The position numbers and the translations under genes are program-made. Positions 1 to 36,080 of a stretch of DNA of 36,080 nt are shown piece after piece. This DNA is from Clostridia bacterium (GTDB taxonomy: Bacteria; Bacillota; Clostridia; Oscillospirales; CAG-272). Within the stretch, counting starts at the first letter, position 1. Every line of letters starts with the position of its first letter. The stretch spans positions 1 to 36,080 of the forward strand of contig JAFURQ010000010.1 in NCBI GenBank assembly GCA_017471825.1, read 5' to 3'. Below the pieces are notes generated by a model that worked only from the letters and a program-made list of their open reading frames with translations, searched no databases and had not been told where the DNA came from.

Positions 1-170
1 ATCTTCTTTAGAGCTATTTTTTCTTAGCTTCTTCTTACTTTTGAGTTACTTTGTTTTCAAAGTGTTTTAACGAGATCTCTGCACTTTTCAGTGCTCAGAA
101 ATTTCATGTTGTTCAATTTTCAAGGAACCAGGGCACGCTCTTCAAAAGCCATACTTTTTCCAAGTGTGCT
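1..170 (-). other. Probable rRNA operon leader (5' part of rrn transcript)
   Basis: Read on the minus strand, this stretch has no convincing open frame. It contains two related boxA-like sequences of the kind found in rRNA leaders and spacers: CCTTGAAAATTGAAC (125-111) and CTTTGAAAAC (62-53). Between them is a perfect five-base-pair hairpin closed by a GAAA tetraloop (94-81). With the very strong promoter upstream, this is what the leader of a 16S-23S-5S operon looks like in Clostridia. No mature rRNA sequence is inside the window, so the identity is inferred. Confidence 0.6.
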
Positions 171-175
171 TTTGT

Positions 176-204
176 ATTATATCACCGCTAAACGAAAAAG
201 TCAA
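176..204 (-). promoter_or_regulatory. Consensus sigma-A promoter reading left, probably rRNA operon P1
   Basis: On the minus strand TTGACT (204-199) and a perfect TATAAT (181-176) are separated by exactly 17 bases. Transcription would start near 168 and run off the left edge. The leader that follows is not coding and carries rRNA-leader-like motifs, so the target is inferred to be an rRNA operon. Confidence 0.8.
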
Positions 205-277
205 TAGTTTTTTTCTATTTTTTTGAATTTTTTTGATTTTTCACATAATAATCAATAGCAGAGGGGGGCGATTTGAT

Positions 278-907
278 ATGGTGGCGATATTTACACGAAC
301 GCTTATTGTTTACATTTTGCTTTCGTTTTCTATGAAAATAATGGGAAAACGGGAGATTGGAGAGCTTGACGTAAGCGAGCTCGTTTCCACCCTTTTGATT
401 TCGGAGATTGCCGCCATACCGATTGACGACCCCGATCTGCCGCTTATGAACGCTATAATTCCCGTTATATTCATACTTTCGGTTGAAATACTGCTATCCT
501 ATGCAAAAACGAGGTTCAACGGACTAAAAAAATGCATTGAGGGGGAGCCTGTTTTCATAGTTTACAAGGGCGAAATCCAACAAAGGATACTGCGTGAGAA
601 TCGGATTTCGATAAACGAATTTATATCGGAGATGCGCTCGCAGGGGATAGGCGATATTTGCGAGGTTGATTATGCACTGCTTGAGCAGAGCGGAAAAATA
701 TCCGTTTTACAAAAGCAAAACACCGGAGTTTCTCACGTACTGATTTTGGACGGTGAATACAACGAGGCGGAGATTTCGGCGGAGCGCTACGGACGGGATA
801 TGATTGATTCGGAGCTTTCGAAGCGCGGAATTTCGCGAAGCGATGTATTTTATATGGGGATTGATGACAAAAATACTATTAAAATAATTAAAAAGGAAGA
901 AAAATGA
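278..907 (+). CDS. DUF421 (YetF/YcaP-type) membrane protein
   Basis: Membrane protein of about 209 residues in the DUF421 family, whose biochemical role is not established; some Bacillus relatives (YetF group) have been linked to spore membranes. The N-terminal third has three hydrophobic segments and the family signature KIMGKREIGELDVSELV near residues 20-34. The rest is the soluble alpha/beta domain ending in a Lys-rich tail. The start at 278 is preferred over an upstream in-frame ATG at 233 because AGGGGGG lies about eight bases before it and the protein then begins directly with the first membrane segment. It overlaps the next gene by four bases (ATGA), so the two are probably translated together. 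Family assignment is confident; function is not. Confidence 0.88.
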   Translation: MVAIFTRTLIVYILLSFSMKIMGKREIGELDVSELVSTLLISEIAAIPIDDPDLPLMNAIIPVIFILSVEILLSYAKTRFNGLKKCIEGEPVFIVYKGEIQQRILRENRISINEFISEMRSQGIGDICEVDYALLEQSGKISVLQKQNTGVSHVLILDGEYNEAEISAERYGRDMIDSELSKRGISRSDVFYMGIDDKNTIKIIKKEEK

Positions 908-1353
908 GGACGGTCAAGATAGCTTTTACACTGCTTTTGCTTTCGCTCTGCGCCGTTATAGCCAACTCTATTGCTCTTCGGGAAATCGTGGGAAATATAC
1001 AAGAGGACGTTGAGCGCGGAGAGGAGAGCGATTTTGACGCGGCAAGGGCGGAATATACCGAGATTTTCGACAGATTTATGCGGTATGAGTTATACCTTGG
1101 AATTACTGTGAATCACAACGATCTGACGAGCGTTGAGGACGGGTTTGCCGAGCTGCTCGGTGCTATCAAGGCAGAGGACGAGGACACTCTCATTACAGCA
1201 AAAAGCCGCCTGATAAGTACGTTAAAGCACATCAGACGGCTTGCCGGTATAAATATAGACAGTATTCTTTTTACAAAAATTCGCTCATATCGTCCTTATA
1301 CGCCGCTATTCTCTGAATGGTGTATCCCTCTGCGAGCAGGTTGGGATTCGTGA
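904..1353 (+). CDS. DUF4363 family membrane-anchored protein
   Basis: A 149-residue protein with one N-terminal hydrophobic helix (about residues 5-24) that should act as an uncleaved anchor, followed by a mostly helical, acidic extracytoplasmic region ending with an ISTLKHIRRLAGINIDSIL segment. DUF4363 proteins of unknown function are commonly encoded directly after DUF421 genes in Clostridia, and here the ATGA overlap indicates translational coupling. The last 27 codons (1271-1353) lie antisense to the end of the convergent DUF2344 gene; this tail goes beyond where family members usually end and is probably not conserved. No terminator separates the two convergent genes. Confidence 0.72.
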   Translation: MRTVKIAFTLLLLSLCAVIANSIALREIVGNIQEDVERGEESDFDAARAEYTEIFDRFMRYELYLGITVNHNDLTSVEDGFAELLGAIKAEDEDTLITAKSRLISTLKHIRRLAGINIDSILFTKIRSYRPYTPLFSEWCIPLRAGWDS

Positions 1354-1957
1354 GGAGTCCCGTTGCGGCTCGGAGATATTTAATCACGTATTCGGGGTTA
1401 AGAAACGACGAGGCATCTGCGCTGAGGGTACAGCTTATGCGAAGGGTGCCGTTCGAGGCGACTGCGCTTGCGGAGCGGATAAGAGGCTTTATATCGACCT
1501 CGGCATCGCCCGATTTTGTCTTTTTCATAACCCGTGCCTCGGGTGCCGCGAGGGCGGTGTTGACTCGAGCGGCGAGCTCATCCGTTGCTCCGTCGGTGCT
1601 TACGGTTATGACGTATGAGAGCCATTTGAGGTCGGTGAGCTTTGTTTCGGGATAATATGCCTTCAGAACCACGAGCTCGTCGGTCATATTGCGATTGAGT
1701 GTCGCTACCGCCACATCAGGATCGATGCGTTCGCTGAGGCGGAGATCCATAAATTCAACGGTGCTTTCGGTGCCGATTGAAAGAGGTGCGGCGAAAACCA
1801 TTTTGGGCTTAGGATTGAAGCCCTCCGTGTACCAAAGCGGAAGCTTGGAGCGGACTATTATTTTTTGCATAGTTCTGACGAGGTCGAGGTGGGAGATGTA
1901 CTGAAGTGCGCCCACCTTCTTGAATTTTATACGGAGATTTATCGGGGTATTATTCAT
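1271..1957 (-). CDS. DUF2344 protein (TIGR03936), partner of the TIGR03960 radical SAM protein
   Basis: A 228-residue protein of the TIGR03936/DUF2344 family. The N-terminal LRIKFKKVGALQYISHLDLVR and FNPKPKMVFAAPLSIG segments are family hallmarks. It is usually found next to, or fused to, TIGR03960 B12-binding radical SAM proteins, as here; the substrate of the pair is unknown, and linkage elsewhere to ribosomal protein L21/L27 and RNase G genes suggests an RNA or translation role (inference). The ATG at 1957 is chosen because GGAGG lies eight bases upstream; an in-frame GTG at 1966 would sit inside that ribosome-binding site. It overlaps the upstream gene by eight bases. The 3' end overlaps the convergent DUF4363 gene by 83 bases. 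Confidence 0.88.
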   Translation of the reverse strand: MNNTPINLRIKFKKVGALQYISHLDLVRTMQKIIVRSKLPLWYTEGFNPKPKMVFAAPLSIGTESTVEFMDLRLSERIDPDVAVATLNRNMTDELVVLKAYYPETKLTDLKWLSYVITVSTDGATDELAARVNTALAAPEARVMKKTKSGDAEVDIKPLIRSASAVASNGTLRISCTLSADASSFLNPEYVIKYLRAATGLLTNPNLLAEGYTIQRIAAYKDDMSEFL

Positions 1958-3839
1958 TGTCCGCACCTCCGTTTTGGTCGCAGGCTCTGCACCAGCGGTT
2001 TTTGCCGCCGAGCTTATCCGCTCCGCAACCGTTGCAGTGCTCCGCGCAGGATGGGGTGGTTTTTTCGTTATACGCCCTTTCCCTCTCGCGAAGAAGATAT
2101 TTTTTCGTTACGCCGCAGTCGATGATATCCCACGGCAAAACCTCGTCAAGTCCGAAGCCGCGCGTGGTATAGAATCCGGTGTCAATGCCGTGGCGGGCAA
2201 ATATTTCCATCCATTTATCGTAGTCGAAATACTCCTCCCATGCATCGAACATAGCACCCTCCTCTACGGCTGTTGCTATTGCGGGTGCGAGGCGGCGGTC
2301 ACCGCGTGCAAATACGGCTTCGAGGAAGGAAACCTTTGCATCGTGGTAGGTATATCTGACTCTTTTATCGGTTATACAGCTTTTAAGATATTCCTGCTTT
2401 TCTATGAGGGTTTCATAGGAATCCTGCTTTTCCCATTGGAACGGAGTAAAGGGCTTGGGGACGAAGCAGGCGACGCTTATGGTAACGCCGACGCCGCGAG
2501 GGCGCTGATCCTTGGGGAGCTTGAAATACTGCCCTACGACGCGCGTAGCGAGCTCGGCAATTCCCTTTATATCCTCGAGCGTTTCGGTGGGGAGTCCGTC
2601 CATAAAGTAGAGCTTTACGTTGCTCTTTCCACCTCGGAAGGCTATGGCAACCGAGCGCATGAGGTCCTCCTCGGTTACGTTCTTATTTATAACGTCGCGA
2701 AGGCGCTGAGTGCCTGCCTCGGGGGCAAAGGTTATGCCGCCCGTGCGGACCGAGCTTACCTTTTTCATCAGCTCCTCAGAGAAGCTGTCAATACGAAGCG
2801 AGGGCAAGGAGAGGCTTATGTGCTCGTCATCAGTCCAGGATAGGAGCGAATCGGTGAGCTCACCAATCCTTGAATAATCGCTTATCGAAAGCGAGATAAG
2901 GGAGATTTCGTCATAGCCTGTGTTATCGTAGAGGCACTTTGCGGTGGCGTTAAGCACCTCGGGAGATTTCTCTCTGATGGGTCTATACACCATACCTGCC
3001 TGACAGAAGCGGCATCCGCGGATACAGCCGCGGTAGATTTCAAGAACTATTCTGTCGTGCACGGTTTCGATATAAGGCATAACGAGCTTTTCGGGATAGG
3101 ACACGGTATCGAGGTCGGCGATTATGCGCTTTTTAATTTTCCTCGGTACGTCGTCGTAGAGGGGCTTATACTCCTTTATAGTGCCGTCGTCGTTATAGCT
3201 GACGTCATAGAGTGAGGGGATATACACGCCCTCGATTCCTGCGGCGGCGCGAAGGAAGGCGGAGCGGGTATATGTTCCCTCCTCCTTCATTTTTATATAG
3301 AGGTGGCAAATCTCGAGCAGGACCTCCTCGCCCTCTCCGATATTGATGAGGTCGAAGAACTCGGCAATGGGCTCCGAATTGTAGACGCAGGGGCCGCCAC
3401 CGATTATAATGGGGGTATCCTCATCTCTGTCCTTCGCCCAGATGGGTATTCCCGCGAGGCGAAGCATTTGAAGCGCTGTGGTATAGCAGAGCTCGTACTG
3501 GAGCGAGAAGGCGACGAGGTCAAACTCGGAGAGCTCGTCACCGCTTTCCACGGCGGCAAGCGGAATGGAGTATTCCTCCATTTTTTCCTTCATATCCGTC
3601 CACGGAGCGTAAACGCGCTCGCACCAGACGTCCTTATCCTTGTTTATAACGTCGTACAGGATTCGGACGCCGAGGTTTGACATACCTATCTCATAGGTGT
3701 CGGGAAAGCAAAACGCGAAGCGGCATTTTACCGAATCCTTATCCTTCATTATTCTATTGTATTCGCCGCCGATATAGCGTCCAGGCTTTTGTATTGATTT
3801 CAGCACGGATGATATATTCGGTATTTCAGAAAGCTTCAT
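1950..3839 (-). CDS. TIGR03960 family B12-binding-domain radical SAM protein
   Basis: A 629-residue cytoplasmic iron-sulfur enzyme. The N-terminal part (about 35-240) resembles a cobalamin-binding Rossmann domain, with the typical FSLQYELCYTTALQML and IIIGGGPCVYNSEP segments. The radical SAM core follows, with the 4Fe-4S ligands at C272, C276 and C279 (GCIRGCRFCQAG). The C-terminus ends in a Cys-rich cluster (about 605-625: CAEHCNGCGADKL, then WCRACDQN) that could bind zinc or another cluster. Family length matches. It is followed by its usual partner DUF2344 with an eight-base overlap and lies 27 bases after the P-type-ATPase-like gene. The family is well defined, but the reaction is unknown; a modification of RNA or a ribosomal component is a guess from context. 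Confidence 0.92.
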   Translation of the reverse strand: MKLSEIPNISSVLKSIQKPGRYIGGEYNRIMKDKDSVKCRFAFCFPDTYEIGMSNLGVRILYDVINKDKDVWCERVYAPWTDMKEKMEEYSIPLAAVESGDELSEFDLVAFSLQYELCYTTALQMLRLAGIPIWAKDRDEDTPIIIGGGPCVYNSEPIAEFFDLINIGEGEEVLLEICHLYIKMKEEGTYTRSAFLRAAAGIEGVYIPSLYDVSYNDDGTIKEYKPLYDDVPRKIKKRIIADLDTVSYPEKLVMPYIETVHDRIVLEIYRGCIRGCRFCQAGMVYRPIREKSPEVLNATAKCLYDNTGYDEISLISLSISDYSRIGELTDSLLSWTDDEHISLSLPSLRIDSFSEELMKKVSSVRTGGITFAPEAGTQRLRDVINKNVTEEDLMRSVAIAFRGGKSNVKLYFMDGLPTETLEDIKGIAELATRVVGQYFKLPKDQRPRGVGVTISVACFVPKPFTPFQWEKQDSYETLIEKQEYLKSCITDKRVRYTYHDAKVSFLEAVFARGDRRLAPAIATAVEEGAMFDAWEEYFDYDKWMEIFARHGIDTGFYTTRGFGLDEVLPWDIIDCGVTKKYLLRERERAYNEKTTPSCAEHCNGCGADKLGGKNRWCRACDQNGGADNE

Positions 3840-3866
3840 TAATTTTATTCCTTTCGGGGTGAGGGG

Positions 3867-6296
3867 TTACTGCTTATGCTCCGGAAGATTGAAGGTGCGT
3901 CGGCTCATAACCGCGAGTGCCACCGTCCAGCATATATGCCAGAGCGAGAGCGCAACCGTGGGAATTACGGTTATGCCGCTAAAGGCGAGGACGAGTGCAA
4001 GCACCGAGCCAAATGACATAGCAGCAAGCTCGATAGCCGCCATTTTCTTCTGGAAGCTTGTGTATTTTCTGGAAAGAAGGAGCATATTTATCACAGCTTC
4101 CTTACTCTTTGAGGTTACGATTCCTGCACTGACGCGCGAGTAGGGGGTGTCGTCCGATTTGGGCAGGGTTTGCTTTTTAAGAACTCTGATTTTATCGGCG
4201 CCTGCGGTGAGCGTGCACAGAAGCTCGTTATTTACGTTAGGGTCACGGGTGTACACGAGAGGAACTATACCCTCGTCCTCAAGCGAGGGCAGAAGCATAG
4301 TGAACTCCTCAGAGAAGGTGTAGCGGATATAGAATTTTGCATAGACCTCTCCGTTTTCTGCGGCGTACATAACCTTAGTGGAGAAAAGCGGTCTTTCCTG
4401 TGCGGGATCGTACGGCACGGTTATACCGTTGCGAACCATATATTCAAGACTGCCTGCTCTTACCTCATTGCCGTCGACCCTACCGGAGATTCCCTCCTCC
4501 TCGATATGTACTCTGTCGGCGGGGGGAGCGATGTGGTCGAGAGAATCGGCAAACAGGTTTTTAAGCGGGCCGCCAACAACCGAGAAGACGGATGCCATCT
4601 GGTGCATAGCCTTGGAGAGATTTTCGCTTTTGCCGTAAAGCATTATACGCTGAAGGGTTACATCCTCCTCGCCGAAAACCTCAGTATCGTCAAAGCCTAT
4701 AACGTCGACGCCCGAATAATCGTAGAGCGAGGTTTCGCCGATTATGGCGCCGCCGTCCTTTTCCGCCTGCTTTACAGCGTGGAAGAACGGGAGCTTATGC
4801 ACGAGAAGCGAGAAGGCGGGAAGCCCGAAGATAAATACTGCTGTGAAGGTGGATATTGCGGCAAAAATACCGCCGGGAATGAAATACGCCACGCATGCCG
4901 CTACAAAGCCGAGACCGAAGGTTGCGGCGAGAGTAACTATTACGTTACCCGAGCTTTCGGCGCATTTTCCGCTACGCTTAAAGAAATCCGCAATAAAAGA
5001 GGCGCGGAAGATGCGGGCGGTTTTTGATTTATAGCCCTCTACCTTGCCGTCGACGGCGAGGTTTTCCTCAGGGAGTGAGCGCGTGAGCTTTCTGTCAACG
5101 ATGCTCTTCTCCTCGGGGGTTGCTATCTTCTTAAAATTGGTGAAGTCCGCAAGCGTTTTATAGAGTGCGGCAGAGATTGCGCCGAGTGTGATGAGCGCAA
5201 AGAGCAGACCGAAGAGCGCGTATTCCGCAGGAGATGCTATGATTACAGCGGCATAATATCCGACGAGGACGATTGCCGCGGCAGGAATGAATAGCTCTGG
5301 AACCGCTCTGCCGACGAACAGACGGCGGAACGCGTATATAATTTCTGGCAAGGCGAGGACAAAGAGGCATATTACGAGCTGTCCGTCAAGAAGCGCCATA
5401 GCATACGGCAGACTTGAAATGCCGAGAAGCTGTGCGGCATCTACGCCAAAGAGAGAAAGATTTTCGAGCACGAGAAGCAAAACGGCTATTACTGCCGAGG
5501 CAACAAGGCGCACCTTAAGCGACATAACGGTGTCGAGAAATTTGTCCTTGAACGCTTCCCTTTGGGTATGCTCGGTATATTCGGTTTTCTTTTTTGTATT
5601 GGTATCGGTTTCGTCACCGACAGAGGTTATAGCCTCGAGGCGTGACACGGGGCCTGGCTTCTTCTCCTCAAGAGCGAGCGATTCTGCGGTGATGGGCGCC
5701 TCGGGTGCACCTTCCTCCTCCGCCTCAAACTCGAGGGTGACCTCCTCCTCTGCCTCGGCGGTTTCTTCCTCCGTGGCGGTGGTGAGCTCCTCTGCGGTCG
5801 GGAGTGTATCGTCCTCCTCGGTGGTATCGAATTTAAACACCGTGGAGCTGATATCGTATTCCTCGGGGGTCGGTGTGCCTACGGTTACAACGGTGGCACC
5901 GTCGAGGGCGTGCTCGGTATCCATTTCCGCCGTGGGATCAACCGACGAGGTGGGGTGAGGCTTGGGGCTCTCGCGCTTCGGGGGCTTTGCCTCCGTCTTA
6001 CGCGGCTCGTCGGGGCTTGCCATTCGGTAGCTTTCGCTCGCATCGGTAAAGCGAGGCAGATAAGTGGTATGCACGAGGGTGGTATCAATAGGCGCTGACT
6101 CGGTCCTATCCTGCTCATCCCGCGGCTCGCTTGCGGTATCCGAATAGCTTTCGGGGACGGTAAATTCAACCTTCGGGCTTTTGGGCGCCTCGGGAGCTCG
6201 GGCGGGCTTTGTGACGGGCTCGTCCTGCGGTGCTTGTGGGGCGATGCTTTCGTTTTCGTCCTCGAAGGTAAATTCAAGCTTTATATTATCATCCAA
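3867..6296 (-). CDS. Large membrane protein resembling a degenerate P-type (P1B) ATPase with an acidic N-terminal tail
   Basis: About 809 residues. Residues 1-245 are disordered, rich in Glu, Pro and Thr. Eight hydrophobic segments follow in P1B-ATPase order: four at about 262-378, two at 451-499, two at 752-797. Between the last pairs lies a region that aligns by eye to the ATPase P and N domains: VDVIGFDDTEVF (531-542) where functional pumps have FDKTGT, GISGRVDGNEVRAG (602-615) like the HMA-type nucleotide-binding segment, and YTRDPNVN (682-689) where TGDN is expected. The ion-site CPC motif is replaced by FGLPAF (490-495), and no TGE is seen in the short loop replacing the actuator domain. 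An active pump is therefore unlikely. The TTG start at 6296 has GGGAGG eight bases upstream and overlaps rlmB by eight bases. The function is unknown; the homology needs a profile search. Confidence 0.7.
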   Translation of the reverse strand: MDDNIKLEFTFEDENESIAPQAPQDEPVTKPARAPEAPKSPKVEFTVPESYSDTASEPRDEQDRTESAPIDTTLVHTTYLPRFTDASESYRMASPDEPRKTEAKPPKRESPKPHPTSSVDPTAEMDTEHALDGATVVTVGTPTPEEYDISSTVFKFDTTEEDDTLPTAEELTTATEEETAEAEEEVTLEFEAEEEGAPEAPITAESLALEEKKPGPVSRLEAITSVGDETDTNTKKKTEYTEHTQREAFKDKFLDTVMSLKVRLVASAVIAVLLLVLENLSLFGVDAAQLLGISSLPYAMALLDGQLVICLFVLALPEIIYAFRRLFVGRAVPELFIPAAAIVLVGYYAAVIIASPAEYALFGLLFALITLGAISAALYKTLADFTNFKKIATPEEKSIVDRKLTRSLPEENLAVDGKVEGYKSKTARIFRASFIADFFKRSGKCAESSGNVIVTLAATFGLGFVAACVAYFIPGGIFAAISTFTAVFIFGLPAFSLLVHKLPFFHAVKQAEKDGGAIIGETSLYDYSGVDVIGFDDTEVFGEEDVTLQRIMLYGKSENLSKAMHQMASVFSVVGGPLKNLFADSLDHIAPPADRVHIEEEGISGRVDGNEVRAGSLEYMVRNGITVPYDPAQERPLFSTKVMYAAENGEVYAKFYIRYTFSEEFTMLLPSLEDEGIVPLVYTRDPNVNNELLCTLTAGADKIRVLKKQTLPKSDDTPYSRVSAGIVTSKSKEAVINMLLLSRKYTSFQKKMAAIELAAMSFGSVLALVLAFSGITVIPTVALSLWHICWTVALAVMSRRTFNLPEHKQ

Positions 6297-7134
6297 TGTC
6301 TGCACCTCCCAAATCTCTTTGTCTTGCCACCTCGGCAAAAATTATAGCCGCGGCACAGGAAACGTTCATTGAGTTAACCCTGCCGTGAAGCTTGATTGAT
6401 ACGGTGAAATCGCATTTTTCCTTAACAAGACGGGAAATTCCAAAGCCCTCACTGCCGAGGACCAACGCCATGCTTCCCGTCAGGTCGGTTTTCACGTAAT
6501 CGGAGCCGCCCATATCTGCGGCGTATATCCACAGACCGCGCTCCTTCAACTCGTCTATTGTAGTGGCGATATTCGTCACTCTCGCAACCCTCACGTATTC
6601 GGTTGCGCCTGCCGCCGCCTTTGCAACGGTGGGGGTAAGTCCTACCGCGCGGCGCTTGGGTATGATGACGCCGTGGGCGCCAAGGCACTCCGCACTTCTG
6701 ATAATAGCGCCGAGGTTATGTGGATCCTCAACTCCGTCGAGAATTATGACGAAGGGCTTTTCTCCGCGCTCGTCGGCGTAGGCAAGAATATCGTCAACCG
6801 TGGAGTAGTTGTGCTCTGCCGCGAGGGCGACGATGCCCTGATGGCGAGTGCCGCCCGATATTGCATCGAGCTTTGATTTATCTACCTCTACAACGGGGAT
6901 TTTCTTTTCTATTGCCAAGGCAACGAGAAGCTTTATAGAGCCCTCGCGGTCGCCCGAGCTTACGTATATTTTATCGACGTCACGGTCGCCCGAAAGAAGC
7001 TCACGGACGGCGTTTCTGCCGCTTACCACGCAGTTGTTTTCCTCTGCCTCGGTGTGAGTCTCCCTTTTATCCTTATGAAAATCGCGGCGCGCGTTTTTAT
7101 TTTTATTATTTTTATATCCGAATTTCTTTTCCAT
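6289..7134 (-). CDS. rlmB: RlmB/TrmH family 23S rRNA (guanosine-2'-O-)methyltransferase
   Basis: SPOUT-class SAM-dependent 2'-O-methyltransferase of 281 residues. After a Lys/Asn-rich N-terminal tail comes the substrate-binding domain (CVVSGRNAVRELL, about 35-110). The knotted catalytic domain has the three motifs: EDPHNLGAIIRSAECLGAHG, ALVLGSEGFGISRLV and VSIKLHGRVNSMNVSCAAAI. The bacterial prototype methylates G2251 of 23S rRNA; TrmH-group paralogues such as YacO make exact specificity uncertain, and the gene does not lie after cysS-mrnC, the usual YacO setting. The ATG at 7134 has GGAG six bases upstream, so six upstream codons are excluded. It heads a four-gene operon driven by the promoter at 7193-7221. 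Confidence 0.9.
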   Translation of the reverse strand: MEKKFGYKNNKNKNARRDFHKDKRETHTEAEENNCVVSGRNAVRELLSGDRDVDKIYVSSGDREGSIKLLVALAIEKKIPVVEVDKSKLDAISGGTRHQGIVALAAEHNYSTVDDILAYADERGEKPFVIILDGVEDPHNLGAIIRSAECLGAHGVIIPKRRAVGLTPTVAKAAAGATEYVRVARVTNIATTIDELKERGLWIYAADMGGSDYVKTDLTGSMALVLGSEGFGISRLVKEKCDFTVSIKLHGRVNSMNVSCAAAIIFAEVARQRDLGGADIG

Positions 7135-7192
7135 CGGTAACTCCAGACACAATAAAGTTAAAAAGGCTATAAAAACCCATTTTTACCTTTAC

Positions 7193-7221
7193 ATTATACC
7201 ACACTTTTTCACGTTTGTACA
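7193..7221 (-). promoter_or_regulatory. Promoter of the rlmB operon
   Basis: On the minus strand TGTACA (7221-7216), a 17-base spacer and a perfect TATAAT (7198-7193) lie about 60 bases before the rlmB start, in an A+T-rich gap and just after the terminator of the preceding gene. Confidence 0.7.
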
Positions 7222-7282
7222 TAGTAAAATATAAAATTTTATTTATTTTAGGCGAGAAATCGCGGAAAATTTCCAATATGGC

Positions 7283-7320
7283 AAAAAAACAGCGACACGG
7301 CATGCGTGTCGCTGTTTTTT
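7283..7320 (-). terminator. Intrinsic terminator after the zinc-ribbon gene
   Basis: A perfect ten-base-pair stem (CAGCGACACG at 7290-7299 with its complement at 7305-7314) with a five-base loop is flanked on both sides by A/T runs, giving a T tract on the minus strand at 7289-7283. It lies 21 bases after the stop of the minus-strand zinc-ribbon gene. Confidence 0.9.
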
Positions 7321-7340
7321 GAGTTTAGCTTAAGGTTGCA

Positions 7341-7622
7341 TTACTCCTGTGCTGCTTTTTTAGCTGCGAAGCACTCGCTGCAATAAACAGCCTTACCCTC
7401 GGTGGGCTTGAAGGGGACCTGGCAGTCCTTACCGCATTCTACGCAAACGGCTGCAAACATTTCTCTTGCGCCCTTTACTGCGTTCTTTCTTGCGATACGG
7501 CATTCCTTACATCTGGAGGGCTCGTTTTCAAAGCCTCTGGATGCGTAGAATTCCTGCTCACCTGCGGTGAACACGAAATCATTGCCACAATCTTTGCACT
7601 TCAATGTCTTGTCCTGGTACAT
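7341..7622 (-). CDS. Small zinc-ribbon protein (zf-trcl/CxxC type)
   Basis: A 93-residue protein with two zinc-ribbon-like units. The first (residues 1-45) has C9/C12 (CKDCGNDFVFTAGEQEFY) and a second pair in SRCKECR. The second has CVECGKDCQVPFKPTEGKAVYCSECF near the C-terminus, a pattern widespread in small Clostridia and Chloroflexi proteins of unknown function. The ATG at 7622 has a purine-rich GAGGAAAGAAGA upstream, so the six codons before it are left out. It is followed by a strong terminator and preceded by a tRNA-like element in its leader. Whether it binds nucleic acid or protein cannot be told. Confidence 0.82.
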   Translation of the reverse strand: MYQDKTLKCKDCGNDFVFTAGEQEFYASRGFENEPSRCKECRIARKNAVKGAREMFAAVCVECGKDCQVPFKPTEGKAVYCSECFAAKKAAQE

Positions 7623-7660
7623 GGTTTCTTCTTTCCTCACTTAAAATAGGTTAAAAATTT

Positions 7661-7723
7661 TGCCCTAGACGGATTCCAACCGACGCCTTTGTAAACAACG
7701 CTCTCCCTTAAGCTATACGGGCA
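7661..7723 (-). pseudogene. tRNA-like element, possibly a decayed tRNA-Val(UAC)
   Basis: On the minus strand this 63-base stretch reads like a shrunken tRNA. It opens with TGCCC and closes with GGGCA, giving five acceptor pairs. It has a D-arm-like GTATAGCTT...GAGCG, a TTTACAA anticodon-loop-like heptamer that would present UAC, and a T arm CGG-TTGGAAT-CCG. It lacks about ten bases compared with a normal tRNA: the D loop is short, the variable loop is gone, the anticodon stem pairs poorly, the lower acceptor pairs are lost, the T loop has TTG for TTC, and no CCA follows. It sits between the sigma factor stop and the zinc-ribbon gene start. A structured leader RNA is the main alternative. Confidence 0.4.
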
Positions 7724-7738
7724 TATTGACGAAATGAA

Positions 7739-8305
7739 TTAAAAGTCGGAAAACGTATCGCTGTTTTCACGCAGGCGCTTTAGCATACGCGCCTTTGCAT
7801 TGTCGATCGACTTGGGCGATTTTGACAGCTCGCGCGCCATTTCCGCGGTGGTATAGCCGCGAAGATAAAGACGCAAAACAGAATATTCGTAATCCGAAAG
7901 GATTTGTCGGGCGGCGCGAAGAGCACGGCGCAGGCGCTCACGGGAAACGATTACACTTTCGATTCCGTCGCTCCTGCCGAGTGTTTCCACATCACGCAAG
8001 TCTACCACACCGTCGCGCGCTGCCTTCCCCATTATATCGTAAAGATGGTTGCGGACGCAGGTACGTGCGTAGAGCCCAAAGGTTACCGTGGCAGAGCCGA
8101 TGTCGTATGTAAGAGTTGCGCGATACAGGGCAAAGGTCGCCTCGGAAAAAGCCTCCTCCGAGCTAATCATCGGAGAATTAAAGCGGGATATTACACCGTG
8201 AAGCATAGGGGTATAGCGCCTTACGATTTCGGCAAATGCGAGATCGTCATTCGAACGTGCCATAAGGATCAACGTCGAAATTTCCATATTACAATGTGCG
8301 CTCAT
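7739..8305 (-). CDS. RNA polymerase sigma-70 family factor, SigH-like, lacking regions 1 and 3
   Basis: A 188-residue stand-alone sigma factor. Region 2 covers about residues 10-95 (AFAEIVRRYTPMLHGVI and EAFSEATFALYRATLTYD, then TFGLYARTCVRNHLYDIM). Region 4 covers about 130-182 (LSDYEYSVLRLYLRGYT, then a helix-turn-helix TTAEMARELSKSPKSIDNAKARM). Length and the GLYARTCVRNHLYD pattern place it near the SigH/ECF-like group of Clostridia, but it is clearly diverged from classical SigH, so sporulation control is only a possibility. Its own promoter has near-perfect sigma-A boxes. No anti-sigma gene is adjacent; DUF4364 and a lipoprotein lie upstream. Confidence 0.83.
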   Translation of the reverse strand: MSAHCNMEISTLILMARSNDDLAFAEIVRRYTPMLHGVISRFNSPMISSEEAFSEATFALYRATLTYDIGSATVTFGLYARTCVRNHLYDIMGKAARDGVVDLRDVETLGRSDGIESVIVSRERLRRALRAARQILSDYEYSVLRLYLRGYTTAEMARELSKSPKSIDNAKARMLKRLRENSDTFSDF

Positions 8306-8330
8306 TGATTGCCCGCCTTTGAATAAATTT

Positions 8331-8360
8331 ATTATAAATCTTTTAGAGCAACATTGTCAA
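8331..8360 (-). promoter_or_regulatory. Promoter of the sigma factor gene
   Basis: On the minus strand a perfect TTGACA (8360-8355) and a perfect TATAAT (8336-8331) are separated by 18 bases, about 25 bases before the start codon. Confidence 0.8.
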
Positions 8361-8462
8361 TAGCTTTTTTCAAAAAAATTTACATTTTTCTTTATAATTA
8401 TACAATTATTGCTCAAACCTGCAACACTTTATTAGTGAATATTACCAAAAAAATATTTTTTC

Positions 8463-9014
8463 TCAGGAAATATATTCGAGTCTTCCGGTCGCGGAAAAGA
8501 GTATTCCTCTGTATACCGCCTCCGGACGAGTTTCGAAATTCTGACGTATTTTCTCCGCCTCGGAGAGAGAGGAAACAACGAGTGATGCCTCGAGAAGCTG
8601 ACCCGACGTATCCTGAAGGGAGAGCGTTACCTTGTATCTCGAGCCCTCCACCTCTGTAACGGCGGTTTTGGTCGTTGCGCCGCTTTTCGCGAGTGAGAGG
8701 TGCTTCATAGCGCTCTTAAGGCTCTTCTCTCTGAAATCCTCGTCCAGAGCGTCGAAGAGCTCCTTCGCCACCATTCTGCCACTGTCGGAGATCATATAGT
8801 AGGCTTCGCCGTCGACCTCGTCGAACCAGACGTGACCCGAATCCGAAAGCTCGCCAAGGCATTCGTCATAGTCGATTATTATTTCATCGGTGTTTTCCGA
8901 AACTATATTGATAAGCGTTGTACGGTCAACGGGATAGCGAATATATTCAAGCAAAAAAAGGAGAAAAACCTTTATATCCGTAACCGTACGCAAGGTAAAT
9001 TTCTTTTTCTTCAT
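8463..9014 (-). CDS. DUF4364 family protein, winged-helix-like regulator
   Basis: A 183-residue cytoplasmic protein of the DUF4364 family found in Clostridia. The first about 80 residues resemble a winged helix (DIKVFLLFLLEYIRYPVDRTTLINIV, then CLGELSDSGHVWF and YMISDSGRMVAKEL). The remainder is a mixed alpha/beta domain ending in YRGILFSATGRLEYIS. A role as transcription regulator is inferred from the fold-like pattern; no target is known. The start ATG is preceded by GGCAGGG. The gene lies between an orphan binding lipoprotein and the sigma factor, all on one strand, but a terminator and a separate promoter flank it. Confidence 0.8.
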   Translation of the reverse strand: MKKKKFTLRTVTDIKVFLLFLLEYIRYPVDRTTLINIVSENTDEIIIDYDECLGELSDSGHVWFDEVDGEAYYMISDSGRMVAKELFDALDEDFREKSLKSAMKHLSLAKSGATTKTAVTEVEGSRYKVTLSLQDTSGQLLEASLVVSSLSEAEKIRQNFETRPEAVYRGILFSATGRLEYIS

Positions 9015-9053
9015 TTTCCCTGCCCTTTTAACGTAATTGGTTTGCTATGCACT

Positions 9054-9106
9054 AAAAAGCCTGCGAGCCTTGGGCACTGTATGCTTGGCACCCAAGGCTG
9101 CGAGCT
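9054..9106 (-). terminator. Terminator after the binding-lipoprotein gene
   Basis: An imperfect long hairpin with a perfect nine-pair core (AGCCTTGGG at 9066-9074 with 9091-9099) and partly paired outer arms is followed on the minus strand by a T run (9058-9054). It begins six bases after the stop codon of the lipoprotein gene. Confidence 0.72.
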
Positions 9107-9111
9107 TATTT

Positions 9112-10845
9112 TTATTCCTCTGTGGGAAGGTAATCCTCGTAATTTTTGAGCTTTGCTTCAGTGAGGATATAGTTGCCGAAGCCGTCAACCTCTACCCTTC
9201 TAAGCTCGTCGCTTACGACGGTTACAGTCTGGTTAAATACAAGGGGAACCACGGGAGCCTCTTCTATGAGAAGAGCCTCTGCCTTTTTGAGATACTCGTT
9301 ACGGGAAGCCGCGTTTCCTGCCTCGTATGCCGCCTCAATGTAGGAATCATACTTTGCGTTTGTCCAGCCGGAGATGTTGGTACGAACGGTTGTGATCGCG
9401 TCCTCGAATGCGGCGCCGTTGCCGTTCATATCCGAGGTGAAGCCTGCCAGTGCAACGAAGGGATCGTTGGAGTACATCTGCCAATCCACTGCGATAACGT
9501 CAAAATTAACGTTGCCGTAGGATGCTTCCTTAACGAGATACTGGATTTCGGAGTCGAGAATTTCAATCTCCTCGCCGGTAGCGAAGTCCTTGACGGTGCT
9601 CTTAACGGTGCCTGCCACCTTCACGGTGACGTCAAAGCCGAGCTCCTCCCAGCTTGCCTCAACGATTTCTGCAATCTTCTTGCTCTGCTCATCGTTATTG
9701 ACGGTGAGAGTGAAGGATGCGCCTTTAGCGGTGGAGGAGTTAACGAGCTCCTTCGCTGCTGCCATATCGGCAGATGCGGAGATAAGAGCCTGTGCGATAT
9801 CAGAAGCGGCAAGAGGAGAAACGAAGCCCGTTGCGGCTCTGCCGTAGGTTATTGCAGATATGATAGCATTGCGGTCGATTGCCATCGAGAGCGCTTTTCT
9901 CACGTTTTTGTCTGCAAATATCGGGTTAGTGGTATCGAATACGTATGTATAGGTAGAAAGATCGTCGTATATCTCTGCATTCTCTGCGGTAGCCGCTCTG
10001 TCGGAGAGGGGTGCATCGGACATAAAGAATACAACGTCGTCAAGATCCTCGTAGGAATAGCTTACCTTGTTGCCGTCAAGCTTGAAGGCGGTTGTAAGCT
10101 CGTAGGGGGTAACGTTGTTGTCGTAGTCTACCTTTGTGGGCGGCTGATGGTAGCCGAGGTTTCTCGTAAGGGTAAACTCACCGCTTTCATAATCGAGACG
10201 TGCGATAGAAAACGGGCCGTTGGTGAATATGGAGTTAGAGCTCTTTGCCCAGTAGGTAGGAGCCTGCGAAACGCCTGCCTGACGGAGAGGAGAGGTTGCG
10301 ACCGAGGCAAGATTTTTGAGCAGCTGCTCGTAATCTGCACCCTCGCGGTAGGTTATGGTTATTTCATAAAGATTTGAGGTTGCACCGAACTCATACGCGG
10401 AGCAAGAGCCATTTTTGATTTCCACAGCGTTCTCGATATCATAAAGAAGAGCTGCCGCGGGGTTGGGCTTTGCCGGATTGAGAAGGACGTCGCGCCAAGC
10501 GTAGATGAAATCCTCACCCATAACGCGAGTGCCGTCCGACCAATAGGTTTCGCGAAGCTCGATGGTAATAAGCCTTTCCTCTTCATCGACGTCATATTTC
10601 TTTACCGCCGCCTTGCCGAGCTTACCGTTATCGTCAACGGTGAAAAGGGGCTCGAAGATCAACGACATAAGCTGTTCAGCATTTGCATCAGCATAATAGT
10701 CGGTGGGGTCGAAATCATAAACCGCATCGCCGAGATAAACGGGGATAACGGCTCCCGCGTCGTCGGGAGCGCCGCACGACGAAAGGGCGAGGGCGGTACC
10801 GAGAAGAAGGGATACCACGAGTAACAGACTCAAAATCTTTTTCAT
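9112..10845 (-). CDS. ABC transporter substrate-binding lipoprotein, family 5 (oligopeptide type)
   Basis: A 577-residue extracellular solute-binding protein. The lipoprotein signal is clear: MKKILSLL start, hydrophobic core, lipobox LSSC with C24 as the lipid-modified residue. The mature part follows the SBP_bac_5 pattern: LMSLIFEPLFTVDD near the start, the ITIELRETYWSDGTRVMGEDFIYAWRD segment, and NIRKALSMAID-like NVRKALSMAIDRNAIISA in the middle. Likely ligands are oligopeptides, inferred from family only. The start at 10845 is chosen because the upstream in-frame ATG forms part of its GGAG ribosome-binding site. No permease or ATPase gene is near, so it is an orphan that must dock with a transporter encoded elsewhere. 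Confidence 0.92.
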   Translation of the reverse strand: MKKILSLLLVVSLLLGTALALSSCGAPDDAGAVIPVYLGDAVYDFDPTDYYADANAEQLMSLIFEPLFTVDDNGKLGKAAVKKYDVDEEERLITIELRETYWSDGTRVMGEDFIYAWRDVLLNPAKPNPAAALLYDIENAVEIKNGSCSAYEFGATSNLYEITITYREGADYEQLLKNLASVATSPLRQAGVSQAPTYWAKSSNSIFTNGPFSIARLDYESGEFTLTRNLGYHQPPTKVDYDNNVTPYELTTAFKLDGNKVSYSYEDLDDVVFFMSDAPLSDRAATAENAEIYDDLSTYTYVFDTTNPIFADKNVRKALSMAIDRNAIISAITYGRAATGFVSPLAASDIAQALISASADMAAAKELVNSSTAKGASFTLTVNNDEQSKKIAEIVEASWEELGFDVTVKVAGTVKSTVKDFATGEEIEILDSEIQYLVKEASYGNVNFDVIAVDWQMYSNDPFVALAGFTSDMNGNGAAFEDAITTVRTNISGWTNAKYDSYIEAAYEAGNAASRNEYLKKAEALLIEEAPVVPLVFNQTVTVVSDELRRVEVDGFGNYILTEAKLKNYEDYLPTEE

Positions 10846-10927
10846 ATTTTTCTCCATTCTGCCGCTGATACGGCAAAAATAATTTAAAACAAGCGTTGTG
10901 GGAACACAAATATTCCTTTACCCATAT

Positions 10928-10956
10928 ATTTTAGCATAAAAATATTACTTTTGCAA
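10928..10956 (-). promoter_or_regulatory. Promoter of the binding-lipoprotein gene
   Basis: On the minus strand TTGCAA (10956-10951), 17 bases and TAAAAT (10933-10928) lie about 80 bases before the start codon. Confidence 0.6.
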
Positions 10957-11038
10957 CCAGAAAATTACACGCGAGAGTTTTTCGGCTTAATGCACAATTT
11001 AAATATTTATTTATTGTGCAAAATTGCTTGCCCGCTTG

Positions 11039-11069
11039 TGAATATTCCCTGAGCTCGTGGCAATAATTT
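11039..11069 (+). promoter_or_regulatory. Candidate forespore (SigF/SigG) promoter of gpr
   Basis: GGCAATAATTT (11059-11069) fits the forespore -10 pattern GGNNANANTNT at every fixed position. TGAATA (11039-11044) resembles the SigG -35 box, although the 14-base gap is slightly short. The position, 26 bases before gpr, and the known forespore expression of gpr in Bacillus support the reading; no sigma-A boxes fit as well. Confidence 0.5.
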
Positions 11070-11094
11070 AGTAAAACGGAAAGTGAGGCGGGGT

Positions 11095-11958
11095 ATGTAC
11101 AATTATTATTACAGCGCGGTAGATGGCGGTGAGACGCCGTATACCGACCTTGCGATTGAAAGGCGGCGCGCGGACACCGACGTAAAGGGGGTTGACTACT
11201 CAAAGGAGCACTGCCCTCCCGGCATTTGGGAGCGAGTCAGGGTTAGAAGCGAGGAGGGGGCAAGGAGCATCGGCAGGCCGTGCGGCATTTACGACACGCT
11301 GACGGTGCCACGGCTTGATTTGCTCGACGAGGACGGGATAGCCGACGTGCAGGAGGAGATAGCAAAGAGGCTCTGTATCATATGCGACGACATTTCGGTG
11401 ATGCCTGCGCGCATACTCGTGGTCGGACTCAGAAACAGAAGCGTTACGGCGGACTCAGTAGGGCCAAAGAGTGCCACCCGTGTAAAGCCAACGGCTCATA
11501 TTCGCGAATATGACGAGGCTTTTTTTGACGAGCTTGAGTGCTCTGAAATAGCCGTTTTACAGCCCGGAGTTCCAGCCGTAACGGGTATGGACACGGGAAG
11601 GACGGTGAAGGCGGTCTGCGAGGAGATAGCACCCGACGTTATAGTCGCGGTTGATTCGATTATGACACGCTCGCGCTCCCGTCTTGGCAGGAGCTTTCAG
11701 ATTTCCGATACGGGAATTTTCCCCGGCGGAATGGGAAATTTAAAAACACCGATTACGCGCGGAGCGTTAGGTGTGCCGATAATCTCCATAGGTGTGCCCA
11801 CCGTTATTGATTCGCGGCTTTTTGCCTCAGGAAGCTCGATAAGCGAATACCAGTTCGAGCCGCTGTTTATTTCTCCGAGGGAGATTGACGAGATAACCGA
11901 CAACGCCGCGGCGGCGATAGGCGGAGCTATCAATCAGGCATTTGGATTGGGTTATTAA
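11095..11958 (+). CDS. gpr: Germination protease GPR (spore protease, peptidase family A25)
   Basis: A 287-residue aspartic-type protease that degrades small acid-soluble proteins during spore germination. The zymogen cleavage-like motif YTDLAIE is at 16-22. The catalytic domain is recognised from ARILVVGLRNRSVTADSVGP, the VTGMDTG segment, APDVIVAVDSIMTRSRSRLG and FQISDTGIFPGGMGN, followed by GVPIISIGVPTVID. It is shorter than Bacillus GPR (about 370 residues) but matches shorter clostridial forms. The ATG at 11095 is used because GAGG lies six bases upstream, inside the only longer alternative (GTG 11083). It is a single-gene unit with a terminator downstream, and its presence argues that the organism makes endospores. 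Confidence 0.96.
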   Translation: MYNYYYSAVDGGETPYTDLAIERRRADTDVKGVDYSKEHCPPGIWERVRVRSEEGARSIGRPCGIYDTLTVPRLDLLDEDGIADVQEEIAKRLCIICDDISVMPARILVVGLRNRSVTADSVGPKSATRVKPTAHIREYDEAFFDELECSEIAVLQPGVPAVTGMDTGRTVKAVCEEIAPDVIVAVDSIMTRSRSRLGRSFQISDTGIFPGGMGNLKTPITRGALGVPIISIGVPTVIDSRLFASGSSISEYQFEPLFISPREIDEITDNAAAAIGGAINQAFGLGY

Positions 11959-11995
11959 AATGGGCTGTCGCATTTAGGCATAACCGAATAAAAAC

Positions 11996-12030
11996 AGAGG
12001 TATTGTGCAAAAAAACACAGTACCTCTTTC
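11996..12030. terminator. Bidirectional terminator between gpr and obg
   Basis: A twelve-base-pair stem (11996-12007 with 12016-12027, one G-T wobble) closes an A-rich loop. It is followed by TTTCTT on the plus strand and preceded by AAAAA, i.e. a T run on the minus strand. It can end both the gpr transcript and the long cysS-obg operon. Confidence 0.82.
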
Positions 12031-12094
12031 TTATATAAAAGCAATTTCAGAGGAAAAGAGAGGTAGAAAACCTACGGTTTTCCTCATTTGGTTA

Positions 12095-13378
12095 TTAATA
12101 CACGAAATCGAACTCGAAATCGTATATAGATACGGTGTCGCCCTCCTCGACGCCTGCCTCACGGAGCTTATCTATTACTCCGTTTTTAACAAGGACACGC
12201 TGGAAGAAATTGAGCGATTCGTAGTCGCCGAAGTTAATCTGGCCCATAAAGTTGTAAAGCCACTCTCCCTCGACGATGAATTTGCCGTTTTCGCGGCGGA
12301 CCGTGGTTTCGCGGACGGTTGAGGTTGCGAGCACGAGGTCCTCCTCGGGTGTAAGCTCAGCTTCGTAAACGGTTAGAGGCGGAAGCTCCTTCAATGCCTC
12401 GGCGGTTACTTTGACGAGCTCGTCGAGTCCTTCGCCCGTCACAGCGGAAACGTATACAACCTGTCTGCCGAGCTCCTCACATTTTTTGGCGAATGCCTTT
12501 ACGGAGTCGGATTCAAGGTCAGCCGAGTCGGTTTTATTGGCAACTATTATCTGCGGTCTTACTGAAAGCTCGGGAGAGTAGCTTGCAAGCTCGGTGTCGA
12601 TTTTATCTATATCGTCTGCAGGCTCTCTTCCGTCCTGTGCGGATATGTCAACGACGTGCAGAAGGAGTCTGCAGCGGTCAACGTGGCGGAGAAAGGCGTG
12701 ACCAAGGCCTGCGCCCTCAGATGCTCCCTCGATAAGACCGGGGATATCTGCCGCAAGGAAGCCCTTCCCTTCTCTCACGGAAACTACGCCGAGGTTGGGT
12801 GAGAGGGTTGTGAAATGGTAGTTGGCGATTTTAGGCTTTGCCGCCGAGATGCGCGAGAGGATTGAGGATTTTCCAACGTTGGGGAAGCCGATAAGTCCAA
12901 CCTCTGCGAGCATTTTCAGCTCGAGGGTGACCGTGCGCTCTTCGCCCTTGGTGCCGCCCTTTGCAAATCTGGGAATCTGACGGGTGGGTGTTGCGAAGTG
13001 GCGGTTGCCCCAGCCTCCTCTGCCGCCCTTACAGAGAACGAACTCGTCTGCGGACGCCATATCAAAGATTATTCTGCCTGTGTCCTTTTCGCGAATTATG
13101 GTTCCGGGGGGGACGAGGACGGTTATATCCTTGCCATTTTTACCGTGCATTTTATTGGGCATACCGTCGCCGCCGTTTTCTGCTACAAACTTTCTTTTGT
13201 AGCGGAATGCAAGCAGTGTGTTGGCACCCGTGTCAACTTTTAGGATGATATTTCCGCCTCTGCCGCCGTCGCCGCCGTCGGGACCTCCTGCCGAAACAAA
13301 CTTTTCACGGTGGAAGGCAACGGCGCCGTTACCGCCGTTGCCCGCTTTTACGTATATTTCAATTTTATCTACAAACAT
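12095..13378 (-). CDS. obgE: Obg/CgtA GTPase
   Basis: A 427-residue GTPase needed for large ribosomal subunit assembly and stress control. The glycine-rich Obg domain occupies 1-155, with the typical repeated GGDGGRGGN pattern. The G domain has G1 GFPNVGKSS (164-172), G3 DIPG (211-214) and G4 NKTD. The C-terminal OCT domain (about 345-427) is present, as in Gram-positive ObgE forms. The start ATG has AGGAG six bases upstream. It is the last gene of the operon and lies ten bases after der, so ribosome-assembly GTPases are co-expressed. The usual rplU-rpmA neighbours are missing here. Confidence 0.97.
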   Translation of the reverse strand: MFVDKIEIYVKAGNGGNGAVAFHREKFVSAGGPDGGDGGRGGNIILKVDTGANTLLAFRYKRKFVAENGGDGMPNKMHGKNGKDITVLVPPGTIIREKDTGRIIFDMASADEFVLCKGGRGGWGNRHFATPTRQIPRFAKGGTKGEERTVTLELKMLAEVGLIGFPNVGKSSILSRISAAKPKIANYHFTTLSPNLGVVSVREGKGFLAADIPGLIEGASEGAGLGHAFLRHVDRCRLLLHVVDISAQDGREPADDIDKIDTELASYSPELSVRPQIIVANKTDSADLESDSVKAFAKKCEELGRQVVYVSAVTGEGLDELVKVTAEALKELPPLTVYEAELTPEEDLVLATSTVRETTVRRENGKFIVEGEWLYNFMGQINFGDYESLNFFQRVLVKNGVIDKLREAGVEEGDTVSIYDFEFDFVY

Positions 13379-13388
13379 AGCTTCTCCT

Positions 13389-14723
13389 TTACTTTGTGGA
13401 GTCGTCGCCCTTCTGCCTTATGACAAGCTTTATGGGGGTTCCCTCGAAGCCGAAGGCATCGCGCAGACAGTTCTCTATATACCGTCTGTACGAGAAATGG
13501 AACAGCTCCTCGGAGTTACAGAAGATAACGAAGGTGGGTGGATTGGTGCTGACCTGCGTCATATAGTAAATTTTCAAGCGCTTGCCCTTATCCGAGGGGG
13601 GCTGGACGCGAGTCATTGCATCGTTGAGCAGGTCGTTGAGCTGACCTGTCGGGATACGGCGGCTCGCCTGCATATACACCTCTCTTATGAGTGGGTAAAG
13701 GTTTGCAACCCTCTGCCCTGTTTTTGCCGAGAGGTAAACTATGGGTGCGTACGGCATATATGCGAGGGCGGTGCGTATCTCGTTTTTGTACTGATTGGTG
13801 GTTGAGTTATCCTTTTCGATAGCATCCCATTTATTCACGGCGATAATACACGCCTTGCCTGCCTCGTGCGAGATTCCCGCTATTTTTTCATCCTGCTCGG
13901 TAATTCCCGAGGTAGCGTCTATCATAAGTATGCAAACGTCTGCTCTTTCAACCGCCATATTGGCGCGAAGGACGCTGAATTTCTCTATTCTGTCCTCGAC
14001 CTTTGAGTGACGGCGGATTCCTGCGGTATCTATAAAATTAAAAACGCCGTAGTCGTTTTCGACCCTGGTATCAACGGCATCACGGGTGGTACCTGCGATA
14101 TCGGACACTATCATTCTGTCCTCGCCGCACATACGGTTGATGACAGAGGATTTTCCCGCATTGGGCTTACCTATTACTGCGACGTTGATAACCGCCTCGT
14201 CCTCTTTATCCTCCTCGGAAAAATCGCACACCTCGAGAACTGCGTCGAGAATGTCGCCCGTTCCCGTGCCGTGAATTGAGGAAAGTGCTATCGGCTCGCG
14301 CTCGAAGCCAAGCTCGTAGAACTCGTAAAATGCGAGGGGCACATCGCCTATGCTGTCAACCTTATTGACTGCGAGGATTATCGGCTTACCCGACTTTTTG
14401 AGCATTATTGCAATATCGCGGTCGTCTGCCATAAGGCCGGCGCGGATGTCGCACATAAAAATGATAACGTCAGCGGTGGAAACCGCTATTTCCGCCTGTG
14501 TGCGCATTTGCTTCAGTATTGTATCGTCGCTTTTCGGCTCGATACCGCCGGTATCAATAAGAATGAAGGTATGCTCGCCCCACTCTGCCTCTGCGTATAT
14601 TCTGTCGCGCGTTACGCCGGGGACGTCCTCGACTATCGAGCGGCGCTCGCCTATAAGCTTATTGAAAAGCGTGCTTTTGCCTACGTTGGGTCTGCCAACG
14701 ATGGCTATTATCGGTTTTGACAT
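13389..14723 (-). CDS. der: Der/EngA double-GTPase ribosome assembly factor
   Basis: A 444-residue protein with two tandem G domains: the first opens with GRPNVGKST (10-18) and the second with GKPNAGKSS near residue 185, followed by DIAGTTRDAVD. The C-terminal KH-like domain contains RIPTGQLNDLLNDAM and the YMTQVSTNPPTFVIFCN segment. Der acts in 50S subunit maturation. The ATG at 14723 is supported by AAGGAGAG immediately upstream; 37 upstream codons in frame overlap the previous gene in another frame and are excluded. It starts inside, or just before the end of, the DUF512 gene upstream, a neighbour it commonly has in Clostridia. Confidence 0.97.
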   Translation of the reverse strand: MSKPIIAIVGRPNVGKSTLFNKLIGERRSIVEDVPGVTRDRIYAEAEWGEHTFILIDTGGIEPKSDDTILKQMRTQAEIAVSTADVIIFMCDIRAGLMADDRDIAIMLKKSGKPIILAVNKVDSIGDVPLAFYEFYELGFEREPIALSSIHGTGTGDILDAVLEVCDFSEEDKEDEAVINVAVIGKPNAGKSSVINRMCGEDRMIVSDIAGTTRDAVDTRVENDYGVFNFIDTAGIRRHSKVEDRIEKFSVLRANMAVERADVCILMIDATSGITEQDEKIAGISHEAGKACIIAVNKWDAIEKDNSTTNQYKNEIRTALAYMPYAPIVYLSAKTGQRVANLYPLIREVYMQASRRIPTGQLNDLLNDAMTRVQPPSDKGKRLKIYYMTQVSTNPPTFVIFCNSEELFHFSYRRYIENCLRDAFGFEGTPIKLVIRQKGDDSTK

Positions 14724-14745
14724 ATTCTCTCCTTTCCGTGCGGTA

Positions 14746-16059
14746 TCAGACGCCGAATGCCGCATCAATGAAGTCGAAGCCGTCGTTTTCGCAGATACGG
14801 ATTTCCGTACCGAGAAGCTCCGAGAGCTCTGCAAGAGTCATACCGCAGAGGAACACGTCCTCGCCGTGTCTTAAGCAATTTCGCGGAAGGAGAAGTGCGT
14901 CTCCAAGCTCCAAGCCCGCAAGCTGCTCCGATATGTCCTTGCCCGTAAGCAAGCCCGACACGGTTATGCTCTCGCCGAAAAAGCGGTTTATTATACGGTG
15001 AACTCTGATTTTCACTCTGCCGCCGGAAAGTGACTCTATTTTGTCGGCGAGGGAGGAAATCATAGGATACGAGGCGACACCCGTTGCAACCGACACGGTG
15101 CGAGTGCCCGAAAGCCCTGCGACAAGGTCGGCTATGTCGTCACAGCCGACGGAGAACTCGTCCGCAAAGGAGCGAAGCATTCCCACGCCGTTTTCAAGCT
15201 GGGGGTAATCCTCGTAATAATCTGCGGCGGGAATGGGTATTCCTGCCTTGAGATAGAATTCGTCGGCGGCAAAGAAAACGCGGCTACCCGTTTTTTCCTT
15301 GATTTCACTGCCGAATTTATCTATCATATCTATAACCTCTGCCGCTTCACTCGGGGTAAAGTCGGTGAGGGGATATAGCTTATCTCTGAATTTTGTCATA
15401 CCTGCGGGAACAACCGCGACGCTTTGCATTTCGGGGATGTATTCCGCGAGATCGCGCATTGAGCGCATAAGCTCGTCCCCATCGTTTATGCCGTGGCAAA
15501 GAACGATCTGGGCGCATATATTAAGCCCTGCGTCCTTAAAGTCCTTAAGGTAGCGCAGAACCTCACCCGAGCGCTTGTTTTTCATCATTTTCACACGAAG
15601 CTCGGGATTCGTAGTGTGAACCGAGACGTTGATGGGAGAAAAGCGCATTTTGACTATGCGCGCAACGTCCTCGTCGGTCATATTGGTAAGAGTTATATAG
15701 TTACCGTGGAGAAACGAAAGGCGGGAATCGTCGTCCTTGAAGTAAAGCGATTCGCGCAGTCCCTCGGGATTCTGGTCGATGAAGCAAAATATGCAACCGT
15801 TTTTACAGGTATGCTTTTTGTCCATAAGTGGTGTTTCAAAGTCGAGGCCGATATCGTCGTATTCGCCCTTTTTGATATTAAAGGTAAGCCTCTCGCCGTC
15901 GCGCTCAATCGCCAGCTGTACCGAGGTATCGGTCAGATAGAAGCGATAATCGAGCACGTCGTTGATATTATTACCGTTGATGGATATGAGTGTATCGTTT
16001 GGCAAAATGCCGATTTTTTCAGAGCGCGAGCGAGGCTCGACCGCAGTAATTTTTACCAT
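14746..16059 (-). CDS. DUF512 family (TIGR03279) PDZ-radical SAM protein
   Basis: A 437-residue cytoplasmic protein. An N-terminal PDZ-like unit (about 1-65: AVEPRSRSEKIGILPNDTLISING) precedes a radical SAM-like core with cysteines C85, C89 and C92 in TCKNGCIFCFIDQNP. The DUF512 region fills the C-terminal half (SVAVVPAGMTKFRD and VFFAADEFYLKAGIPIP). The substrate is unknown. The gene is typically found beside der in Clostridia and cyanobacteria relatives exist, suggesting a link to ribosome assembly or rRNA modification (inference). It starts 21 bases after the vanZ-like gene, with only a weak GGACGG ribosome-binding site. Confidence 0.92.
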   Translation of the reverse strand: MVKITAVEPRSRSEKIGILPNDTLISINGNNINDVLDYRFYLTDTSVQLAIERDGERLTFNIKKGEYDDIGLDFETPLMDKKHTCKNGCIFCFIDQNPEGLRESLYFKDDDSRLSFLHGNYITLTNMTDEDVARIVKMRFSPINVSVHTTNPELRVKMMKNKRSGEVLRYLKDFKDAGLNICAQIVLCHGINDGDELMRSMRDLAEYIPEMQSVAVVPAGMTKFRDKLYPLTDFTPSEAAEVIDMIDKFGSEIKEKTGSRVFFAADEFYLKAGIPIPAADYYEDYPQLENGVGMLRSFADEFSVGCDDIADLVAGLSGTRTVSVATGVASYPMISSLADKIESLSGGRVKIRVHRIINRFFGESITVSGLLTGKDISEQLAGLELGDALLLPRNCLRHGEDVFLCGMTLAELSELLGTEIRICENDGFDFIDAAFGV

Positions 16060-16080
16060 AGGATTACCGTCCGTGCGCCA

Positions 16081-16548
16081 TTATTTTTTGCGATGGAAGA
16101 GGCGCGGAATAAGCACCACCGCAAGCAGGGTGATATATACGATTGATGCCGAAAAAACGAAGCCCGAAATATCGAGCCATATATCGGTTACCGACGGGCC
16201 GCGTTCGGAGAAAACCTGTATTGTTTCATCGATGAGCGCGACGATGGGTGCCGCAAGATATGAGATGCCTATGAATTTCCGGCGCATAAACGTCACAACG
16301 TACAGAGCTACGGCATAGCCGAGTATTGCAAACTCGACGAAGTGCGCAATTTTGCGTATATTGGTATGCACAAACTCGCCCGTGGGGGTTGTCGAGGGGA
16401 TTATCGGCTCGAGCTTTTCAGATGCGCCGTCGCTCACCTCGCTCGACTCCGCTTTCGGCAGGCTTGACTGATAAAACGTAAACAAAAGTGTACCAAAAAC
16501 AAGAGCAATCAAGGCTATGCGAAGAATGAGAAGAAGGGTCTTTTTCAT
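16081..16548 (-). CDS. VanZ-like family membrane protein
   Basis: A 155-residue protein with about four membrane helices, one at 5-26 and three in the second half. The VanZ signature is visible as RKIAHFVEFAILGY (about 66-79), DETIQVFSERGPSVTDIWLDISG (about 105-127). VanZ itself gives teicoplanin resistance, but most chromosomal VanZ-like proteins have no defined role, and no vancomycin gene cluster is present here, so resistance should not be assumed. Its ATG overlaps the preceding stop by one base (TAATG), meaning it is translated together with the Sel1-repeat gene. Confidence 0.85.
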   Translation of the reverse strand: MKKTLLLILRIALIALVFGTLLFTFYQSSLPKAESSEVSDGASEKLEPIIPSTTPTGEFVHTNIRKIAHFVEFAILGYAVALYVVTFMRRKFIGISYLAAPIVALIDETIQVFSERGPSVTDIWLDISGFVFSASIVYITLLAVVLIPRLFHRKK

Positions 16549-17321
16549 TACACGCCCCCCCGGTTATCCTGTTTTACAGCCTTTGCCGCCGCTAAAAGCC
16601 GTTCCGGTGTGACACCGTTTTCGGAAAGATAGGCAACGGCATCCTCGGAGCCGCTTTTTCCCGCGGTGAGCATAAGAAGCTCGCCCTTGTTTCTGTCGAA
16701 GTCGGTGCCCAAACCGTCTATATAGCATTTCGCGTAGAGGTACTGTCCCTTTGCCACGAGGGATTCTACGTAGGTCGGGTCGTGGTGCGCGGCACGTCTG
16801 AACCATTCAAACGCCTGACGGGCATCTGCACCCGTCACCGAAAAGCGCGCCTCCTCATCTGCCTCTGCATCGGGTATATCACCCGTTAGCAAATACACTC
16901 CCGGATCGGCGTATTCGGGCTTGTGAAACGGAATCATACATATACCCTTGATTTCCGGCTCAAGCATATATCCCGTGGTATATACCATACCAAGATAGAG
17001 CTGTGCCTCGAGGCAGCCCTGCGAGGCTGAAATGCGCATATATCTGAACGCCTGCTTATAGTCGCGCTTCACTCCCTCACCGTGCATATAAAGCATAGCG
17101 AGATTGTAGCAGGACTCACCGCCCTCCATATCTCTTGCGTAGGCAAAGAAGCTTTTCGCCCTTGCGGGATCGTAGTCCACGCCCTTGCCGTGAAGTAAGC
17201 AATAGCCGTAATTGAAGGAGGCACCTACGTCGCCTTCCCTTGCACCCTCGAGGTACATTTCTGCCGCCGCCTCGTAATTGCCGCGCAGATAGAGCACGTC
17301 CGCTCTTGCTTTATTGTACAT
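16548..17321 (-). CDS. Sel1-repeat (TPR-like) protein
   Basis: A 257-residue protein built of Sel1-type helical repeats. Clear units are ASFNYGYCLLHGKGVDYDPARA, SCYNLAMLYMHGEGVKRDYKQA, AQLYLGMVYTTGY and, after an insert, YAKCYIDGLGTDFDRNKG. Such repeats are protein-binding scaffolds. The insert (about 115-165) breaks the repeat run and is unlike the repeats. No signal peptide is visible, so it should be cytoplasmic. The start has GGAGGG just upstream. It lies 35 bases after cysS and overlaps the vanZ-like gene by one base; its partner is unknown. Confidence 0.85.
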   Translation of the reverse strand: MYNKARADVLYLRGNYEAAAEMYLEGAREGDVGASFNYGYCLLHGKGVDYDPARAKSFFAYARDMEGGESCYNLAMLYMHGEGVKRDYKQAFRYMRISASQGCLEAQLYLGMVYTTGYMLEPEIKGICMIPFHKPEYADPGVYLLTGDIPDAEADEEARFSVTGADARQAFEWFRRAAHHDPTYVESLVAKGQYLYAKCYIDGLGTDFDRNKGELLMLTAGKSGSEDAVAYLSENGVTPERLLAAAKAVKQDNRGGV

Positions 17322-17356
17322 AGGCCCCTCCTTTCGCTGTTTTTCAGGCTGAGTTA

Positions 17357-18790
17357 TCAGCTGTTGATAGTAAATTTCGTGCCTTCCTTTGTGTCGATAA
17401 GGGTTATTCCCTTTGCGGAAAGCTCGTTGCGTATTTCGTCTGCGAGGGCGTAGTTTTTCTCCGCCTTTGCCTGACGTCTTGCCTCGATGCGCTCGGTGAT
17501 ATACGCGACAAGCTCGGAGTCCTGTGCGGTATCCTGTGCATCGTCCTTTTCATCCGCGAGCTTCTGTGCCGCTTCGATAAGACCGAGGCTGAGCACGCGC
17601 TCAAAGTCCTTTATGAGAGCGAGCTTGGTTGCGTCGTCGGTTTTCATTTTGAACACGTCGTAGAGCGCCGTCACGGCGAGCGAGGTATTCAGGTCGTTAT
17701 CAAGAGCATCGGTGAAGCGCGCTCTGCCCTCGGCGAATGCCGCCTCATCTATTTTATCGCCCTCGGGCTTAAGGGTCGCAACCCTTGCCACGAGCTTGTT
17801 GTAGGCGATTTTGGCATTATCAAGGTTTTCCCACGAGAATACGAGATTTTTTCTGTAATGCGACTGCAGGCAGAAGAATCTGTACACGAGGGGGTCGTAG
17901 CCGCGCTCGCGAAGGAGAGATACGGTGAGAAACTCGCCCTTGGATTTAGACATCTTGCCCGAATTGGTGTTGAGGTGATGCACGTGCATCCAATAGCCGC
18001 ACCACTCGTGACCGAAGGTGGACTCGCTCTGCGCGATTTCGTTGGTGTGGTGGGGGAATGCGTTGTCAACACCGCCGCAGTGGATGTCAAGATATTCGCC
18101 GAGGTGCTTGCGCGCTATGCAGGAGCACTCGATGTGCCAGCCGGGATAGCCGATGCCCCAAGGGGAATCCCATTTGAGCTCCTGGTCGTCGAATTTTGAT
18201 TTCGTAAACCAGAGAACGAAGTCAGCCTTGTTGCGCTTATTGGTATCCTCGCTTACGCTCTCGCGCACGCCTACCTCGAGGTCCTCCTCCTTGAAGTCGT
18301 TGAAAACGTAATATTTCTCGAGCTTCGAGGTATCGAAATATATATTTCCGCCCGCCTCGTATGCGAAGCCCTTTTCAAGAAGGGTGCTGACCATATCAAT
18401 AAACTCGGGTATGCAGTTGGTTGCGGGCTCGATAATCTCGGGGGCTGCTATGTTGAGCGCGTCGCAATCAGCGAAGAAGGCGTCGGTATAAAACTTTGCG
18501 ATTTCGAGGACGGTTTTGTGCTCTCTTTTCGCGCCCTTGAGCATCTTGTCCTCGCCCGTGTCGCCGTCGCTGGTAAGGTGTCCGACGTCTGTGATGTTCA
18601 TTACTCTTTTCACGTCGTAGCCGATGTATTTCAGGTATTTTTCAAGCACGTCCTCCATTGTGTAGGTGCGCAGGTTGCCGATGTGGGCAAAATGGTAGAC
18701 CGTGGGACCGCAGGTATACATAGAAACCTTACCCTCGAAGCGCGGCTTGAATTCGTCTTTTCGTCTTGTTAAAGAATTGTACAGAAGCAT
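17357..18790 (-). CDS. cysS: Cysteinyl-tRNA synthetase
   Basis: A 477-residue class I aminoacyl-tRNA synthetase that charges tRNA-Cys. The Rossmann domain has YTCGPTVY with zinc ligand C27 and the HIGN form of the HIGH motif at 36-39. Further zinc-site residues lie in [26 protein letters not shown] follows, and the KMSKS loop is [13 protein letters not shown]. The C-terminal helical domain ends in the tRNA-binding region, [20 protein letters not shown]. Length is standard. The ATG at 18790 follows AGAGGAAAAAC; seven upstream codons are excluded. It is the first gene of the six-gene operon reading down to obg. Confidence 0.98.
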
Positions 18791-18826
18791 TGTTTTTCCT
18801 CTTTTGCGCATAATAATTCATTTTAA

Positions 18827-18855
18827 ATATTAACACAAATAAAATATTTTGTCAA
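18827..18855 (-). promoter_or_regulatory. Promoter of the cysS-to-obg operon
   Basis: On the minus strand a perfect TTGACA (18855-18850), 17 bases and TAATAT (18832-18827) lie 37 bases before the cysS start. No T-box leader fits in the short gap. Confidence 0.8.
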
Positions 18856-18894
18856 GTGTATATATCAATTATTCTAAAGCGAACAAAAATATTT

Positions 18895-18924
18895 TTTACA
18901 ATTTTCGCTTTTAGCTATTGTAAT
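18895..18924 (+). promoter_or_regulatory. Possible promoter of ftsK
   Basis: TTTACA (18895-18900), 18 bases and TGTAAT (18919-18924) lie about 80 bases before the ftsK start codon, divergent to the cysS promoter. The boxes are only moderate. Confidence 0.4.
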
Positions 18925-19005
18925 TCGCGCGAAAATTTGATATCATATATCTTGATACGGTTTAAAATTTGCACGGTCGCCTCGGGCGACAGAACGGAGG
19001 GTTTT

Positions 19006-22000
19006 ATGGCAACTAACGAAAAGAAAAGGAAGGAAGGCACGTACGCACAGCTGAGGGGCTTTCACCGCGCGGTTCCGATAATTTTATTTGCCCTGGCTAT
19101 ATTCGTTGCGCTTTGCTTCATAATTAAAGACAGCACCGGTGCATTCGGCAGGGCTATCGGCGATTTTCTGCTCGGATCCTTTTCAATAGGCGGATATTTT
19201 ATACCCGTCCTTTTCGCTTTGCACGCAATTCTCTACCCCTCCGACATACATAACAAGCGCCTGCTTGGCAGAATTATCTTTTCCCTCGTTCTGCTCATAT
19301 TCATTTCGGCAATGACGCACGCTATCTCGAATTTCAACGTTGAGCCGTATTTCTCCGCATCGGAGTTTTATAATAGCGGCAAGGAGAGCGTTGGCGGCGG
19401 ATTTGTCGGCGGTGTTTTTGCCTTTGCAATCGTAAGTGTTATAGGCAATATCGGACTTATAATTCTCGCTGTTACGGTTATCACGATATACGTTACGTAT
19501 TTCTTCGCTACCGAGAAGAATCCCATAAGAAATTTCTTTGATACCGTGCTTTACGGCATAGTCAGATTCCTTGCTTTTATTGAAAAATCGGCTAAAAAAT
19601 CGTCTGCTGAGCGCAAGGCGAATCAGGATATAAAGGCGGAGGAAAGGCGCCGCCAGACCGAGCGCCGCGAGGCAAGACGCATAGAGGAGCTTGTTGAGCG
19701 CGAGGGCGACCTTTACGAGGACGATTACGTTATGAGGGGCTCGGGGCTGTCGGAGCTCTCTATCCCCCAGCTCGGCATTTCCGAGAGAATTGACGAAAGA
19801 GATCTTGAAAGAAATCCCACCCTGCAGGAAAGAGTTCATCCGCGCGGTCTTGTTGAGGACGAGCCTACGACCGAGCCCGTTACCGAGCATACCGCCGAGG
19901 AGCCCACACCTGCCGCAAGACGCCCGATACACGCGGATTACGGCTTCGCCGTAAGTGAGGACGACTACACGGTGGAAAACGGCGGACGCGATTTCGTTGC
20001 CGAGGCGCCTAGCCGCACCGAAGCGCCCCGCGATACCTTTGTCGGTCCCGATGCAACTGCGGAGAGCGTGTTTACCGCAGGCTTTGACGGCTACGATCTT
20101 CAGGCTAATGAAAGGCTTGCAACGAGGCGTTCAACCGCCGCGCCGAGCGAGTCCGAGCGTGAGGAGGTGCCCGTCAGAGAAACGAGAACCTTTACAAGCA
20201 GTGAAATCAACGCGGCAAGAAGGCACGGAGCCTTTACCACCCGTACTGCTACTCCCTCTCGCGAGGCACAGCGCACCGCAGAGGAAAATTTCAATCCGAT
20301 TACAGTTGAATTTGATATAAATCCCGATATGGCACCCGAGGAGCCCGAGGCTATTCGTCCGCAGGAGCCTGCACGCGAGGCTGTTACAGAGCCTGCGGTG
20401 ACGGTCAACGATGTCCGCGAGGACGAGCGACTCGAGGCAGAGCGCATCCGTTCAGCAGATGCCGAGAGGAGAGCCGACGAGGCAGAGGCGCGCCTGCGCG
20501 ATGCTCTGCGCCGTGCGGAAGAGGCCGAGCGCCGCTATAAAGAGGAAGAGGAAAGGCGCCGCGAGCAGACCGAGCGTGAGGCTTACGCCGCTTCAAGCAC
20601 CGCGAGGGATACCGTTACGGTGGTTGTAGAAGAGGAGAAAAAGCCCGAGCCTACGGTAGTAGAATTCTACGACGAGGACGACGCCGAGGAGAACGAGGGC
20701 GATATGTTCACCGGGGATGCGGAAATACCCGTGTCCGCCGAAACCTTTGTTTTCGATAGTGACGAGGATGAGGAAGCCGAGGAAGGCTTCACCTACTCTC
20801 TCGACGAAGAGGACGAGGACGAAGAGCCCGAGCAGATTCCTCCCGAGCGCCAGAATCCCGAGGTTACGGCATACAGAAGTCACTTTACCTTCCTCAAGGA
20901 AGAGGACGACGAGAATGCGGGCTTTGATTCCGCGCCCGAGGTTTCGGACGCCGAAGAGGTCTGCGACGGCGATGACGACGAGAGCGACGACAGATACGCC
21001 TTCACCTACGCCGAGCGCGAGGATGACGAGGAGCTTCCCGAGCTTGACGGTGAGGACGATGACCTCGACGACGAGGACGAGCCTCCCTTTGACGCTATGA
21101 TAAGAACGAAGCCGCCCGTGAAGGAAGAGGAGCCCAAGGCTGAAAAGCCCGACTATTCTGCCTTCTCCTTCCCTTCCATCGACATTCTTGCGAAGGGGCA
21201 CGAGGAGGACGATCCGCAGTTCGCCGAGGAGATAGCCGAATACGGCGACAAGCTCATTGATGCTCTCGACCAGTTTGACGTTCGCGCTTCCATAAAGAGC
21301 GTCGACCGCGGTCCGCGTATCACGAGATACGAGATAGTTCCTGCGCGCGGAGTTCGCGTAAATAAGGTAATCAACCTCTTTGACGATATTGCGCTTGCTC
21401 TTGCGGCGGAGGGAATCCGTATGGAAGCGCCCATCCCCGGAAAGAGCGCGATTGGCGTTGAGATACCAAACAAGCATCCGAGCACGGTGTACCTGCGCGA
21501 CCTGCTTGAGACCGACGAGTTTATTTCCGAAAAGTCAAAGACCTTTGCCTGTGTTGGTAAGGACGTTACGGGAAATCCCGTATTCTGCGACGTGGCAAAG
21601 ATGCCGCACATGCTCATAGCAGGTGCGACCGGTATGGGTAAGTCGGTTTGTATAAACTCTATTCTTATCAGTATTCTTTACAAGGCAAGGCCCGACGAGG
21701 TCAAGCTTATAATGATAGACCCCAAGACCGTTGAATTTACTATGTACAACGGCATTCCCCATCTTCTCGTCCCCATCGTTACCGAGGTCAAGCAGGCCGC
21801 AGGTGCGCTTATGTGGGCGGTTGACGAGATGGAGAGAAGATATGCTCTGCTTGCAAAGCACGAGGTGCGCAAGCTTGAATCCTACAACGAGCTTGTTAAG
21901 GAGCATCCCGAGCTTGGCGAACCGCTTCCCAAGATTATTATAGTTATAGACGAGCTGAACGACCTTATGCAGCAGGTGAAAAAGCCTGTTGAGGGACTTA

Positions 22001-22659
22001 TTATGCGTATCACGCAGAAGGCGCGCGCGGCGGGAATACATATGATTATCGGTACACAGCGTCCTTCGGTTGACGTAGTCACCGGTGTTATCAAGGCGAA
22101 CATTCCCTCCCGTATTGCCTGCAAGGTTACCTCGTTTGCAGACTCGAAGACAATACTCGACCAGTCGGGAGCCGAAAAGCTTCTTGACAAGGGTGATATG
22201 CTCTACGCACCCGTCGGAAAGCCGAAGCCCGTGAGAGTTCAGGGCGCATTCGTTTCGGACGGCGAGGTTGAGAAGATTATGAAGCACCTCAAATCCACCG
22301 TCAAGGGTAATATTTACGATGAAGAGGCTCTTGCGGAGATGACCCGTGCGGCGCAGAAATGCAGCAAGGGCAAGGGTGACGAGGACGAGGACGGAGAGGA
22401 TATCGGCGGCGAGGAGGGAGCAGGCTACCTCAACGACAAGCAGTTCCTTGACGCTGTTGAGCTTGCCATCAAGCAGGGCAAAATCTCCACCTCTCTTATT
22501 CAGAGAAAAATCAGCGTAGGCTACGGTAAGGCGGCAAAATTCATTGATATAATGGAGGATTTGGGCCTTGTATCCGAGCCTAACGGACAAAAGCCGCGTG
22601 ACGTTCTCGTAACGCGCGACCAGTGGCACGAGATGCTGGCAAGACGCAGTCTTGATTAA
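19006..22659 (+). CDS. ftsK: FtsK/SpoIIIE DNA translocase
   Basis: A 1217-residue membrane-anchored hexameric DNA pump that clears chromosomes at the septum and, in spore formers, into the forespore. Four or five membrane helices lie within about 20-180. A very long linker (about 200-715) is acidic, contains a predicted Arg/Glu coiled-coil around 470-525, and is rich in Asp/Glu runs. The motor follows: alpha domain from about 735, Walker A GATGMGKS at 873-880, Walker B IIIVIDELND near 980, and TQRPSVDVVTGVIKANIPSRI. The C-terminal gamma winged helix has AIKQGKISTSLIQRKISVGY. The ATG at 19006 has GGAGGG upstream; the longer frame begins in the promoter region. The linker is longer than in Bacillus SpoIIIE (about 790 residues in total). 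Confidence 0.96.
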   Translation: MATNEKKRKEGTYAQLRGFHRAVPIILFALAIFVALCFIIKDSTGAFGRAIGDFLLGSFSIGGYFIPVLFALHAILYPSDIHNKRLLGRIIFSLVLLIFISAMTHAISNFNVEPYFSASEFYNSGKESVGGGFVGGVFAFAIVSVIGNIGLIILAVTVITIYVTYFFATEKNPIRNFFDTVLYGIVRFLAFIEKSAKKSSAERKANQDIKAEERRRQTERREARRIEELVEREGDLYEDDYVMRGSGLSELSIPQLGISERIDERDLERNPTLQERVHPRGLVEDEPTTEPVTEHTAEEPTPAARRPIHADYGFAVSEDDYTVENGGRDFVAEAPSRTEAPRDTFVGPDATAESVFTAGFDGYDLQANERLATRRSTAAPSESEREEVPVRETRTFTSSEINAARRHGAFTTRTATPSREAQRTAEENFNPITVEFDINPDMAPEEPEAIRPQEPAREAVTEPAVTVNDVREDERLEAERIRSADAERRADEAEARLRDALRRAEEAERRYKEEEERRREQTEREAYAASSTARDTVTVVVEEEKKPEPTVVEFYDEDDAEENEGDMFTGDAEIPVSAETFVFDSDEDEEAEEGFTYSLDEEDEDEEPEQIPPERQNPEVTAYRSHFTFLKEEDDENAGFDSAPEVSDAEEVCDGDDDESDDRYAFTYAEREDDEELPELDGEDDDLDDEDEPPFDAMIRTKPPVKEEEPKAEKPDYSAFSFPSIDILAKGHEEDDPQFAEEIAEYGDKLIDALDQFDVRASIKSVDRGPRITRYEIVPARGVRVNKVINLFDDIALALAAEGIRMEAPIPGKSAIGVEIPNKHPSTVYLRDLLETDEFISEKSKTFACVGKDVTGNPVFCDVAKMPHMLIAGATGMGKSVCINSILISILYKARPDEVKLIMIDPKTVEFTMYNGIPHLLVPIVTEVKQAAGALMWAVDEMERRYALLAKHEVRKLESYNELVKEHPELGEPLPKIIIVIDELNDLMQQVKKPVEGLIMRITQKARAAGIHMIIGTQRPSVDVVTGVIKANIPSRIACKVTSFADSKTILDQSGAEKLLDKGDMLYAPVGKPKPVRVQGAFVSDGEVEKIMKHLKSTVKGNIYDEEALAEMTRAAQKCSKGKGDEDEDGEDIGGEEGAGYLNDKQFLDAVELAIKQGKISTSLIQRKISVGYGKAAKFIDIMEDLGLVSEPNGQKPRDVLVTRDQWHEMLARRSLD

Positions 22660-22679
22660 GGCATACAGAAAGGATTCCT

Positions 22680-23234
22680 ATGATTGTTTTACTTTTGGCA
22701 GACGGGTTTGAGGAGATAGAGGCTCTCACTCCCGTGGATATACTGAGACGCGCAGGCGTTGACGTTCGCACAGTGGCAATAGCCGCGCGTGAGGTCGTTG
22801 GCGCACACGACATCAGGGTAATAGCCGATATGACGGCAGACGAGCTTGATATGGCAGAGGTCGAGGGGGTTATTTTCCCCGGCGGTATGCCCGGCTCGCT
22901 CAATCTTGACGCCTCACCCGTTACCGACGTAATTATTGATGCGGTTAATTCGAGAGGCGGAAGAATTGCGGCAATATGTGCCGCGCCCATTATCCTCGGC
23001 TGTCGCGGTCTGCTCGACGGCAGGCGGGCAACCTGCTATCCCGGATTTGAGGACGAGCTTCGCGGCGCGATTTTAAGCACCGCGCCGGTGGTTACCGACG
23101 GTAACATAACTACCTCGAGGGGTATGGGTACTGCTCTTGCCTTCTCGCTTGAGCTTGTCCGCCTTTTCGTAGGCGCAGACAAGGCGAGAGATATATCGGC
23201 AGGAATTTGCAGCAACGAGGAGATAAAGGAATAA
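22680..23234 (+). CDS. DJ-1/PfpI family protein (DJ-1 subgroup)
   Basis: A 184-residue cytoplasmic protein of the DJ-1/ThiJ/PfpI superfamily. ADGFEEIEALTPVDILRRAG (7-26) places the conserved glutamate at E14, and the nucleophile is C100 in AAICAAPIILG. The family typically forms dimers and has been proposed to act as glyoxalase or protein/nucleotide deglycase, with debate over the latter; the cellular role here is unknown. It starts 20 bases after ftsK with AAAGGA upstream, and overlaps the next gene by one base, so it probably belongs to the ftsK transcript. Confidence 0.93.
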   Translation: MIVLLLADGFEEIEALTPVDILRRAGVDVRTVAIAAREVVGAHDIRVIADMTADELDMAEVEGVIFPGGMPGSLNLDASPVTDVIIDAVNSRGGRIAAICAAPIILGCRGLLDGRRATCYPGFEDELRGAILSTAPVVTDGNITTSRGMGTALAFSLELVRLFVGADKARDISAGICSNEEIKE

Positions 23235-23878
23235 TGGTACTTACACCGAAGCAAACGCATATAGCATTCCGCTGTCCCGAATGCGGCACGATTATTTACG
23301 GCTTCGTCGGAAAATTCGCGCTCTCGGCAGGTATGCTTCGCCTTAAATGCTCGTGCGGAGAGCACGCGCTGGATATAAGCACTACCCAGGACGGAAAAAT
23401 CAGACTTTCTATTCCCTGCATTTTCTGCAAGCAGAATCACAGCTACGTGGTTTCGCAGAGCATCTTTTTCGGGCGCGACGTTTTCCTGCTCAACTGTCCT
23501 TATTCGAATATGGACATAGGCTTTATCGGTGAGAAGGATAAGACCGACCGTGAGCTTGAGCGCACGGGCAAGGAAATCGAGCAGCTCCTCGAGGAGCTTG
23601 AGGTTGAGTCGCACAAGGATATTCAGCCGCAGGACGTGGACGAGGATGAGGTGCTTACCGACCCCACCGTTTACGACGCTATAAGGTTTCTTGTCAAGGA
23701 GCTCGAGTTTGAGGGAAAGGTTGACTGCCCCTGCCACAGCGGCGGCTACGAGATACGCTATTGCCGCGAGGGATTACAGGTTTACTGTCCCGACTGCGAG
23801 GCATCGCATATATTTGACACGCGCGCTGAGGCAGCAAGCGAGGAATATCTCAAGCTCGATTCTCTGCTACTGAAATAA
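23234..23878 (+). CDS. Cys-rich zinc-ribbon protein of unknown function, CpXC-like
   Basis: A 214-residue cytoplasmic protein with many paired cysteines: FRCPECG, LKCSCGE and CIFCKQNH in the N-terminal 75 residues, then CPCHSGGYEIRYC and YCPDCEASH near the C-terminus. Between them is a helical acidic segment (about 95-150). The N-terminal pattern resembles CpXC-type zinc domains. At least two zinc sites are likely. The start ATG at 23234 overlaps the DJ-1 stop (TAATG) and AAAGGA precedes it; an upstream ATG at 23207 lies inside the DJ-1 gene. The stop abuts the convergent amidase stop with no bases between. Confidence 0.75.
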   Translation: MVLTPKQTHIAFRCPECGTIIYGFVGKFALSAGMLRLKCSCGEHALDISTTQDGKIRLSIPCIFCKQNHSYVVSQSIFFGRDVFLLNCPYSNMDIGFIGEKDKTDRELERTGKEIEQLLEELEVESHKDIQPQDVDEDEVLTDPTVYDAIRFLVKELEFEGKVDCPCHSGGYEIRYCREGLQVYCPDCEASHIFDTRAEAASEEYLKLDSLLLK

Positions 23879-24445
23879 TCAGTCGAGGTCGTAATACTCC
23901 AATATACCGCGGTATATGCCCTCGGCAAAGAGCTGGGGCGAATACGCCATAAGCTCGGCATCGTAGCGGTTGGAGATAAAGCCCATTTCAACGAGCACGG
24001 CAGGCATTTGAGTGCGCCTGAGCACGTAAAGTCCCGGGCGGGCTATTACGCCGCGGTTGCGCAGGCCCGTCACGAGATTCAGCTCCTCGAGGATATCCTC
24101 TGCGAGCTCGGGGGCGACACCCGACGAAAGACTGTATACGAGTGCCTCGCTACCAGATGCGTTAGGGTTTGCGGCGGCGTTGGTATGGAGCGAGAGGAAA
24201 ATATCCGCGCCCCACGTATTTGCCTGTCTTACTCGCTCGACGAGGCTTGTGGAGTTTGTGGTACCGAGAATTGTTTCGGGTGTTGGACGCGAGAGTCGCG
24301 GGTCAAATTCGGGATTTGCGGCAAGAAGGTCATACAGGCGCCGACCTATTTCATAGGTTATATCCTGCTCGTAAAATCCGTTTCCCTCGGCACCCGTGTT
24401 AAATCCCGAGGGGTTATGTCCCTGGTCGATATAGATTTTTATCAT
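23879..24445 (-). CDS. N-acetylmuramoyl-L-alanine amidase (Amidase_3)
   Basis: A 188-residue zinc amidase cutting the bond between muramic acid and L-alanine in peptidoglycan. The zinc ligands are H10 (DQGHN), E26 and H87 (LHTNA), with the catalytic glutamate E153 in VEMGF. The domain fills the whole protein; there is no signal peptide or wall-binding repeat, which is unusual for a secreted wall hydrolase and also differs from CwlD, which has a membrane anchor. RBS AAAGGAAAA precedes the start. It stands alone, convergent with the zinc-ribbon gene and divergent from the TtcA-like gene. Confidence 0.93.
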   Translation of the reverse strand: MIKIYIDQGHNPSGFNTGAEGNGFYEQDITYEIGRRLYDLLAANPEFDPRLSRPTPETILGTTNSTSLVERVRQANTWGADIFLSLHTNAAANPNASGSEALVYSLSSGVAPELAEDILEELNLVTGLRNRGVIARPGLYVLRRTQMPAVLVEMGFISNRYDAELMAYSPQLFAEGIYRGILEYYDLD

Positions 24446-24504
24446 ACTTTTTTCCTTTTTCAGCGTTTTGCTAATATCCTATTCAAAAGCGATGGTTTTT
24501 GTTA

Positions 24505-25260
24505 ATGAATGAAATGAAAAGACTGCTCAGCTTTGTCAGACGGGCGGTAGACGATTACAATATGATAGAGGACGGCGACAGGATTGCCGTCGGCGTTTCG
24601 GGGGGCAAGGATTCGCTCGTTCTTCTTGAGGTGCTTGCCGCTATGCGCCGCTTTTATCCCAAAAAATACGACGTTGTTGCCATAACGGTGGATATGGGCT
24701 TCGAGGGGGGCGATTTCTCCCCGGTTGACGCATTTTGCCGCGGTATCGACGTTGAATACCACGTTATAAAAACCGAGATTGCGAAGATAATTTTCGACGT
24801 CAGGAAGGAGTCCAATCCCTGCTCTCTGTGTGCGAAAATGAGGCGCGGCTCCCTTCACGCCGCCGCAACCGAGCTTGGCTGTAACAAGGTGGCGCTCGGA
24901 CATCATTACGACGATGCGGTTGAGACCTTTATGATGAATCTGTTCTTTGAGGGGCGGCTTGGCTGCTTTTCCCCGGTTACGTATCTTTCAAACCGCAAAA
25001 TCAAGCTGATACGACCGCTGATATACGCGCAGGAGAAGGACGTGGAGTACTTCGTGCGTAAGAGGGCTGTACCCGTGGTGAAAAGCCTCTGCCCCGAGGA
25101 CCACGCGACCGAGCGCGAGAATATGAAGCGGCTGCTTGCCGAGCTTGAGCGCTCGAACAAGGGTGTCAAGCACAGGATATTTAACGCTATGTGCAAAGGC
25201 GAAATTGACGGATTTAAGCTATTCGGCAGGTATCCCGACGCAGGAAAAATCGAAGATTAG
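24505..25260 (+). CDS. TtcA-like tRNA 2-thiocytidine synthesis protein (PP-loop ATPase)
   Basis: A 251-residue cytoplasmic protein of the TtcA/TtuA group. The PP-loop SGGKDS (32-37) activates the tRNA base with ATP. C106 and C109 (NPCSLCAKMRRG) and C196 (KSLCPEDH) are the expected iron-sulfur ligands, and LGHHYDDAVETFMMNLF is a family hallmark. It likely places sulfur on tRNA, C32 for TtcA, although paralogues of other specificity exist in Clostridia. The start is uncertain: ATG 24505, ATG 24514 and TTG 24499 all lack a clear Shine-Dalgarno site. Confidence 0.88.
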   Translation: MNEMKRLLSFVRRAVDDYNMIEDGDRIAVGVSGGKDSLVLLEVLAAMRRFYPKKYDVVAITVDMGFEGGDFSPVDAFCRGIDVEYHVIKTEIAKIIFDVRKESNPCSLCAKMRRGSLHAAATELGCNKVALGHHYDDAVETFMMNLFFEGRLGCFSPVTYLSNRKIKLIRPLIYAQEKDVEYFVRKRAVPVVKSLCPEDHATERENMKRLLAELERSNKGVKHRIFNAMCKGEIDGFKLFGRYPDAGKIED

Positions 25261-25263
25261 GTA

Positions 25264-25291
25264 AAAGCGCACGAAAAACGTGCGCTTTTTT
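25264..25291 (+). terminator. Terminator of the TtcA-like gene
   Basis: A perfect ten-pair stem (AAAGCGCACG at 25264-25273 with 25279-25288) with an A5 loop and a T run to 25291 begins three bases after the stop codon. Confidence 0.92.
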
Positions 25292-25315
25292 GTACATCAA
25301 GTTTAGGAAAATCTG

Positions 25316-25344
25316 TTGCAATATTGGAAAATATATGATAAAAT
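25316..25344 (+). promoter_or_regulatory. Promoter of fucI
   Basis: TTGCAA (25316-25321), 17 bases and TAAAAT (25339-25344) lie 57 bases before the fucI start. A short perfect palindrome, CGCGAGCGCTCGC at 25374-25386 (GCGAGCGCTCGC core), lies between the promoter and the ribosome-binding site and could be an operator; this is inference. Confidence 0.65.
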
Positions 25345-25401
25345 TATGTTGTGTATTTATATAATTGCGTAGCGCGAGCGCTCGCACAAGGAGGAAAAAA
25401 T

Positions 25402-27204
25402 ATGGCAAAATCAAGACTTATAGGTGAATACCCCGTTATAGGTATTCGTCCTACCATTGACGGCAGACGCGGAGCTCTCGGCGTTCGCGAATCTCTTGAG
25501 GAGCAGACTATGAATATGGCGAAGAGCGCGGCAAAGCTCTTTACCGAAAATCTGAAATACTCCAACGGTGAGCCCGTTAAGGTAGTTATTGCAGACACGA
25601 CCATCGGACGCGTTGCAGAGGCTGCGGCCTGTGCGGAAAAGTTCCGCCGCGAGGGTGTTGACATCACCCTTACCGTTACTCCCTGCTGGTGCTACGGCTC
25701 CGAGACGATGGATATGGACCCCCTCACCATCAAGGGTGTTTGGGGCTTTAACGGTACGGAAAGACCCGGTGCGGTTTATCTTGCGGCTGTTCTTGCAGGA
25801 CACGCACAGAAGGGACTGCCCGCATTCGGTATCTACGGTCACGAGGTTCAGGATATGGACGATACCTCTATCCCCGAGGACGTAAAGGCGAAGCTTTTGC
25901 GCTTTGGACGCGCGGCTGTTGCGGCGGCTACTATGAGAGGAAAATCCTATCTCCAGATCGGCTCTCTTTGCATGGGTATTGCAGGCTCGCAGATCAGCTC
26001 TGATTTCATCGAGGACTATTTCGGTATGAGAGTTGAGTCTGTTGACGAGGTTGAGATCATCCGCCGTATGACCGAGGGCATCTACGACAAGGAAGAATTT
26101 GACAGAGCGATGAAGTGGGCGAAGGAAAAGTGCATCATCGGCTTTGATAAGAACCCCGAATTCATAAAGCACTCCGACGAAAAGAAGGATGAGGAGCTTG
26201 AATTCTGCGTTAAGACGGCTATCATCATCAAGGACCTCATGAACGGCAACGACAAGCTTTCCAAGGGCTGTGAGGAGGAAAAGGTCGGTCACAACGCTAT
26301 TGCGGCAGGCTTCCAGGGTCAGAGACAGTGGACGGATTTCTATCCCAACGGCGACTTTGCAGAGGCGGTTCTTAACTCCTCGTTCGACTGGGACGGTATT
26401 CGCGAGCCCTATATTCTCGCCACCGAGAACGACGTTCTCAACGGCTTCGGCATGCTCTTTATGAAGCTGCTCACCAACCGCCCTCAGATTTTTGCAGACG
26501 TTCGTACATACTGGTCGAGCGAGGCTGTCAAGAGAGTTACGGGATATGAAAACGTAGGCAAGGCGGCTGAGGCAGGCGGTTTTATCCACCTTATCAACTC
26601 CGGCGCCGCATGTCTTGACGCTAACTGCCGTGCAATCGGCGAAAACGGTCCCGAAATCAAGGAGTGGTACAACGTTACCGAGGCTGATGCCGATGCTATT
26701 ATCGGCAACGTTGAGTGGTGCCCTGCTGACAACGGATATTTCCGCGGCGGCGGATTCTCCTCTCGCTTTGTAACCAAGGCAGAGGTTCCCTGCACTATGA
26801 TAAGACTCAATCTCGTCAAGGGACTTGGCCCCGTGCTTCAGATTGCTGAGGGCTGGACCGTTGACCTTCCCGACGAGGTTACCGACACTCTTTGGAAGCG
26901 CACCGACTACACCTGGCCTTGCACCTGGTTTGCACCGAGATGCGACGGTGTTGAGGGCTCTCCCTTTGAGAACGCTTACAGCGTAATGAACAACTGGGGC
27001 GCTAACCACGGCGCGATAAGCTACGGCCACATCGGCGCAGACCTTATCACCCTTTGCTCCATTCTCCGTATTCCCGTTTGTATGCACAACGTTCCCGCAA
27101 AGGACATCTTCCGTCCTGCAGCTTGGAATGCATTCGGCGCCGACAAGGAAGGACAGGACTACAGAGCCTGCGCAACCTACGGCCCGCTTTACAAGAAGAA
27201 CTGA
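25402..27204 (+). CDS. fucI: L-fucose isomerase
   Basis: A 600-residue enzyme converting L-fucose to L-fuculose (also D-arabinose to D-ribulose), a manganese-dependent cytoplasmic ketol isomerase. The protein follows E. coli FucI nearly end to end, including [42 protein letters not shown] and [10 protein letters not shown]. The metal and catalytic residues correspond to E342 (ATEND), D366 (FADVRTYW) and H536 (NWGANHG). AAGGAGG lies seven bases before the ATG at 25402, so the longer frame from 25351 is rejected. Codon use is strongly biased and the gene has its own promoter and terminators, which suggests high expression. No fuculokinase or aldolase gene is in the window. Confidence 0.97.
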
Positions 27205-27215
27205 TAAAAAATTAA

Positions 27216-27242
27216 GGAGTTGGATTTTCCGACCCCTTTTTT
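27216..27242 (+). terminator. Terminator of fucI
   Basis: A stem of GGAGTTGG (27216-27223) with CCGACCCC (27229-27236), one mismatch and one wobble, is followed by six T. It starts 11 bases after the fucI stop. Confidence 0.75.
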
Positions 27243-27289
27243 GCATACCGAAACCCACGCGATAATCGAGTGGTTTTCGATATACAATT

Positions 27290-27318
27290 AAAAAACGGGA
27301 GAAATTCTCCCGTTTTTT
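27290..27318. terminator. Bidirectional terminator between fucI and the TagF-like gene
   Basis: A perfect palindrome CGGGAGAA-A-TTCTCCCG (27296-27312) is flanked by AAAAAA on the left and TTTTTT on the right. It lies six bases beyond the stop of the minus-strand TagF-like gene and also backs up the fucI terminator. Confidence 0.88.
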
Positions 27319-27323
27319 GTTTT

Positions 27324-30065
27324 TTAGCTGTTAATCTCAACTATCTTATCGGCAATTCTCTGACAGTTATTTTTGTCGTTGTAGACGAAAAACTCATCTA
27401 TCCTACGGCGATACTCATCCTTGAGCTCACAATTGCTTTGCATATAAGATATAATCAGGTCAACTGTTTCCTCAACCGTTGTGACTACCTCTCCAAAGCC
27501 GTGCTCACGGTAATTGAAATATCCGGGTGTTGCAACGTGGCTTCCACCGAAAAATTCATCATAGTCAAAGTGCATATACGCAAGCGGCTTGCGAAGATAT
27601 GCAAAATCAAATGCCGCCGAGGAGTAGTCCGTCAGTACCATATCGCTCATAGCATATATATCACGGTAGTTAGTATCAATACCGAAGAATGTAACCTCGT
27701 CGTTTTTATCAAAAACATCAATGTGAGGTATAATATTCGGGTGAGGCATAAAGCAAAGACGGTAGCCATACTGTCGGCAAGCGGCGAGCAATCTTTCATC
27801 GTTTATAAGAGAGTTGTAGAAAGTATAATAATTGCTCGACTCAAAGCCCTGACCAAGCGCCCATATTCCCGTTCTGTCATCCGAGCCATTCATCAGATAT
27901 TTACGCCATGTGGGCATAAGCGTGATGCACTTCTTCTCATCGCGGTAGAGACGGTCGAATCGCGCAAAGCCAAGCTCCCAGACCTCATCCTCCTTGTAGT
28001 AGTAATTGTACGTAAGGAGAGATTTTGTTTCCGGGCGCGCCGCCGTTACGAAGCCGCGAATATTCTTGTTATACTTATTAAGCCAACCGGATATGTCGTT
28101 TTGCGTGATGCCGTGCTGAAGGAATATAAAATTCTGATATGCAACACAATCGCGGTAGCAATCAAACGTTTCATACATCGGTTTATTTATAAAGTTATCT
28201 GCGTGAGACGAAAGAACGTTATCGGCAAGCAAGTGCAAAAGCTTATGCTTCATGCTATAAACCTGTACAATATGCCGACTTTTGTTTTCTTTACCGAATT
28301 TAGAATCCTTCTCAATGATAAAATAATAATCTATATTATTCTTCTTAACATAATCGGCAGAGGAATCGTAGAAGCGAAGCATTGCCTCTCCGTTATCGTC
28401 GGCTTTGTTGATTCGGTCAGAAATAAGATATATTTTTTTCTTTTTAAAGTGCTTAAGAATCGAGTACACGGCTCTTACAATTACCGCCTTACGCTCGCCG
28501 AGCTTGTTCGATTTCCAAAGCTCTTTTCTGAAGGCGCGCTCCTTAGCTCTGTGAAGCTTTTTGCTGTAAGGCTTTATAACGATACAGGAATTTTTCATAT
28601 ACACGATATAGTCACCCATAGCGGCATACTGATTCTTATATCTGTCAGTAACGGCTGAAAAATCGCTGAAGGAAAATTTAGATATTTTGGCCCTGTGCTC
28701 ACCGAGCATTACGCACAGCTCAAGCGAAATTGCGCCATCCTTGTACTCAATCTGCTTAAGATTGATATTGGTACGGAAGGCAAGGTTGTCGAATGCCTTT
28801 TCTCCAAGAACGTATTTGGTGGTATCCCTCTTGACAATTTCACACTCAATAATATCCTCGTCATTTACAACAATAACGGGCCTTACATTTTCGATTTTCT
28901 CAAAAATTATCGGCAGTATAAAGGTATTTACCTCTATGTCCAAGGTATCACCGGATATTTTTAGCTGCTCGAGCTTAGTGGAGCACATATTGGAAAAATA
29001 ACGCAGAGGAGTTCCGTGGATAGTAAAAAGCGCATCCTTGTTATACAGCTCTACCGCCATTTCTGTCTTGTATTTTTTTGACAAAATGAGCGATTTGTGC
29101 TCGAAATAGTAGTACTTCGAGTTCATCAAAAGCTCGTCGTCAATATAATTGAAGACGGAATAAAACGCCTCGCGGAACTCATTCTCCTCTTCGGGAGTTA
29201 ACACACCCTCGGGAATGTATTCCTGTTCAATCTTCCAGTGCAAATCATAAAGAAGAACCGCCTGAACAAACTTGGGTACGTAATTTATTTTTTCGAGGCA
29301 GTAATTTACAACGGCAAGCGAGAAACGGTGAATAAAGTCGGTATACCAATTTTTTCGCATCTGCGCGCCGTGAGAAAGAGATACAGCGCCTACAGTTCTC
29401 TGTCTGTACATATATTTACAGTCTGACACTACGCCGTAACGCGGATTGAAGATAAGGAACTCTATAAGTGCTTTTGCATCCTCCATAGCACAGAGGTCGG
29501 GATCAAAGCGCATATTTTTTGCTACGGAATGCTTGATAAATGCAGACGCGACACTATTATGAATAAGAGTGTAATCCTTACGCAAGGAAATTATGCGGTT
29601 GCCCTTGTTGAATTTTCCTGTGTTCGTCGGGTGCTGACCTGTCTTTGCATCGAAATAATACAAAGGGATCGCAACCATATCTATAAATTCATCCTTGCTG
29701 TTGAAGAAGTTGTAAACAGACTCAAGCGTATTCGGTGTCAGCACGTCATCCGGATCCAAGAAATTGACGTATCTTCCCTCTATGTGCTTTAAGCCCTCGT
29801 TGCGCGCGGAGGAAAGTCCGCCGTTTTCCTTGTGAATGACCACGACGTTTTCCGGATAAAGCTCAGCATATTTGTCGCATATTGCGCCGGAGCCGTCGGG
29901 AGAGCCGTCATCAACCATAATAAGCTGAACGTTCTCCTTAAAGTCGAGGGTTTGATTAACAAGACTCTCGACAGCCTCGTCAATAAACTCTTCGACCTTA
30001 TAAACCGACATAATTATCGAAAATTTGAATTTGTACTCGTTTTCGTTAACAACTGAAGTATTCAA
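27324..30065 (-). CDS. Fused GT2 glycosyltransferase / CDP-glycerol glycerophosphotransferase (TagF-like)
   Basis: A 913-residue two-domain enzyme. The N-terminal GT2 domain (about 15-240) has FSIIMSVYKVEEFIDEAVES, VDDGSPDGSG (51-60) and the metal-binding DPDD (104-107). A long middle section (about 290-520) has no recognised motif. The C-terminal glycerophosphotransferase domain (about 560-913) has QHGITQND near 650 and TDYSSAAFDFAYLRKP near 813, the hallmarks of TagB/TagF. It should build a teichoic-acid-like polymer on the cytoplasmic face, exported by TagGH upstream. It starts with TTG directly after the TagH stop, with AAGGAG nine bases upstream; no ATG is near. The gene is visibly more A+T rich than its neighbours, suggesting acquisition. 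Confidence 0.92.
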   Translation of the reverse strand: MNTSVVNENEYKFKFSIIMSVYKVEEFIDEAVESLVNQTLDFKENVQLIMVDDGSPDGSGAICDKYAELYPENVVVIHKENGGLSSARNEGLKHIEGRYVNFLDPDDVLTPNTLESVYNFFNSKDEFIDMVAIPLYYFDAKTGQHPTNTGKFNKGNRIISLRKDYTLIHNSVASAFIKHSVAKNMRFDPDLCAMEDAKALIEFLIFNPRYGVVSDCKYMYRQRTVGAVSLSHGAQMRKNWYTDFIHRFSLAVVNYCLEKINYVPKFVQAVLLYDLHWKIEQEYIPEGVLTPEEENEFREAFYSVFNYIDDELLMNSKYYYFEHKSLILSKKYKTEMAVELYNKDALFTIHGTPLRYFSNMCSTKLEQLKISGDTLDIEVNTFILPIIFEKIENVRPVIVVNDEDIIECEIVKRDTTKYVLGEKAFDNLAFRTNINLKQIEYKDGAISLELCVMLGEHRAKISKFSFSDFSAVTDRYKNQYAAMGDYIVYMKNSCIVIKPYSKKLHRAKERAFRKELWKSNKLGERKAVIVRAVYSILKHFKKKKIYLISDRINKADDNGEAMLRFYDSSADYVKKNNIDYYFIIEKDSKFGKENKSRHIVQVYSMKHKLLHLLADNVLSSHADNFINKPMYETFDCYRDCVAYQNFIFLQHGITQNDISGWLNKYNKNIRGFVTAARPETKSLLTYNYYYKEDEVWELGFARFDRLYRDEKKCITLMPTWRKYLMNGSDDRTGIWALGQGFESSNYYTFYNSLINDERLLAACRQYGYRLCFMPHPNIIPHIDVFDKNDEVTFFGIDTNYRDIYAMSDMVLTDYSSAAFDFAYLRKPLAYMHFDYDEFFGGSHVATPGYFNYREHGFGEVVTTVEETVDLIISYMQSNCELKDEYRRRIDEFFVYNDKNNCQRIADKIVEINS

Positions 30066-30839
30066 TTATATATTCTCCTTTGTCGGTAAGATTTTATCTT
30101 GAAGGAATTTTTCGTACGCGTCGCAGATGCCATTGACGTCGTCGCCGAAGGCGACCTGCTCGCCGTGGTCGAGCCAGAGAATTTTGTTGCACATGGAGCG
30201 CACCTGAGGAATCGAGTGCGAGACGAGAATAGTGGTTGCGCCGCCGCCTATTATAGACTTCATTTTGGCTTCGCTCTTCCTTCTGAAGGCGCCGTCGCCG
30301 ACGGAAAGAACCTCGTCGAGTATGAGTATATCGGGGTTTACAAGCGAGGCTATGGAGAAGGCGAGGCGGGATTTCATACCCGAGGAGAGATGCTTGAAGG
30401 CTCTGTCCTCGTATTCCTCGAGCTCGGCAAAGGCAATGATGTCCTTGTAGGTTTCGTTCATAAACTTTTTCGTATAGCCGAGCATCGCGCCGCGCAGATA
30501 GGTATTTTCCTTTACGGTGAGGTCGCCGTCGAAGCCCGAGCCGAGCTCGAGGAGCGCGGCAATTTTACCGTTACACCATACCGTACCCTCGGTAGGGCGC
30601 ATTATGCCGGAAACGGCTTTAAGCAGGGTGGATTTGCCCGCTCCGTTGGTGCCGATTATACCGAGCATATCGCCGCGGTTTATGGTGAAGGTTATATGCC
30701 TGTCCGCCCAGAACTCCGTGACCTTATATTTGCCGGTTATCCTGCGGAGAATATATTCCTTTATGCCTATTTCCTTAAAATCGCCCGTCATATAACGGAT
30801 TGAAACGTTATCAAGGGCAAGAATCGGTTCGTTAGTCAT
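30066..30839 (-). CDS. Teichoic acid/polysaccharide ABC exporter ATP-binding protein (TagH-like)
   Basis: A 257-residue ABC ATPase of the wall-polymer export class. Walker A is GTNGAGKST (63-71), the signature LSSGM (151-155), Walker B ILILDE (171-176) and the switch histidine H208. The segment VTEFWADRHITFTINRGDMLGIIG and the early FKEIGIKEYILRRITG helix are typical of TagH/RfbE-like exporters. It lacks the long C-terminal extension of Bacillus TagH, fitting short clostridial forms. It lies 14 bases after the permease gene and directly abuts the TagF-like gene, forming the three-gene export and synthesis unit. Confidence 0.94.
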   Translation of the reverse strand: MTNEPILALDNVSIRYMTGDFKEIGIKEYILRRITGKYKVTEFWADRHITFTINRGDMLGIIGTNGAGKSTLLKAVSGIMRPTEGTVWCNGKIAALLELGSGFDGDLTVKENTYLRGAMLGYTKKFMNETYKDIIAFAELEEYEDRAFKHLSSGMKSRLAFSIASLVNPDILILDEVLSVGDGAFRRKSEAKMKSIIGGGATTILVSHSIPQVRSMCNKILWLDHGEQVAFGDDVNGICDAYEKFLQDKILPTKENI

Positions 30840-30853
30840 ATTTTTTCAGCCTT

Positions 30854-31645
30854 TTAGATGTAGTAGAGGAATTTGTGATTGCACGTTTTGTAGATAATCG
30901 CGCCTATCGCGAAGAAGAGGGCAGCGTAGCCCACCGCGAGCAGATTAAACTGAAGCGAGGGCAAATATCCCTCGAGGACGGCTATTCTGAAATACTTTAT
31001 ATAGACGTATACGGGGTTCAAGAGGAACAGCTTCTCATAAGCGCCGAAGCGCGACGGGTCATAGAATATTGCGGACAAATACATAAGAAGGGTTGTGAAC
31101 ACGCTCCAAAGGTACTGCACGTCGCGGAAGAACATAAAGAGCGCGGAGAGAATCAGTCCGACGCCCATATTGAAGATAACGAGGCAGACTATCGGTATTA
31201 TAAGCCCAAAGAAGCTGAAGGAGAACGGAACGCGGTCTATGATGCAGAAAAGCAGGAAAACAACGAAGGTAAGACCGAAATTGATAAGCGAGGAGACGCT
31301 TCGCGAGAAGAGGAAGAGATATTTCGGGACGTTGATTTTCGAGAAGATCTGCGCGTTGCCCATCAGCGAGCCCATACCGCCGCTCGTGCAATCGCTGAAG
31401 AAGGAGAACACTATATTTCCGCAGAAGAGATATATAGTATAGTGCTCTATATCATTACCGAAAAATTTGGTAAAGACTATGCGCATTATAAGCAGGGTAA
31501 GCAGAGGAGATAAAATACTCCACAGCATACCGAGATAAGTACGCTTGTATTTCTTTTTGAAATCGCGCTTGACAAGCTCGGAGAACAGAAATCTGTTTTC
31601 CTTCATTTTCTGCCAGAACGTCGTTTTTTTAGATTCTTTTGTCAT
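30854..31645 (-). CDS. Teichoic acid/polysaccharide ABC exporter permease (TagG-like, ABC-2 type)
   Basis: A 263-residue integral membrane protein with six hydrophobic segments after a charged cytoplasmic start. LFSELVKRDFKKKYKRTYLGMLWSILSPLLTLLIMRIVFTKFF is the ABC-2 exporter N-terminal pattern, and the last helices carry FLLNPVYVYIKYFRIAVLEGYLP, as in TagG and RfbA-like permeases. With the TagH-like ATPase it should move the lipid-linked polymer across the membrane. It is the first gene of the operon and follows a consensus promoter at 31687-31715. Confidence 0.94.
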   Translation of the reverse strand: MTKESKKTTFWQKMKENRFLFSELVKRDFKKKYKRTYLGMLWSILSPLLTLLIMRIVFTKFFGNDIEHYTIYLFCGNIVFSFFSDCTSGGMGSLMGNAQIFSKINVPKYLFLFSRSVSSLINFGLTFVVFLLFCIIDRVPFSFSFFGLIIPIVCLVIFNMGVGLILSALFMFFRDVQYLWSVFTTLLMYLSAIFYDPSRFGAYEKLFLLNPVYVYIKYFRIAVLEGYLPSLQFNLLAVGYAALFFAIGAIIYKTCNHKFLYYI

Positions 31646-31686
31646 TTTATCAGCTCGCTTTGGAAAAATTTATATTACTCTAAAGT

Positions 31687-31715
31687 AGTATAACATACGC
31701 GCGTAAAAAAGTCAA
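31687..31715 (-). promoter_or_regulatory. Promoter of the TagGHF-like operon
   Basis: On the minus strand TTGACT (31715-31710), 17 bases and TATACT (31692-31687) lie about 40 bases before the permease start. Confidence 0.78.
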
Positions 31716-31793
31716 CACAAAGAATTTTGCGGTATATGAGTTATTTTTTCTTCTTTGGGGCATAATTATTAAAAAAAGACAAGTGAGGTTTCT

Positions 31794-32357
31794 ATGCTAA
31801 TCAGGTTTTTCAGAGGAGAAAACAAGCGCATAACCGTGACGACGCTCGTTATGGCGGCTATCTGCTCGGGGCTTGGCGTTTTATTGCACTATACGTTTGA
31901 ATGGAGCGGCGGCAACTTTTTCGTTGGGCTCTTCTCGGCGGTGAACGAGAGCGTGTGGGAGCATTTAAAGCTTTTGTTCGTGCCCTACGCCTTCCTTATG
32001 ATTATCGAATACGCGATATACGGCAAGGACAGGCGCAACTTCTTTTGCGCCAAGTTTATAGGCGTTATTTTGGGTATGTTCAGCATCGCGATGAACTATT
32101 ATTTTTACACGGGTGCCCTCGGAATGCAAAATCCGACGTGGAATATTATCTTTTATTTCATCGGAGTTCTGACTGCTTATCTGTTCGCCTGGTGGCGTAT
32201 GGTGAGCCGCAGAAGAAAGGGTAACGGACTTCTCGAGTCGCTTGCGATTCTCGGCTTCGGTGCTGTTTGCACGGCGTTTTTCGTATTCACGCTCTATCCC
32301 CCGACACTTCCCATTTTTATGGACCCGGTGACCTACACCTACGGTATTCCGAGATAA
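31794..32357 (+). CDS. DUF6512-like membrane protein
   Basis: A 187-residue protein with about five or six membrane helices (first at 15-36) and short loops; the recognisable segment is LFSAVNESVWEHLKLLFVPYAFLMIIEY (about 47-74), which I associate with DUF6512. The role is unknown. GTGAGG precedes the ATG. The region upstream has no good sigma-A promoter; GGGGCATAATTATT at 31756-31769 loosely resembles a sporulation sigma -10 region. It lies alone between two oppositely oriented units and has its own terminator. Confidence 0.7.
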   Translation: MLIRFFRGENKRITVTTLVMAAICSGLGVLLHYTFEWSGGNFFVGLFSAVNESVWEHLKLLFVPYAFLMIIEYAIYGKDRRNFFCAKFIGVILGMFSIAMNYYFYTGALGMQNPTWNIIFYFIGVLTAYLFAWWRMVSRRRKGNGLLESLAILGFGAVCTAFFVFTLYPPTLPIFMDPVTYTYGIPR

Positions 32358-32386
32358 AAAATGCCTCGCATCTGCGAGGCATTTTT
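32356..32386. terminator. Bidirectional terminator between the DUF6512-like gene and ligA
   Basis: A perfect inverted repeat (TGCCTCGCA at 32362-32370 with TGCGAGGCA at 32373-32381) is flanked by AAAAA and TTTTT. It serves both convergent genes. Confidence 0.93.
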
Positions 32387-32393
32387 CTTATAA

Positions 32394-34459
<2,066 letters not shown>

Positions 34460-34550
34460 TGCTTTGATTTTTGAATTTTTGTCTTGCAAATTATTCAAAA
34501 AAACTCGATTCGCTATCAAAATCGGTCGAAAAATGAATTTTGGCACAGTA

Positions 34551-34578
34551 TTGACATTCACGTTATTTTAGGTATAAT
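34551..34578 (+). promoter_or_regulatory. Promoter of the YitT-family gene
   Basis: A perfect TTGACA (34551-34556) and a perfect TATAAT (34573-34578) are separated by 16 bases, 38 bases before the start codon. Confidence 0.8.
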
Positions 34579-34616
34579 GGGAATAGATATTTTTTCTGAC
34601 GAAAAGGACAGTTGAA

Positions 34617-35516
34617 ATGGAAACGGCTAAATCAAACCAACCGCAAAAAAAGCGGAGCTTTTGGGGAACGGTTACATATTTTCTGATGCTTAATTTCGGC
34701 ATACTCCTGCTTGCCTCCGGAATATATTTTTTCAAGGCAACGAACGGATTTGCAACCGGCGGAGTGAGCGGTATATCAATACTGTTTGCAAAGCTTTTGG
34801 GTGATGTTTTGCCCGGAATAACACAGGGTATGTATATGACGGCTATCAACATCATTCTTCTCATTCTCGGTGTTATTATTCTCGGCAAGCAATGCGGTCT
34901 TCTGACTATTTATTGCTCGATAGTCCTTTCGCTTGAAAATATGCTTTTCGAGTACGTGCTGCCTCTTTCACAGCCCCTGACGGATGAGCCTGTGCTTGAG
35001 CTTGTTTACGCGGTTATGCTGACGGGAATCGGCTCGGCTATCATTTTCCGCTGTAATGCATCCTCGGGCGGTACCGACATAGTTGCTCTGATACTCAAAA
35101 AATACACGAGCCTCAACACAGGAACGGCGCTTCTGTGCTCCGACCTTGTTATTGCGGCATCGAGCCTTTTCATTTACGATATAAAGACGGGACTTTTCTC
35201 GCTTCTCGGTCTTTTCGCCAAGGTTTTCGTTGTGGACGATATTCTTGACTCGATGAATATGTGCAAGGCGTTTACCATAATAACGACGAAGCCCGAAGAG
35301 ATTGAAAGGTTTATTATGGAGGAAATGAAGCGCGGCGCAACCGCCTATAATGCGGAGGGTACGTACTCGCATATGGAGAAGAAGGTTATCATCACCGTTT
35401 GCAAGCGCACCGAGGCATTGAGGCTTCGCAGAAAGGTGAAGCAGATAGACCCCTCTGCCTTCATTATTATTACAAAAACAAGCGAAATTATGGGTAAAGG
35501 ATTTCGCGACGTATAG
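34617..35516 (+). CDS. YitT family membrane protein (DUF161-DUF2179)
   Basis: A 299-residue protein with five or six membrane helices (about 15-210) with the family segments NFGILLLASGIYFFKATNGFATGGVSGIS-type opening and RCNASSGGTDIVALIL. A cytoplasmic C-terminal DUF2179 domain (about 215-299) contains RGATAYNAEGTYSHMEKKVII, a likely ligand-binding fold. YitT proteins are very common in Firmicutes, often several per genome, and the transported or sensed molecule is not known. AAAAGGA precedes the ATG. It is the last intact gene before the mobile-element edge. Confidence 0.93.
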   Translation: METAKSNQPQKKRSFWGTVTYFLMLNFGILLLASGIYFFKATNGFATGGVSGISILFAKLLGDVLPGITQGMYMTAINIILLILGVIILGKQCGLLTIYCSIVLSLENMLFEYVLPLSQPLTDEPVLELVYAVMLTGIGSAIIFRCNASSGGTDIVALILKKYTSLNTGTALLCSDLVIAASSLFIYDIKTGLFSLLGLFAKVFVVDDILDSMNMCKAFTIITTKPEEIERFIMEEMKRGATAYNAEGTYSHMEKKVIITVCKRTEALRLRRKVKQIDPSAFIIITKTSEIMGKGFRDV

Positions 35517-35565
35517 AGAAAACGCACACTTTGTGGGTGCGAATTAGGGATTTTTAATCCCTGGG

Positions 35566-35601
35566 AAAATGGCATAGTCGTTAATTCGGCTATGCCGTTT
35601 T
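35566..35601. terminator. Bidirectional terminator between YitT gene and recombinase remnant
   Basis: A 15-pair stem (35566-35580 with 35587-35601, including two T-G wobbles) with loop TTAATT has AAAA on one side and TTTT on the other. The recombinase stop codon (35592-35590) lies inside the right arm. A second small hairpin, AGGGATT-TTT-AATCCCT, lies at 35547-35563 without a T run. Confidence 0.75.
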
Positions 35602-36080
35602 CTCGTTTATAGGCGTGGTGGGTATTTCACCAATGCCGTTGTATATGATTTTAATACGCTGAACCCTGTGTCCGTCTACCTTTTCAGCCTTGTAAACGAG
35701 GATTTTTTCAACGAACACACGGATAAGCTCCGCATCGAGTTCCTTGATGTCCGTATACCTTCTAACCATCGAAAGGAAGGCATCGACACCGAGGGACTCG
35801 TTTTTTGCGTTTGCTATAAAGCTCTGCAGTTCCGCAATGCGATGTTCCAACTGTTTCTGTTCGGCTTCATAGGTAGCGGTCAGCTTTGCGAAACGCTCAT
35901 CGGAAACCTTGCCTTCGATGTTATCCTCATAAAGCCTTTGGATAATGCCATCAAGCTTGGTAACACGAGCCTTGGCTGCATCAAGTTCCTTCTTGCTCTC
36001 ACGAAGATTGCGTTCGGTTTATTGTTTGGATTTTTGTGTCACAATCCTTACGAACTCGTCCTCGTGTTCTCTCGCATAAG
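35590..36080 (-). pseudogene. 3' end of a large serine recombinase, broken by an in-frame stop; runs off the window
   Basis: On the minus strand one frame reads YAREHEDEFVRIVTQKSKQ, then TAA at 36021-36019, then continues in the same frame for 142 residues: TERNLRESKKELDAAKARV, RLYEDNIEGKVSDERFAKL, YTDIKELDAELIRVFVEKI and QRIKIIYNGIGEI. This coiled-coil plus tail is the C-terminal region (DUF4368 type) of large serine recombinases carried by conjugative or mobilisable elements of Clostridia. The stop would remove the tail needed for synapsis control, so the gene is probably inactive unless the TAA is a sequencing error. The catalytic N-terminal domain lies beyond the right edge. Confidence 0.82.

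Follow-up and report, generated by a model that had tools for sequence, protein, structure and literature searches.

An order-wide clostridial protein family that descends from P1B-type ATPases and has probably lost the pumping cycle

Comparison with its relatives leads us to infer strongly that the product of a gene from a Clostridia bacterium (GenBank assembly GCA_017471825.1), whose core descends from the P1B-type ATPases, has lost the capacity to pump. The gene, labelled X here as a pseudo-P1B-ATPase gene, lies on the minus strand at positions 3867–6296 of the window, the 36,080-nt stretch of contig JAFURQ010000010.1 that was analysed, and belongs to a family found across one order of gut bacteria. 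Members of the P-type ATPase superfamily are usually regarded as pumps or flippases. Because the parts that serve pumping have been lost, X has probably been reused for another job, for example that of a membrane scaffold or sensor, and we lean modestly towards the explanation that it is a P1B-derived pseudo-ATPase kept in such a role. We speak of a pseudo-ATPase in that the X family combines common descent with a family-wide catalytic loss under selection.

The open reading frame called by the gene-finding tool runs from 6338 to 3867 on the minus strand and is intact over 823 codons (823 aa); residue numbers refer to this frame, with residue 1 at base 6338. A TTG codon at 6296–6294 was taken as the likely start because GGGAGGTG, read from the sequence as a likely ribosome-binding site, precedes it at 6310–6303 on the same strand. 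From this start X comprises 809 codons plus a stop (3869–3867), which matches the coordinates 3867–6296 assigned to the gene in a sequence-only reading of this DNA. That reading had also described eight membrane segments and an acidic tail, and both are seen. Hydropathy averaged over 81 X sequences fits eight helices in P1B order (MA MB M1 M2, M3 M4, M5 M6), with the last two merged, and the tail, recognized by its composition, is an N-terminal, acidic, low-complexity segment (5556–6296, minus strand), with 25% D+E and 10% K+R in residues 1–261.

The likeness of the X core to P1B ATPases is far above chance and argues for common descent. With single sequences, TIGR01525 aligned to X with 22.2 bits (E 5.5e-5) and so did not reach its curated cut-off of 346.25; phmmer against the PDB gave no match; and a Pfam search reached no family, its one sub-threshold match, EVI2A, being taken as chance. 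TIGR01525 matched 32 of 42 X relatives (E up to 0.1), and Pfam P-type or HAD models were touched by only one or two of the 42, at E >0.02. A profile of 42 X sequences matched Legionella CopA (PDB 3rfu) with E 1.2e-15, and an order-wide profile of 48 sequences did so with E 5.2e-38, the other Cu+-ATPases ranking next and ZntA and a Cd-ATPase being matched near 1e-11. The match covers CopA residues 77–216, which hold the first four helices, and 335–611, which run from M3 to within the P domain; the X profile leaves the intervening actuator region unmatched. The comparison with P1B ATPases that the sequence-only reading had proposed was run with sequence profiles: hhalign of the X profile against 36 complete P1B ATPases gave a probability of 100 and E 6.2e-43 over 559 aligned columns, which bears out the homology suggested there by eye. 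In a tree of 65 sequences, all 24 X sequences grouped as one clade (support 1.0), set apart by a long branch next to the P1B ATPases as a whole, the placement of this clade relative to P1B not being settled by that tree.

Profile alignments, family columns and hydropathy allow the parts of X, all on the minus strand, to be placed on the P1B plan. The first four membrane helices (5169–5507, residues 278–390) are the counterparts of MA, MB, M1 and M2, as indicated by hydropathy and by alignment A2, 9–145 against CopA 77–216. They are followed, at the place of the actuator domain, by a short cytoplasmic loop of ~78 residues (4935–5168) without a TGE motif, the absence of which from the window protein had been correctly noted. 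Helices five and six (M3 and M4; 4800–4934, residues 469–513) carry the counterpart of the CPC membrane site. This site had been read as GLP, and GLP is present at residues 505–507, but the profile alignment sets L-P-A, residues 506–508, on the CPC columns. FDDTEVF (4674–4694, residues 549–555) stands at the place of FDKTGTL, GGPL (4563–4574, residues 589–592) at that of the N-domain EHPL with the ATP-pocket His, and TRDPN (4236–4250, residues 697–701) at that of TGDN, with no GDGxND counterpart afterwards. Between the last two lies GISGRVDGNEVRAG (4452–4493, residues 616–629), an N-domain segment like GxGVxAxVDGxxVxVGN, and the last two membrane helices (M5 and M6) occupy 3906–4040 (residues 767–811). 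FDDTEV (549–554), TRDP (697–700) and GISGRVDGNEVRAG thus stand at the positions stated for them beforehand.

The loss of catalytic motifs proposed from the single sequence extends across the family. None of 81 members has DKTGT at the aligned columns, a CPC-like triplet at the M4 columns or HP (of SEHPL) at the N-domain columns, where 48 have GP; TGD occurs at its aligned columns in one member, as TGDS; and in the profile–profile alignment X has a gap where the P1B template carries its GDGIND block. Counted at any place in the 81 cores, such strings are scattered (TGE 10, TGD 10, HP[LIMV] 5, [CST]P[CHS] 12, GDGxxD 2). The suggestion that the phosphorylatable Asp might survive did not hold: the catalytic Asp column (D550 in the window) is D in 36 of 81 members and otherwise mostly S, E, T, R, N, K or A, with R in the nearest relative, L032. 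The column on the Lys of DKTGT is D in 64 of 81 relatives, and DDTEV itself is not a conserved string, the relatives following roughly the pattern D-x-[DE]-h-F-P. Because the acceptor, the dephosphorylation motif, the Mg block, the ATP-pocket His and the metal site have been lost together, a pumping cycle is very unlikely, a conclusion that draws on established P-type enzymology, and we infer that X cannot be phosphorylated and does not pump. Two ordinary P1B ATPases above the family cut-off, both with DKTGT, TGE and GDGxND, are encoded in the same genome.

In the genomes sampled, full-length X matches fall within a single order, which we take to be the Oscillospirales of GTDB. In the window's own family, 59 of 59 genomes gave a match to a single-sequence query (E up to 1e-3), and across the order 228 of 245 sampled genomes, many of them incomplete assemblies, gave one match each (E up to 1e-45), among them 179 of the 184 of high quality. 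A sample of 245 genomes from the class included nine from the order with full-length matches (E 9e-95 or better); outside the order it held no full-length match, the best being partial (columns 199–479, E 2.4e-43), and all 21 matches from other orders that were read whole carry DKTGT, TGE, TGD, GDGxND, CPC and HP. Similarly, three of 299 genomes in a phylum sample passed E 1e-45, all three within the order, and no full-length match was found outside it. The nearest relative, L032, comes from a 'Clostridia bacterium' goat-colon assembly. In Vescimonas fastidiosa (Oscillospiraceae at NCBI), X is WP_212820792.1, which lies next to rlmB, is annotated 'hypothetical protein' and matches the profile with E 6e-94.

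X is under purifying selection: dN/dS was 0.025–0.322 in ten measurable pairs of eleven, the pair of the window and L032 being left out with synonymous sites saturated, and 0.025–0.153 in the six pairs with an identity of at least 87%. These values and the occurrence in 228 of 245 order genomes agree with the earlier view that the reading frame is maintained. X nonetheless evolves faster than RlmB, the median identity to the window being 25% for X (77 of 80 cores with a blastp match) and 52% for RlmB (80 of 80). The X frames of two relatives (G021:C4 and G079:C38) contain one in-frame TGA each, and that of a third (L113) is split over two frames.

The one constant companion of X is rlmB (6289–7152, minus strand; TIGR00186 above cut-off), the gene for the 23S rRNA G2251 2'-O-methyltransferase, whose stop codon (6291–6289) lies within an 8-nt overlap with the start of X. 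Gene order was compared in a family set of 41 loci (40 from 58 other genomes of the family, plus L032) and in a wider set of 39 loci that were hand-picked, not drawn at random, to represent 23 additional families of the order (one of the 40 regions taken being a duplicate); together these cover 24 of 26 families, the other two being represented by one incomplete genome each with no X match. In all 41 and all 39 loci rlmB is the same-strand upstream neighbour of X, and two further records (L295 and L296) also place it beside X, for a total of 82 loci, so that the question raised by the sequence-only reading, whether homologues all follow rlmB, has a uniform answer. In 72 of 80 loci the longest X frame lies within 87 nt of the rlmB stop, overlaps included; the widest spacing (1106) is at L124, whose X has an in-frame TGA. 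Downstream of X in the window lies a TIGR03960 radical SAM gene (1950–3839, minus strand; NCBIfam match), which is found there in 27 of the 41 family-set loci, some of which end too early to judge, and in none of the 39 from other families. Because the other neighbours vary, the conserved unit is rlmB-X. A consensus scan of the minus strand found no terminator-like site between the two genes and a promoter-like site upstream of rlmB at 7221–7193, a pattern that fits, without proving, a shared transcript. Upstream of rlmB, the window encodes a treble-clef zinc-finger protein, a sigma-70-like factor and a DUF4364 protein (7341–9014), and proteins like these precede rlmB in several other loci.

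Seventeen genomes of the order gave no X match. Three of them have a clear rlmB (G084, G062 and G289; E 1e-64 or better), but in each the contig stops within ~450 nt after it, and two show an apparent X start; because these three cases sit at contig ends, no genome was seen that has rlmB and a complete downstream stretch without X. In a fourth, G285, the rlmB match is doubtful (33% identity, E 2e-33). Neither gene was seen in G118, G144, G157 or G185, all at least 95% complete, which may reflect loss of both genes or a missing contig. A role in defence was considered and gained no PADLOC match. Carriage on a mobile element was likewise set aside: a single-sequence tblastn returned one plasmid record, an 861-kb Vescimonas replicon, and one phage record, a faecal scaffold that is unverified, each carrying rlmB-X. 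The latter, MT835508.1 (L296), is labelled 'Bacteriophage sp.', but because rlmB adjoins X in it, that part at least looks like bacterial chromosome.

The N-terminal tail is acidic throughout the family and in most members carries a short motif. Tails were long enough for analysis in 77 of 81 members, with a median length of 306, 25% acidic and 11% basic residues, some of them starting too early because longest frames were used. A 12-column motif model, [DE]hSh[DE][DE][IL]Lxx[LYF], scores above 4 in 71 of the 77, with a log-likelihood of 504 against 181–195 for five shuffled sets (run with fewer starts). Six tails, those of the window protein and of L032 included, have scores below zero, and the window protein thus does not carry the motif. 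At the DNA level, the pattern [FY]S[LIV][DE][DE]I[LM]xE was matched 13 times, in 11 of 25 genomes, against one match for the reversed control. Nine of the 13 are X by position, and the other four lie on a signal peptidase II tail and an ABC-2 permease N-tail (both identified by Pfam), EF-Ts and MurC (both read by eye). The signal peptidase II (L205, G151:C5) has a long disordered C-tail ending in EYSLEDILAEFRDI, and the ABC-2 permease (L213, G161:C1) starts with MSDKFSIDDILAEIG, each showing the same motif as X tails; they belong to two other genomes of the order. Run across the order, the pattern gave 98 matches in 84 of 295 genomes and 13 for the reversed control. Among 40 matched places that were read, chosen by skipping EF-Ts-like matches, 12 match the X profile (one weakly) and another two seem to be pieces of X cut off where the contig ends; read by eye, the remaining 26 include no disordered tail of an unrelated membrane protein. 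We therefore rejected the motif as a general tag, its reuse on other proteins being rare, and because of this rarity a shared partner for the motif-bearing proteins is unproven. RlmB was also considered as a charge partner for the tail and set aside: the 73 that could be parsed among 80 RlmB proteins of related loci have a median net charge of 0, and 20 of them reach +4 or more. In the window itself RlmB has a mildly basic N-terminal extension, and in L032 this carries +5.

Several observations weigh against the scaffold or sensor explanation, namely that the tail motif is absent from the window protein and from L032, that RlmB shows no general charge match to the tail, that the adjacency to rlmB could be an inherited gene order with no functional tie, and that conserved residues of the head (D699, D551, 553 and G629) leave room for binding or chemistry. 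The most conserved residues of X are indeed mostly in the cytoplasmic head; those kept include G629 (80/81), Y673 and D699 (78/81 each), F555 (74/81) and W804 (73/81). Because D699, G629 and a D/E-rich strand end (D551 in 64/81, D or E at 553 in 63/81) are retained, some binding or chemistry in the head is possible. With T or S at 697 (68/81), the D551, 553 and D699 columns resemble HAD motifs I and II, and the head might be another enzyme, such as a HAD-like phosphatase or phosphotransferase, that relies on D699 and on D551/D553, which would form a DxD pattern under a one-residue shift of the alignment. We regard this as quite improbable, since X has nothing in place of the Mg-binding block of motif IV, 17 of 81 members lack D551, and gapless profile alignments set the conserved Asp one residue past the nucleophile.

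A protein that does not pump could also act along the membrane path, as a gated channel, a passive carrier or a lipid-binding protein that uses the P1B pocket, a kind of role that one structural study proposes for human TMEM94. The whole eight-helix core is retained, the helix-breaking M4 prolines P507 and P517 are kept in 69 of 81 members each, and passages of a study of human TMEM94 describe lipid held at a similar M4 element in a protein without TGES (PMC12134183). This possibility seems to us unlikely, if well short of negligible, given that no polar or metal-binding residue is conserved at the CPC columns, that conservation is strongest mostly in the cytoplasmic head, and that the tail is left unexplained. 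That X is an active pump with very unusual motifs would accord with its retained fold and N-domain segment, but is hard to reconcile with the joint absence of acceptor, dephosphorylation motif, Mg block, ATP-pocket His and metal site, and with the ordinary P1B pumps of its own genome; we consider it very improbable. Least credible of all is a sequence error or decaying pseudogene. Nothing in the window speaks for it, the interrupted frames of G021, G079 and L113 being the evidence on that side, and the same state of X in 228 of 245 order genomes, with low dN/dS, excludes the local sequence error that had been named as an alternative.

Under the explanation that we prefer, a pseudo-ATPase kept as a membrane scaffold or sensor, X would go back to a P1B-type ATPase whose pumping cycle was lost during the early evolution of a single clostridial order and which has since been retained in single copy. 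The eight-helix P1B membrane part forms the core of the protein and would probably anchor a complex in the membrane; the P/N head, of P1B descent, lacks a Mg-binding block and a conserved phospho-acceptor; and the actuator domain has been cut down to a short loop. The acidic N-tail, with its docking-like motif in most relatives, would probably reach into the cytoplasm and hold a partner there, and a ligand bound by the remnant head or within the membrane pocket may set the state of the protein. Co-production with RlmB could, as a guess, provide a link to ribosome maturation or growth state. A bolder version, which we put forward only tentatively, would make X an order-defining, single-copy membrane hub, that is, a ligand-sensing anchor whose acidic tail bears a short docking helix that brings in cytoplasmic machinery, coordinated with ribosome maturation by way of co-expression with RlmB. 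If this were true, the motif on the signal peptidase II and ABC-2 permease tails would point to a shared envelope partner.

The closest known relatives of X are the P1B Cu+-ATPases such as CopA, including that of Legionella (PDB 3rfu), with which it shares full-length profile homology, the eight-helix plan, the P/N head and the M4 prolines. Unlike CopA, X has no conserved phospho-Asp, TGE, GDGxND, CPC or HP, has TGD[N] once, as TGDS, shows no visible HMA domain, and has a long acidic N-tail and a loop in place of the actuator domain. A 643-aa P1B-like protein from another genome of the order, L191 (G227:C13:79626-83198), has SKTGI for DKTGT and no GDGxND or CPC; its match to the X profile is weak and partial (E 2e-14), it was not observed next to rlmB, and it appears to be the product of an independent and less advanced degeneration of a P1B pump. 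Human TMEM94 (ERMA), likened to X by description and not by sequence, is a P-type architecture without TGES that keeps the M4 proline element; as described in passages of one cryo-EM study, it has P-type-like domains, showed no Post-Albers states and probably undergoes no Post-Albers cycle (PMC12134183). Its status as a pump is disputed, a later paper holding it to be a Mg2+ ATPase (PMC13322241). In contrast to X, TMEM94 has ten helices, belongs to another P-type group and keeps an A-like domain.

Within an open-licence library, covered by phrase searches and at the level of titles and abstracts, we found no bacterial pseudo-ATPase or inactive ATPase of the P type. The X family bears on the dispute over TMEM94, that is, on whether P-type-like proteins without the motifs can still transport. 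It also gives an unnamed protein a testable identity, and it would represent a second use of the P-type ATPase fold in bacteria.
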